A stretch of 64,000 nt of DNA from contig OZ020259.1 in NCBI GenBank assembly GCA_963971285.1, positions 3,286,001 to 3,350,000 of the forward strand, written 5' to 3'. The DNA is from Astropecten irregularis (lineage: Eukaryota; Echinodermata; Asteroidea; Paxillosida; Astropectinidae). Below are positions 1 through 64,000 of the stretch, piece after piece. A program made the position numbers and the translations under genes. The stretch's first letter is position 1, and the number at the start of each line of letters is the position of its first letter. The notes beneath the pieces were generated by a model, which searched no databases, was not told where the DNA came from, and saw nothing but the letters and a program-made list of their open reading frames with translations.

Positions 1-3000
1 GTAGAGCTTGGGGAAGGCCCAGTGGTCTTGGCACATCTGGATGATCTTCATCTCCTTCCAGACTTCCTCCTCCTTGACGTACACCGGGTTGCAGGTCTTG
101 ACGGCCACCAGGGGTCTGGCAGGGCTTCGCAGTCGCATCAGGCGTACCTCGCCGAAGGATCCCTTGCCGAGGGTGATCGGCCGACCGCTGGTGGTTGGCT
201 CCTCGAAATCAACCTCCTGATACATCCGGCAGGTCAGCGCCTGCATGACGATGTTGTTGCGGGTGATGGGCACCGTTGCTACCTTGCCTGGTTCTGGGTG
301 CTGTGGCTTGGAGGGGCGGGGAACTTGCCGCAGTCTGTGACCTTGCTGTTGGTCTGTCGCGGCGTTCCCCTGTAACAAAAATATCATAGAAGGTTCGATA
401 TGTATGCTCGCCCAAGGCCCGGAGCTGAGACAAGTGCCGCGAAAGGTTTGCTCCCACAAGGACCGAGCGGAGATCTGTACGCGAATGAGGACTGCTTGGC
501 ATGGAGTACATCTCGCCGTTTACTCCCGACCAACGTTTCTCCAATTTTGTAGATATCTTTCAAAGATTTAGTTGTTCAACAATGCAGATGTAATCTTTTA
601 TCTTTATCTTTTCATCTTTGAGCTTTGGAGAACCGAACATGGTCATAGTTTATCCAGTAGTGGCTTGTGAAGTATTTGACGTTCTGCAATCTGTCACCGT
701 AAAGCCACGCGAATTATGTTGTAGGTCGACCAAATGTTTTAATGTTAGCTTACAGTAAGTTTGAACAAGTTTGTCAGCGTTTCAATATGGCAACTGGCGA
801 TATCTTCTCACTATCAAACAATTCTGGAGGTCTGGATGTTCAAGACAAAAGCTTTTGATAAAATGTTGATGATATTATGTCATTGTCCTTTATAGACATG
901 ATGAAAGGATTCGACGAGGATTGAATGCCATTAATCGAAGTCCATGGTTTTCACTTTTGAACAGCTGCATTGGCAAGTGATATCCTGTATTTAGCGTGAT
1001 TCTGAGTATTCCAGCTAAAAATTCATCTTGTCTTGACATTATACCTTTGTGGCAAGCTGGGTCGTCGGGCTCGCCATTGGTTTTGGAGGAACCGGTAACG
1101 GTCGGAGAGTGTCCTGGGTCGGATTATTCTCGCACTGCCGGGGCCCACGCTGGTCCTTTGGTGGGAAGAAATGTGGCATTTGCTCGGTAGCTGGTTTGAC
1201 TGTCACCACAGCCCCTGGTCTCGGGCAGACATCTTTCTCGGAAGCTGGTGCTTTCTGAGTCTGAGGAAGCCGAAGCGATGATAATCAGGAGAATCTCTTA
1301 AAAGTTCTTAAGGGTACAGAATCTCTTTATTTATTGCATTATTGTGGACTATAGTTGCACCTTGCTCCATAATGAGTATGAGTTACTCTTCTTTACGATA
1401 TCGTATTGGTGACTCGATGGTTGTTGCGATTGTACTTGATCACAGTTCTATTTCATGTTGCTTTAATGGTGAACGACACCCTGCGACTGTTTTGGTCACA
1501 ATTTAAGGTAAAGTCCTATAGGATTAGATGTACCTTTGCAACATGTGTCTGCGGGTTGACCAGCGATCTTGGAGGCATCGGTAACGGTCGCGGAGTGTAC
1601 CGGGCGGTCTTCTCAACCTGCCGGGGCCCACGAGTCTCTTTTCGTGGGGAAGATTTCGGCAGTCGCTCGGTGGCTGGTTTGACCGTCGTGGTCACTCCAG
1701 GTTTCGAGAAGGCATTCTTCTCAGAAGCTGGAGCTTTCGAGGTCTGGAGGAGCGATGACAATCAGGAAACCTTCATTAGCGATTGATCGGTTTAATTCGT
1801 TGCATTGTTTGGAGCTGCATACACACAAGACTTATCTGTAGATAACTTGTATTTCGGTTTGAGGAAACTGACTGCTTCTCTAAGCATTGACCCATAATAG
1901 GGCAATGTAGACCTCGCCTGGAGTAAGTTGAAAGCAACTCTATAGTTGATGTGCATGTCAAGTAAGTCATAACATCTTGCTCCATAGTGTCATCACTAAG
2001 TTATTGTTGTTAATGAAGGGCAAGCCCAAGGTTTCAGCGAGTGTAGCTGATCACAAATTAATTTTGTGCTGGGAAACAGTACATGGTATTGGCAACTGCG
2101 AATGATAGACTGTTTTGTTCTCAACTGCAGCTCAACTCAACTCAGGTACCTTTGCATCAGCCTGGGTCGGCGGGCTGGTCAGTGATCTTGGAGGCACCGG
2201 CAGCGGTCGAGGAGTGTACCGAGTCGACTTGTCACTCTTCCGGGGCTTGCGCTTCTCCTTTCTTTGGGAGGAAGGTGGCATTCGCTCGGTAGCTGGTTTG
2301 ACTGTTATGACTGCTGCTGGTGTCTCGGAAACCGGTTCTTTTGGGGTCTGGGCAAGAGACAATAATCAGGGAATGTTAAAGGGTTCTTTAAATCTTAATT
2401 TGTAGGAATGTTGTGGAATAGTTGCTCTTTGCTCCACAAGAAGTAAGTTACTCTCCTTTTTGACATCGTTTAGTTCAATCAAGGTACTGTTGTGGGAAAA
2501 TACATCCTATTGACTGATCTAGGAGTGATTTTGGTCTAAGTTTGAGGTAAAATCTTGGGATAAGATGTACCTTTGCACCAGCCTGGATAGGCGGGCTGGT
2601 CGGAGGCATCGGCAGCGGTCGTGGAGTGTACCGGGCCGACTTGCTGTCACTATGCCGGCGCTTCCGCTTCTCCTTTGATGGTGCCGAGTGTGCCATTCGC
2701 TCGGTAGCTGGTTTGACTGCTATGATTGCTGCTGGTTTAGAGCAGGCTTCCCTCTCGGCAACCGGCTCCTTCGGAGTCTGGACAAGTGAACAGTAATCAT
2801 AAAATCTTGAAGGTTTCTTTCTTCTAAATTTGCTGGATTGTTGTGGAAAAAGTTGCTCCTTGCTCCATAACATGTAAGTTTATTTAGTACTCTCCTTTTT
2901 ACATTTTTTAAAGCTCAATGAAGGTACTGTAGTTAGAAACGACTGCCCAAGGAGTAATTTGGGTCTCAGTTTCAGGTTAAGTTGATCCTGACATTAAATG

Positions 3001-6000
3001 TACCTTTGCCTCAGCCTGGGTCGGAGGGCTGGTCGGTGATCTTGGAGGCACCGGTGGCGGTCGTGGGGCGTACCGGCCTGGCTTCCTGTCACTCTGCCGG
3101 AGCTTGCGCAGCTTTGTTGGAGAGGAAGGTGGCATTACCTCGGTAGCTGGTTTGACTGTAATGATAGCTCCTGGTCTCTTGCCAACATCCTTCTCCACAA
3201 CTGGTGCTATCATAGTCTGGGGGAGCAATTTATGACAATCAGGAGAGCCTTGAATGTGTGTCGATTTAGCTACCTCCGTTTGTATTTCGGTTTAAGGAAA
3301 TGGGTCCGCACATCGCATTGTTAAGTCAGTGGTTTTAAACTCAACTAGTTGGCCACGGTATAAATTAGTGTCATGAGATACCTTTGCAGCAACCTCCGGC
3401 TTGGACTCGGCCACCGATCTTGGGATGGCCGGGAGAGGTCGGCGGGTGAACTGGGCCGCGTTGTCGCACCGGCGAGGCCCGACCGGCACCTGGTCCTTCG
3501 GTGGCGGGGAAGAATACGGTACTCGCTCGGCAGCCGGCTGAACTCGCATCACGCCGACTTTTGGGCGAACAACCCTTTCAGTTACCTGTCCTGTCTGAGC
3601 CTGGGAAATGATAATAATAACTGCAGTTATATCAAGGACGTATTCTGTAAGAGTATCGTCATGATTGTGTCATCATATGTTGAATACCTTGTTTGGCTGT
3701 GTCATGCTAAAAACCATAGAGGACTAATGACTGATGGAGAACAAGCCTACCACAATCAGTAATACTTCATACTTGAAATCAGTGTCTGCCTGAGTTAGAC
3801 ATGTATCTTACCTGTTCTTTCAAGGCATCTTGTCTCATACGGTCAGCATGTCGAATTTCTTCACTACCTCGAGCGGTCTTCTTGGGTGGTTCGACCAGAC
3901 GCCGCAGCGTCTGCTGGCCGGCAATACGCGGCTTGGGCCCCGTCTCTCTCTCAGCGTCAATCGCGGTGCGAACACGGAGATCTTCTCGTTGTTTGTCCAC
4001 AGCGATGGGCCTGGAAGGCTTGGTCAGCTGAAAACAAAAGAAAGTCCTTCGTTTTGACTGAGTATTTTCATAAAAAATAAACAAATAATAAAGTGCTTGG
4101 AGTTTGGAGGGCCTGACGCGTTTCGATCCTAGCAGGATCTTTATCGAAGGCTAAAAAGAGTAATAAAGAGTAAGGTTTGAAGAACATTACGAAGATAACT
4201 CGGGTATTGTTTCGAGCGTTTGTTGTGATCGTCTTTTAGGGAGGAAAACTTCTCATTAGAATAATTAACAACTCAAGACATGTCAATTTGTCACGTAAAG
4301 ATAGTTTTACCTTCGTGAGACGGGGTTTGTGCTTTGGAACGTCATCCGACCTTAGATCTGTATCCACCGGAGGCAAGGGCAGTGGTCTTGGGAGTCTCTG
4401 GCGGCTCCAGTGTCCAGCCTCAACGGTCAAAGGTTCCTCGGACAACGGAAGAATCTGGTTCTTTTTGGTCTTTCTTCCATGTCGCTTACTCTTGGAGCTT
4501 TTTGAGACAAAACAGAGAAACAGAGGTGCTTGGAAATCCACGAATGAAAGGCGAAAGGGATGCATGTTCAATAAGACTTTAAGATATGCATGGTGGAAGT
4601 GCTAAAAGAAGGTAGGTTTTGCGGCGACACCATGTAATCTCTTCTGCGAGAGTGTGTTGGTATTCCAACGGTTCTGCTCAGCGCAAACCTACCTTCTTTT
4701 GGATGTAAGTTCGAACAAAGGCGTATCAAACTATGAGCTATGTGTGTTATGAAGTGTTAAGGAGCTCCAAAACTTGAGTTTGTTTGGGGTTAGAGACACA
4801 ACGCCTAACCTGAGGTTTTGTCACACCTAGAATACGGTCTGGTATAACCTTACCTCATCTTTGAAGGCTCAGCTCTCTCTGCGATGGAGGTCATCTGTTG
4901 GGATGCCTCGGTCGACAGGTCTGTCATGTCGTCGCAGTTTGGACTCCGGATGCCCTGGGATCTGTCGGTCCGCTCTGGGAGGGGAACCTCGCCCTGGCGA
5001 CGCTTCGATCCTCGGGCAGCAGCAGACGAGTGAACGGTCTTCTTGTCTTCTCGTGGCCGCCTCGGAGTGTCCAAATCCTTCCGGACAAAATTGTTTACTC
5101 GGGAGCATGAGAAATATGCCACGAGAACATCGAAGATCTTTTTCAAAAGCGTGCTTTGTGTAGCATTGGTTTGAGATTGAAATTTGTTGTACTGTATGTT
5201 GTTCTGTCAGGTGGTTGCTCACTTCAGGGAGGCTTCGCCTTGCACCATTTTTTGCTTGTCTTATAATTAAGTAAGGGGGTTGCTCAACTCAGTAAATGAG
5301 AAATGGCTTTATATACCACCATTCCCTTCAATAGCACATTTTATTTCCAACTCTGTAAAGTGACATCACAATTAACGAGTATGTTAAGGTTAAAGTAAGA
5401 AAACATATCAAAGGCAAATGAATGACGACAATTAAAAGACAGTTTATATGTGTTTCCTCAATCCTATGACCTATTTGCCATCAAGAGGAATCCCAATTTT
5501 ATTTTAATCTCCACTGAGCATCTCCTTATGTTAGCTCGACACACCGAAAAATAAATTGAAGGGAAATATGAGGCCGTGTCCGAAACGGGCTTCCAGAGCT
5601 ACGGCTAGGTGTTTCAGTGTACTTCAAATGGAGCGAAGACCTAGACCTAGCTCTAGACAACAGATTCGGACGCAGCCTGAAAATCGCTTTATTCTCACCT
5701 TGCTTGTATGAGGTAATTCCTCGGGGTAGGCCGCCATCTTACGTCCGCATGGACGTTTGGTCGGCTTCCTCTCATCCACAGTTGTACCAGTCGGACGACG
5801 GGTACCACTAGGTCCAGGTGGATGGGGTTCAGGGGGCTTAGGGGCGGACCTGCTGGAAGGCCTGCTGCCTGCTTGGGGGTCCTCAGTGCTCGGGATACAG
5901 CAGAGGAAAAGGCGACGTACCGGTCTCGCGATGACACGGCGGAACCTTCGTTAGTCACAAGGAACATGACAGAAAATGATTCGATCTTACTCTAATTAAA

Positions 6001-6835
6001 TCCTATTAGGGGCTAATTTCATATAGAGCTGCTTAAATGAACAGTATACAGGATTGGGAACATAGTTACCCAAACAGAAATCTTCACATATTTACGTATA
6101 TCTTTCAGGGTGTAAAGATGATGCTGGTAGAAACAAACTGTTAAAATAGTTCAGCCTGGAATGGTGTATTTATCAAGAAATCAGTCAAACAAAGACCGAA
6201 AACAGTTTTGATCTCTGGGTAAGATCAAAACCATTCTTTATGTTTTATAAGAAAAACTGAGTCGGTTTTTCGCTATTTTCATGTGACTCAGATGTCCAAC
6301 TGAACTCATGCACATGTTGGATCAGAAAAAGTGTGAGTGCTGTTCTGTGACCTTTACCAATCATCATACCTTTAAGTACCAAAATTTGCTTAAGCACCAA
6401 AAGCTTGGTAAATAAAATCAGTATGCCAGCCAAAACTCATTGTGAATGTTATGCTTAGCAAACAGTGGCCGAATACAAGTCAAACGTAGAAAACATCACA
6501 TGCAAATTTGGTTGGGAATCCTGTTTGATAAAGGAAGACCTTTCATGTTGAAGGAAATGTTGTGCTTAAGCAGCTCTTTGAAATTGGCTCCAGAACTTGG
6601 GCCTGTACAAAATTCATATATGTGTGTATAGTTTCCTGAACAAGACAGCGTTTAGCAAACAGTTTGGCATTACGGCAAGCCGAAGCGAAAATATTACAAG
6701 GTTTTGGGACCAAAATATGTTATTTCAGTGCACATATTCAAGGAAGAGGAAGAGGAAGTGGAAATGAACTTACAGAGAGGTACGTCGGCGGTGGTAGGGG
6801 TGCTCGTGAGAATACCGTCCACTCTTAGGGTTCAT
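1..6835 (-). CDS. Proline-rich protein kinase, 5' part (runs off left edge)
   Basis: Twelve coding exons on the minus strand, phases all consistent (837 codons so far): 6835-6774, 5888-5699, 5077-4854, 4497-4311, 4027-3812, 3600-3382, 3216-3004, 2777-2571, 2347-2150, 1743-1534, 1260-1045 and 369-1, the last open to the window edge. The start ATG (6835) follows ATCACC in an exon with acceptor CACCACAG and donor GTAAGT. The last exon encodes a kinase N-lobe: glycine loop GKGSFGEV, then VAVK with the ATP-binding lysine, then VWKEMKII, where Glu may be the alpha-C glutamate. The preceding ~780 residues are basic, proline-rich and probably disordered, with at least seven RxxPxxP SH3-ligand motifs. 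The subfamily is not recognised; the catalytic loop lies outside the window, so activity and Ser/Thr versus Tyr specificity are unknown. The acceptor at 5077 is weak; 5097 is an alternative out of phase with the previous exon. Confidence 0.8.
1045..3600 (-). repeat. Array of six homologous phase-0 exons encoding SH3-ligand modules
   Basis: Six successive exons of the kinase gene (3600-3382, 3216-3004, 2777-2571, 2347-2150, 1743-1534, 1260-1045; 219, 213, 207, 198, 210 and 216 bp) start and end on codon boundaries and encode related 66-73 residue modules. The shared pattern is a start like TPKEPV or TQKAPA, then VKPATER, a basic stretch, RYTPRPLPVPPRS, then SPPTQA and AK at the end. Acceptors usually read CCCAG or TCCAG before AC, and donors are AAAG followed by GTAC, GTAT or GTACAT. 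Each module keeps RxxPxxP (RPLPVPP, RPLPMPP, RPPPVPP or RPLPAIP). Symmetric 0-0 exons can be duplicated or skipped without breaking the frame. The exon at 4497-4311 also has RPLPLPP but is otherwise diverged. Confidence 0.88.
5574..5686. mobile_element. GGCCGTGTCCGAAACGGGC-family element
   Basis: Shares GGCCGTGTCCGAAACGGGCT, CCAGAGCTACGGCTAGGT, ATGGAGCGAAGACCTAGACC and AGACAACAGATTCGGA with 39412-39532. The ends are imperfect inverted repeats (GTCCGAAxC/GATTCGGAC). It abuts the donor side of the 5888-5699 kinase exon. Confidence 0.7.
6009..6598 (-). mobile_element. GGAGCCAATTTCAT MITE interrupted by a TTAA-type element
   Basis: The left arm GGGGCTAATTTCATATAGAGCT (6009-6032) is followed by TTAA (6033-6036), an inserted element (6037-6371) and TTAA again (6372-6375). 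The MITE then resumes at GTACCAAAATTTGC and ends GCTCTTTGAAATTGGCTCC. The inserted element is a diverged AGGTAGTATCAT-family member (see 13204) with the central motif ACCGAAAACAGTTTTGATC. Confidence 0.7.
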
Positions 6836-6960
6836 GGTGATCTGTGGTGAAACATGTTGGTATGTTGTCACTGCTAAGTAAATGAACTTCCATATAACCG
6901 CAATATCTTAAGACCTCTAATGAAATCGCTTTATTGGTGAATAAAATAAAATTATCATCA

Positions 6961-7135
6961 TTTAAAGGTAATACATGTATCATATTTTGGTTTTTGTCAA
7001 AGAAATACAGATTCGTGGGCAAAAATATCAAGGAAGATACAATAACAGTCTGTGAAAAGTCCCATACGGTGCCCACTTTGAGAAAACAGTGAAAGACGGC
7101 GCAGTATTTCTCTTCAAGTCTTTTCTTTTAAAGCC
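6961..7135 (-). mobile_element. AGGTAGTATCAT-family MITE fragment
   Basis: Contains ATCATATTTTGGTTTTTGTC, AAAAATATCAAGGAAGATAC and CCCATACGGTGCCCAC, then is lost near 7135. It lies upstream of the kinase start exon, in the 5' intron. Confidence 0.6.
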
Positions 7136-8110
7136 TTTTCTCTTCTTAGAAAGTTAGTCAGTCTGAAAAGTTCTAATTATGTTTTGGAGAACGTAAAAAT
7201 CAATGTAATAATATAATATTTCTGCAGAAAGCTGCTCGTCTACTGGCTTCGATATTGATCGGCCGAATTCAGACAACTTTAAAATCTTTTAATGTAATTT
7301 CGACGGAATTCATTTAACTCAGTTGACGAAAACTTTAACATTAAACATCTGTCAATAAATACTGTATCTATTTGTTCTACATTGTGCATTATATATACCA
7401 AAATAAATGCAAAATAACAGTTTCTTTTTGATATCATAACTTTAAATCAAACTTTCACATCTTTCACTATTGCAAGAAAAACAGTGCAACTTGCAAGCGA
7501 TTATCTTACCCAAACTAATCCTTTCATGGGTTAAAATGATAGTTCTTTTTAACACTTAACACTTAATACAGAACAAAAAGAGCAAATCCCTCGGGGTGAC
7601 AAAGGAAACAAGAAAGTATCCATGTTCGAACAATACAAGTTAGGCCTGAATGAATTCAGAGAACTACATACATGTATAATACAATTATTATGACCTGGCC
7701 TGTAAAAAAAAAAAATGATCAGTCCCAAATATCCACTTGTAAAAGAACTTTCAAATTGGTATACAACACATTATGAAATGATTTGCTTCTTTTCTTTCTT
7801 ATAAAGTAAAGTAAATACTGATAATCTCTTATGAAAATAGGCCAAAGTAGGCTTTACAATGCAAACGTAATAATGTGTCCAATTGTTGTTTTCAAATAAA
7901 CAATTTAATTTTTGCATTCAATAATGTTTTCTTGTCATTAGATCGGCCTAAAGTCGGACAAAACATCTTCAAAATGAAATTCAAAAATCATCTTAATCTT
8001 ACCAAATTTGCCCTTGTAGGCCCTACGTTTTATTTTAGGGTGGGGGTATTACTTTGGGATGAAAGCGCACATCAAAATGGTTCATAAAAACAAGGAAAAA
8101 GAAACGTACA
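7136..8110. other. AT-rich intronic stretch, nothing recognised
   Basis: Lies between the kinase start exon and its inferred 5' UTR exon. Only short poly-A (7706) and AT-rich simple sequence. Confidence 0.6.
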
Positions 8111-8116
8111 ACTTAC

Positions 8117-8235
8117 ATTTTCACGGAGGATAATCTGTAGTTGATCTGCAGATGATCGATGGGTAATTCGTCAAGAAAAATCTCGAAAAATCGCTCGAAA
8201 AAGTCACAACTATCGCCGGAGCAATCGCTGAGCAG
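8117..8235 (-). other. Probable 5' UTR exon of the kinase gene
   Basis: On the minus strand a GTAAGT donor (8116-8115) follows CGTGAAAAT. The coding start exon at 6841 opens directly with an acceptor, so at least one upstream noncoding exon is required and this is the nearest good donor. The 5' limit is a guess. Confidence 0.45.
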
Positions 8236-8342
8236 AACTTGTTCACGTTGACAAACGAAACAATGTGCAACGCATCATACAGTGCATCGCATTATATTGT
8301 ACACAGGTTATGTTGTGGAGACGGCAGAAACGTGACGCAGCC

Positions 8343-8350
8343 TGACGTCA
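8343..8350. promoter_or_regulatory. Palindromic CRE (TGACGTCA) near kinase 5' end
   Basis: A perfect TGACGTCA lies about 110-230 bp upstream of the inferred kinase 5' UTR exon, in a locally CpG-rich stretch (8310-8480). A CREB/ATF site is the usual reading. Its use is inferred from position only. Confidence 0.35.
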
Positions 8351-8626
8351 CAGAGGGAAATAGAACGTTTCAGTTCGGACGCGTGCGTTTCATGACGCGG
8401 TCCAACTTTAAACGCGCGAATTTTGATGACGAAACAATGACCAACGCGCTGCATGCAATGCGCGGTATGCGCACCATGGGTTGGGCCATGAGGCTGAAAC
8501 TTCTTTTCCAATGGGCTGGATTTAAGGCCCATTATTTTTAGTTCCATCTTGATCTCCGTTTTATTTGAAAATTTATATTTTTTTAAATGAAGGAAAGCAT
8601 TATGCGTCCAGCATCATAGGGGGTTT

Positions 8627-8864
8627 ACGAAACGGAGGCTCGGGCTCGGGCTCTGGCTCCAGCTCTGACATCCATAATGCTGAAAATATAGGTTAGGGTT
8701 TTTCATTAAAACTATGAAGCTCTGTTTTCTTTTTACCAGAGAATCTACTTCAGAACCGTTGCCGCAGCCAAAAGCCTCATTTTGATACCCTTTATTTCAG
8801 AATGGATTCATGAAAATGGAGCCGAAGCCTGAGACGGAGCCCGTGTCTCCGTTTCGTAAACGCC
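8627..8864 (-). mobile_element. GAAACGGAGGCTC-family MITE
   Basis: Inverted ends GTTTACGAAACGGAGGCTC and GGAGACACGGGCTCC..GTTTCGTAAAC around a conserved interior (CAGCATTATGG, TTTTTCATTAAA, GCCAAAAGCCTC, GGATTCATGAA). No coding capacity. Confidence 0.75.
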
Positions 8865-8999
8865 CAAAGACTCTTTCGAGGAAAGCCGGCTTATGTGGTT
8901 CTGTGTACCGGCAAAATTTGAGCGCAAACTGTCCCATGCACAATACATACAATTTTCAGACACTTTTACTGCGTTGCAAACTTCCGACCTATATCCATG

Positions 9000-10440
9000 A
9001 GCTGGCCACCGCGAAAGTTTTCATGGAGCTTAAGTTGGTCGGCTGACGGAGCCTGCCGCCATTCTTTGAGCCAAGAAAGCGCTCTATTCAGATTCCATCA
9101 TCTCCAACAGATCTTATTCTTATAAAGTGATTGTAACTGACTCTGATTCTGCCACCTGAATTATGCCTTAAATGACCTGTGCGAGCTAGCTGGGTGGGGC
9201 AGCCGTTAAATATGAGACGTAGTTTCGAATCGCTTCTTCTTCTCACGGCAGCTACAGGCGCTGCCTGAAAACGGCCATAAAATAGAGTGGCGAAATAACT
9301 TAGGGAAATTAAACCAAAAGGCATACACTCCTGATTCAACTTTAACAGTTGTTTGTAACATTTTGAACACTGATATTCATCAGACACAGCATGGTATCAG
9401 AATTGGTGCAAGCATCGGCCAGGTGTTTTTTTGGCCAGGCTTCGCCGGTGTCGGCCGTCTTCGGACAAGTTTCGGCCAGGCTTCGTCCAGGCTTCGACCA
9501 GGCATCGGCCAAGAGGCTTCGGTCTGTTTCGGCCAGGCTTAGACCCCGAGCCGGTTTCGGTAATCTTCGAACCTCTCATTTTCATTGCTTCAATTTCAAA
9601 GTAGGAGGTTTAACCAAATAACCACGTTCGTTTTCGGTCTTTGGATACGTTACTCTATTTTGAACAAGCCTAAAAAAGAGCTCCGACCTCAAAAATAGCC
9701 GGCATTTCCAGCATTCATTCAGATGACGGTCAAACGAAGACCGGGCGTCTGAGCCGAGCCTCCTACAAGCCCAGAGGACAGAACGGATGCTATGCTTGGT
9801 CGTCCCATGATGAGCTATAGCTGATAATACAAATTGCTGCTGTATTAAAATCATCGAGAGATACATGCATGCAGTATTATACGGAGAAACCTGTCACTTC
9901 ACTGGGCCATGGTGATCAATCACTGTTTCCAGCATACGTAAGCCCATTCCTCGTGGGAATTGCTACAAACGATAACTGAATTGTAAGTCTGAAGCAATAA
10001 GCATCAAGTGATTAATTCGTTGGTTAACCAAGTTTTTATCAAGGAAGATAATCCATGATGTAAAGCAAACCAATACTGTGCTTAAATGGCACAGAGTCTT
10101 GCCGTGAATTTTATAAAAAATTAAGACAAACTTAAATCCCAAACTGAAAGCAATTTTTTTAAAGGTTCAAAAGGAATACTGTACATATAAGTTTAGAAAG
10201 CCTCTATTTATTTTTGCTACCTGTTACCGATAATAATGGATCTCGACGGATGATGAGTCTTTTTTTAAATGAGACTTCTGGCTCTGAGACTTTTGGATTT
10301 TAATTGCGATCGCCATTTTGTGTCCTAAAATGAAATGAGGGGCTGAGATACATGGCGATGGGGCCAATTTCTTCGGCTTCTGTGGCCCAATCCCTTCGTT
10401 TCGTTTTGTCGGTCTCAAATTATGAAGGTATACAAAAAAA
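9000..10440. other. Intergenic stretch, mostly unassigned
   Basis: Apart from the GGCCAGGC repeat (9408-9560) I see no conserved exon, splice-bounded frame or transposon ends. Confidence 0.5.
9408..9560 (+). repeat. Degenerate ~12-bp tandem repeat (TTCGGCCAGGC)
   Basis: At least ten variants of TTCGGCCAGGC / TTCGTCCAGGC / CATCGGCCA. CpG-rich against an AT-rich background. Confidence 0.75.
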
Positions 10441-10728
10441 TTAATGTCCCAAGCCTAGCCTCAAAACTTGGGCCTTTTCCAAACCTCGGCTCCGGCTCAG
10501 GCTCGGGCTCCACTTTGTGAATCCATTAATAAGTATCAAAATCAGAGGTTTTGGCTGCGGTTCGCAAGTAGGCCTTTGCTTTGCTGGTTTGAAAAAGAAA
10601 AACAGAGCTTCAGCGTCAATAAAAAATGACAACCTATTTAATTTTTCACTTTTTTTCAGCATCATGATGGATGACAGAGCCGAGTCTGCGCCCCAGCCTG
10701 ATTAACTTCCGTTTCGAAAAGGCCTCTC
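10441..10728 (+). mobile_element. GAAACGGAGGCTC-family MITE
   Basis: Shares CGGGCTCCACTTTGTGAATCC, GGTTTTGGCTGCGGTTCG, TTCAGCATCATGATGGATGA and the right end CTTCCGTTTCGAAA. The left end is decayed. Confidence 0.65.
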
Positions 10729-10737
10729 AATGCTTTG

Positions 10738-10968
10738 TGCGTTTACGAAACGGAGGCTCAGGCTCCGTCTCGGGCTCCGGCAGGGCTTCATCATTAGTGA
10801 ATCCATTCTGAGATAACGGGTATCAAAATAGAGGCTTTTGGCTGCGGTTCGGCTCTATTTTGAACAAGAAAACAGATATAGCTTCAATGAAAAACCACAA
10901 CCTATATTTTCAGCATACGGATGACAGAGCTGGAGCCTGAGCCTAAGCCTCCGTTTCGTGAAAAGTGA
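10738..10968 (+). mobile_element. GAAACGGAGGCTC-family MITE (best-preserved ends)
   Basis: Left end GCGTTTACGAAACGGAGGCTC; right end GAGCCTAAGCCTCCGTTTCG. The interior has TGAATCCATTCTGA, CAAAATAGAGGCTTTTGGCT and TTCAATGAAAAACCACAACC. It directly follows another copy, so two insertions are adjacent, just upstream of the SLC2A8-like gene. Confidence 0.75.
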
Positions 10969-11088
10969 ACACCGTACTCGGGTGCCAAAGCCAGAAATAA
11001 TAAAATTATTATTGAAAAGTGACGATAGCGGGTTCTCGTGTAGAGGGCGCCCTACTCACAAACACGGTCAGTCATCAATCTCGTGACG

Positions 11089-11096
11089 CACGTGAC
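11089..11096 (+). promoter_or_regulatory. E-box / CLEAR-like CACGTGAC upstream of SLC2A8-like gene
   Basis: CACGTGAC sits about 160 bp upstream of the start codon in a GC-richer interval (11030-11130). The core matches the bHLH-Zip site (USF, MITF/TFEB CLEAR family). Lysosomal-network control would suit an endolysosomal transporter, but this is inference from one short match. Confidence 0.3.
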
Positions 11097-11255
11097 ATGG
11101 TATTGTGAAAGGGGACGTACCCGCCTTCCCTCAACGATGTAAAGAAATTGGTCCAATTTACGTCAAAACAATACTTGTCATAATTTATGCGATCTTGAGG
11201 ACATCGTGAATTACCATCCGATCACTGTAAAGGATTGGAAGGGACAGGAACAAAC

Positions 11256-14200
11256 ATGCCTGGAAACGTTCAAACCGATGCAGAACGAAGAGGTTTACTG
11301 GTTGCAGACCAAAGGTAGGGTAAAATGAAAGCCATTCATTTCTGTACAATGTTGTTGTATTACACTTATCCATAGGAATTTGATTGTAACCGTAGGCGCG
11401 ATTTAATACTGTAACCGAATACAAAGATGGCTTAATCAATGAATATGTTTTGATTTCCTACCATATGGCTGATGTTTTGTTCACTTTGTAGTACTTTGAT
11501 GTTGGTTTTTATACTTGCTGAGTGAAGATACAACTAGTTTACCAAATTTGTATGCATGTTTTGGCTAATTTGTTTACTGTGGAGTGTGTAATGGCATGCA
11601 TGGGTACGGTACGGGTGTGCACATGAAGCACATGAAACTATGAAGTTATTTTTATTCCCTTTAACGTTATAGGTACATGTATCATTCTTCAGTAGGAAAC
11701 TATCAATCGAAACAGTAATGTTCACAGATTTACGTATAACTTTCAGAGGTTCCTGAAGTTTAGTACACTCAGGCTAGGTTTAGTACACTCAGGTTATAAG
11801 CTAATACCCAGCTTCTACTTACCTAGAATTTAGGTGAGTAGAAGCTGGGTACCAGCTAACCTGAGTGTACTCAACTTCAGGAACCCCACTTTCAGGATAT
11901 GAAAATGGTGCTGGTAGAAACATACCGTGAAAATATCTCTACCTAAAATAGTGTACAGTATTAACTATTTATTTAAAAATTAGTCAAACAAAGACCGAAA
12001 ACAGTTTTGATCTTGGGGTAACATCAAAACCATTCTCCATGTTTTATAAGAAAAAATGAGTCAGGTTCTGCTATTTTCTCGTGACTCAGATATGCGATTG
12101 AGCTAAAATTTTCACAGGTTTATCATTCCATGTACAAGTATATATGCTGGATCCGACAAAGTGTGATCGAGTGCTGTTCTGTGACCTTTACCAACAGTGC
12201 TCATAAAGTATTATACCTTTAACTGTTGGTTTTTCTTCTTTACTTGTTTATGATAGGGCCTACACTGTATTTTGGTTCATTTAAAATTGTAATTCATTTC
12301 ATTTCATTTAAAATAATTATCATTAGAAATTAATCTTCAATTTTTTGGGCGGAGGATTATTTTTGTAATGGGAGCATTATTTTATTACCGGCCAGTCATG
12401 CCAGTTGGTGGCTCAGCATGTACATTACAGGTACATTGTAAATTTTCAAAACAGATGTTTTAGTGTGGTGGGTGAGGTTTATGCACACTGTACACGTATG
12501 CTATTAATAGTGTGTACTGTGTAATTGCCAGTCTAGGGATCATCTTCAAAGCCCAATTTTCATCCATGTCATAATAATTCTTATTTAAAGATTTTTTTCA
12601 AAGTGATAGATTTATTCAAATAAGCTACTTACAATACGGGCGTTTCACACTTTAGAGCGCCACCAAAAGGGCAGCAGGGAGAGGCCGATTTACGCAGTGC
12701 ATGATGGGAAATTGTCGACATCGGAGATTTTTCCCCTATACGTTCAATCGTCTGCGCCATTTAACCCAAGTCATCCATAGGTATTTCTCAATGTTTTCCA
12801 GTTTGGACGCGTGTGCCGAAAGATACGCAAACGTAAACCATTGTGATAACACGTGATATAGTGCTAGTGTATTGTATTTAGTGTATAATGTACAAATGTA
12901 CATAATAAATTAAATGTTATTATTCTTTGGATTTACAATGGATTTTCTGCTACAGTACATTATCATAATGTACGTGCATGTGCATGAATAAACAGGAAGG
13001 CATCACTATAAATTGGCAGACTGCTAGCCTTCCATGATTTAGCATTCAGTTGATTTGTGTGACACACTGTATGTGCACTAAAAGGTTGAATGCATTATAT
13101 TTGTATTGTGGTTTGAATAATGGAAGGAACTCATGGACATTATACATGTAGCCCTGGGGCAAATTTCATAGAGCTGCTTATAAAAAGCACAAAATTTGCT
13201 TAAAGGTAGTATCATACTTTGGTAAGAAACCAAAACCGAAATGTTCACAGATTTACGTATAACTTACAGGGTATTGAAGATGGTGGTGGTAGAAACATAC
13301 CGTTAAAATGTTTACGCCTGAAATGGTGTATTTATCCAGAAATTAGTCAAACAACGACCGAAAATCTTTTTGATCTTTTAAAAGATCAAAAATAAAAGAG
13401 AAAAGACTTAAGAAATACTGTGCCTTGTTTTTCACGATTTTCTCAAAAAGTGGGCACCGTATGGGACTGAAATTTTCACAGATAACTGTGACTGTATCTT
13501 GCTTGATATTTTTGGCCATGAATCTGTATTTCTTTGATAAAAACCAAAGTATGATATTACCTTTAAGCAATTAAGCCTTGATTTTCTCATTTCAGGCAGC
13601 GGAACAGCAATGGCAAGCTGTTACTGTGCTCTGGCTTCGCTCTTCTGGCCGCCCTCAGTATGGGCTTTGGACTTGGGTATTCTTCCCCCGCAGACGTGGA
13701 CTTGGAAAATGCTGGACTTCTGACCAAGGACCAGGCATCGTGGTTCTCGGTGAGACACAGAACTTTTTTCAAAAAGGAGCCTGTCCAGTAAAATTTTTGT
13801 GGAACCTTAGATCTGGGCTGGAGTTACATGGTGTATGCAAAGTTTGCAAACAGTACAGTGGAACGCCACTATAACGAAAACCGCTATACTGAACATTTGG
13901 CTATACCGAACATCATCCTTGACTCCCAATTTTTGTGTACAATGTGGTTCCTTAATTCACTATAACAACGACCCCTAACTGACTATAATGAATGTACAAT
14001 ATTTATGCATCCCGCCATGTTCATTACGGGGGCGTTCCTCTTTCATATTGGGTCATTTGTGACAAGCGTAGGTAATGATGACCATTTACAACTCTACTAC
14101 GGTCATCACATACATGTACGACCGTGTGGCCTACTTGTATGACATTTCTCTGGCCGACAACGAATACGGGCGATTCACAAACTGCGCCTCCAAGAGTTTG

Positions 14201-17200
14201 CAATGCGTTGGCCAATCACAACTGTGGTTTGTGTCGACCCAATGCGCATCTGGAAAGGGTCGACCGATTCCGCGCATTGTGATTGATTGGCCAATGCGTT
14301 GCACTACATGTAACTCTTGGAGGCGCTCTTTTATGAATCGCCCGTATTAGGAACTTGCTTTAACAGTGGGTGATACTTGTATACGACTAAACAAATACTA
14401 CACCACATTATGACATGTACATGTACGACATTACCAAAGGTCATTCACCGAGGCGAGCTCTTTTCAACTGGTTGTTCACGTTCGTGTTTTTTGTTTCAAA
14501 TGACAGGCTCTTTTCGCAATTGGTGCCATCTTCGGCGGACCGGTCGCCGGTTACCTCGTCGGGTCCTGTGGCCGCAAGTTGACCCTGATGATGTGTAGTG
14601 CACCTTATGTCATTGGCTGGGTACTGCTGGCAACAGGTACTGCCATCCCTCTGCTGTACCTCGGCAGGATTCTGACCGGTCTGGGAGCTGGCATGACCTC
14701 TCTCGTTACTCCGGTGAGTCTGATCTCTGAACAATAATTACTGTACCCTATTGATCCACAAGCATGACAAGCTTACAGTGCATTCACACATTCCATTGGT
14801 CAACATTCCCTGTAAAGGGCGAGTCAAAAAGAACTTGACCGGGATTGGTGATGTTTTACAAAATAAACAAATGACACTCAAAAGTTCAGTAAAGCAAATA
14901 TTTAACAAGCATTCTCTCCTGCTTATTAGAAAAAAGAATGAAACAAATTGATCATTCCTAAGAGGAGTTATGTCTATCTTAATGAAGGTACTCATTTTGC
15001 AAGCTGTACATGGAATACTTGACAAAACCAGTAAGCATTTAACTGCGTACAATGTATATAGCTAAATGACTCTTAAATACCCTTTCAGATGTATAAGATT
15101 CAGTCAAACATTAACATTCTAATTATTTAATAAGACTTGAAGCTATGCATGGTGGGTGTAGTAAAATAAGCTAGGTTTGTGGTGACACCATGTAATCTCT
15201 TCTGTGATAGTGTGTGGTTCTGAGAAGAACTGGTGGTATTATCTCGACGTTCTGAACAGTTCGCTCTGTTCGTCCTCAGGAGAGTGACATTCTAATTATA
15301 GGTGGTTTCGTGGTTTGTTGTGGTTTGCAGGTGTACATTGCCGAGATGTCCAGTCCTCAACTGCGTGGTTTTCTCGGTGCCAGCTTCCAGCTGTCAATAA
15401 CCGTCGGTATCCTTGCTGTCTATGCTCTCGGTAAGAAGATCCTTAAATCCCCACCCTCTCTTAACCGAGGATATGATAAACACAACACTTGGGCTGTGTC
15501 CCAAATCTCTGGCTGCGGCAACTCGATCACGTTGTAGTCCCATCCTTCACATTTCGGCACCCCAGCTGCAAGTAAGGATGAATAGTCTCTTAAATGATGA
15601 TGATGATTATTATTATTTTGTCTTTTGAATCATGAATGATCAAGGTATCCCCTTCAACCACGTGTGGCTGGCCATCGTGGGAGCAGCCCTGGCGGCCCTC
15701 CTGGTCCTCACCATGAGCTTCATGCCGGACACGCCCCGCTTCTACCTGATGCGTCACCAACGTGAGAAAGCTCTGGAGATACTGCGATGGCTGCGTGGTG
15801 ATCAGGCTAACGTGGACTTGGAGTGCAGGGAAGTAGAGGATGCTTTGGATAACACTAATGTGAGTGGTTACCAGTGTATTATAGCTAGCCCATTTTGAGT
15901 ACCGGCTAAATTTACTTATTGTGAAGCATAGCAAGCGGAGCTCTTGCCCGTCTACAGCCGGAGTCCAGTGGCCAATTCCACGGCCCTGTTTAGCTAAAAA
16001 ATTTGCTAAGCATGACATTTCTGTCTTAATAAAAACAGGGTTAACAATCAAATTTCCGTTTGTTGTGTATCGCTTGTGATTGTTCTTTGGCTGGTATTCA
16101 CTGACTATGAATATCAAATGAAATTTTTGACGGTGGCTTGTTTTATTGGGCAAGACATTTTTGTGCTAAGCAAATTTTGTTTGCTTAGCAGCGCCATGAA
16201 ATTGGCCCCAGGAGATAATACTGTACATGGTAGCCAAATGCAATCCGTACGTACGTATGTGAGCGTGTCAGCAATATTCTGTTTTTTTATCAGGGATCTG
16301 GTGGTCAATTTATCTTTCCAAATTTGTCTCCAAGTCAAAATCTTACTGTTCTTTCAGTGAAAAAAAAACACAACATTTATGTTGTACTTTGTGCATTTTC
16401 TGTGATTTTCAAGATTTTTTGTGCCAGTCGGTAACATGGTTTTTCATCTCAAGTGCCGGTCAGATTGGCTCAGTGCTGATTGTACCCAACCGGTGCCGAT
16501 CAACCGGCGTGGCTAGAACATTGGTGGTAACTCCAAACAGTTGTAATACAGTTGAACCCAGCTATAACAAATGCAAACAGGATTCTAAGATAGAGTCTGT
16601 TATAGCAGACGTTCGCTGTAGCACTTTTTCACAACAATGTTTGGTGCGCTTTGTGCACAAACATTAGGAGTAAAGAATGATGTTCGGTATATAGCTGAAT
16701 GTTTGGTTTCAATAGCTGGGGTGCGTTTTGGCAGCCTGAACCGGAACCATTTCTGCGTTGGTAACTGGTTCAGCGTTTTGGCAACTTCAATGACGTCATT
16801 GGTTCAAGGGAATGAGAACAGAAGGAAGGAATTGGTTTACGGTCAGTCCAACATGGATGAGAGAGGTAAGCTCTCCATCTGCCATGTCCGTCTCCACTTT
16901 TGCTTCACATTTTGCAAAAGCGTTTTGGAGCCTTCCCCCAAGTATGTTTCTGTTCGTTTATTATGACTTAATAATCGACGTGTATCGCTTTGTCTTCCAG
17001 GAGAAATTTTCCATGCGCGAGTTCGGCCAGAAGGCTCTTCTGAAGCCGCTCTTCATCTCGGTCCTTCTGATGGTGTTCCAGCAGTGCAGCGGCATCAACG
17101 CCGTCATGTTCAACGCCAAGGACATCATGCAGACGGCCACCAAGGGCATCTCGCCGGACGAGGGCGCCATCATCCTGGCTGCCGTGCAGGTCGGGGCCAC

Positions 17201-18342
17201 GCTGCTCAGCGTGATGTTGATGGACGTGGCCGGCCGGAAGATCCTGCTGACCCTGGCTGGTACGTCTAGGTGTTTGGGAAGGGGATTCCAATCCAATAAC
17301 TGCTTCATTACAAGGGTGGTATTGATTGAGAAGTATCGTTGGGGGAAGGGCTGTTTTAGACCACATACGGCAAAGTTTTTAACCAAATGTGGCAGGAAAG
17401 TTTATAGCCAAATGTCCGGTATAGGGTGTTTGTTATAGTGGCGTTCCACTCTACCCGTTTTGATATTGGATTCGAATTAAACTGCTCACCCCAGCTAGCT
17501 AGGTGGCCTAGTGTTATGACATCTGGTTTTAGTAAGCAGGAGGCTTCGAATCCCACCTGAGCCATAACATGACAATGTTCAAGTACACTCAAAATTTCCA
17601 ACGAACAAGCAGTGCTGATACACGTCGGTGAAGGAAGGGTATTGGCATAACCTAAGTTTAATGCTCCTGTGACTTGCTTTCTCCCAGGTGTCCTGATGGC
17701 AATCAGCTCTGCCACCTTGGGTTTGTACTACCAGCTGGAGTCCAACCAGAACTCCACAACGCCCGGCGTGGACCTTCCCGACTTCTTCGGAGGTAACGTG
17801 ACCACCACGCCGAGCCCCGAAGTGGGCTCGGCCGACCTGACCTGGCTCTCGCTGGTCAGTCTCATCGTCTACATCATCGGCTTCTCCATCGGCTGGGGTC
17901 CCATTCCGTGGCTCATCATGTCCGAGATCTTCTCTGCCAAGGCTAAGGGGGCAGCCAGCGCCATTGCCACAGCCACCAACTGGCTGTTTGCGTTCATCGT
18001 CACTAAATCCTTCGAGCCGATGAGGGTAAGCCGCTTCTATATGTATACAAATAGCCTCCTTTACACAGCTTCTGGAAGGCAAGGTTCATTTCAGTAATTG
18101 CGACCTCATTGCTGTCACTTTTCTTCTGTGTTCTCTGTTACTCGCAGGAGGGCATCACAAACCAAGGAGCATTCTGGCTTTTCTCGGGTATCTGCGTCAT
18201 CGGCGTCGTCTTCGTGCTGATGTTTGTTCCCGAGACGAAAGGAAAGACCCTCGAAGAGATTGAGGCGAGCTTCTCGGGAGAAATGATGCGCAGCGATGCG
18301 CACCTAGATGCAGAAGACAACCGAGCACTGGCCAAAGATTAG
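11256..18342 (+). CDS. SLC2A8: Facilitated glucose transporter, GLUT8-like (class III)
   Basis: Eight coding exons: 11256-11314, 13596-13749, 14507-14713, 15331-15430, 15645-15859, 17001-17259, 17688-18025 and 18148-18342; 1527 nt, 508 residues (human GLUT8 is 477). It is a 12-TM major facilitator moving hexoses. Seen: ERRGLL at residues 10-15, an acidic dileucine signal of the type that retains GLUT8 in endosomes and lysosomes; GYSSPA in TM1; GRK in loop 2-3; GRILTGLGAG; VYIAEMSSPQLRG; PDTPR (201-205); QQCSGIN (272-278); a second GRK; GWGPIPW; and PETKGKT (472-478). Loop 9 is long and carries the N-glycosylation sequons NST and NVT, a class III GLUT trait. GLUT6 or an invertebrate trehalose transporter is the alternative, but GLUT8 fits best. 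The start exon encodes the dileucine motif and joins exon 2 by phase 2. Confidence 0.93.
11668..12225 (+). mobile_element. AGGTAGTATCAT-family variant carrying a hAT-like insertion
   Basis: Diverged ends (AGGTACATGTATCATTC ... TATTATACCT) with the variant centre ACCGAAAACAGTTTTGATC and CTGTTCTGTGACCTTTACCA, as in 6037-6371. It is interrupted at 11747-11887 by a separate hairpin element. It lies in intron 1 of the SLC2A8-like gene. Confidence 0.65.
11747..11887 (+). mobile_element. 141-bp hairpin element with 8-bp target duplication (hAT-like MITE)
   Basis: Flanked by ACTTTCAG at 11739-11746 and 11888-11895. The inverted ends are AGGTTCCTGAAGTT and its complement (right end reads GGGGTTCCTGAAG). 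Inner sequences such as AGCTTCTACT/AGTAGAAGCT pair too, so nearly all of it folds back. Confidence 0.8.
12230..13150. other. Intronic stretch of the SLC2A8-like gene, unassigned
   Basis: A fragment at ~12640 (ATACGGGCGTTTCACAC, GAGCGCCACC) recalls one arm of the 14163 MITE. The rest is AT-rich without features. Confidence 0.5.
13204..13562 (+). mobile_element. TTAA-type MITE, AGGTAGTATCAT family (intact)
   Basis: A 359-bp element between TTAA at 13200-13203 and 13563-13566. Ends are AGGTAGTATCATACTTTGGT and its near complement. The interior holds a palindrome (TTTTTGATCTTTTAAAAGATCAAAAA). No coding capacity. A TTAA duplication is typical of piggyBac-like transposition, but the ends are not a recognised piggyBac terminus. 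The surrounding CACAAAATTTGC-TTAA-GCA is an arm of the GGAGCCAATTTCAT family, so this is a nested insertion, in intron 1 of the SLC2A8-like gene, 33 bp before exon 2. Confidence 0.85.
13855..14000 (+). mobile_element. GGAACGCCACTATAAC repeat fragment
   Basis: GTGGAACGCCACTATAACGA at the start recurs inverted at about 17433-17453 (GTTATAGTGGCGTTCCAC); a weaker relative (GTTGAACCCAGCTATAAC) is at 16547. These are fragments of one inverted-repeat family in introns of the SLC2A8-like gene. Confidence 0.5.
14163..14348. mobile_element. Palindromic MITE, AATACGGGCGATTCA ends
   Basis: Arms of ~60 bp: AATACGGGCGATTCACAAAC, GCGCCTCCAAGAGT, GCAATGCGTTGGCCAATCACA, all repeated inverted on the right. 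The core contains GTCGACC twice. It lies in intron 2 of the SLC2A8-like gene; a relative lies at 44124-44333. Confidence 0.8.
15968..16210 (+). mobile_element. MITE, GGGCCAATTTCAT-type variant
   Basis: Inverted ends TGGCCAATTCCACGGCCC and CGCCATGAAATTGGCCCCA with inner TTTGCTAAGCA/TGCTAAGCAAA. It resembles the copy at 59953. It lies in intron 5 of the SLC2A8-like gene. Confidence 0.6.
17492..17572 (+). mobile_element. tRNA-derived SINE fragment
   Basis: An A-box-like TAGCTAGGTGGCCTAGTG and a B box (CTTCGAATCCC) with pol III spacing. The sequence is too degenerate for a tRNA gene. SLC2A8-like intron 6. Confidence 0.55.
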
Positions 18343-18596
18343 TCGGTTATCCCCGTCCAGAAGTTGGTTACCCTCGCAAAGAGCACCAACCCTGCCATTA
18401 CTTTCCTTTCTAACAGCATTATTCGCATGGTCATCACATTGGTTTGCAGTTAGCATCATGCAGGTGAGCTTATAAGATACGGCAATTTGGCAAAGAAAGT
18501 GAAGTCTTCAAAAGGTTTGTGAAGCTAGAAGGGACATCTTTGAGTGTACTGTAGGATCACCTGCTTGATTCTGCTCAAGTAACCTCTGTTCTGAGG

Positions 18597-18850
18597 GTCT
18601 ACTCTTGGAGCAGTCTCTTGTGGAAGTCTACTCTTGGAGTAGGTTAATCCTCAAGTAGAACACTCTGGGAGATATCTGCTCAGGAAGCAATGCTCTCGGG
18701 GAGACTGTTGTTGGAAGGATCTTCTCTTGGAGCAATATTCATTAGCAGATTTCTCTTGGAGCAGTCTCTTGTGGAAGTCTACTCTTGGAGTAGGTTATCA
18801 TTGAGGAGAACACTCTGGGAGAGTATCTGCTCTGGAAGAAATGTACTCTG
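18597..18850 (+). repeat. Imperfect direct repeat in the 3' region of the SLC2A8-like gene
   Basis: CTTGGAGCAGTCTCTTGTGGAAGTCTACTCTTGGAGTAGGTTA occurs near 18605 and again near 18753, with shorter CTCTTGGAG variants between. It is likely in the 3' UTR, as no polyadenylation signal precedes it. Confidence 0.7.
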
Positions 18851-19099
18851 GTCTGAGTTTGTTGTAGATAGTTTAATCTTGAAGCAATAATCAGGAGTTA
18901 ATGGGTACCTGTGAAGGTTGCTCAATGTGATTTTCTGCTTGATTAGCCTTTGTGTACTTACTGTACAGCAGCCAGGGCTGTATACTTCCCAGGGAGTTGA
19001 GATGGTTTCAGGAGTGTAAACATAGCCCAATGATGACCAGGGTTACTAATAACGGGAATGACATACCAGATACTGAAGCTATGTAAGCGCTGTGTGATT

Positions 19100-19185
19100 A
19101 TTATTAGTTTTTGAAAAGTGAACAAAGACAAATTGACTGGAGCGGGATTCGAACCGGTGATCTCCGGAATGGCGCTTCTTGTTGG
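19100..19185 (-). mobile_element. tRNA-derived SINE fragment (B box side)
   Basis: GGAGCGGGATTCGAACCGG is the complement of a B box, followed on the minus strand by a tail (CAATTTGTCTTTGTTCAC) shared with 57929. Confidence 0.5.
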
Positions 19186-19269
19186 TTTTCACTGGTTTCT
19201 TGCCAGTCATGTCTACATTCGTCTCAATTATTAATTAGTAGTCTGCTTTGGGAAAAGTAGGGTTCTACA

Positions 19270-19502
19270 GGCCGATCCGAAAGTACCGTCCGCCATTAAT
19301 GCGGTGTCTCCGTCCACCTTTTGTGCCCACTGAATTTCCGTTCAGCCGCACTCTATACTGCAGGGGGTATGTTCCCTGCCCTGACGCATGTCCAATTACA
19401 TGAATCGCAAGCTGGATTCGTGTATTACACACAAAAGGCGGGCGGGGACACTGCAGTAATGGCGGATGATATTTCGTGCCGTCGGACCGGTGTATACACA
19501 TA
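19270..19502. mobile_element. Foldback MITE, CCGCCATTA..CTGCAGTGTC family
   Basis: The left arm CCGCCATTAATGCGGTGTCTCCG, CACCTTTTGTG matches the complement of the right arm (CACACAAAAGGCGGGCGGGGACACTGCAGTAATGGCGG). Relatives at 32535-32665 and 56965-57196. Confidence 0.7.
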
Positions 19503-20519
19503 ATTATTATTCAGAAAGAAATTAAGTTCGTCCGCCTTACCAACTTAATATTCATTGCCTCACGTAATGATACGCCTTGCCTTAAAAATGATTGCTTTAT
19601 AATAATTATAGATATTAATATTTTTGTCGTTATGTTGCTTTTGCCTGATGTATAGCTAGCTTGGATTAACAAAGGTTAATGTATATTTTATTGACTGATT
19701 TGAAGTTTTCAAAAATTAGAAGGAAATAATTCTACATTTGATGTTTTGTCATGTAGCTTTGGTCTTATAATAGCTAAACATTGAATAACAAAGGTAAATG
19801 TATATTTTACTGATTTCGAGTTTTCAAAACAGAAGATAAATCTATATTTTGGAAGTGTTTGTGAATTCTTGCAAGACATTTGGTGTGATGTGAGAAATTG
19901 GTGTATTGGCAAATTTGCCAAGTGATCAAGTAAAAATCGTATGATGTAGACAAACAAACTAGTAGTTATTTAAATGGGAGACTTTGGAGAACCGGTCTTC
20001 AAGTCAACAGCGCATGCGCAAGCAGTTGCGCAAGCAGTCTCCCATTGGGGATCATGCATACATGCATAGTTCACTGTACAACTCTGCAACAATTTAAAAT
20101 TTAAATTTTGTATTATTTTTTGTTACTTTTGCAATTTTTTTCATTTCTGAGAGGAAACATTAAACAATAAGGACTTTTGCCTTTTTTTTTTACGATTTTG
20201 GTTAGTTGAACATTGGATTCTTTTCATAATTATTTTAATAATGCTCTTCACACAGAAGTTTCAAATTATTGTTGTGTTGCTGCTTCACACATTATATTAC
20301 TATATTTTGTAAAAAACGACCACCTTTTTTAAAGATCGCATAAAATAACATAATGCCATAAGTTTACATTATTAATTAACTCTAACTGTTCCATGTTAAA
20401 TTACCTTGTAGTTTTGTTTGTACAGGTCCCTGTAAGAGGTACATGTAGTGGATAGCGAAACAAAAACTTGTAGAGAAAATTGAATTTGAGAATTAGGATT
20501 AGGTTTTGGGACTGCCGCC

Positions 20520-20868
20520 CTGTTAAAGCAGAGTGTACACTCAACATTTTCGTTAACAATATCGGTAACATGTTGCCCAGGTATACGTTGTTGCCGAAAA
20601 TGTTGTCAGTGTACACAGAGAAAAACGTGTTGGGTAACATGTCACAGCAACATCTCGGTAACATGTTGGCCAATGTTGCTAGTGTACACAGAGCAAAACG
20701 AGTTGGGTAACATGTCGCAGCAACATCTCGGTAACATGTTGGCCAAATGTTGCTAGTGTACATGTACACAGGGCCCAAAGTCGTGTTGCCCAGGTGTGTT
20801 GCCCTAACTGGGTAACATGTTACCGAAAATTTTACCGAAATTGTTGACAGTGTACACTTGATGCAGAA
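20520..20868. repeat. Foldback element with internal tandem GGTAACATGTTG units
   Basis: Outer arms AGTGTACACTCAACATTTTCG and the complement of GACAGTGTACACT are inverted. Inside are about two and a half units of ~80 bp (GTGTACACAGAG, GTTGGGTAACATGTC, CAGCAACATCTCGGTAACAT). Confidence 0.7.
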
Positions 20869-20869
20869 A

Positions 20870-21999
20870 ATCAGAGGAATACTTAGTATTATCTTGATTA
20901 TTTTGCTAATTTCCTTTGTGCATGTTCTCTACTAAATTAGCCGGTTTGAATGCGTACTTGTTTCTATGTTTGTTTTTCTGGGTTTTCAAATGCGGTTTTC
21001 TCAGATATGTTAAGCATGTGAATGGGAAATGTTTCTGATGTCGAATCCAGTATGATGAACTTTGTGTGTAGTGAATTGTCATGAAACTAAATGGAGTTTT
21101 GATTCTTTACGAATCTTGGACTTTACCTTTATAAACGTGTAACGTGGACAATTATAACAGGGTTGTTTAACTTCTTTATATGGTGACGTGGCATCACACA
21201 CGAATGGGGGGCGGTCGACAGGTTTTGCTATCAAGAATTAACTTTGAGGGAGAACTTTATAGACCAAAATCTTCATGGTTTTTAGTGGGCGCAAAAACAT
21301 AGAAATGAATATCTTTGACCGTTCTCAGTTTGTGATGCAACGTCGCCATCTTGCATGCATGTGTACCGTGTACTTAACAGTAAACTTAAACAACAACGAA
21401 CTCAGTGTGAAGATTTAATACAGTCAATCGTCAACGTATGATGTTTATTATAGTATCAGATGACTTGTGTATGGAATGTAATCATGAAATGATAACTTTT
21501 TTGTCCACGTGACCGTTAAAATCAGATGATATATGTATTAAATTTGTGGAAGTATTTTATCAATTAATCGAGTTTCTAGTTGTGTCTTCTTGATGTCCTT
21601 AATTCTTTTCTGGTGTTGGATATTTTATTCACTTCTGTTCTGAGGTTACATTGACTTGTCTTGAAATGAGGCTACACAGTCATGAAGTACAAGATTTCAT
21701 CAGGTGGTTCGATTGAGTCAGAGCCATAAGCCGTGTGTGAGTGCCTACCGTTATGGCTTCGACTTAACTTGTTGCCAAGGGCCTCCCATACATGGATCAT
21801 TGCTTATACTAGCAGTAGCCGCAGACGCAGCCATTATAGCTCAGGCTCATAGTTTCAATTGCACCTCACAGGATATTTATTTTATCAGGTATGAATCTGT
21901 AAAGGCTTGTTTTCCCACAAATGCAACTTCAAAGCGAAACCACAACCAGTTTTTTTAAATTTTTAGATTTAAAGTAATAAAGTTACAATAATGTTATGT
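20870..21999. other. Intergenic, nothing recognised
   Basis: No splice-bounded frame, repeat ends or RNA gene seen. Confidence 0.5.
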
Positions 22000-22252
22000 G
22001 TACGGAGCTCTTGAGGTGTCATTCGACTTGTTGAGATATTTATCTCGGGATGACGACATTATTACGGGCAAGATGACGACATCCTAAAATCAAGATGTCG
22101 ACCGATCCTGTGATATTCCTCTTAAAGTTTGGATCGCAACTTTGAGCATTATGGTAACAGAGGGTCTATGCTGAACCGTTCGTAACGTTATTATCTTAGG
22201 ATGTTGTCATCTTGTCCGTTATAATGTCGGATGGCACTTCTAGAGCTCCGTA
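22000..22252. mobile_element. Foldback MITE, CTACGGAGCTCT ends
   Basis: Left GTACGGAGCTCTTGAGGTGTC and GGCAAGATGACGACATCCTA pair with the complement of the right half (TAGGATGTTGTCATCTTGTC ... GGCACTTCTAGAGCTCCGTA). Arms ~80 bp with mismatches. Confidence 0.65.
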
Positions 22253-23885
22253 GTTGTGAGACGGTCATGATTGCGCTCAATTTTTTTACACGAAATCCCA
22301 TAGGCCGCCTAGCTATCCACGAATAGTCCATTGATGGAAATGCCATTTTTAGCCTGTAATAATTATGACCGAATAGTTGAAATGCTTAATTAATAATTGC
22401 CATTAGTATCATGAGTGACCCTTGTAGTCAAATACTGTGGTCTAGGCTTTAAGAAAATAGTGAAACTTATCCGTACACAAGTCATGTATAACTGGCATGG
22501 CCCACGGAGGAGGCCACCTTGATTAAAAACTAACAATCGGCTATTAAGGTCACGTCCGGTGAACGGCCAAACAACACAATACACGCACAAATGAATTGAC
22601 CACCGGTCAGTTTATAATAATTGCTGGAGGTCAGTTGGCGAAAAAAACCACAAAAAACAACAAAATAATGAAAAATGAGATTTTAAGCAAAGTTTGCACG
22701 GCGCCATCATCACAAAAACAGTCACCAACCGCCAACTCAATTTGAATAGATTTGCTCAGTGGAGCATTAATGATACCAATAGAATTAAATAGAATCAAAT
22801 AGCCTATACAATAATAAATAATAGCAATACTATAACGAGGAATACATGGACAGAATTACTGTAATTAATTGAAACTGATATCATGCACAAAATAAAAAAT
22901 GCAAATGCGTATACCATAGCTTATAATGTATGGTAATACTATACAACCTTCCATATGGTGTCTCGTGACGAAGTATAGGCCTAGGTATAGCTCTATGGTA
23001 TACTGCAGACCTTTTTATGTATTTGTACAAAACTCGACATTGTATTCAAACGGCACGACAGTGTACACAAAACCCTAGCGCGCTGCCATTGAGTTTTAAT
23101 ATTGATATTAATATTATGACAATTAACAGTTATAGATCAATGCATATGGCCTTCATTGTTTGTTCGTTTTATCCCACTGGAAAATTTTTCTGTGTAAACA
23201 GAGGCACTGTGATAACAAAAGCCTTCGGTAGGGATAGGCTACACTCAATACCACTGTGCAATTCGGCATCCTAGCGTAACTACGAGTATTTAATATAGCT
23301 GGTCGCACCGTAGCACGAAGTGGTTCCACACTGGTAAGTATGTTAATTATCATTTTTCCAGTACTAATTAGATTGTGTATGAACAATTCAATGCAATAAC
23401 TGCTGCTCGTCAACCGAAATAATGAGCCGAATTGTTAGAGCGAAGTGGGCCTGACGATATTCGATCCTTGCAGGATCTTTCTCAATGGATGTGGAACTCG
23501 GCATTTCTATTGTCCTGTGACAGTGTAATGAAGTACAATAGTCGTGTTCTTTGTGGCATAGAGATTTGTTCAGGTGTGACCTATCAGTTTGGCCAAAGGG
23601 TCACTCTTCGCCAAAATCAAAGTTACATGAACAGAAATAGTTGAACCTTTGTGGGTTTCAGTGATCATAGTTTACATGCAGCTCATGTTCGCCTTATATG
23701 AACCCATGGCATGTCACTGGTTATTTGCACGTCTGTCAAACGATGCATTTCTATCGGCTTAAAGCTCGTATTTGTGCGAGCTTTAAAACGAATCTAAATT
23801 TGAAAAAAAAATATGTTTCTAACCAAAATAAGGTCTCTAAATTCAGGAATTGTAGATAATATCAAGATTATATTCAAATTAGGTT
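22253..23885. other. Intergenic, nothing recognised except short motifs
   Basis: One hairpin motif (23449-23485). A short inverted repeat AAGCTCG..CGAGCTT at 23762-23784. No gene. Confidence 0.5.
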
Positions 23886-23934
23886 TGCCCCCCCCCCCTC
23901 CGACGTGGACGAGCCCCGCACACTCAGTGCTTGT

Positions 23935-24050
23935 GAGTGCACGTGAAAAAAAATCACATGCCAGCCAAGGTGGGATTCGAACCCACGACCCGCTGCTTAC
24001 TACTGCAGATGCCATACCACTAGGCCACCGAGCTAGCTGGGATCACAGCA
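23935..24050 (-). mobile_element. tRNA-derived SINE fragment
   Basis: On the minus strand: AGCTAGCTCGGTGGCCTAGTGG (A box region) and GTGGGTTCGAATCCCACC (B box), then TGGCTGGCATGTGA and poly-T. Same type as 17492. An 11-C run precedes it at 23888. Confidence 0.65.
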
Positions 24051-24613
24051 GAAAGTTTGACCTATCTGATTAATCCAGAAACATTACAACCCTGCTGGCG
24101 TTGGAAGAGCCTGGAAATGAACAAACGTGATTGGCCATTAATAATGTTTGGTAATACATTTTTTAACTTTCCCTACTCTGATTGGCTAATGAATGTGACG
24201 TCGTTTTAAGCTGTTCTTATGCCAGTGTGTATTGTACTTTTTAGGAACTCATAGGATAATTTTCTTGCTTTTACCATGTGTACATTGAAATGATTTTGGC
24301 AGTTCAACAGAGCGAAGCTAATGATTAGACTGATGAACACAGTGCTCGTTGTAGTATGATACATAGTTCTTGACAATGCAATTTAGTGCAATTGAAAATT
24401 GACCCATCCGGTACGAATAAGTTGCATAATTGTTCTCCAGCACTGAAAACAATTTCAGGCTTTTATCCCAAGTTTTACCTCAAACGATGTACGTGTTTTG
24501 CATTGTAAAATTGAGAACTAAACTTTGTTTTATGTGCATCAGTTTTCGGAAACACCATGTAAGAATCCTTTTACTTCCGCACTTCTTTTTTCGTTCGCAT
24601 GTACTACTCGTAA

Positions 24614-24659
24614 GGTCTCAACGTTTCGACTAGCCTGCTCTAGTCCTCATCAGGAGACC
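24614..24659 (-). repeat. Dispersed hairpin motif with CTGATGA ... GAAA (hammerhead-like)
   Basis: On the minus strand: GGTCTC, CTGATGA, a stem (GACTAG..CTAGTC), GAAA, then CGTTGAGACC. A near-identical copy lies at 35938-35982 (minus) and a diverged one at 39745-39793 (plus). Confidence 0.6.
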
Positions 24660-24704
24660 ACAGTGGTGCTGGTGAAACTTTGCCCGTGAAACGTTGGTGC
24701 TTAA

Positions 24705-25061
24705 AGGTAGTATCATGCTTTGGTAAGACACCAAAACAGAAATGTTCACAGATTTACGTTTAACTTTCAGGGTATGAAGATGGTGCTGGTAGAAACCTAC
24801 CGTTAAATTTTTTCAACCTGAAATGGTGTACTTGTCCAGAAATTAGTAAAACAACGACCGAAAATCTTTTTGATCTTTTAAAAGATATAAAATAAAGGAG
24901 AAAAAACTTCAGAAATACTGTGGGCGTTTTTCACGATTTTCTCAAAAGGTGGGCACCGTATGGGACTGAAATTTTCACAGATGACTGTGACTGTATCTTT
25001 CTTGATATTGTTGCCCATGAATCTGTACTTCTTTGACAAAAACCAAAGTATGATACTACCT
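24705..25061 (+). mobile_element. TTAA-type MITE, AGGTAGTATCAT family (intact)
   Basis: A 357-bp copy between TTAA at 24701-24704 and 25062-25065. The flanks GGTGC-TTAA-GCAGCTCTGTG again match the inner arm of the GGAGCCAATTTCAT family. Confidence 0.85.
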
Positions 25062-25069
25062 TTAAGCAG

Positions 25070-26230
25070 CTCTGTGATAATATTGACCACCTTTTTTAGT
25101 GAGTATAACATGCCACAGTAGCTCCGATATCATAATATTGATGAACTTGTACAGCTTTTATACCCTGACCCCAATGATAATGATCAACACCAGGAAAATA
25201 TGCTTATAATAATAGAGCAAAGACCTTGCTCTATACATGGCGGTGTAACAGGTCCATTGGTAAAACGCCGTAATTCGGTGAAGCATGACATTTACGCATC
25301 AGTGACTTGGTGCAGTTATTTTGTTCATTTCGTATACAATAGTCCAACAGTACAATGTTTGTCGACGCATTATTATTGGTCTGTTGCTGGGATCGTGAAT
25401 GTTTTTATTACTAGTTAGTATACATGTATAGGTCTATAGGTCTACCCATGCATAGGAAGTTAGGAATACACATTTTGACAGTATACCATGTTGTGTGATG
25501 GAGTAGATTTCTCCATGGTGGTTGTATAATGTCCGTGGTTCAGTTTGCCTGTGTGGCATAAATTAGATATCCGTGCCAATTATCACCACGTCCCTGATGT
25601 TCCTAAGTTCATATCAACCTTGTCAGTTATGGTTAAGTCATACACACAAAGTACCGAGCATCCAGTGAACAACACCGGTTGGTGTTTGGACGTTGTACCC
25701 TCGCCCAGCTTTTCTCCAACAGCCAAGGCCTGCGATTGCGACACCGGCTTGTGACGGAACTCCATGCAGTGCAAGACCAGGAACTTTTTGGTTTGGTCTA
25801 GTCGTGAAACTCCGTCGATGTCCTTCTCGATTTCTATAAACTACAATTTTACACAAAGGGCGGCATATCGTGGAGCCAACAGCTTGTTGTGTCACGTAAA
25901 ATTCGCGGACTATTATAGGCCTGCACACTTTAAAGGTAAACTTTATTTCGTTGCAGTTAACGTTGCCGGTTATACAGTTCTGTGTCTTGTAAAAGTGTAT
26001 CGGTTCATTCTATTCCGGACGACCGCTTGTACTTGTAGTTATATACGCTCGAGGAACAGAGGCAAGGCTGTTTGATACGCCATCGGCAGCCGGTGGAATT
26101 ATTAATAAAGTAGGCATATAATTCTGTCGGCCGACAGAAAATATCATCAGGTATAAGGCCTATTGTTTTATCATTCTCCGAAATGCAATCCGTTATGACC
26201 CCAATCGGCAGCCATATCCCGCCATTTTAT
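25070..26230. other. Intergenic, unassigned
   Basis: Frames on both strands around 25545-26075 lack splice context and recognisable motifs. A lone A-box-like sequence (GGTCCATTGGTAAAACGCCG, 25252) may be a SINE remnant. Confidence 0.45.
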
Positions 26231-26232
26231 TG

Positions 26233-26355
26233 GTAGGCCACTTGGGGCCTGTTTGTTTATGACGAATCCTGCGGTCCGGATCCCATTTTAGCGTACCCTG
26301 CAAAGGAGGTGGATCCCAAAATATCGGATCCTGTGCATTAATCAAACAGGCCCTT
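26233..26355. mobile_element. MITE, GGGGCCTGTTTGTTT ends
   Basis: Left end GGGGCCTGTTTGTTTA; right end AATCAAACAGGCCC. The interior has CGGATCCCATTTTAGCGTA and CGGATCCTG. Relatives at 56083-56562 and 61387-61505. Confidence 0.7.
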
Positions 26356-26429
26356 AGTCTAGCACTCGGAGGTTCTGTATATGGTGCTGTCAGGACTGTG
26401 TTCCCCTCGTGGAGTATTATCGTTCAGAG

Positions 26430-26632
26430 TAATACAGTATCATACGTTGGTTTTTGTCAAGGAAATGCAGATTCATAAGCAAAAATATCAAGAAAGATAC
26501 ACTCCAATCATCTGTAAAATTCCCTGTCCCATACGGTGCCCCATTTTTTTTTGAGAAAACAGTGAAAAACGCCCACGGTATTTTTATAAAATCTTTTCAC
26601 AGGATTGTTGATCTTCCGAAGATCAAAATTGC
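26430..26632 (-). mobile_element. AGGTAGTATCAT-family MITE, partial
   Basis: Carries TATCATACGTTGGTTTTTGTC, CCCATACGGTGCCC and the central GATCTTCCGAAGATC, then stops at the palindrome where the next copy begins. Confidence 0.65.
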
Positions 26633-26638
26633 TTTTAA

Positions 26639-26995
26639 AGGTAGTATCATACTTTGGTAAGGGACCAAAACTGAAATTTTCAAAGAGTTACGTAAAACTT
26701 ACAGGGTATGAAGATGGTTGTGGTAGAAACATACCGTTAAAATGTTTCTGCCTGAAATGGTGTATTTATCCAGAAATTAGTCAAACAACGACCGAAAATC
26801 TTTTTGATCTTTTAAAAGATCAAAAATAAAAGAGAAAACACCTAAGAAATACCGTGGCCATTTTTCGCAGTTTTCTCAAAAAGTGGGCAACGTATGGGAC
26901 TGAAATTTTCACAGATTGCTTTCACTGTATCTTCCTTGATATTTTTGCCCACGAATCTGTATTTCGTTGACAAAAACCAAAGTATGATACTACCT
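26639..26995 (+). mobile_element. TTAA-type MITE, AGGTAGTATCAT family (intact)
   Basis: A 357-bp copy between TTAA at 26635-26638 and 26996-26999, abutting a partial copy in the opposite orientation (26430-26632). Confidence 0.85.
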
Positions 26996-26999
26996 TTAA

Positions 27000-27982
27000 A
27001 TGACCTACATGTATGCTCCAACCCCACATTTTTGTCCTTTGTTATTATCTCAGATAACAGGCAATTTAGACTAATCGGTTTGGATAATGGACTTTGCGTG
27101 GTGAAACGCGATAACCAATTGGTAAACCCTCCATCACACCATATGCATTCTTTTGTTCTGGTTCATCTTTTTTGTATTGTCGTCCAAGGTTAATGATTAA
27201 TTTTACACGCACGTTTTGGCCGACTGTTCAGAACTTGAATTAGACCATACACTATCGAACAATTAGTGTATTTGCACGCGCGTGCTGCACTTTGCTGAAG
27301 AACTATGTACACAGTGAGGTTCATACTGGGTCAAATTATAAGTTCGCAATCAAATTTTTACAAACGAACAGGATCGTTGTACAATCTTGTAAACTGTGCT
27401 GTACCGTACAGTACAGTCTCACTACTGTGTGCTGTGCCATCGGGAGTTTTGGGATTTCATTATTCCATTTCATCGGCAAAGGAATTTAGACTGCTATACA
27501 TGTAGCTCACGAGAGAAACATACGCTTACCGTACCGTGTAACTAACAAAGTGGTTTTCTTGAATGCGTTTTGATCTTTGGTGCAAAAGAACAATTTGGAA
27601 AATAAATGTTAGTTCAACCAAAGCTATAGGCTATTTGGTATAAACTACATGTAAGTATGGTTCCGGAAGCCATTACTTAACAGAGGAAGCGTCTGGCGAT
27701 GCATGCTTGCCTACCAAGGACGACGAATCATACATACAGCTGATCTGCCACAATGGTTTATAACGTATAACGTGTTATGTGCAGTAACGTTGAACAATCG
27801 TGTGTGCACGAAAATGCAATTATTGTTTGGCTTGCATTATGTCTTTTTAAGTGCTATAATTGTGATCAAGGTGTCTTGGTTTCTCAAACTTGATTTCTGT
27901 TTTGCACCGTCCATCAATCTGTACAGGGTCTGAGAATAAAGCAGTGGCCAACTGACCTGCCTGCCCTCTGACGCCCAGCAGC
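27000..27982. other. Upstream region of the single-exon sulfotransferase
   Basis: AT-rich. An acceptor-like pyrimidine tract and CTGTACAG near 27928 may end a 5' UTR intron. No promoter element stands out. Confidence 0.4.
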
Positions 27983-28804
27983 ATGGAGTCTCCATCTCAA
28001 CCAGTCCGGATGTTTCTCTGGACCATCCCAAGGTCAGTGTCCACCGCCTTCGAGCGCTGCATGAGCGGCCTGGGCAACGTGGTCCTGGTACACGAGCCGT
28101 ACACGACGGCCTACTACTTCGGTCCGGACCGCAAGTTCCTCAACACACCCTTCCTGCCCGTGGAACACGACTACTCCTACGTCAAAGTCAAGCAGATGAT
28201 GGAAGCCGAGTTTCCGGACAAGGACTATGTCTTTGGGAAGGACCACGCCTTCTCCCTGGACGAGCGCTACGACATGATCCCGGAGGGCTTCTCCCATGCT
28301 ATCCTGATTCGGGACCCAGCGAGGTCCTTCTCGTCCTTCCACGATGTCTGCGACATGCCCATCCTGAGACATTACAGCATGTTGCCGCACATCATGCCCG
28401 AGGGCTACGCCTTCAAAGAGCTCTACGATCTCTTCGAGCACCTGAGGGTGACCACCGGGAAGGAGCCCATCGTGATGGACTCCGAGGACCTGTTGAGGTA
28501 CCCCGAGCAGATGATCAGGCGCTACTGCGATGCTGTCGGCGTGCCCTTCAAGGCCAGCATGCTGGACTGGGATCCACAGGTCAACGTGACGCAGTCCTGG
28601 GCCAGCAGCTTGAAGCTGATGCAGCACATTGGCGTCTACGAGAAGGCTCTGAAGAGCACCAGCTTCAGCTACCGGGAGCCCAAGCCTGTAGACGTGCTGT
28701 CACTCCCGGCAGACTATCAGCATGCGATCAAAGTATCGCAGCCATATTACGACTTGTTGTACGAGAAGAGAATTGTCCCAGAGGACAGAGAAACAGAGGT
28801 GTAA
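27983..28804 (+). CDS. Sulfotransferase-like protein (P-loop PAPS-binding fold), single coding exon
   Basis: One uninterrupted 273-residue frame, much more GC-rich than its surroundings. The N-terminal FLWTIPRSVSTAF (residues 11-23) resembles the 5'-phosphosulfate-binding loop of sulfotransferases, and LIRDPARSFSSF (108-119) the 3'-phosphate-binding segment, where Arg and Ser contact PAPS. There is no signal peptide or membrane span, so a soluble cytosolic enzyme is likely. This type (W-x-x-PRS-x-S-T-x, HEPY) belongs to a broad, poorly characterised family distinct from the Golgi enzymes further right; the substrate is unknown. An acceptor-like CTGTACAG just upstream (about 27928) suggests a spliced 5' UTR. 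All five coding-gene neighbours with complete models have introns in their coding region and this one does not, so an old retrocopy is possible; the frame is intact. Confidence 0.8.
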   Translation: MESPSQPVRMFLWTIPRSVSTAFERCMSGLGNVVLVHEPYTTAYYFGPDRKFLNTPFLPVEHDYSYVKVKQMMEAEFPDKDYVFGKDHAFSLDERYDMIPEGFSHAILIRDPARSFSSFHDVCDMPILRHYSMLPHIMPEGYAFKELYDLFEHLRVTTGKEPIVMDSEDLLRYPEQMIRRYCDAVGVPFKASMLDWDPQVNVTQSWASSLKLMQHIGVYEKALKSTSFSYREPKPVDVLSLPADYQHAIKVSQPYYDLLYEKRIVPEDRETEV

Positions 28805-29196
28805 ATGTTAGAGGTGCAGCTAGAGAGTTGTAATTTAAGATCATATCGGCCTTATATTACCACAGCTGCCTGTTGCACATGGAAGGACGAACGCGTCCGT
28901 TCTGTGTGAGGAATGCTAGAGCAAGCTCAATTCATTTTGAATCGGGCTTATGACGTCATGAACTCCGCACATTTGATTGGTCATTTTCAAATTACCAGCT
29001 GAAGGTAGCCCAAGTTAGAGAAACACAATCCTGTACCTGTGACTAGTCTTGGTCCAAGACGTTGTTTAAGCGCGAGTCTTTTTTGCCGTTTTTTCACTAA
29101 ACATAAAACGATAGAAGTCTCAATTTTAATCAACGAATCTAAAGTTTTGAGTGAGGGCCAATCAGCAGCCTTTCGACATCTGAATCCAAATTGTAC

Positions 29197-29343
29197 GGTG
29201 TTCCAAAGACGACACATCGCGTCGCTGTGTGAATTGAAGGGGCGACGGCAACGCTCATTACTGCGTCGCCGTCGCATTTGGCCCATAAACGTGTGCACAA
29301 ACTATGGCGACTGCGACGCGATGTGTCGTCTTTGGAACACCGA
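29197..29343. mobile_element. Palindromic MITE, CGGTGTTCCAAAGACG ends
   Basis: A 147-bp CpG-rich element with ~30-bp near-perfect inverted ends (GGTGTTCCAAAGACGACACA and on through TCGCGTCGC) around a GCGACGGC-rich core. No clear target duplication. Confidence 0.75.
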
Positions 29344-30240
29344 AACAGTTCAATAAGTAATTTGGTCACTTATTGGTCGATTTTGTGTGTGGAAAATACC
29401 AGGGGAAATCCACAAAATGACAATTGACTACAATTCAGACAACGCGCGTCATAATACATTATTATTATGTGTACAAGTCCACAGTGCAACCAAATAGGGC
29501 ATTCAGTCCGCAAGCTCACTGATTTTTTGTATACCCCTAAAAATGTGGATTTTGAATTGGAAGACGTTTCGATGAAATCAATCCCTAAATTGCCCTTACT
29601 TTTTTCTTCTCCTTCGAATTCTGTCTTCAGTCTGGCGCTAGTAAGTCAATTTTATATTTTCAGGGTGGTATTTTCGGTGTGGAATTTCAACCTTAATATA
29701 ATTACAAAAATATAATTATTGCCAAAAAAGAAGAATAATTATTGATGGAGTTGGCTTTATGTTTCTGTGTTTTGTTTTTAATTATTTTGCAGTTGTGGCA
29801 GTTTATTTTATTAGACTGTTTTATTGTACTTTTTTGTGCGTTTTTGTTTTTTCTTTGCTTTGCTTGTTTTTGCTTTTTCGTTTTTATTACGTTTTTCTTT
29901 TAGATGACGGTGTCAAAATCTCCGACTAGAGACTATTATTTTAAAAAAGACAGCGATGACCGGGGACTCCTATCACAATAAAAGTATTATGTAGATAATT
30001 AATTATTTTTAGGACGTCCATATTGTTTCATGTACATGTACCTGGTTCTTTTGGGTAAGGCCTACCCATTGGCTGGAAATAAACAACGTTAACGATGGAG
30101 TGTACATGTACTTGTTTTGCCTGTTCAAAGAGGTCAGTGTGATAAACATCTGAAACGGTTAATATATCAAAGTAACATGATAACGAGAACCGTATGTTTG
30201 AAAGTCCAAACCTTTTATATTTACCCTTAAATCATCCATT
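29344..30240. other. Intergenic, T-rich, unassigned
   Basis: Possible distal polyadenylation signal AATAAA at 29977 for the upstream sulfotransferase (low confidence). Otherwise simple T-rich sequence. Confidence 0.4.
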
Positions 30241-30244
30241 TTAA

Positions 30245-30711
30245 AGGTATTATAGTATATCATACTTTGGTTTTTGTCAAAGAAGTTCAGATTTATGGGC
30301 AGAAAATATCAAGGGAGATACAGTCAAAGTCATCTGTGAAATTTCAGTCCCATACGGTGCCCACATTTTGAGAAAACAGTGAAAAACAGCCACAGTATTT
30401 CTTAAGTCTTTTCTCTTTTGTTTTTGATCTTTTAAAAGATCCGAAAAAGATTTTCGGTCGTTGTTTTACTAATTTCTGGATAAACACACCATTTCAGGCG
30501 GAACAATTTTAACGGTATGTTTCTACCAGGACCATCATAGTTATATGTAAATCTGTGAACATTTCTGTTTTGGTCTGTTACCAAACTACCAAAGTATGAT
30601 ACTACCTTTAACGGTTGACTTAAAAAAAAATCAAAAAAAAAATCTGTGAACATTTCTGTTTTGGTCTGTTACCAAACTACCAAAGTATGATACTACCTTT
30701 AACGGTTGACT
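30245..30711 (-). mobile_element. AGGTAGTATCAT-family MITE with tandemly duplicated end
   Basis: The full element spans 30245-30607 between TTAA at 30241-30244 and 30608-30611. Its right end plus flank (ATCTGTGAACATTTCTGTTTT ... ACTACCTTTAACGGTTGAC) is repeated once more up to 30711 after an A-rich linker, a recent ~90-bp tandem duplication. Confidence 0.8.
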
Positions 30712-30862
30712 TAAAAAAAAAAGCACACAATTTTAGGTTCGGTTTATTACTTTAGGTTACCAATTTTGACCCTGGTATTCTTTCCTCCACTCATTTTGAT
30801 TATACTAGATTATTATTCGGTGACCCGTGCCACGGCCGCCACTTTTTACTGGAGCGAAAAAC

Positions 30863-30885
30863 GGGGGGGGGGGGGGGGGGGGGGG
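30863..30885 (+). repeat. 23-base poly-G run
   Basis: An uninterrupted G tract upstream of MRPS14. Could fold as a G-quadruplex; its length in an assembly is unreliable. Confidence 0.8.
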
Positions 30886-30964
30886 TAGCTGTACTGACAG
30901 TGAAGTTATTGGAAATCTAATCCAATGAACAAACGTGCAGTGTATTCATTTGAAAGAAGAAAAA

Positions 30965-31200
30965 TCAAAATAGAGGCTTTTGGCTCAGGCTTCAAAAAGT
31001 AGGCCTACATGGTCTGTTTCGAACCATGCACTCATAATACAGATCTTTATACAGCCTAGTTTCGAATGAGAAACAATGTTTTAGCTTCACTAAAAATGAA
31101 CAAAGCTTGTATTTTCAGCTTGTTCATGATGAAGCTGTACAAAAATCCAGAAGAGGCCCCTTTTAAACAGAAACTAAAAGGCAGTGCAGGTTGCTCAGAC
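30965..31200 (+). mobile_element. GAAACGGAGGCTC-family MITE, degenerate
   Basis: Keeps CAAAATAGAGGCTTTTGGCT, AGCTTCACTAAAAATGAACA and ATTTTCAGCTTGTTCATGATG. It lies directly upstream of MRPS14 exon 1. Confidence 0.5.
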
Positions 31201-31283
31201 AAAGATGATTGGACATCAAACCAGTCTAATAAACTTCCGTGTATGTCTCTTGGTGGCGCTCTAACCATTCACCACTTTGCAAA

Positions 31284-33254
31284 ATGGCGCTTGGTGCTGT
31301 GTGCTTCCGAATGATTAGGAATGTTACAGGAATTTTCAGCAAGGAGAGCATACTTAAAAAGGTAATGTTTAAAGAGTTTAGAAAGACAACATAGCACTTC
31401 ATAGTCGGCCTCCTTTTTAAGGACGAAAAACGAAGCCAGGCCTTGTAAAAAGTAAAAAAGTAACGTTAACGAACTTGTCAGCGCTTATTGTACCTGTTTT
31501 CGAGGAATCAAGTTTTCGAGGGATCAAGTTTTCGAGGGTTGGCCTTCTATATGTCGGTGGTACTGGTAGTGACTCGCAGGCCTGTATCACACAATCAGTT
31601 GATTTGTTTTGTGTACGGTACGTGCTCCACCGCAAGCCACAGTTAACTTCTGTATTGAGTGACTTTTTGTCTTGCTTGGAATACATGCTTACACCCTCGA
31701 AAACCGGTACATCAAGGATATACTGACGTTCTGGCCCACTCACTTGGTTATCGGTCACTTCGGCCATGCACCAGTGCGCATTTTGTCCAGGGCCTCACAA
31801 CGGAAACTTGTTTATTTTAGATATCCATGAAGGAAATGAATGGACCAACCTTGGCCTTGTCCCTGGCCGTCCGTACTTTTCCTAAATATGTCTTGTAGGC
31901 CTACTTGTACTAGGCCTACTCAATACTCAAGTTGAGCAATGAAATGAAATTGATAAATACTAAACTAGAATCGTATATAGGGCCTAGGGGTCCTAGTACC
32001 TATCAAAGCAGGGCAACTCATACGCCAACTAACTCATGATATAATGATGCCCAACAACTCGTACGCTGTTTGGTCAAACTTGTACGCCACTAAACTTGTA
32101 CGTTGAACAACTTGTACACTGAACAACTCGTATGTTAACCAACTCATAGTTTGTTTCAAGGGGTTGGTCGATTTTTATCTGGATTTTTTTCTGCGCGATT
32201 TCCTTTGAGTGATTGGCATTTTTCACTATTGTATGAAAATAAAATGATCTTTCAATCTAGTTTTTCAATCCGTCAATTGACAATATACATTGAATATTGT
32301 ATGGTCTATTTATTCTCTCTTGCTTTATTTTCTGGCTGTAGCATCTTCCTGTACTGTCTACCGTCACTTCTACCGTCACTCTGCCCGGTCAGGCCCCCTC
32401 CAGACCCTACTATGCTGACTGGAGGATGTTGAGGGACGTCAAACGACGTCGGCTCTTCAAGGAGTACGGCGTGGAGAGGAGACGCATCAACTGCATACGG
32501 AAGAACACCATCTTGCCCGATGAACTCAAGGTGTGTATAGATCGATCTGACTGCACGATATACTGTCCTGTCTGCCATTACTGCAGTGTCCCTGTCTGCC
32601 TTTTGTCCGGCAACAAAAGCATTTACGTTTCGCCAGTCCGCCACACTCTATAATTGCAGGGTGTACGTCCCATGATTAGGGGAAAGTGAGTCTAGCTAGC
32701 CCAGAGTGGTTTTTGCTAGAGATTGTATGCCGGGCTAGTACTATTTCGAGCCCTGCAAGTTAAGCTCATCCTTTGCACCTACCTCACAATACAAGAGCTA
32801 TTTACCCACCACACATTTGAACAATCTCAACAAGGGACTACACACAAACCACAACGGGGTGTATTGTGCTATTCAGGACATGGAGGTGGGTTAGGGTTTG
32901 ATATAAAAAGTAAGTTGTTGGAGTGCAATGACAAGAAAAAAAACGTGATTCAACTTTCAAGCAATACATGTGTATACAGTATTTACTGTCCTTGCAAAGT
33001 CAAGTAACTTCCAGCGCTTCATTGAGTAATTAAATCTAAATTTATCTTTGGTTTCTCCCTCTGCACATTAGGAAATTGCCGACCAGGAGATCGCTGCCCT
33101 TCCCAGAGACAGCTGTTGGGTTCGGCAGCGGAACCGCTGCGCCATCACCTCCAGGCCCCGGGCCGTCCAGCACCGCTGGCGTCTCAGCCGCATCGTGTGG
33201 CGCCAGGTCGCGGACGCTAACCACATGGCGGGAGTGAAGCGCTCTTCGTGGTAG
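31284..33254 (+). CDS. MRPS14: Mitochondrial small-subunit ribosomal protein uS14m
   Basis: Three coding exons: 31284-31361, 32342-32530 and 33072-33254 (450 nt, 149 residues; human is 128). It is a component of the mitoribosome small-subunit head that binds rRNA near the decoding region. Exon 1 encodes a basic, hydroxylated, acid-poor start ([13 protein letters not shown]) typical of a mitochondrial presequence. Exons 2-3 carry the family signature: [47 protein letters not shown], and [10 protein letters not shown] near the C-terminus, ending in W before the stop. The zinc-binding cysteines of some bacterial S14 proteins are not arranged as a ribbon, as expected for the mitochondrial form. 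All junctions are phase 0. Exon 1 has no similarity constraint beyond phase and targeting character, so its extent is the least certain part. Confidence 0.93.
32040..32150 (+). repeat. Degenerate CAACTCGTAC tandem repeat
   Basis: Seven variants of CAACTCGTACG / AAACTTGTACG / CAACTCATA in MRPS14 intron 1. Confidence 0.65.
32535..32665 (+). mobile_element. CTGCAGTGTC-family MITE, single arm in MRPS14 intron 2
   Basis: Contains TGCCATTACTGCAGTGTCCC, TGCCTTTTGTCCGGCAACAA and GCCACACTCTATAATTGCAGG, as in the copy at 56965. It starts 5 bp after the exon 2 donor. Confidence 0.65.
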
Positions 33255-33663
33255 CAAGAGGAGGAACTCTGTCTGACTGTCGGTTGGAAGTTCACTTTGT
33301 CAGATGAGAAATTCTACCCCTGACTGACTTGACACTTTGAAGAGGAGAATGTGCCCTAGAATCGATGTATACAGAACTGCTTTAAGCCCAGTTGAAACTC
33401 ACTGCGAATTGCAATGCCAGGAGAATTTGGATGACACATTAACCTATACACGCTGTTTCTTCACTTGTTTTGCAAGTTTCCTTTAAGTTTGAAACACAGA
33501 CTTAAATTTGTTGTATTGGTGGAACTGATTTAGTGAATGAAGGGTGCAATGTCAGCTCTGTGTTATGCAATAATGCCTAGGAAATTGAAGTGTTGTAAGT
33601 CGGCTCTCAAAATGAATTACCTTTGACAAGTAAATATAGTTGGGGAGGAAAGACATTAGCTGT

Positions 33664-34049
33664 AGGATTAATATTCAGTTATTCATATGTCATTGAATAT
33701 TAATCAGATTAAAGAGGATAGACATCTGTATGATTAATATTCAGTTATTCATACACGCTGAATATTAATCAGATAGCTGATTGATTAATATTCAGTTATT
33801 CATACGTCATTGAATATTAATCAGATGGTAACTATTAGGATTGACATCAGTTGTTTGATTGATATTCAGTTATTCATACGTCATTGAATATTAATCAGAT
33901 GGTAACTCTTAGGATTGACATCAGCTGTTTGATTAATATTCAGTTATTCATATATCATTTAATATAAATCAGACCGTCACTATGAGAATAGACATCAGCT
34001 GGTTGATTAATATTCAGTTATTCAAATGTTATTGAATATTAATCAGATG
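33664..34049 (+). repeat. Six-unit AT-rich hairpin minisatellite downstream of MRPS14
   Basis: Six copies of a ~44-bp core beginning GATTAATATTCAGTTATTCA and ending TGAATATTAATCAGAT, starting near 33666, 33730, 33783, 33857, 33931 and 34003. They are separated by related spacers such as GGTAACT..TTAGGATTGACATCAGCTG. Each core is itself an inverted repeat (ATTAATATTCA against TGAATATTAAT), so every unit can fold as a stem-loop in DNA or RNA. Copies differ by point changes; the fifth is the most decayed. Confidence 0.9.
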
Positions 34050-34166
34050 TTAATTGTTCAATATTATTAATTCATACATCTGCCTCTCTGTGTATGTTCG
34101 TATGCCATGTTTTCTTCTTAAACTGTTTAGACAGACATGTAAATTATGAAAATTTAAATGTGTGCA

Positions 34167-34172
34167 AATAAA
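34167..34172 (+). terminator. Candidate polyadenylation signal of MRPS14 (AATAAA)
   Basis: AATAAA about 910 bp after the MRPS14 stop, followed within 30 bp by GT- and T-rich sequence. It is the most plausible 3' end I see, and it would place the hairpin minisatellite in the 3' UTR. Confidence 0.4.
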
Positions 34173-34189
34173 GTATGTTATTACGAAAT

Positions 34190-35937
34190 TTATGAGTGAT
34201 TGTTTTTGCTGATTCACCCTGAAGTGGTATTTTTCTTTACTCAGTGTTTTAGCTTCTTTGCTTATTCCTACTTTGGGATTAGGTTTAATTTCTTTGATTT
34301 GAAAATTGTTCGTTATTTCGTTTTCGTCAGAGAGAAAGAAGTGATAGGATTTGTTTTTTTGCAGGCCTGGTATCAGGCCGTATACATTACGGTATTGCCT
34401 TAATTTAAGTTAATGTGAGGCCTTGGTACCTCTTTCAAGTCTTCTCGCAAATATTTAAACGCAAGCACTGCATAGTAAGTGTTGGACCTCTTAAAATTGT
34501 TAAGGTACCAATCAATCCTACATTTGCCAGGCCATACTCATCTTCAGGCTTATGAGGGCGCTGTTTAGTGAACTATTGCGGCCACGTCGGGAAAGCAACT
34601 TCCATGCGTGTAAAAACCAATGTGGTTTTTAAATTGCAATTTAAAAAAAAAATCATCAAATTTTTAAACCAGAGGTGCTGTATTAGACCTAGTTAGGTGA
34701 TGTTCAACTTTTGGGGTCATAGCTGTAGTTCCGTAAAAAAGAAATTGCAAAAATCATTAAACTTAGGCCTAAGTCTCGATATACAAAGACGTTTTATTCC
34801 TTGGTTTATATTTAATATTACATTTCTTAAATATACATTTATTGTATATTTACTATCCTGAAAAATAAATTGCAAAAAACTATTTGTTCAGTGTACCAAA
34901 ATATGCTAAATTATTAGTATAAATAAGATCAAGTTACGTCATAATTTTGAAAGTTAAGTAGGATTATACCCGGTTCAATATATCTTATAGTTGAGGCTTA
35001 TTTTCCCTAAGATCATGAACAGATCAAGGTGTACATAATTACATGTCACTCGCTACAAGATTAGGATCAGGTATTCCGGTGGATTAAGACCATACCCTGA
35101 TCAGCTTCCATGTTGAAAGTGTGATGGAGGTTATATACCTTTCTTTTATTTACAAACATTGGCTCGTGGTTGGCATGGGCGGCCAAATGCTGCAAATCAT
35201 TTCGTCTTCTCGAAAGACGGTGTATAAACCAAATTCAACATTTTTGGGGGGCAAACTTTCCATAGCTGTACAAAACATATGCCATGATTGCTTATGTTGT
35301 TTCCGTAACGTTACAGCAATATCTTTCGATGTTTATGATATGAATCGTTTTGTACAAATTGTGTTCAAATTGCGGTTATTTTTATGCCCGAATTTGATGG
35401 CTCTCTATAGTTTCTGCCATCTTGGTTGGCAAAAACTCGGGCTGTGACGGAGCAAACTGAGAAATGTTTTTAGGTTATTAGGCCACGTGTTTTCGTCATA
35501 ATTACGTTGTTTCGGTTGATTTTTCAGTCAATTTGCTGCGGGCTTTATTGAGCCAACAGTCGACTTTTTAAATTTTGTTGATGGCCTATCAATCCGAGCG
35601 AGCGCACCAAAACGCTTTATTCCGAAGTCTCAAAGCCTAAATTCGTTGTTTTCGATCACTTCAGTTCGACTGAATTGCCGCATTTGGTCATCTTAATTTC
35701 TTATAAACCACCATAATACACGTAGGCCTACTACATGTATAAAATTCTTGCTGGCACCATTGAGTCTACAGCTAGTCGACTTTTGTTGATGACTTGTCAA
35801 CCCGACCGACCGCACCAACTGAACGTTTTATTGCGAAGTTTAACACAATTCTCACCATCAATGCATCTCCAGCTTGTCGACATGATTTGAAATGTGGATT
35901 TGTTTTCGGAAACATGTAATAGGCGTTCAAACTTCTA
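34190..35937. other. Intergenic between MRPS14 and sulfotransferase A, unassigned
   Basis: A minus-strand AATAAA (complement at 35827-35832) about 190 bp past the sulfotransferase A stop could end that transcript. No other feature. Confidence 0.45.
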
Positions 35938-35982
35938 GGTCTCAACGTTTCGACTAGCCTGCTATATAGTCCTCATCAGGAT
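35938..35982 (-). repeat. Second copy of the CTGATGA ... GAAA hairpin motif
   Basis: On the minus strand: CTGATGA, GACTATATAGCAGGCTAGTC, GAAA, CGTTGAGACC. The flanks are unrelated to those at 24614. Confidence 0.6.
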
Positions 35983-36021
35983 TTGACAGTACGATGAGGG
36001 ACATATTATTGCCTCAGACTG

Positions 36022-38864
36022 TCAAACGAAGTCCGGCTTTGGGTAGCCAAAAAGTTCAAAGTCCAATCTATACAGCTCCCAGAGCTTTTCATTGGAGAGT
36101 TTTGTGACCTGGCTGAAGTAGGTGTCGTAGGCCTTTGAGCTGTTGGTTGGGTGGCTGTTGGCTTTGGCCGGGTAGGATACCTGATCCTGCAGTCCTAAGG
36201 ACGTCAACATGTACCTTGCGTCGTCATTGATCGTCTCTAGCCTGCCAAGGTAGTCGTAACTGACTTTACACGGCGAGCACATCTTATACATCTCCTGCCA
36301 GTGGTCGTCGAAGCCGTTCCTCTCAGAGGGGTTGGTGAGGTAGGTCATCCACTCGTGCCAGGTTATGTTCTCACCCGTGCGGAGCTCGCGCTCGGTGGCG
36401 TCGGGCCGGTAGCGCTTCATGATCCGCCTGGCGATGCCCTGAAAGTACGGCTCCTGCCGGTAGACCTTGATGTCAGCGAACTTGTTGCGGTAGGCCGACA
36501 GCACGCGGAGGAAGGGCTGTCGGGTGTACATGAACTTGGTGTAGGTGTCCAGGCGGAGCTTCTGATCCTCCGGGGACAGGCTGCTGAGGCGCGTCATGCC
36601 GTTCTTGAAGTGGGCCTCGTTGGATGAGATGCCGACCGTCTCTTTGCGAAGGCCGCCCAGGACCATCAATACCCTTTTCCAGTTACTGCAACCGACCTGA
36701 GTGATAGGCACCATACCAAGTATAAGATTATTTTGGGTTACATTATTATAAGTTATACCACGGTGTATCCGAGCAGTTTCATTGGTCAAAACCTGGCTGC
36801 CTTCTGTCACACATGCGCCAATGAGCAACCACTGTGCTACTCTCCGTTATCTAGCGATGTTTTTCTGTAATATAACGCACAGTTAACCCAATCGATTAAA
36901 AACAAATTATACCCAAATTGATACCACATTGTCAGTCAAGTTTGACTTTTTGGCAATTTCATCGAGAGTTTGTTATTTTATAAAAAGTAAATCTTTTGCA
37001 CAGAACCTGAACAATTTCATTAGGCCATTCCTAATCAAGTTCTGTACAAGACATTAAGGTCATTTTATTTTTCAGTACAGTGGCAAAAAGGTCTCACTCT
37101 TGGATTAGTTGGTCAGTTTCAATCGCTCTGGAACAAAGTTTGGTTCCCTGTATCTCCGTTTAATTCCAGAATAAACTCACTCCACTCCATCAGAACAGAA
37201 AGTTGCCTTGTCCTCTTCCCATTATTAAGACCCAACTATACGGTTACAATTACCTTCGGGACGAAGCAGTAGAGAATCTTGTGTTTGTCATGAGCGTAGA
37301 TGTGTCGCAGTGTGTCGACGTTGAGGCGTCCTTGAGACAGCTTCGGATGTTGGCTGCAGGCTTCCTTGAGATGGCGGCGCCGTTCAAGTTGGACGACGGC
37401 CTGCTGTTCCATAAAACTATCTGGTGCGAACCCCTGGTTGGGTTTTTCCTGTTAATTATTCAGATAAAGAGGTTTTGGGGAGCATTGTAATCAGTGCCGA
37501 TTGCCAACGAAATACTTAACTAATTGTAAGGGGAAGATAGCATTTAGTAATTGAACTCTGCTATAGCGACTTTGTAGGGTGATGATGTTGCTGCTTACCA
37601 GTAATGGATACTGTAACACACTGGGCTCAACTTACAGAGGGTCTAGGTGGTAGCCAGCCCTGTCTCACGAGCATGTCGCGGTTTGAATCCAGCCTGACCA
37701 AGCCAGGAGTTTTACTCTTGAGCTTTAGGAATACGTTAGCATTAAAACCAAATGGCAAACAAACTATATAGCCAATGATGTCTGTGTCAGCATTTTAATA
37801 TTACTTTCAGCAGCTTTAGAGGTGCAGAAGCCAATTTGCCCCATAAAGGCTTGACGCCCTCTACAATCAATTTATAGGCAATGCAATTATGCCAATAGTA
37901 TCACGAAATGATTTCAACGCCATTCCATCGAATAAAGTGATGCACAATTGGTTGATATGGTAAATAATACAAAACAATGCTATCCCATACACTATAGTTA
38001 TAGGATCAATAAGGGGGGATGTACTTACCAGTTTTCCTACTTCGTCTTCATTCGTTTCTTTCCCTTGCGTCTCATCGTCTGCCGGCCCCCTGGCAACCTG
38101 TATATGCTTATTGTCTATCCACGGTACATCTGCTTGTTTCTTGATGCTCTTTGGGCGGTTCAAATTGATCGGAGCTAAAACAAAAAATGCATTTGTCTAT
38201 TATTCACTTTCAGATTCTTTTAGCTGCAATTATGTTGTTGTACAAGTCGAATCCATGTCATCAACGTTTTAAGTATGCTTTAGCCTACTAAAAATGAAAG
38301 ATCATCAAATTATTCGAAGAGTATACATTTTATCATAATCATTACGAAAATGTAGCGCCGTGAGTAACCGATGTTGTGTGTCTTGTGCTTCTAAACTTGT
38401 ACACTCCAGCCAAAAGAATCTGAAAGATGCATGTAAAACGTAACGTAACAGATTTTATTTATTTACTTATAACTAAAAATGTGATGTGGCACTTGCAAGA
38501 CACCTTATTAGTTCCTGGGCAGGGGCTGCAGCGGCTAAGGTGAACCGATCAAGTTCAAAAACTTCGGAAGATCATGAATATCCATTGCCTTACAGTCATT
38601 CGTAGTCCTTATATGCCGGTCATCTAAAAATACATGTATCTTTCACAAAACATGTTTACAAAACATGTTTCTGAACACGAAGGACGCGCAAAGAAATACC
38701 CGTCAGGCTCGGAATGTGGCATCTAACTTTTTACCTTCAAATTCGAAATTGGTGACGATATAGACACTCAGACAGCTGACCAGGCCGAGAACGAGGACTT
38801 GAAGGCAACGCCAATGCTGCTTGCATCGGCGTGGGATCGCCCTTCTGGGTACGAGGCTCACCAT
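36022..38864 (-). CDS. Golgi carbohydrate sulfotransferase, CHST8-14 (HNK-1/chondroitin) family, copy A
   Basis: Four coding exons on the minus strand: 38864-38735, 38174-38029, 37403-37254 and 36696-36022; 1101 nt, 366 residues. It is a type II membrane protein: a short basic cytosolic tail (PRRAIPRRCKQHW), one membrane span (residues ~20-38, LQVLVLGLVSCLSVYIV), then a luminal stem. The catalytic domain starts at LYCFVPKVGCSNWKR, the 5'-phosphosulfate-binding motif (PK at 141-142 ends exon 3, VGC opens exon 4). The 3'-phosphate-binding motif is RQPFLRVLSAYRNKF (201-215). Family landmarks GENITW, HWQEMYKMCSPC, YDYLGRLET and a C-terminal ELFGYPKP are present. The enzyme transfers sulfate from PAPS to a glycan; which sugar cannot be told. 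The acceptor at 37403 was chosen for phase; others nearby break the frame. Confidence 0.9.
37640..37718 (+). mobile_element. tRNA-like SINE fragment
   Basis: GTCTAGGTGGTAGCC and a B-box-like CGGTTTGAATCC, followed by AGCCTGACC; degenerate. Just upstream of exon 3 of sulfotransferase A. Confidence 0.45.
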
Positions 38865-39411
38865 TGTCGTACTCTACTTGAGCCTATGGGAGATTGAGAG
38901 TAACACATGATATGACATTTGGCAGTAAATGTGACATTTTGAGTTGCAGATTGTGTTACATAATGCATGTGCAGAATATATGTTACCGAAGTTCATACGT
39001 GCGAGTGTCGGGCGGTATTTTAGTACTTTTTAAAACGAAACTTTCCCCAACTTCTATAATAATATTCAGATCACCCCAACCAATCCGCCATCCCATCCGC
39101 CATTTCTGTATACATGTACTGGAAAATAATGTGTACAATTTTTTTTTTTTTTTTATGGAAGTCGCCCAACACAAGGCACAAAGGCCACTCAAGGTGAGGG
39201 CTAAAAAAGAAAGAGAAAGGAAAAGAAAGTGCACAGAATTAGGATAACAGAAGCCTATTGACATTGCACTTGAACTTAGACAAATTATGACAATAATGGG
39301 TGAATTCGTTTAGCTAACACCGGTCAGCCCTTGGAATGGTTGTGCTATACTGCACAAAACAAGTGAGAGAATGGGGAACGAGGCTGACTGGTGTCGACCC
39401 GGGGGAGCTAA

Positions 39412-39532
39412 GGCCGTGTCCGAAACGGGCTTCCAGAGCTACGGCTAGGTCTATTGTCTAGGTGTCTCTGCGTATTTCCAATGGAGCGAAGACCTAGACC
39501 TAGCTCTAGACAACAGATTCGGATGCAGCCTA
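39412..39532. mobile_element. GGCCGTGTCCGAAACGGGC-family element
   Basis: Second copy of the element at 5574, differing mainly by a short extra segment after GGCTAGGT. Confidence 0.7.
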
Positions 39533-40890
39533 AACGAATGCATCCTACTATGGGATAAGGATTGGGCAAACACCATCAATACGTACTGTGCATGTTTACA
39601 ACATCATTCTTATGTCATGAGTAATGGTTTAATTATAGGCCCGATGATGAGATAAAGTTGGACACCTTTCCATGTAGGCCTTAGTAAGGTATATAGGAAG
39701 AAAATGTGCTTAGTGAGAGTAAAAAGTAGGCTTCCTAATCATAACTATATTTCGAGGACGACCCGAGCACACTGGCCGAAACGTCGAGATATAATATACA
39801 CATCGGTTCTTCCCCGAAACCACCGCGTCGAGCCACGATTCTGTCAATAAAGGTTAGGTAATCAGCGCAGACCTTTAAAACTAGAATAATGGAGGTCTAA
39901 TTATACCATTCAGGTTCTTTTCCATAGCTGTGCCCTAACTTCTGAAACAGATCGTTTCAGAAGTCCGCATACAATTTGCAGTTAATCAAATCATGGAGGT
40001 AGAAATCCGCAAATTAAACACACAGTGAAACGGTACCAGCACAACCATGTACAGCACAGTTCATCTCGAGTTGATACCGGAGTCGAGTTGACGTTACACT
40101 TAATCAATAAAATTAATTTACTGTTTCTACATTCCAAATCCAATACTATTATAGCGATTTCGAAAAAAAAAATGTTTCGTTACTTTACGACGGCTAGCAG
40201 TTCCCAGAGACAAAATTGAAACATAAAGTATAGTGGAACTCTGAAGAATTATTAAAACATTTCGTTACAAAATAAAAAACATTCCGGCCAACTGTCTATC
40301 AGTCACTGGTGTTGGTGTATATTTCTCTCTCCATGGTTTTATCTGTTTCCTTGCTCACCTACCTTAACCAGGTGCGATAATTTCCGGTAAATTTTCAGAC
40401 GGTCGTGATATATCTTTCTCGTCTCATCGTCGCCTTGCGGCGGATAACATTTTCACAGACCGGGCCGACCAAGGACGCGATCAGCGTGTCGAGTCTCATC
40501 AGTGGCTGGGCCGTGCTTCGGATCAAAATCCCCCGTTGGGTGTCTTCATGTGTGCTGGTCGAGTATCATTCCCACACGTTCAACACCTAGACGCCTACGT
40601 TATTCGTGTATACGTGTACACGTTGGCTATCTAATTCACTGAATCTTATCTTCTAGGGAGCCGATTAGCAAACAAGATGACCAAAGATCCACTTCTTTGT
40701 TATGGTAATTTCTGACTTGCTCAGTGATGTTTGAGGACCCCGCCTTAGAGTAATGTGGCCACATTAGAGGAAAAAATTGTTACTCGTATGCGAGCAGCCC
40801 ATGTGGTGTTAACCGATTTTATTTTCTTGTTCAGTGAAGCGCATTTTATAGAGGGCGCCATTGCACACCGATATGTCGGGGGAATTCATC
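39533..40890. other. Intergenic, unassigned
   Basis: Only the hairpin motif at 39745-39793. Short frames at 40025-40590 have no recognisable motif. Confidence 0.45.
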
Positions 40891-40894
40891 ATTG

Positions 40895-43035
40895 GTAAGA
40901 CCGAAAACAGTTTTGATCTCGGGGTAAGATCAAAACCATTCTTTATGTTTTGTAAGAAAAGTTGAGTCGGATTTTCGTGATTTTCTCGTAATTCAGATGT
41001 CTGATTGAGCTTAAAGGCGCAGGCTCGTCAAAAAATAGAGCAACTTTTACAATAGCGCCCTCTGTAGCTTTATCGATGTTGTTATGCTGTTCTAGGAAGG
41101 CTCGTTACACCCCCTGTTAACGTGACACACGTGTAGCATTGCGTACATGCACTCGGGGTGTATAATAATACACGTACATGTACAAATAGTACAATATTAG
41201 GCATTATTTTTTTACAGTTGTCATCGTGGAATCCTTCGCGGATCTGTAGGCAGAGCCTAACCCAACCCCATATGATAGGGGAATCTGTTACATGTGCGAG
41301 TTTGACATAAATTACTATTATTTTACTAATGCTGATGTTTTTCCACAAAAACTCAAAGTCTTGAACTTTACTGGGGTTTATGGAATGCACAGGGTTTTGA
41401 ATGACAAGTGACACCGTGAATGGAGCGAAATGAATTCCCCAATTTGTCGATATCGCGTAATCGGCGTCTGAAGTTGCCGAATCGGCAAAAATTACTCCAA
41501 CATCGATTTTTGCATTTTTGGATAGGAAAAGTATCAACGATCGATTTACTATGTTGACAATTATGGCAAAGAAATGTAAGGAAATTAGGTAAAAAGGAGG
41601 TTTTCTAGAACGTCTTTGAGGTTTGTTTCTATCTTATTTTACGAATTTTAGGCCTAAGGAAAATCTCTCAAAATCTGACGTTAACTTTGTCACGGCGCGT
41701 ATTCATGCTGAACTGGTTATGTGAGGTGTACGTGAATTGGTACCATATACATGTACATGATTGTAATACAGTGTAGTGAAACAAGCTTTGACTCGTCTTT
41801 CTATCAATCCGCTGAAGAATACTTTGTAAACAAAACATTGTGTGCATAGTGAAATCACTTCGTCAAGTTCGCGGACATGACAGGGCCCGCGTCATTCAAA
41901 TACATCTCTCTGATTGGACCATCGCGCGTACTGTTTACCTAGATACTGTTTACTGTTTACCTAGATACGCACAGCGCTCGGCCAATCTCTGTGCGCGTAG
42001 AGCGCCACAGTCGCTAGGCGACATTCGTTTTGTGTATTATGTACATTTTCAGTGCGTACATGAACTGCATGTATATTCAATGCTATCAGTAAAAAAAAAC
42101 AGTTCATTTTATGAGAAGTGACTTTCAGTTTCAAGTCTCTGTATCTGTGTATCAGCTTGTATTTATCTTCTAATATACTATTATTATAAACCTCACTTTC
42201 TACAAAAATGACCATAACGACGTAGGCCTAAATATCAACGTGGGGGCTCGTATACTGCGAGTAAAGTGAAATTCAAACTTGGTAAATTAGTCCCTATATC
42301 ACATAAAATATAGGTCTGCAATGAATTACACAATGCTGTATTTTTTTCATACAAGTCGGGTTATAATGAATACTTTGGGATATTGTTCCTGCAATTCGTC
42401 ATTGTCCATATGTTACTGCTGCTCTTTGGCGGTGGCTGTACCCTCCATGGCTGTACCGACTGGGTGGTGGTTGGTTACTTTTAGGTCTGATTTCAATCGG
42501 TAAATTAGAATCGATTTTTTTCTCACAAAAACTGCGGGAATGTGGACGTGCCAGCATGGAAAATTTCATTAATTGTTTTAAAATCTATCAAACGGAGTGA
42601 TTTTTTCTTGCTCCCTGAAATATCCCACAACGCAGACAATTCGAGGGCAGATACCACAACGGCCTATACGTAGTTTACGTACATAATTATGTACAATGTA
42701 CATGTACAGGCATGGATGGGTCCACTTCATAAACCATCGCGTCGTCCAGCAATATCAATCGTGTACAATAATATAATACAATGCATACTGCACGCACGCA
42801 TAGTGTATACGCGTGTACAGGGTTATTTTTAGACCAGCTGGCGCTCGCCCTCCGGGATTGTAAGAGCTGGCAACCGCAAGGGCAAAGGTGACTTTTCGTG
42901 GCACGAATTTTGTCCGTCGAGCATCGACGAGCCTGCACCTTTAAGTTTGACAGGTTTATCATTGCATGCACAATTGAATCAGACGAAGTGTAAGTGCTGT
43001 TCTGTGACCTTTACAAATAATCATGTATTATACCC
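40895..43035 (+). mobile_element. AGGTAGTATCAT-variant copy split by a 1.9-kb TTAA element
   Basis: The left piece (40895-41010) has ACCGAAAACAGTTTTGATC and CTCGTAATTCAGATGTCTGATTGAGC. The right piece (42945-43035) continues with GACAGGTTTATCATT and GTAAGTGCTGTTCTGTGACC, in the order of the uninterrupted copy at 11900-12225. Confidence 0.75.
41015..42940. mobile_element. 1926-bp DNA transposon with TTAA duplication, nonautonomous
   Basis: Inverted ends AGGCGCAGGCTCGTC and AGGTGCAGGCTCGTC (one mismatch) are flanked by TTAA at 41011-41014 and 42941-42944. The insertion interrupts an older repeat whose two halves are collinear with another copy, confirming both boundaries. No transposase-like frame is visible; the longest frame inside (151 codons, 41537-41082 minus) has no recognisable motif. 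A 16-bp direct repeat (TACTGTTTACCTAGAT) lies near 41930-41965. Confidence 0.8.
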
Positions 43036-44120
43036 AATGGTAAATAATAAATATTTTCTTGTTCATTTTGTTGGAACAACGGCAATTAACACAATGAATG
43101 TTAAAAAATAGTTGTTATCAATATTGTTTTTCTTTTATTCTACTTCCATACAATTAAAATTTAGATACAAAAATGAATAACACATTGTAAGTCCTAGTTT
43201 TATAAAATGAACTTATTGTCCGATTTATACTGATCTCCTAATCAACGTTTCAAGTTTCACGAAATGCTTTCCCATAATCAATTTGGCATTAAAATGAAAA
43301 TGAAATCATTTTTCTAGATGCATCACCAAAGATGATGAGAATAGCCTACCTTTAACATTAGACCAAGGTTTAGCCAACTATAATGTGGTCACGTGATCGT
43401 GTAATCACGTGCCAGTGTTCCCACGTGACTGTGGTCACCAATAAATATACGTGACACATCGACAAATATAATTATTTTATATTGAACATTTGACACTATA
43501 TTATGTTGAGTTGTATGTACACAGATATAGATGCATTCTTTCATTAAATAATTTTATCACTCAAATACTGCTCTAAATGTACATGTATTGCATAAAATTT
43601 GACCACTGAGTAAAGGCCACTTGAAAAAAAAAAACCCGGTTCTTTCGAAGAAGCCGGTTTAAAAATAACATAATAGTTATAGATGTAATTATAATACACC
43701 CTTGCATGTTATTTTGAATACAGAATGAAAATCACTGCATACTAAGTGCTTTCTAAGTGCACGTGAACAACAAATCATGCGCTGGTTCCTGAAAATTATG
43801 CTCACAATTAGACACAAAATAATAGAGAGAAATCTTACACGATTTAAAACTATATCAATTCCACAAAACGCCTTGCTCTAGCCTATGAATTAATCAATGA
43901 GGTGTACCATATTTGAAGCACACTAGGCTGTTGAAAAATAAATACAGAAACATCTTCCACAAACATACAAACACAATTATATCTTACAAACAAATAAATA
44001 AAGTTTCATTAAAAAAGAGTGATGCCAAGTAATACAAGCTACTGCCTGCAATGTTTAAGCATCAAAATTACCGTCGCAGCATTTTCGGCCATAGGTCTAT
44101 ACTAATTATGAATAAAAAGG
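43036..44120. other. AT-rich intergenic stretch
   Basis: Contains the E-box cluster (43383-43452) and a short perfect hairpin AACCCGGTTCTTTCGAAGAAGCCGGTTT at ~43633-43661; otherwise nothing recognised. Confidence 0.45.
43383..43452. promoter_or_regulatory. Cluster of CACGTG E-boxes
   Basis: GGTCACGTGATC, AATCACGTGCC and CCCACGTGACTG occur within 55 bp, followed by TACGTGAC. The nearest gene is sulfotransferase copy B, whose 3' end is ~1.2 kb away. Function unknown. Confidence 0.3.
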
Positions 44121-44123
44121 GTC

Positions 44124-44333
44124 ATAATACAGGTGTTTCACAATCATGCGCCACCATGAGTTTGCAACGCGTTGGCCAATCACAATTCAGGAGATAAGTT
44201 GTGTCGACAAACTGCGCATCTTTCCACATCATGTGCATGCAGTTGTCGACAAAATGAATTCCGCGCAAATTTAATTGGCCAACGCGTTGAAGACTCATGG
44301 TGGCGCAGTATTGTGAATCGCCCTTGGCCTCAC
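44124..44333. mobile_element. Palindromic MITE related to the 14163 copy
   Basis: Arms GTTTCACAATCATGCGCCACCATGAGT and CAACGCGTTGGCCAAT recur inverted before GTGAATCGCCC; the core has two GTCGACAA motifs. Same layout as the element at 14163. Confidence 0.7.
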
Positions 44334-44619
44334 GGGGGGCGCTGTATCAACGCCATCTTTGATGGCACACAATCGTTAAAAATACGCCCAAATCACAATA
44401 AATCAGCGCATACTCGTCACTGGAAAAATCTACGTTGATCTTAAATATAAAATAATTAAAGCATTAAACTATTTTAATAAAAAACAAAAACCTTTCATGG
44501 TTTCCGTCTGACGCAGCACACTCGCTAATACCTCGCGGCCCTTGGTTAAACAAGCATACGCCAACTCAAACCAGCAGTACGCTTAAAGTTAAAAACAAAT
44601 GAAACGTAAAAATGATACT

Positions 44620-47185
44620 TCAACTAGGGACCACATCGGGTTTGGGATAGCCGAATAACTCATAATCAAGTTTATAAACGTCCCAGAGTTTAGTCAACTG
44701 CAAATCCGTTAACTTCGAGAAGTATTTCTGAAAGGTACCGCTGTCAGAACTGTTTGTTGGTCGACTGCTGGCCGAGGAGAGGTACTGGACCTTACTCGGC
44801 GCTCCGATCATTTGCAGGAGGTATTTGGCATCCGTGGTTACGGTCTCCAGGTTACCGATGATGTCGTAATCGATGGTGCAAGGGGAGCAGATCTTGTGCA
44901 TCTCGGCCCAGTGGTCGCTGAAGTGAATGGTGAAGTCCTTCTCCACCTCGGCTCGCTCTGCTGGGTGCGTCAGGTAATCCACGAACTCAGTCCAGGAGAC
45001 GTTCTCGCCCGTCTGCAGGTCATGCGCCGAGGCGTGCTTCTTAAACTTCTGCACGATCTGCTTCCCAAACCGGTGGAAGAACTTGTTGCCGCGGTAGTAC
45101 TCCAAGTTCTCGAACTTGTTCCGGTAGACGGAGAGGGCTTTCTTGAAGGGCTCCCGGACGACGAAGAACTTGCGGTAGTTCTGAAGCCGGTGGGCCTGTT
45201 CTTCGGCGGTGTAGGAGTGGAGGAACTTCAGGTGGGCTTTCAGGTGGACCTCCTCGGATGTCAGGCCGTCAACTGAGTCCTTCTCCCCGTTCAGGACCAT
45301 CAGGACGCGCTTCCAGTTGCTGCAGCCCACCTTGGGTACGAAGCAGTACATGACCTTGTAGGCGTCTACCACGTAGATGTGGCGCTGGGTGTACGCGGTG
45401 GGCGCTTCTTGGGACTGGACGCCTCGTTGCTCGCAGGCGCCCCTTAATGAGGCCTTCCGCTTGGCCTGCACGGCCGCCTGAGTCTTAGCGAAGTCGAGGT
45501 ATGAGGACTTGCTGGATTCTATCTGTTCAGCTGTCTTCTGCAATCAGATGAAACAATTGGATTTAATGAACTTGGTATCAAACATTGCAATTCGGGCGAT
45601 TCCAAAACCATACCAATCGTGGAGAATAGGCCTACGTTGACAACTTCATTACTTTATCCCCATGTGTGACTCCAGCTACCAAATAAATATTAAAAGTTCA
45701 AGGATGTTGCGTTCTTGGAAAGTAGCTGTATATGAGTGATTTCGTGGCTTCTGACTGGCAAACAAACAAAGATAATGGACATTTTGGGACACTGAACAAC
45801 ATAGGTCACTGGATCAGTTGGTAAAGCGCCGTTCATGTGGCATCCCGGATGTCACAGGTTCGAATCCTGCTCCGGCCTTTCTTTGGTCAAATTTCAGTGA
45901 CTTCAACAGCTAAAAGGTATAAGTGGACATACCTGACTCCTTACGGGTGACTCCTGGTTGAAAGGCTTAATCAACAACCGTTTCTTGTAGGCTTCATCAT
46001 CAGCGAGGTCATTTGCTGTGGTGAAAAACAAGTGGTGGAAAGAGAAACCAGGATGATTATAAACTATAGGCCTACAAAACAGTATACTTGGCTTTTTAGA
46101 TGAAAACAGAACTTCAACGAAAGAAACAAAACTCCGGCTGGGCTATACATTCCCAATTTTACATGGCGAGACGTAGCCGGTGCACTCGCTTATACCAAGT
46201 TCAGGCTTCGGCAAGTACCACTCGCGTGCTTATTATTTTTTTTCAAGCCGTTCGAGCATTATTCGGACACGCGGCTGCCAGTAGGCCTAGGATGCGCCGC
46301 CACTTTAGGCTATAGGATACGCCGTGCTACTGACGTGCCGAACTAAAAAAAATACTTGTACATTTTCAAGTTTGGCACGGCCATATAGCACGGCGTTAAA
46401 TAGCGTCAAGGTTCCCCAAATTGAGTTCGACACTGGCGACAATTAGCTATCCGTATTCGGAACGACAGTGAAACGACCAGTAGTGTAGGTCTTTCACCAA
46501 ACTCATGGTAACTTATCGTAGAACTTATGATGCATTGCAGCCAGGCGCGGTTCTACGGGGGGGCTAGGGGGGGCTGTAGCCCCCCCCCCCCCAAATTTTG
46601 TCTAGCCCCCCCAAAAAATTGCAAGTGAAAAAAAAAATCTTGAAAATACTGGATTTTTTCAGTTATTAAGCGCCAATTACATAAAAAACGCGGTGTGTGG
46701 GCTATGATGTGCATGTTTTCGACCCCTAATAAAACATAGCAGAAGCGACTGTTAGAAGAACCCAAAATATTGGGTCTTCTAGCCCCCCCAAAAAAATAAT
46801 GGCTCTTCTAGCCCCCCCAACATTTTGACTCTAGAACCGCGCCTGATTGCAGCCCCCATACAGTCGAAGGATATGATTGACCCCTGGTCTCGGACCATCA
46901 TGTCTCAGTCTTGGACTTCCCGATCTCGACTTCCGCTCGGGCACGACAATCGTCAGCGTTCACGGTGCAACCGCGCCGCGCCGCGCCGCACCCCTGCCGT
47001 GCTGCACTCATTTCATCATTGATTTAAGTTCGGCATGGCAGCAGTACAGATACAGTATCAGTCTTGGTCTTACCCGCTGTTGTGTCTGTGCAATAGTAGT
47101 AGAACTCAGCTAGGACCAGACACCCTATCAAGGTAACGGCCATTAGAGCGATTCGTTTCATCCTCCAATCCAGTCTCGCCATCAT
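44620..47185 (-). CDS. Golgi carbohydrate sulfotransferase, CHST8-14 family, copy B
   Basis: Three coding exons on the minus strand: 47185-47074, 46015-45933 and 45537-44620; 1113 nt, 370 residues. The protein has a short basic tail (ARLDWRMKR), a membrane span (IALMAVTLIGCLVLAEFYYY) and a luminal stem. YCFVPKVGCSNWKR gives the 5'-phosphosulfate loop (residues 133-142) and REPFKKALSVYRNKF (193-207) the 3'-phosphate site. GENVSW, DHWAEMHKICSPC, YDIIGNLET and ELFGYPKP follow in the order of copy A. Unlike copy A, the whole catalytic domain lies in one exon. The two proteins are clearly paralogous but well diverged. The start exon follows an acceptor (CCACAG), so a 5' UTR exon is needed. The first of two adjacent ATGs was taken as the start. 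Confidence 0.9.
45797..45900 (+). mobile_element. tRNA-derived SINE fragment
   Basis: A box TGGATCAGTTGGTAAAGCGC, B box CAGGTTCGAATCC, then CTGCTCCGGCCTTTCTTTGG. The last part is the opposite-strand counterpart of the 19100/57929 tail, so one SINE family. Sulfotransferase B intron 2. Confidence 0.65.
46542..46845. mobile_element. hAT-like MITE with perfect 8-bp target duplication
   Basis: A 304-bp element with inverted ends CAGGCGCGGTTCTA and its complement, flanked by ATTGCAGC at 46534-46541 and 46846-46853. Inside are several runs of 7-14 C followed by A-rich sequence (AGCCCCCCCAAAAAA). The CAGGCGCGGTTCTA terminus and 8-bp duplication fit the hAT superfamily. It lies in intron 1 of sulfotransferase copy B. 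Confidence 0.85.
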
Positions 47186-47531
47186 GCTCAAAGCAACATC
47201 TGTGGATTGAAGTGGAAAACAGCAAACTCGAACAGGTGAAGAAAAATAAATTGACTTGGGAAGAGCAGTGAGGGTTGATTCGAAATAATTCTCCCGAATT
47301 TGTAAAGTTCCAAGCTAGGTATATCGGTCGCAGGCAAGTCGGAATACTTAGCCCGACTTAGCTAACGGTTAGCCTAACAATGATCCTATCTGAAAATGTA
47401 GCCGTTGAATGATAACATACGAACGAATACCAGCACAAAACATTGGCAGTATCAATCGTTGAATCATGGTTGGATGTACTAGTACCATGGAGGTACATTT
47501 AAGAACAATGTATTATAATAGGCCTACTCAC

Positions 47532-47620
47532 CAAATGCATTTTGCAGAAGGGATCAGAGATCGCACACTAACTGGCGTCGTTACTGCGTGTGACACGGCG
47601 ATGGAGTGTCGCATAAAATG
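47532..47620 (-). other. Probable 5' UTR exon of sulfotransferase copy B
   Basis: A GTGAGT donor (47531-47526) follows GCATTTG on the minus strand, about 330 bp upstream of the start-codon exon, which begins with an acceptor. The 5' limit is not visible. A CpG-rich stretch at 47860-47960 (CGCGCAGCGC, GCGCACGTGAG) could belong to the promoter. Confidence 0.4.
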
Positions 47621-48493
47621 AACAGATTATCGGGAAAAAAATGTCAAATGTTGACTTTATGTATTCGCATAGCAATGATGGCCTATGGTCATACATAGCG
47701 CACTATAGCACTAACAGTCAACGCCGCCCGATCCACATGTTGCACGGAGCAATGCTATATCGACAGACACGAAGAACGATCTTCGTACGGCATGTCAGTC
47801 AGTAACGTGATATGATTACACCCGTACCCAGCACGTTGCCATGGAACAGCACATGCTCAGTTGCGGACGGTCGTTCCAAATAAGGGAAATGCGGTTGAAA
47901 GTGTCTATGCGCGCAGCGCTGGTGCGCACGTGAGACATGCTCAGCACGGTGACCTTACAGACCGTTCATACCCGAGGAATAAAAGGCCGGGGGAAAAAAA
48001 GATTTAGTGTCTTGGTTAAATATTGATTGTGGCTAGGCTAGGGCAATTACGGCCAACGCAAAAAAGAAAAGTGGTATCGGTAATTCAGAACAGCTAGTGT
48101 TTATGCTTCCAATTTCTTTAATGTTTATTGAAATGAATAATTTCTTCAACGAATTTAACTAGTGAACCACGAATGCCCGGCCGGCTTTGGATATCTGGTG
48201 TTCGTTGCCAAAATAAAAGTGTCCACTAATTAGCATAATGTGGATTTGATTGGATATGCGTCGTCGACGTCACATGATTATGCAAGCTTTAAACTAAAAT
48301 AGTAAAACCATGATAATCTTCTACAGCACCGTTATTAGAAGCAGTTCAATTAATTTTGCAAAAGAGCAAATGAAATATTGCCAACAACAGCTAAATTACC
48401 ATACAAAGTAAATTGAAGCTGATATACAACAAGTCCGAACGCATGAAATTATACACCCCGTGGAAATGTAATGTCCTCGTTTTTCCATTGATT

Positions 48494-48922
48494 AGGGCGC
48501 CCCTTTTTAGTTTTTATAACTTTGGTTCTCATTTCTTGTTCACCTCGAGGGAGGGTCGGTTCAAGTGGTTCCAAAAAAAATTTTGGTGGAAAAAAAACTG
48601 GCTGAATACACAAAAACCTAAAGAAAATGATGTTCATTGTATTCACTGTAATCGCGTTTGAATATTTTTGTATCAACTTCAGTGATAAAAAGTATAAAAA
48701 TTGTAGGCCTATTGGCAAAAAAAAAAAGAGTTCTCAGATTTTTTTGAGAAAAATTTTGTCTTCAGAAACTTCTGGGAATTTTTTTTTTTTTCATATTTTT
48801 TTTTTTATATTATGCCATGCTGACAGGGTCGGCGGCAAAAAAAGGTGTTTTTTTCTTCGGTCGGAGCCCAAAATATGGGTCGGTCGGAAATGAGAACCAC
48901 AGTATTAAAAAGGGGCGCCCTT
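48494..48922. mobile_element. MITE with ~40-bp AGGGCGCCCCTTTTTA inverted ends
   Basis: The left end AGGGCGCCCCTTTTTAGT plus GGTTCTCATTTC matches the complement of the right end. The interior is poly-A/T rich with GGTCGGTCGG. The adjoining TA/TTA on both sides could be a mariner-type TA duplication. Confidence 0.7.
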
Positions 48923-49044
48923 AGAAAGACTTTTAATGTTAATATCTCAGCAACTTATTGGTTAGGGTTTATGTACCGTCCCGATTGGTTTGCCACAGTC
49001 AGCTCATGTTCACACGGTGTGACATTGTATAATCAGGTTAAAGC

Positions 49045-49305
49045 CGGTAACTTAATATCATACTTTGATTTTTGTCAAAGAAATGCAGATTCATGGGCAA
49101 AAATATGACGGAAGATTTTTTTTTATCTTTTAAAGATTAAAATTGTCTTTGGTCATTGTTTTTACTCTTTTCTGGATAAAATACAGCATTTCAGGCAGAC
49201 AAACTTGAACTATATGTTTGTACCATCACCATCTTTAAACCCTGGAAGTTATAGGTAAATCTGTGAAGAATACTATCTCGGTATGCTACCAAAGTATGAT
49301 AGTCT
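49045..49305 (-). mobile_element. AGGTAGTATCAT-family MITE, degenerate
   Basis: Keeps ATATCATACTTTGATTTTTG, ATGCAGATTCATGGGC, the TCTTTTAAAGA centre and CCAAAGTATGATAG at the far end. Ends are decayed and no clear target duplication is visible. Confidence 0.55.
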
Positions 49306-49784
49306 GAACTCTTTGTTAAATATTATGAACAAAATATCTACCCTATAATTCAATAACTGAGCAACAAATCACACTACTATTACATGATTTATATACAATA
49401 ATTTATTATACATTTCAATAAAAATTGGATTTCACAACTAATAAATCCTGCTTTTTGATAATTTTTTTAGAGAATGACATAGATGAGGCATTTGACATTA
49501 AACATGATATAGTTATTATGTTACTATACTATGTTCATATATCGATTCATGATTATGAAAAAAACATTTAAAACAGGGTGTGCCAATGTGCTGGTGTTAT
49601 ACTGGACTAGGGAGACTTCAATTAACAAATTTAGATCTGTAGTGTACTGTTATTCTGCCTATTTTCAACCTGCTTTGGAGTTATAGGAGGGGCTGACATT
49701 TCAATCATAGCAGAATCTTTATCAAAGGCTAAATGACAAGAGGACAAGAACATGCAAGTCAAGATATACATTAGGCAAACAAAA

Positions 49785-50103
49785 AAATTGTTGTGTTGCC
49801 CTCAAGTGGAAAAATAAAAATGTTGGGTCGGTCGGTCGATTTTAAATTTATTTATTTATTTTTTTTGCCGACTTTCAAACATTAACAATAAATACTGTGT
49901 CGTTCATATGCATATATAAAATATGAAATATATTAAATGACACAACATTAAAAGAGAACCTGATGAGACACGCTTTTTTACTGCTAAATCTTACATTTTC
50001 TGTCAAAAATGGTGAGTTTTTATACGAGGACTCGGATAAAAAAAAAAAATCCCGACCCAAAGTTTTGGCATTCTACGGTCGCTGAGGGCAACACAACAAT
50101 TTA
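49785..50103. mobile_element. MITE with AAATTGTTGTGTTGCCCTCA inverted ends
   Basis: The terminal 20 bp are inverted at the two ends (right end TGAGGGCAACACAACAATTT). The interior contains GGTCGGTCGGTCG and a T-rich tract followed by a related C/A-rich complement (AAAAAAAATCCCGACCC), giving extended foldback. Confidence 0.75.
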
Positions 50104-50184
50104 TTATTTTTGGCTTTATCATATTTTCAACCTCATAGAAAAGTGAAGAAAGAAAATTAAACTGGATCAAGATTCAAAGCTGCA

Positions 50185-50262
50185 GCTCCTATAGTCTAGT
50201 AAGACATGCATACAGAGGGGATGCAGGTCCAAATCCAGCTCCAGTCGATTTATCTTTGTTCA
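50185..50262 (+). mobile_element. tRNA-like SINE fragment, degenerate
   Basis: TATAGTCTAGTAAGAC (A-box remnant), AGGTCCAAATCCAGCTCCAG (B-box remnant) and the tail ATTTATCTTTGTTCACC shared with the other SINE copies. Confidence 0.45.
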
Positions 50263-50677
50263 CCTTCATACAATCAATTAAAAATTTCCCTAATTACTTC
50301 CCTTGTGATTATTCAATGATTACATTCACCTGAGAGGTACCTATGAGTGGCGGGGAGGGAAATGGGGTAACAGTAGATGGGATTGAAGTGGGGGGTACCT
50401 GAAAGGTCGGAATGGGAGCCCGGCCGCTTTTGTTGAAATTTGAAATATACATCTTTAGTGGAGGGTGGTGATGTAAATTGACATATTTTGTTCACATCCT
50501 CAGAAAAAGACAGCCTGCAACGACTTATACTAGAAGGAAAAACAAATGGAAAGAGAGGATACGGAAGATCAAGAACATAGTGGATGATGGAGGACATCAA
50601 GGAATGGGCACATATAGGTTACAGTGACTGCATAAGAAAAGCACAAGACTGAGAAGGATGGAGATCCATGATAGCCA

Positions 50678-50975
50678 ACCTGCTGGAAGCAGAACAGCCA
50701 CCAACCTGCTGGAAGAGGAACAAACAACCTGCTGGCACGCTGGAAAAGAAAAGCCAACCTGCTGGCATGCTGGAAGCAGAACAGCCAATCTGCTGGCATG
50801 CTGGAAGCAGAACAGCCAACCACCTGGAAGCAGAACAGCCAATCTGCTGGCCTGCTGGAAGCAGAACAGCCAACCACCTGGAAGCAGAACGGCCAACCTG
50901 CTAGAATGCTGGAAGCAGAACGGCCAACCTGCTGGAAGCAGAACAGCCAACATGCTGGGAGCAGAGGACACCTGC
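50678..50975 (+). repeat. Minisatellite, CCAACCTGCTGGAAGCAGAACAG units
   Basis: About ten units of 23-36 bp (AGCCAACCTGCTGGAAGCAGAAC, with CATGCTGGAAGC and CACCTGGAAGC variants). The repeat keeps several frames open on both strands, which explains long spurious frames (LEAEQP repeats). Downstream of LDAH. Confidence 0.9.
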
Positions 50976-51184
50976 TGATGATGATGGGATGTAAGCTGAT
51001 GAAGCCAAGGTTCCCCAATTCAGACTGAAATGTTAGTCTGGGCATTTGTACAAGTCAAGCAGAATCAAAGACTTTTTAGTGGATTTTTGTTTCTAAATAC
51101 TGATATTTTGGTTCCAAATTAAAATTCTGCTTTATAGAGGCAAATTCCATAAATTCTTTAAAAGTGGAAAGTGGTCCACGATCA

Positions 51185-54100
51185 TCAACTCTTCAGGGGT
51201 GTTAGTTCAGGCTGGAGCCAGTTCCAGACTAGGTCTCCCATGAGCTCACTGGATTCCAGGCAGAAGGCGTGCGCCACCCCGCGCTTGCACAGGCGAATGT
51301 CGCCCTCAGGGAAGAGCTCCTTCATGTCATCGTAGTAGTCCACGGGGCACCAGCCGTCCCGGGCCCCGTAGTAGAACAGGAGTTTGGGCAGGTATCGGGC
51401 GATGGTGTCCAGGTCTGGATCCACGACCTCTCGCATCTCGGTCGCGCCCATGTAGAGGGCGTTGTCGGCACAGCTGGGGTTGAAGAGATTGAGGGCCGCG
51501 TGGAAGGCGCACTTTGGAACCTGCGATGCAAGAAGAAGCATAATTCTTCTTAATAGCAGGCTTTGCAACAATTTTCATGGGAGAGCAGGTGGGTACCACC
51601 AGACAAAACCATCAGTCTAGAGGTAATTACTCTGCTTCCGTTCACCAAATGAAGGAAGGAATTCCTCCAAGGCTTCCGGGTTGCCCTCTTCAGTCTACTG
51701 AACCATGGAAGAAGGACAAGGAGCAAGGACTCAAGCTTCAACAACCATCCTTAGGATGACTCAGAGCAATCCTACACTGCACAATTAAATCCCCGCCTCA
51801 CTGAGACTAACCATCCATTTGAAAGTCAGAGAGTGAATCAATTGATCCAAGCAAAGTCTTCAGTAAAAATGACGGTGGACGGAGGAAGTCACACTTGAGT
51901 CTAGCTGGTGTCATTGAACCATCACCAACTCTGCCAATTTTTGACAAACTGTATAAAGCACTTTAATAGTAGTCTATGCCACAAACCACAGCTTCTTGCT
52001 CCTACCATATCCATGAAAACAGGTCCTAGCTATAAAAATTCAAGGAAGGCACCCACCTTTCTGTTCTTGAGAAACCAGTTGACCATCCGCCACTTGACCC
52101 AGTCGGAGAGGTAAGAGCCGAGGAATACAACCAGTAATCCCAGCCAGCGGGCATAGCAGAGGAACGGGGCCATGACCGTACCGTTGGGAGAGGCCCACAT
52201 CCTCTCAATGGTGGGGAACAGGAGGAGGGCCTTGAGGACGGGCAGGGTGGGGCATCGCTTCATGACTTGGAGGATGATGTGGCAGCCTGTGAGTACATTG
52301 TGTTGGTACAATGTAAATATTGAATGGTAATGAGGGCAATAGTAAAAGCAATAGTGCACAGCTGAGGGCACTATTGCTCAGCTCAGCTGAGGGCACCATT
52401 ACACAGCTGGGGCACTTGTACACTGCTTAGGGCACTATTGCACAGCTGAAGACACTAGTGCACAGCAGCTGAGGGTACTATTGCACAGCTGAAGACACTA
52501 GTGCACAACAGCTGATGGTACTAGTGCATAGCTGAAGATACTAGTGCACAGCAGCTGAGGGTACTAGTGCACAGCTGAGGACACTAGTTCACAATTTAGG
52601 GCATTAGGATTCAAACAGCATCTTTGCCGTCCATCGCAAGTCAAACCATTATAAAGGTGACCATAGGGAGGTCTTCCTTGGTGTATGAGGTGACTTACCG
52701 ATGGAATGTCCAATCAGAACTAGTCGTTTGTTCGGAGGCACGAAATCTCGAAGGAAAGCTTCCTTGTGGTCTATCTGGTCCTCCAAACTGAAAGTGTCTG
52801 ATTGTAAAAGAACAAAAACCAAAATGAATTCAAGTTTAACTACAGCTTCTCAACAAAATGAGTCAATGCACAATGTTTTCTTTACATAGCTGTGCATAGT
52901 TTCTAGACACCTGTTCACACACAGAGGGCTGGGCCATGCATGCATAAACAATGTGGTCACTCGATGGTTGAATACCACCGGACAATACCCCGAATTCCCG
53001 GCCTATGTAATTGGTGTCACTGCATCTGTGTTCGGAGCTCAAAGAGCAGTCTAATCTCGATGCTGATGCTGATACTGAAATGCTGACCAGATAATTATGA
53101 TCAAAAATGGTTCATTGATTGAACCTCTTGTTCCAGACAGTGTACCCCATCCAATGCATTTTCAGTGGACATGGTGGAAATAACAAAGCGATCATGAACA
53201 CTCTCGCACCATGAGGCAAACTGCTATCGATGATTCCTGTCCGGAAGGGGTTAAAAAGGAACGTAACCCACTGGTTGAGATGTCTGCAATAGGAAGGGGG
53301 TTGAACAAATCAACCTCTAAAAAAGATCTGTCTCCTACCTGTGATACCTCCATGTTCCTCCGGTACGCTAGTGTGGCCAGCGTGCGATATGCCCCACACC
53401 ATTGCCCTGCATGCACTGGCCTTAAACAGTGTCATCATGAAGACCTCGTAGAAGTCAACTATGCCAGGATTACCTATTCAAAACAATTAACAGCAATCCA
53501 TAAACATCCCAGACAAAAGCTTTATGTAAGATCATTCAAAAATAAGTTATTTTACTCGTACTCGGAAGATAAGTACTTGCACTCGTACTCATACGCACAA
53601 GTACTTGCACTCAGAAACCAGGGGTCGATTTCACGAAGCCCTACGATCGATCGCAAGTCAAGATACGAAGGATAACCCATCGTATCCTTTGACTTCTATG
53701 CTGGGCTTGCCATACATCATAAGTCCTATGATTGATAGTAAGTTACGGTGAGTTTGGTGAAATCGACCCCAGTTCTTGTACTCGGCTGGCAAAGTAGGCC
53801 TACTCGACCTGTCTTGGTACTCAGCAGTCAAAGTACTCGGCAGTGCTTTGGTACTCGGAAAAGAGTACTCGACTACAACACTGAAAATAACAACAATTCC
53901 AATAACCCCATACAGTATATGAGAAGGAGAAGATATGATCTTGAAAAGAGATGTCTTAAGTACATTTTTCACAGATATGAAACAATGTCCTAGTTTCCAA
54001 TGAAATGAGGTACGTTGTTTCATAGGTAGGGGGTGGGGAGGTTGCAGAAATAAAGCGCCAATGAAATGAGGTACAATTGTTCCATATATAGACGGGGGGG

Positions 54101-54375
54101 TTGCAGAAACAAAGTGCTAATGACTGTAAGCTATCATCATATGTTGGGCAAATACACTCCAAAATTCTCCTGACATCTGCACAAATTATACACATGTGTA
54201 ATGTTCACTGAAATATACCTGGGATGACTAAAAATAGAACATCCATCTCATCTTGGGCTGTCTGGTGCCCAGCGTCGCACTGCTCCACTTTCATGATGCG
54301 CGTTGGAATGCCCCTGACCTTCACGTACTCGGCCCTGCATATGCACTCCATTTTATCCGACTGCTCAGTTTCCAT
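51185..54375 (-). CDS. LDAH: Lipid droplet-associated hydrolase (alpha/beta hydrolase)
   Basis: Five coding exons on the minus strand: 54375-54219, 53473-53339, 52797-52699, 52286-52057 and 51520-51185; 957 nt, 318 residues (human LDAH 325). It is a serine-hydrolase-fold protein of lipid-droplet and ER membranes, linked to cholesterol ester and triglyceride turnover. Seen: LVIPGNPG, spanning the exon 1-2 junction, the family's oxyanion-side loop; GISHAGH; RLVLIGHSIG with the candidate nucleophile Ser129; LLFPTIERMWASPNG, highly diagnostic; a hydrophobic WLGLLVVFLGSYL hairpin-type segment that may insert in the droplet; YYGARDGWCP with candidate Asp262; FPEGDIRLC; and VAHAF with candidate His291. 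The triad is therefore intact. Introns hold a minisatellite (52353-52595), a GGGGTCGATTTCAC element and a LINE fragment in the 5' intron. Confidence 0.94.
52353..52595 (+). repeat. Minisatellite in LDAH intron 3 (CACTAGTGCACAGCAGCTGAGG)
   Basis: About nine degenerate units of GCACAGCTGAGGGCACTATT and GAAGACACTAGTGCACAGCAGC. Many PvuII-like CAGCTG cores. Confidence 0.85.
53625..53770. mobile_element. MITE, GGGGTCGATTTCAC ends
   Basis: Inverted ends GGGGTCGATTTCACGAAGCC and its complement (TTTGGTGAAATCGACCCC), inner GATACGAAGGAT/ATCGTATCCTTTG also paired. It is inserted inside a degenerate GTACTCG/GTACTTG repeat (53555-53875) in LDAH intron 1. Confidence 0.75.
54000..54122 (+). repeat. 60-bp tandem duplication in LDAH intron 1
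   Basis: CCAATGAAATGAGGTAC, then GTTGTTTCATA or a variant, GGGGGTTGCAGAAA and AAAG.GC occurs twice. Confidence 0.75.
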
Positions 54376-54498
54376 GGCAACCTAGGGATGGATGAGTCTG
54401 CCAACAACCGTACTGGGTTTATTCTTTGACTGTGAAGACAATTGATAAAATATTGTCTGCATGATTTTAAACATGAAATAATGAAATTATTTTTATGA

Positions 54499-54604
54499 AT
54501 GCGGCTGGTTCTCTTGACTAAGCACCGCTTGAGGTGGCTAGGGCACGTGCGACGCATGGACGATGGCCGCATCCCCAAGGATCTGCTTTATGGCAACTTG
54601 GCGA
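54499..54604 (+). pseudogene. Non-LTR retrotransposon fragment (C-terminal reverse-transcriptase tail)
   Basis: The translation contains KHRLRWLGHVRRMDD and RIPKDLLYG, the widespread LRWLGHV-R-MDD-RIPK motif at the C-terminal end of LINE reverse-transcriptase ORFs. Only about 35 residues survive; both ends are broken. It lies in the LDAH 5' intron on the opposite strand. Confidence 0.75.
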
Positions 54605-54859
54605 GCTCGCAGATGGATCAAGTCATAGTCAGGCATAGCGGTCGCCTCTCCCTCCGCTTCCCTAGGGGTGTATTCTATAAATAGCTCAAGCGTTAAGCGT
54701 GGAGCCCTATTATAAGCTACATACGTAGAAATCCTTAGTTTCATTACTAATACTAAAAATAAACAATAATATCAACAACAATGGTATTATTAGGCTATAT
54801 AGGCCTAAGTATAGCCCCCATCGACCAATGGGATCAGTCACATTGCAATACACACAGCC

Positions 54860-55240
54860 ACACGTGACAATAACAAGACCCTAGATTATTCCAAGATCTC
54901 TCAGACCAGCCAAAGCCAGACATACAAAACTGAAAACCATAAGGTAAAGGACCTTGTTTATCAATATGGTATTCGATGTCCTAGTCCTATACGTACCTGG
55001 ATTCCCCGTGCTGGCAAAATGAACGGCTCTGCCCTGCCCTAAATATCAATAATAAATCAAGACAGCACCAGTCGCAAAGCATGCAGCGGCACGTGACAAT
55101 AACAAGTCCCTAGATCTGAAATGGCCCAGACATGATCGCGCTAGACCAGGTCCAGACATAGTAAATCATAAGAAAAAAATGACCTTGTTTATCATTTACA
55201 ATCGACATCCCTTCATATTCGGTGTCCTACGTACCTGGAT
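54860..55240 (-). promoter_or_regulatory. LDAH 5' region: tandemly duplicated segment with two alternative UTR donors
   Basis: Two imperfect copies (about 54850-55005 and 55080-55240) share ACGTGACAATAACAAG, CAGACATA, GACCTTGTTTATCA and, at the end, CCTACGTACCTGGATT or a close variant. On the minus strand each copy ends in AATCCAG followed by a GTACGTA donor (exon ends 54997 and 55235). The LDAH start exon opens with acceptor CCCTAG (exon from 54381), so either donor could supply the 5' UTR. Confidence 0.5.
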
Positions 55241-55581
55241 TATTTAGATTACGTAATATTACGTAACATTTTGAACAAAGCTCTGAAGCAAGTGAAGGCA
55301 AAAACCGAAACTGTCACGTTTACGTCAACGTGCCGCATGTGATGTAATATAGTCGGGTACTCTGCCAACTTCAACACTAGGTGGACACATTATGCAGTCA
55401 GGGTACCAGTCTGAAGCCGGTCCTTGAAAATTGTGAAGAATTTGGGCCGCCAGCTCGACTCGGGTGAAGTTGTTTTGCAGAGAATTTGTCGGTAAACATC
55501 TCATCTTGGATACTTGGACTGAAGTTTGTCTTGTTTGTGGTCATTTGGTGCTGTAATTTCTCCGGGAGAATAGACGGAAAG
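55241..55581. promoter_or_regulatory. Bidirectional promoter interval between LDAH and UQCC1
   Basis: The inferred LDAH 5' UTR and the UQCC1 start codon (55582) lie less than 350 bp apart in head-to-head orientation. No TATA box or convincing core element is visible. Shared promoter use is inferred from spacing alone. Confidence 0.5.
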
Positions 55582-58500
55582 ATGTTCAGTCTTTGTAGGA
55601 CAGTTTCAGCTGCAGCCGGACTTGGTTCGGGGCAAATTGCGTTCCGTGGAATACAGGTTCGTGTACAAAATGGCCATAGGCCTATTTTGCTATGGATGAT
55701 TTGAAAACAGTTTTTCAAAAAGACATTTTGTTTGGCCCGAACTATTAAACTGATTTTTTTTACCCCATTATCTTCCTCAAAAATCAAGACCCTGCCCTCT
55801 TTTGACGGAACTTAACCTTGCAGTAATTAGTGAAATAGAGTATGACAAGTTATTTTTAGGTGATAGGGCCTAAAGGAGTAAAGATTTAATTTAGCCTTCG
55901 AGTTCGATAATGAGTGTTAGGACTAGGTATAGGAGGTCCTAACTCAAACTCAAACTCAGCATGATTTTATTAATTTTAGGTGAGACAGGCCTAGGCCTAG
56001 TCTGCCCTTACTTGATTGAATTTTCTGTGAACTTGTACAAAGTTGCAAGTAGTTGTATTTTTTTTACTGGTGGACATTAAAGGGTCAGTTTGTTTCACGG
56101 ACGAGATCACGGAAAGAATTCCACTGACGGCCATGACGGAAACAGGGTTATTTCCTCCAAGAGTTAACTTATTTGATGCAAGTCATGATGAACTTCAATC
56201 TCAGGAGTGAAAACTTGTGTAGCTTATCTAAAAAGTGAGATTTTCAGGGTTTTTTTACCTACAATTATACACTTCGAATGCAGCGGTAGCCATTTTTATC
56301 AAAACGCCCTCTGTTGGTCCCATAGGTTTGTGCACAAGTGATGGCCATCAGTGGAATTCTTTCCGAGATCACTGATCCTGCTGATCCGGATCCCATTTTA
56401 GCGTATATTATTGGTCCCATAGGTTTGTGCACAAGTGATGGCCGTCAGTGGAATTCTTTCCGAGATCACTGATCCTGCTGATCCGGATCCCATTTTAGCA
56501 TATCCTACATGGGACGTGGATGAGCAGATAACATATCTCATGCGTGAAACTAACAGGCCCTTCGTGTTGCATTAAATTGTATTAATTCACAAAATCTGTT
56601 TTTGCATAATTTAGTAATTTATTTCACAGGTATGTTCAACGTGTTCAATTGTACGTGTGACTGTCTTGATTGTGGACTTAAGTTCGCCAACATTATTCAT
56701 GAAAATGTCAGGAAAATTCAAAGTAGATTATTTGCTAATAACCAACTGAAACATAAAATGAGCTTGTCATTTGTTTCCGTAGACATGTTGCCGCAGTGTA
56801 TCCTGCTTAACGTCCGTACCAGAGAGCCGAGAGTTGACCACGACCCCATGCAATCACAAAGAGTTGACGTACTCCAGATGGGCGTACCTAAGGAGGGGGA
56901 AAAACAGCCAGCTCAACCCCCGACGACACATCAGCGCAACTCCTCAACAACAGGTGAGAGCAGATTGTGCCGTCCACAACTTTGCAACGATGGCACGATA
57001 TACTGTCCGTCATTACTGCAGTGTCCCTGCCTGCCTTTTGTCCGGCAACAAAAGAATCTACGCTCTGCCGCACTCTATAATTGCAGGGTCCCATGATTTG
57101 GGGATGTACACCATGCAATATATAGTGTTGCAGACGTTAAATTCTTCTTCATTTTTGCCGGACAAAAGACGGGCAGGGACACTGCAGTAATGGCGGGTGT
57201 TTCCTACCTCCATGGTTGCGCTGTAGGATAGGTGTATCCTGAGCATGAAAAGTCTTCCTTGATCTAACAGGATCACCAACCAAATTTTCATGTGATGTTT
57301 ACTGCTTTTGACTTGTATTCTGTCTTTGTTTGCTGAGCATAAAACTCACAAGTTTTGGCTGGCATACTGATTTTATTTACCAGGTTTTTGGCGCTAAAAT
57401 CAAATTTTGGTGCTAAGCAGCTCTATGAAATTGGCCCCTGGTAGGTACAGAGGGTTTAATAGGGAACTTCAGGTTAATATCCAGTCTCCCCATGGATGCT
57501 TGTAATGTGTGGTAAGCAGCTCTTTTCTTGCCTGGTAGGTACAGATCGTGGGTTATGGTTAACACCATTCAATATTGACGTACTTAATATTTTTGTTCCC
57601 CCGGCATCCAGGCTCTTGTCCGGCGGAGTGCAGTGCTACCCGAGACTAAACCAGGTCCCCTGAAGAGGCTCCTGGCCCAGGCTGGTATCCCAGTACAGAT
57701 GCGCTTCAACAGATTTGTAAGTAGTGAACTAGTCAGTTTCCTGTGGCCCGTGCACTGCACACATCACATGCACAGCTTAAGATTCCTCCCTAATCTGTGA
57801 AATTGGTTTTTTGATCGAAAATTGGAAATCGGCTTTTGACATTGCTAGTCTTTTGCTACAGAAACTATAGTTACGATTGGTAAGATTGAATAAAAGATAC
57901 GTGATTTCATTAAGATTTTAAGACCAATGAAAAGTGAGCAAGGAAATATAGACTGGAGCGGGATTCGAACCGGCGACCTGAACACCGTACAAGATTTTAA
58001 GAAGACATGTTAAAAAGTATTTCTTTTGTGTTTTATTGTTTCATCGGAACAGGGGAACGAAAAATCGGAAACAAAATCCAATCGCATCGGTCAGAATTCG
58101 GCATTTCGACCGTTCCGACCCAACCCTAACCATGACATTAGCCCTTGTTGGTTTCTTGTTGAGATTACAATATGATTCTCTTTTGTGATTTCAGAAAATG
58201 AGAGTGGCCGGTCTGAATCTCTACACATCGTGTGTGGACAATGTCGACTGCGAGAAATTTTTCAGAGGTAAGCAGTCGGGAGGTAGTACATGATAATTGC
58301 AAGGAAAACAGTGCTGGTTGGGTCCAGCCTATGAAAAGCTGATGCTACTTGTGAATGTATATTGTATGGTACGTGCACGTGAGCAGACATACTAGTTGAC
58401 ACGGTCTCAAATCGTGTCCCAACCCAGTGGAATGACCCATGTAGAACCTTTCTGCCACATATCCTGTGAACAAAAAGCAGGATTTTGTCAATATGTACCA

Positions 58501-61500
58501 ATGAAAGAAACCCTAACCACAACAACTACAAACAAAATAATAAACAATGTGTGGTAAATGTGGTATATAGAGGTAGGTCAGGGTTAATGGTGCCATGCAT
58601 TTTCTAGTCTCACAGATTGGCGTGATAATCTCTGTTTGCGTTCACCGTGCTATGAATCTTTCTTCCTTTCAGCATGTGGGATGACAGACTCACTATTCTC
58701 CTGGTTTCTAGTCACCGAGCTGCACGTATGGTAGGGATGCATTTAAATCATCAATCAGAATCATAAAATAATTTAAATAATCGTTGTCATCATGCACTTT
58801 TTTACCAGTACTGATTTTTGGATGGATATTTTCCTAGGAGATTGTACTTTGCCGAGTTTGTCTCAGTATAATTTTTGTTTGAGGACCAGAAATGTGTACT
58901 GGAATCTTTGAAAGGGGGTCAAGAAAATAACCAAGGGTGCCTACAAGAAGGGGCCTACCTGGGGCACTGAAGCAATGAGTAGGTCCACTGAGGTAGTGAC
59001 TAGGAGCCAATTTCATAGAGCTGCTTAAGCACAAAATTTGCTTAAGCATGAAAATTCTTCCTTGATCAAACAGAATTGCCAACCAAATTTTTATGTAATG
59101 TTAATACTGCTTTTGACTTGTATTCGGCCATTGTTTGCTGAGTATAACATTCACAAGGAGTTTTGGCTGGCATACTAATTTTATTTGCCAAGGATTTTGG
59201 AGCATGAGCAAATTTTGGTGCTTAAGCAGCTCTATGAAATTGGCTCCAGAGGCTCTGAGGAAGTGATCAAGGGCACTGAGACATTGGTCAAGGGCCCAAG
59301 GCAGTGATCAGGGACATCCAGGGCAATAATGGCTTGGGCCACCTACCTACACACCAATGTTGAACACCAAGGCATAGTAAAAATTACTAAGCTTCAACCC
59401 TGAACAAAATGAAAATAGATGGACATTGGTTTCATTGAACTCTCTGTGTTTGACTTTGCTGTGCAGGATGTGTCTGGTACGTTTGAAGCAAGAGGGTCAA
59501 GAAGGGAAGTACATGGTCCACTACCTCATCATGTCCATGTGGCATGACATACAGGAGAGAGGCAGGCTCATGGGGGTAGGTATTACTGTGTGTGTGTCAC
59601 CATGTATGTCACTGTGTGTGTCACTGTGTTTGCCAGTCGTCACCATGACTGTCACTGTGTGTGTCACTGTGTTTGTCAGTCGTCAACATGTCTGTCACTG
59701 TCTCTTGATGTGTTTGTCTGTCATACTCCTTGTTTGGCCTTCAGTTGTGTTTTCATGCCGATGTTGTATGACGTACAGGAGAGTGGCAGACTCATGGGGG
59801 TAGGTGTCATTGTGTGCGTCACCATGTATGTCACTGTGTTTATAAGTTGTAACCATGTCTGTCACTGTCAAATGTCTCTTCATGTGTTTGTCAGTCTTAC
59901 TCCTTGTTTGGCCTGGGGTTGTGTTGTCATGCCAATGTGGTATGAGGTACAAGGGCCAATTTCATGCAAATGCTAAGCGCAAAATATTGCTTACCACAAA
60001 AATGAATTGGCCATTATTAAAACAAACCACCGTGAACAATTTCCATTTGATATTCATGGTCAGCGAACAAAAGCCAGAGCAATAACAAGTGATACACAAC
60101 ACATTTGGTTGTTAATCCTGGTTTTTTTAAGACAGAAACTCCATGGTTTGCAAATTTTTGTGCTAAGCAGGGCCGTGAAATTTGTCCCAGGAGAGTGGTA
60201 GACTCATGGGGTACTAGGTGCGTCACCGTGTCTGTTACTGTCTGTGTTTCTGCATGTGTCGCTGTGTTTGTCTTAGTCATTGGTTGGACTACAGTTGTCT
60301 TTTTTGGTATATGTCGCATTAGTACGTACAGGAGGCTGAGGATAGACACAATTATGACGCATCATACCGATAGTCGTTGTAGTAATTTTCATGTACATCA
60401 TTTAATTCTTTGTTATTGAATTGATGTATGATCAGTTGATGACATATTATTGCCTCTGTGTACTTTTTCCATATCAGATTCCGTCCATCAAAATGAAGGA
60501 GAGTCTGAGCAAGATGGTGGAGCAGTTCAATGCAGCCTTGTTCGGTTACGATGAGGTGAGTTAAGTCCGTTCAGCTTACTTTCCCCTAGGCAGTGGCCAC
60601 AGAATAGTTACATCATGCTGGGTCCTAAAGCCAGTTACATGTACATGTAGTGCTCGCACTGAATTGAAGGGGTACAGTTATTCAGATGGTACATGAAAGA
60701 GCAGCCATTTTGCTTCATTGTGAATCCATTCTAAATTAACAGGTATCAAAATAGAGACTTTTGGCTGCAGATCTAAAGTAGATTCTCTGGTCTGAACAAG
60801 AAAACAGTTTCAGCTTCAATGAAAAACCACAATCAATATTTCCAGATAACTCAATATTATACATACTCTAAAAAGACTAAGGGAAACCATTTTTTATATG
60901 GAGTATGTATAATATTGAGTTATTGGATCACCATCTGCTATATCTTCAGCATATGGATGACGGAACCAGAGCGCAAGCCTGAGCCTCCGTTTCTAGAAGG
61001 CCTTGTGAATCATGATATGAGAGCTCATATAAACCACTCTCTGCACTTGCTTGAATTACAAGAATTGAATGGTCCCTCTGTGCTGCAATCGTACATTATT
61101 CTTATACCGTTTAAAACAATGATTGAATATATTTGATTGTTTATTTAAAGGGGCTGCTATCCAACGACAGCGTTCTAGCCGGCGCCCTCTGGCGAAATCT
61201 CTTCCTGCGTCGTGAGGACGTGAGTCCGGAGCAGATGGCAGACATGGTGGAATATGTCCGACAGCAGGTCAGTTGTAAATCTTGGCATCATCCATTAGAA
61301 TGATGATAAAGATCAATTTTGTCTTTGTCTCATTCATGGTATAAAACAACATCTCTATCAAAGCACCGAATACTTCAAGATGACCTGGGGCCTGTTTGTT
61401 TAACACACGGGATCCCAAATCTGCGGATCCACGTTCCATGCAGGATATGCTAAAATTGGATCTTGATCAGTATGATCTGTGATCTTGTGCTTGAAACAAA

Positions 61501-61774
61501 CCGGCTTCTAATGTAGGCATTTGTCGGCCTAAGATTTGTTACAAGTTTCAACGTTGAGCAGTTGTATTCTTCTTTTTTTTCAATCATACTCGGTCAAACC
61601 GATGCGCAGATCCAGTACCTAGAAACGTTGGACTCGGCCCAGCTGCTTCAAGTTGGCCGGATCAAGTGGCTGCCCTTCAAGGGCGTGGTTCCCAACGAGA
61701 CCGCGCCTCTTCCCAAAGCCGGCAGCATGGAGGAGGAGCTGAACTTTCCTGAGGTGGACAAAGTCGGCATCTGA
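55582..61774 (+). CDS. UQCC1: Ubiquinol-cytochrome c reductase complex assembly factor 1 (CBP3 homologue)
   Basis: Nine coding exons: 55582-55656, 56783-56953, 57612-57716, 58195-58267, 58673-58730, 59467-59575, 60478-60555, 61151-61267 and 61610-61774; 951 nt, 316 residues (human 299). It is a mitochondrial chaperone that works with UQCC2 on newly made cytochrome b for respiratory complex III. Exon 1 (MFSLCRTVSAAAGLG) and exon 2 (RRHISATP) look like a presequence region. The Ubiq_cyt_C_chap domain runs from exon 4: LNLYTSCVDNVDCEKFF, SWFLVTELHVWMCLVRLKQEG, GKYMVHYLIMSMWHDIQERGRLMG, FNAALFGYDEGLLSNDSVLAGALWRNLF and MVEYVRQQIQYL. Exons 1-3 are supported by phase and targeting character; exons 4-9 by clear family similarity. 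The frame used for exon 2 differs from the longer open frame there. Confidence 0.94.
56083..56562. mobile_element. GGGCCTGTTTGTTT-family element with internal 93-bp duplication
   Basis: Left end GGGTCAGTTTGTTTCACGGA, right end GTGAAACTAACAGGCCC. GAAAGAATTCCACTGACGGCC near 56115 recurs inverted in two tandem ~93-bp units (about 56315-56407 and 56408-56500), each with GGTCCCATAGGTTTGTGCAC and CCGGATCCCATTTTAGC. UQCC1 intron 1. Confidence 0.7.
56965..57196. mobile_element. Foldback MITE, CTGCAGTGTC family (both arms)
   Basis: CATTACTGCAGTGTCCCTGC plus CTTTTGTCCGGC on the left is inverted on the right (GCCGGACAAAAGACGGGCAG, GACACTGCAGTAATGGCGG). It starts 12 bp after the UQCC1 exon 2 donor. Confidence 0.75.
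57238..57438 (+). mobile_element. MITE, GGAGCCAATTTCAT family (5'-truncated)
   Basis: Same interior as the 59003 copy (CTTCCTTGATC, GACTTGTATTC, TTTTGGCTGGCATACT), ending GCTCTATGAAATTGGCCCC. The left arm is missing where it abuts the foldback element ending near 57200. It lies in UQCC1 intron 2. Confidence 0.7.
57929..57992 (-). mobile_element. tRNA-derived SINE fragment (B box side)
   Basis: GACTGGAGCGGGATTCGAACC with the same tail as 19100. UQCC1 intron 3. Confidence 0.5.
59003..59247 (+). mobile_element. MITE, GGAGCCAATTTCAT family (intact copy)
   Basis: A 245-bp element with inverted ends GGAGCCAATTTCATAGAGCT and its complement, extending inward over GCTTAAGCAC.AAAATTTGC. It has no coding capacity. 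It lies in UQCC1 intron 5. The arms contain a TTAA that recurs as an insertion site for another family elsewhere in the window. Confidence 0.8.
59735..60260 (+). repeat. Duplicated exon-6 tail with splice donor in UQCC1 intron 6
   Basis: Exon 6 ends ...GACATACAGGAGAG, GGCAGGCTCATGGGG, then donor GTAGGT and a GTGTGTCACC-rich tract. Two further degenerate copies follow: at 59741-59850 (GTATGACGTACAGGAGAG..CTCATGGGGGTAGGTG) and at 59920-59952 plus 60189-60260 (GTATGAGGTACA..AGAGTGGTAGACTCATGGGG). They include the GTCACTGTGT tract and a shared CTCCTTGTTTGGCCT leader. The last copy is split by a GGGCCAATTTCAT element (59953-60188). Confidence 0.75.
59953..60188 (+). mobile_element. GGGCCAATTTCAT-family MITE inserted in a repeat copy
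   Basis: Begins GGCCAATTTCATGCAAATGC and ends TGAAATTTGTCCC, imperfect inverted ends of the family described at 59003. Its interior resembles the copy at 15968-16210. Confidence 0.65.
60695..61000 (+). mobile_element. GAAACGGAGGCTC-family MITE with inserted inverted repeat
   Basis: The family interior (GTGAATCCATTCTAAATTAAC, CAAAATAGAGACTTTTGGCT, CTTCAATGAAAAACCACAA) ends in GAGCCTCCGTTTC. Within it, AACTCAATATTATACATACTC (about 60848-60868) recurs inverted at 60901-60922, a second small hairpin insertion. UQCC1 intron 7. Confidence 0.65.
61387..61505. mobile_element. GGGGCCTGTTTGTTT-family MITE
   Basis: Starts GGGGCCTGTTTGTTTAACAC and ends near TTGAAACAAACCGG; the interior has GGATCC, CATGCAGGATATGCTAAAAT and GATCTGTGATC. 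UQCC1 intron 8. Confidence 0.65.
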
Positions 61775-62477
61775 AGGTCTTCCAGTTAATTGAAACCCAG
61801 AACGCCCCCTCACCCACCAACCCACCCAAACCCCTCCCCCCAATCCATGCAAACTCTTCCCCCTCCCATAAACTCCTCCCCCAACATGCCCAACCTCAAA
61901 CTGTCAGGTTTTCAATACTAGCCTAAATTCATTTCCAAAAACCATTTTGTACGTAGCATTGATCTTTTTAGACTAAAGATTTTTGTTGGAGGATAACAAT
62001 GGATTCCATTGTTGGTTGTCTCATCCTTTGTTCCTTAGGCCTTCATGTTAACATGTTCTTAGCATTTTATAATAATAATAATGTATTGTGTACATGCCTA
62101 TTGCTGTGTACATGTACAGCCCAAGCAATGCAGTGCAATGCAATGTTTATCTGGGGAGTTTTCAGAAATGTTGATAAAACCCACTGTAGTATAATGTATT
62201 ACAGTTGTAGCAATATTAATGCCTAGCCTTTTGTTCAAGGCGCATACATGCATAATGTCTGTCTTGTCATGCTTAAATCATGCACACATACTGACAGCAT
62301 GTCAGCTTGCGTCTGAACTGGAGGTTATGCTGGTCTTGTGGTATCCCACAATTCACACTGTTTCCTGTGGGTTTTTTTTCTTCAGTTTTTTGTATCATCT
62401 GTCCTTTTTAAATAACTGGTTTTATGGCTTTAGACTGGTAAACACACAATTGACTTTTAGGGACATCGCCAACATAG

Positions 62478-62560
62478 GGCTGGATAGCTCAGTTGGTATA
62501 GTTTCGGTACGGTATTCCAAGGGTTGCTGGTTAGAATCCTGCTCCAGTCAGTTTTTTATT
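62478..62560 (+). mobile_element. tRNA-derived SINE fragment
   Basis: A box GGCTGGATAGCTCAGTTGGT and a degenerate B box (GGTTAGAATCC), then CTGCTCCAGTCAG. Confidence 0.6.
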
Positions 62561-62929
62561 TGGAAGAGACCATTTTATTCTAATCGTTTTGTTTTCATGA
62601 TGCATTGTCTCAAGACCATCCTGTGTGAAAATTTGTGAACACTGGTGTTTGCATTTGAAATGCAGCATTTCAGAAAAACACGTAAAATTGCAGGTTGTTT
62701 TTTTATGGGACTTGAGTCAATTCATGTCTGATTTCATTTCTTCAATTGCCATCAGCTAATATTATCTTGTAGCTTAATACCAAGAGCAGTTTTTCTCAAA
62801 TTTGAGAGCATTTGAGGCGAAAATATTTCACCAAAATATTTGGTCTATTATGAACTTAACAAACGAGAAGCTTTCTGTCTGAGCTTAATAACTGATTTGT
62901 TTTTGCTTACAGTTAGACGGACCTGACGC

Positions 62930-62998
62930 GTTTGGTCCTTGCAGGATCTTGATCGAAGGCTTCGATAAAGATCCTGCTAGGATCGAAACACGTCAGTC
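62930..62998. repeat. Inverted pair of ACGCGTTTCGATCC hairpin motifs
   Basis: GACCTGACGCGTTTGGTCC ... GATCGAAGGC followed by its inverse (GCTTCGATAAAGATCC ... CGAAACACGTCAG). Single copies at 4117-4153 and 23449-23485; a weak one near 49705. Confidence 0.65.
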
Positions 62999-64000
62999 CC
63001 TACTTACTTCAAGCTTTCCATAAATTTGAGGTCATTATTTTGGCTGATGAGCTGTTTGCAGCAGTTTATTACTTGTATTGATTTGTTTTTGGTCAGCTTT
63101 ACCAACCCTGTGCACTAATATTATGTTTAGACACACCCATATTTCTCCCTTCTTTATCAAAAGCTCTCCATAATTTCAGATATAGTGTTTGCTGTAAAAA
63201 GTGAAAGTTAAAGAATTTAATTAAAATTAAGAAAAGGACGGAATTGAATTGTTATTCGAACATCATTTTTACCAATTCACATAATATTATAGAATTCAGA
63301 TAAATTGTTACAATTTGCAAACACAGAGAAATTTTTGTGTGTGACTAATGAAGATCAGACTAATAAAAGTTAAAATTCAAATACTGTAACAGACAAATTG
63401 ATTGGGTGTTCATAATTATTTTCAGTGTGAGGAGAAAGAATTTGCTAATTTTTTTTACTTGTGATTTGCTTATTTCTGTGCTTGCACAGCACAATTTCAG
63501 TGAATCTTTCATGTATGGCTGGGTAAATCCGTGCTCATGAAAAGCCTGTTTTGAAGCCCTGAAGAAGAATATTTCCTCGACTTATCAAGTTTTCTCCATG
63601 GGTAGACCTACATTGACCTAGTAATCAGGGATGAGATTTCTTAGATTTTAATCCGATTTCAGATTTTTTCGTTTTAGATTTCCGATTTTTTTCCCCACAA
63701 GCTGTGTTCAAAAGTATAGGAGATTTTCAGAGTACCGATTGTTTATGCCCCCTGTCAGTACAGTTGTTTACAAATATTTTATCATTGGTCAATGTCACCC
63801 CACCTTTATTACAAACGCCATTTTTACTTTCATTTTCCTCGCAGTATTAGGTCAAAGTTCATTTTATGCTTTACAGCTATTGGATTTGGGGTTGCTTTTT
63901 GTTTGCTGCTGTTTTAAATTGTGTTTATATTAAAAGAACAATAACATAAAAACCACTAGATTACCTTATTGTTTAAGTCCAACATGCAAATTTCCATCAG

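Follow-up and report, generated by a model that had tools for sequence, protein, structure and literature searches.

We sought to establish whether the run of similar minus-strand exons at the start of this 64,000-nucleotide stretch of the Astropecten irregularis genome (hereafter the window) belongs to a kinase gene, and what the repeated sequence might contribute to the encoded protein. The mitochondrial contig of the assembly is read correctly under the echinoderm code, and an amphioxus origin considered earlier was rejected on that ground; the GFP family, tried as a species marker, gave no hits here or in the controls and carries no weight either way. The initial annotation had proposed six adjacent homologous exons of symmetric phase 0, and the array is confirmed as looking real. 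Between positions 3600 and 1045, six exons recognised as open frames with splice sites encode homologous modules of 66-73 residues (A to F, Table 1). Every module has an AG acceptor, a GT donor, a length that is a multiple of three and phase 0 on entry and exit. Pairwise protein identity among the modules ranged from 32 to 76% (15 pairs), and the score of module A, the most diverged, against each of the other five exceeded that of 500 out of 500 shuffles. The initial annotation's exon list did not contain exon 4027-3812. As a candidate seventh module this exon was rejected, since 97 to 386 of 500 shuffles scored as high against modules A-E; against F just 5 of 500 did so, and a weak relation to F is possible.

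Table 1. Predicted exons of the kinase-array gene, in order of transcription.
Feature	Position in window	Strand	Details
Exon 1 (tentative)	5699..5737	-	ATG in AAGATGGCGGCC context; MAAYPEELPHTSK; donor GTGAGA; phase 0 out
Exon 2 (tentative)	4854..5077	-	224 nt; phase 0 in, phase 2 out; weak acceptor; open frame
Exon with seventh motif	4311..4497	-	187 nt; RPLPLPP; phase 2 in, phase 0 out
Phase-0 exon	3812..4027	-	72 aa; without RxxPxxP; no clear homology to modules
Module A	3382..3600	-	73 aa; most diverged; RPLPAIP; phase 0/0
Module B	3004..3216	-	71 aa; RPPPVPP; phase 0/0
Module C	2571..2777	-	69 aa; RPLPMPP; phase 0/0
Module D	2150..2347	-	66 aa; RPLPVPP; phase 0/0
Module E	1534..1743	-	70 aa; RPLPMPP; phase 0/0
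Module F	1045..1260	-	72 aa; RPLPVPP; phase 0/0
Kinase exon, 5' part	1..369	-	Phase 0 acceptor TTTGTTACAG; basic proline-bearing linker and kinase-domain start

When the eleven predicted exons were joined, their phases agreed and the frame ran without an internal stop, giving a minus-strand gene for a predicted protein of 955 residues. Splice sites were good in nine of the eleven, the first two exons being tentative; the ends of exon 2 were picked with the reading frame in view, and it joins the next exon in frame. The kinase exon starts at position 369, leaves the window and ends with a TAG stop 570 bases past window position 1, in the adjoining contig (3276101-3286100), which supplies the rest of a complete kinase domain contained in this single last exon. 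A stretch of 1031 bases downstream of the stop showed neither AATAAA nor ATTAAA. A kinase domain does follow the array, as had been claimed, in an in-phase exon. The array is N-terminal to it, and the frame ends directly after the kinase; what had been called a tail is thus an arm. Splicing of the array exons and the kinase exon into one mRNA is a prediction from these phases and sites.

The introns point to how the array grew. Those between B and C and between C and D share 81% identity across 210 aligned bases, and the E-F intron matches the C-D intron at 81% over 77 bases, while most remaining intron pairs were not clearly above shuffles. Adjacent homologous exons with homologous flanking introns are the pattern of tandem duplication, and the array expanded through copying of exon and intron together. 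A genome search with module C returned five places, all in the array, and the next two candidates (E 0.8 and 2.4) carried internal stops; only the best candidates were scored in this search, which missed module A because it is too diverged. An exact degenerate pattern found three places in the genome, namely modules C, D and E. No such array was seen in 16 regions of 10 kb around kinase relatives, which were chosen to cover 16 of the other 37 matching kinase stretches and also hold a few further pieces: scanning both strands for RP[LP]Px[PILV]P in open segments 35 or more residues long gave no match.

All six modules carry, near their end, an RPxPxxP motif of the class I SH3-ligand type. The same motif stands in exon 4497-4311, although nothing marks this exon as a module, and the seventh motif proposed for it was borne out. 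When residues were shuffled within the six modules, RPxPxxP appeared in all six in 0 of 5000 trials, RxxPxxP in 1 of 5000 and [RK]xxPxxP in 16 of 5000. The class I sequence pattern [RK]xxPxxP is present in every module and in exon 4497-4311, and it arises by chance in 28-50% of single-module shuffles. Across the 64 kb, RP[LP]Px[PILV]P matched seven times on the minus strand, always within the kinase-array gene, and never on the plus strand; the kinase exon has one K-type motif match, inside the domain. The longer consensus given earlier, RYTPRPLPxPP in each module, is exact in C, D and E only, with variants in A (FTRRPLPAIP), B (RYAPRPPPVPP) and F (DTLRPLPVPP). Likewise, the count of one RxxPxxP per module holds for the shared RPxPxxP, but module B has a second, overlapping match, RYAPRPP. 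RX(L/A)PXXP and RXXPXXP are given as ligands of one human SH3 family in an excerpt of a published study (PMC10814857), and we predict that the arm sites bind SH3 domains.

The reading we favour, and hold to be reasonably probable, is that a single gene places a multivalent disordered arm of SH3-docking modules on a lineage-specific kinase. The gene would encode, in order, a short N-terminus, the one-motif exon, the chain of modules and finally the kinase domain. Its arm, with 421 residues from the six duplicated exons, is basic, proline-rich and probably unstructured; by charge and hydropathy, modules A-F fall among disordered chains (0.392, with the boundary at 0.455), and the kinase domain does not (0.477, with the boundary at 0.431). 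Each RPxPxxP site would most likely engage the class I SH3 domains that adaptor proteins carry, and repetition of the sites would raise avidity and cluster the kinase or its substrates on SH3 adaptors. We infer splicing into one mRNA, disorder, SH3 binding, recruitment and catalytic activity. The rival explanations below overlap with one another and with this one, and the confidences that we attach to them do not sum to one.

The alternative that survives best, itself doubtful, is that the repeated exons form a weakly constrained spacer generated by unequal crossing-over, in which the motif has been kept through youth and composition bias and not through SH3 binding. The near-identical introns indicate that some copies are young, the [RK]xxPxxP pattern is frequent by chance in such chains, and the substitution ratio between modules, which had been put forward as a check, gave only weak constraint. 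Pooled over whole modules, pN/pS was 0.73 (bootstrap 95% 0.60-0.92), which is below 1, in 99.8% of the 2000 replicates as well (at least 1 in 0.2%), but the constraint is weak and dN/dS of the pair B-F reached 1.15. Selection had also been suggested on VKPATE and on the proline motif. Both are conserved: VKPATE has the lowest pN among 61 windows, with 0 of 5000 random column sets as low, and the R, P, P and P of the RPxPxxP core make up four of the 11 invariant columns among 60 ungapped ones. Among B-F, however, VKPATER has a pooled pS of 0.07 and pN of 0.07 (ratio 1.06), its synonymous sites being nearly identical too, so part of the conservation is at the DNA level; and the SH3-type core ranks sixth of 60 windows, with 116 of 5000 random column sets equally conserved. 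Constraint is weak on whole modules, stronger on VKPATE and modestly stronger on the SH3-type core, and the case for selection is weaker than the initial annotation implied. Against a mere spacer stand module A, which at 32-40% identity to the other modules still has RPLPxxP and VxPAxE, exon 4497-4311, which has a proline motif of its own, and the bootstrap result for pN/pS.

If the six exons were instead mutually exclusive or mostly skipped, each protein would contain one or a few modules, and the array would be a menu of linkers with no multivalent arm. Tandem exon duplication is often linked to mutually exclusive choice in an excerpt of one source (PMC9013439), the junctions of B-F are alike (CAG/AC..., CAAAG/gta) and some flanking introns are homologous. 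All six exons are nonetheless multiples of three, so that joint inclusion stays in frame, and usable acceptor and donor sites flank every one of them; we regard exclusive choice as unlikely. The same phases bear on the earlier statement that the exons can be skipped without a frame change. This holds for seven exons (4027-3812 and A-F) but not for exon 4497-4311, the loss of which would break the frame (187 nt, phase 2 to 0). An extension of the favoured reading, speculative and in our judgement improbable, would make SH3 valency a tunable dial, with splicing or allelic exon number setting one to seven docking sites (the six docking modules are among seven phase-0 exons that could be skipped, and one more site lies in an exon that could not) and VKPATE serving as a second docking motif in each module.

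The kinase domain itself matched Pfam PF00069 with 97 bits against a cut-off of 31.7 (E 1.6e-27). Besides GKGSFGEV, the sequence shows the catalytic residues on direct reading: the lysine in VAVK, the HxD aspartate and the catalytic-loop asparagine in HCDLKPNN, and the DFG-position aspartate in DMG. The DFG position reads DMG and the APE position PYE, so kinase activity is likely but not certain. The same genome holds 38 matching kinase stretches including this one, some of them pieces of one gene. The kinase alignment used 15 of 20 loci (L015, L018, L019, L022 and L023 were dropped as near-duplicates, short or broken), and profile A1 comprised ten sequences, this kinase and nine relatives. 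A single-sequence search ranked STE20 kinases first, weakly, with TNIK and MAP4K4 among the weak matches. A family-profile search of solved structures placed a tyrosine kinase (7t6f), GCN2 and LIMK1 first and favoured no single family among the best 60 of 839 matches, and NCBIfam matches to the kinase fell far below cut-off. Against the favoured gene model, our reading puts the first candidate acceptor ahead of the domain in phase 2 in 8 of the relatives where one was seen, but in phase 0 here; a further phase-2 candidate lies 55 bases before the chosen acceptor. It is quite improbable that the array belongs to an upstream gene and that the kinase forms a single-exon gene of its own, beginning at a methionine in the supposed intron or exon. 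In favour of two genes, the kinase frame is open for another 50 codons ahead of the acceptor, a methionine lies immediately before that site, many relatives have the whole domain in one open stretch, and third-position GC is 0.85 in the kinase exon versus 0.52-0.64 in the modules. Against them, the kinase exon begins at a pyrimidine-rich acceptor of matching phase, the donor at the end of exon F requires a partner, the linker ahead of the kinase keeps to the basic, proline-bearing composition, and in several relatives, too, an acceptor is likely to lie upstream of the domain.

If confirmed, the favoured arrangement would be a compact natural case of a kinase gaining adaptor-binding valency through exon copying, small enough to relate module number to SH3-binding avidity and signalling, and it draws notice to a divergent kinase family within one echinoderm genome. 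The layout had been described as unrecognised, but the principle of duplicated exons encoding an SH3-binding region is already known from titin PEVK. Titin also has a kinase domain. Excerpts of two sources describe the PEVK region as many short, repetitive, alternatively spliced exons encoding disordered, positively charged proline-rich modules, with nebulin SH3 binding and with exon gain and loss by duplication (PMC8553726, PMC6469411). The likeness is one of exon and module description: titin PPAK modules have 26-28 residues against 66-73 in the starfish array, and titin is a giant muscle spring, unlike the predicted starfish kinase. The immunoglobulin and fibronectin III domains that surround PEVK and kinase in titin have no counterpart in the scanned exons: the chain 4497-1045 matched no Pfam family with an E-value of 1 or less, and a Pfam scan of the last exon gave only kinase-type matches.

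A second parallel is found among the MAP4K kinases, of which HPK1 binds SH3 adaptors such as Grb2 and Crk; we know of no duplicated exon array in this family. Its members (HPK1/MAP4K1, GCK, GLK, HGK, KHS and MINK), according to an excerpt of one source, combine a serine/threonine kinase domain and several proline-rich regions in one chain, which starts with the kinase, continues with the proline regions and closes with a citron-homology domain (PMC6912701). The predicted starfish protein differs from this layout of N-terminal kinase and C-terminal citron-homology domain, its kinase being C-terminal. Finally, known tandem exon duplications, as far as the excerpted source describes them, are mostly of mutually exclusive exons (PMC9013439), whereas here six exon copies, each carrying a linear motif, lie beside a kinase exon.

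The six exons that the initial annotation had described as a duplicated array, modules A to F, can be read directly from the sequence, and that observation was confirmed, with corrections. All six are symmetric, as had been claimed: both ends lie in phase 0, and the lengths, though unequal (66-73 residues), are all divisible by three. The accompanying remark that exons could be skipped freely holds for modules A-F and for the exon without a module name, but does not apply to the exon with the seventh motif because of its length and starting phase. When both tentative upstream exons were joined to the rest, the predicted frame ran to 955 residues with no internal stops.

Predicted exons of the array-kinase gene, in window positions
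Feature	Position	Strand	Basis and remarks
Tentative upstream exon	5737-5699	minus	joined in frame to rest
Tentative upstream exon	5077-4854	minus	joined in frame to rest
Exon with seventh motif	4497-4311	minus	splice-site and frame reading; 187 nt, starts in phase 2
Exon without module name	4027-3812	minus	splice-site and frame reading
Module A	3600-3382	minus	splice-site and frame reading
Module B	3216-3004	minus	splice-site and frame reading
Module C	2777-2571	minus	splice-site and frame reading
Module D	2347-2150	minus	splice-site and frame reading
Module E	1743-1534	minus	splice-site and frame reading
Module F	1260-1045	minus	splice-site and frame reading
Kinase exon	369 onward, leaves window	minus	splice-site and frame reading

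Pairwise protein identity among the modules ranges from 32 to 76% (15 pairs). Module A is the most diverged and beats 500/500 shuffles against each of the five others. The exon without a module name gave no clear homology to the modules in the shuffle test, with a weak score against F alone (5/500 shuffles). The SH3-type core RPxPxxP occurs in 6/6 modules, 10-13 residues ahead of the exon end. Within-module residue shuffles produced it in all six modules at once in 0/5000 trials, while RxxPxxP appeared in 1/5000 and [RK]xxPxxP in 16/5000. Across six frames of the 64-kb window, the pattern RP[LP]Px[PILV]P has seven matches on the minus strand, all within the array-kinase gene, and none on the plus strand.

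The proposal that selection acts on VKPATE and the proline motif stood in part. Between exons, pooled pN/pS over the 15 module pairs was 0.73 (bootstrap 95% 0.60-0.92), and only 0.2% of 2000 bootstrap replicates reached 1 or more, although whole-module dN/dS for single pairs was as high as 1.15 (B-F). VKPATE had the lowest pN (0.05) among 61 windows, a value matched by 0/5000 random column sets. The seven core columns were less extreme (pN 0.16, with 116/5000 random sets at or below that value; rank 6 among 60 windows), as were twelve columns around the core (pN 0.19; 155/5000; rank 2 of 55). Four of the 11 invariant columns among 60 are core positions, for which chance would be 0.0007 had the columns been named beforehand, whereas they were picked after the motif was seen. 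Against selection on the protein, the seven VKPATER columns in modules B-F have a pooled pS of 0.07 and pN of 0.07 (ratio 1.06), compared with a pS of 0.39 elsewhere in the modules, and the VKPATE codons of B-F are identical but for one synonymous change, in E. Since synonymous sites are also almost unchanged, conservation among B-F lies partly at the DNA level, and chance, gene conversion or a splicing signal could account for it. In module A, by contrast, synonymous sites have diverged yet VxPAxE and RPLPxxP are retained, which favours conservation of the protein.

The introns point to how the array grew. Over 210 aligned bases, introns B-C and C-D share 81% identity, intron E-F matches C-D across 77 bases and B-C across 43, and A-B and D-E have a 21-base match in common; similarity in most other intron pairs was not clearly above shuffles. 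Because of this likeness, the duplication unit, at least for the younger copies, was exon plus intron together. C and D are the closest modules (76%), B with D comes next (68%) and A stands apart, so the youngest copies probably lie inside the array, as expected from unequal crossing-over. In the 475.7-Mb assembly (168 contigs; the window lies in contig C23), module C as query found five places, all in the array, and nothing beyond it better than E 0.8.

About 60 residues of the kinase domain lie within the window; the same exon continues for 570 bases outside it, in the adjoining contig stretch (L004), to a TAG. The domain matches Pfam PF00069 (97 bits, E 1.6e-27). Its catalytic residues are directly legible in GKGSFGEV, VAVK, HCDLKPNN and, with its aspartate, DMG; the DFG and APE motifs depart from their usual form. 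Third-position GC is 0.85 in the kinase exon (window 1-369 plus L004), against 0.52-0.64 in the modules and 0.37-0.72 in 19 related open frames read stop to stop. A host-genome search with the kinase returned 38 stretches at E <= 0.001, self included and some being pieces of one gene, and 20 were taken as loci; 16 of the 38 cover 220 or more of the query's 250 residues in one stretch, one of them (L023) with an internal stop. The best relative has 34% identity. The best-scoring one, L007 (G000:C1:25360750-25361457), no longer carries the first glycine of the loop, the lysine, the asparagine of the catalytic loop or the glycine of DFG, and is therefore probably a pseudokinase. RP[LP]Px[PILV]P was absent from open segments of at least 35 residues in 16 regions of 10 kb each around some of the relatives. 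Searched singly against solved structures, the kinase gave weak matches (STK24 at 5.8e-11). A ten-member profile gave a mixed result, its best 60 of 839 including 7t6f (a tyrosine kinase), GCN2, LIMK1, EGFR, parasite calcium-dependent kinases, RIPK1, LCK and TAK1. We provisionally class the kinase as belonging to an orphan family close to TKL and TK.

Other features were seen in the window and assembly. On the minus strand, 36022-36846 and 44620-45543 are two related long open frames with VGCSNWKRVLMVL in common and ending like LDYELFGYPKPD, which we take to resemble carbohydrate sulfotransferases. At 50569-51054 both strands are open and packed with a short repeat (WLFCFQ / CWKQNSQ), and for that reason a minisatellite is more probable than a gene. 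COX1 on contig C168 reads correctly under the echinoderm mitochondrial code (AAA = Asn, ATA = Ile; FSTNHKDIGT). It is directly preceded by tRNAs Ala, Leu, Asn and Gln, an order beside cox1 that fits starfish rather than sea urchins, and ~370 bases separate cox1 from cox2, a gap that we assume would hold nad4L. The code thus identifies the host as an echinoderm, probably a starfish. L044 (G000:C25:9951047-9952018), a cox1-cox2 copy in a large contig, mostly open under the mitochondrial code and partly reading N, is probably a nuclear copy. L042 (G000:C131:32162-33484) is a row of intron-free cytochrome oxidase genes, bacterial in look; contig C131 is probably a contaminant or symbiont.

The initial interpretation of array and kinase is partly supported. 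The array is 19% proline, basic and poor in hydrophobic residues, and falls on the disordered side of the boundary in a charge-hydropathy plot. Most likely, a disordered N-terminal arm would precede the predicted kinase, offer up to seven SH3 docking sites and, by avidity, bring the kinase to adaptors. For one human SH3 family, RX(L/A)PXXP and RXXPXXP are listed as ligands, in a paper that also notes the many proline motifs of SOS1 (PMC10814857). The sequence itself shows the array with its phases, the motif and the catalytic residues of the kinase, whereas joint splicing, disorder of the arm, SH3 binding, recruitment and kinase activity are predictions.

Published figures for the sea urchin kinome reportedly come from Bradham et al. 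2006. They are quoted as 353 kinases, with only 4 of 186 human subfamilies missing (PMC10855541). Tandemly duplicated exons are reported in ~10% of animal genes, often tied to mutually exclusive choice (PMC9013439). No kinase of such layout was found among the matches listed from titles and abstract openings of the open-licence literature, which is weak evidence of absence. MAP4K kinases are described with an N-terminal kinase and several proline-rich regions behind it (PMC6912701), whereas the array here is N-terminal to the kinase. The closest known principle is the PEVK region of titin. Titin itself holds a kinase domain. Its PEVK region is described as disordered, with proline-rich PPAK modules, as binding the nebulin SH3 domain, and as encoded by numerous short repetitive exons that are alternatively spliced and have been duplicated and lost (PMC8553726, PMC6469411).
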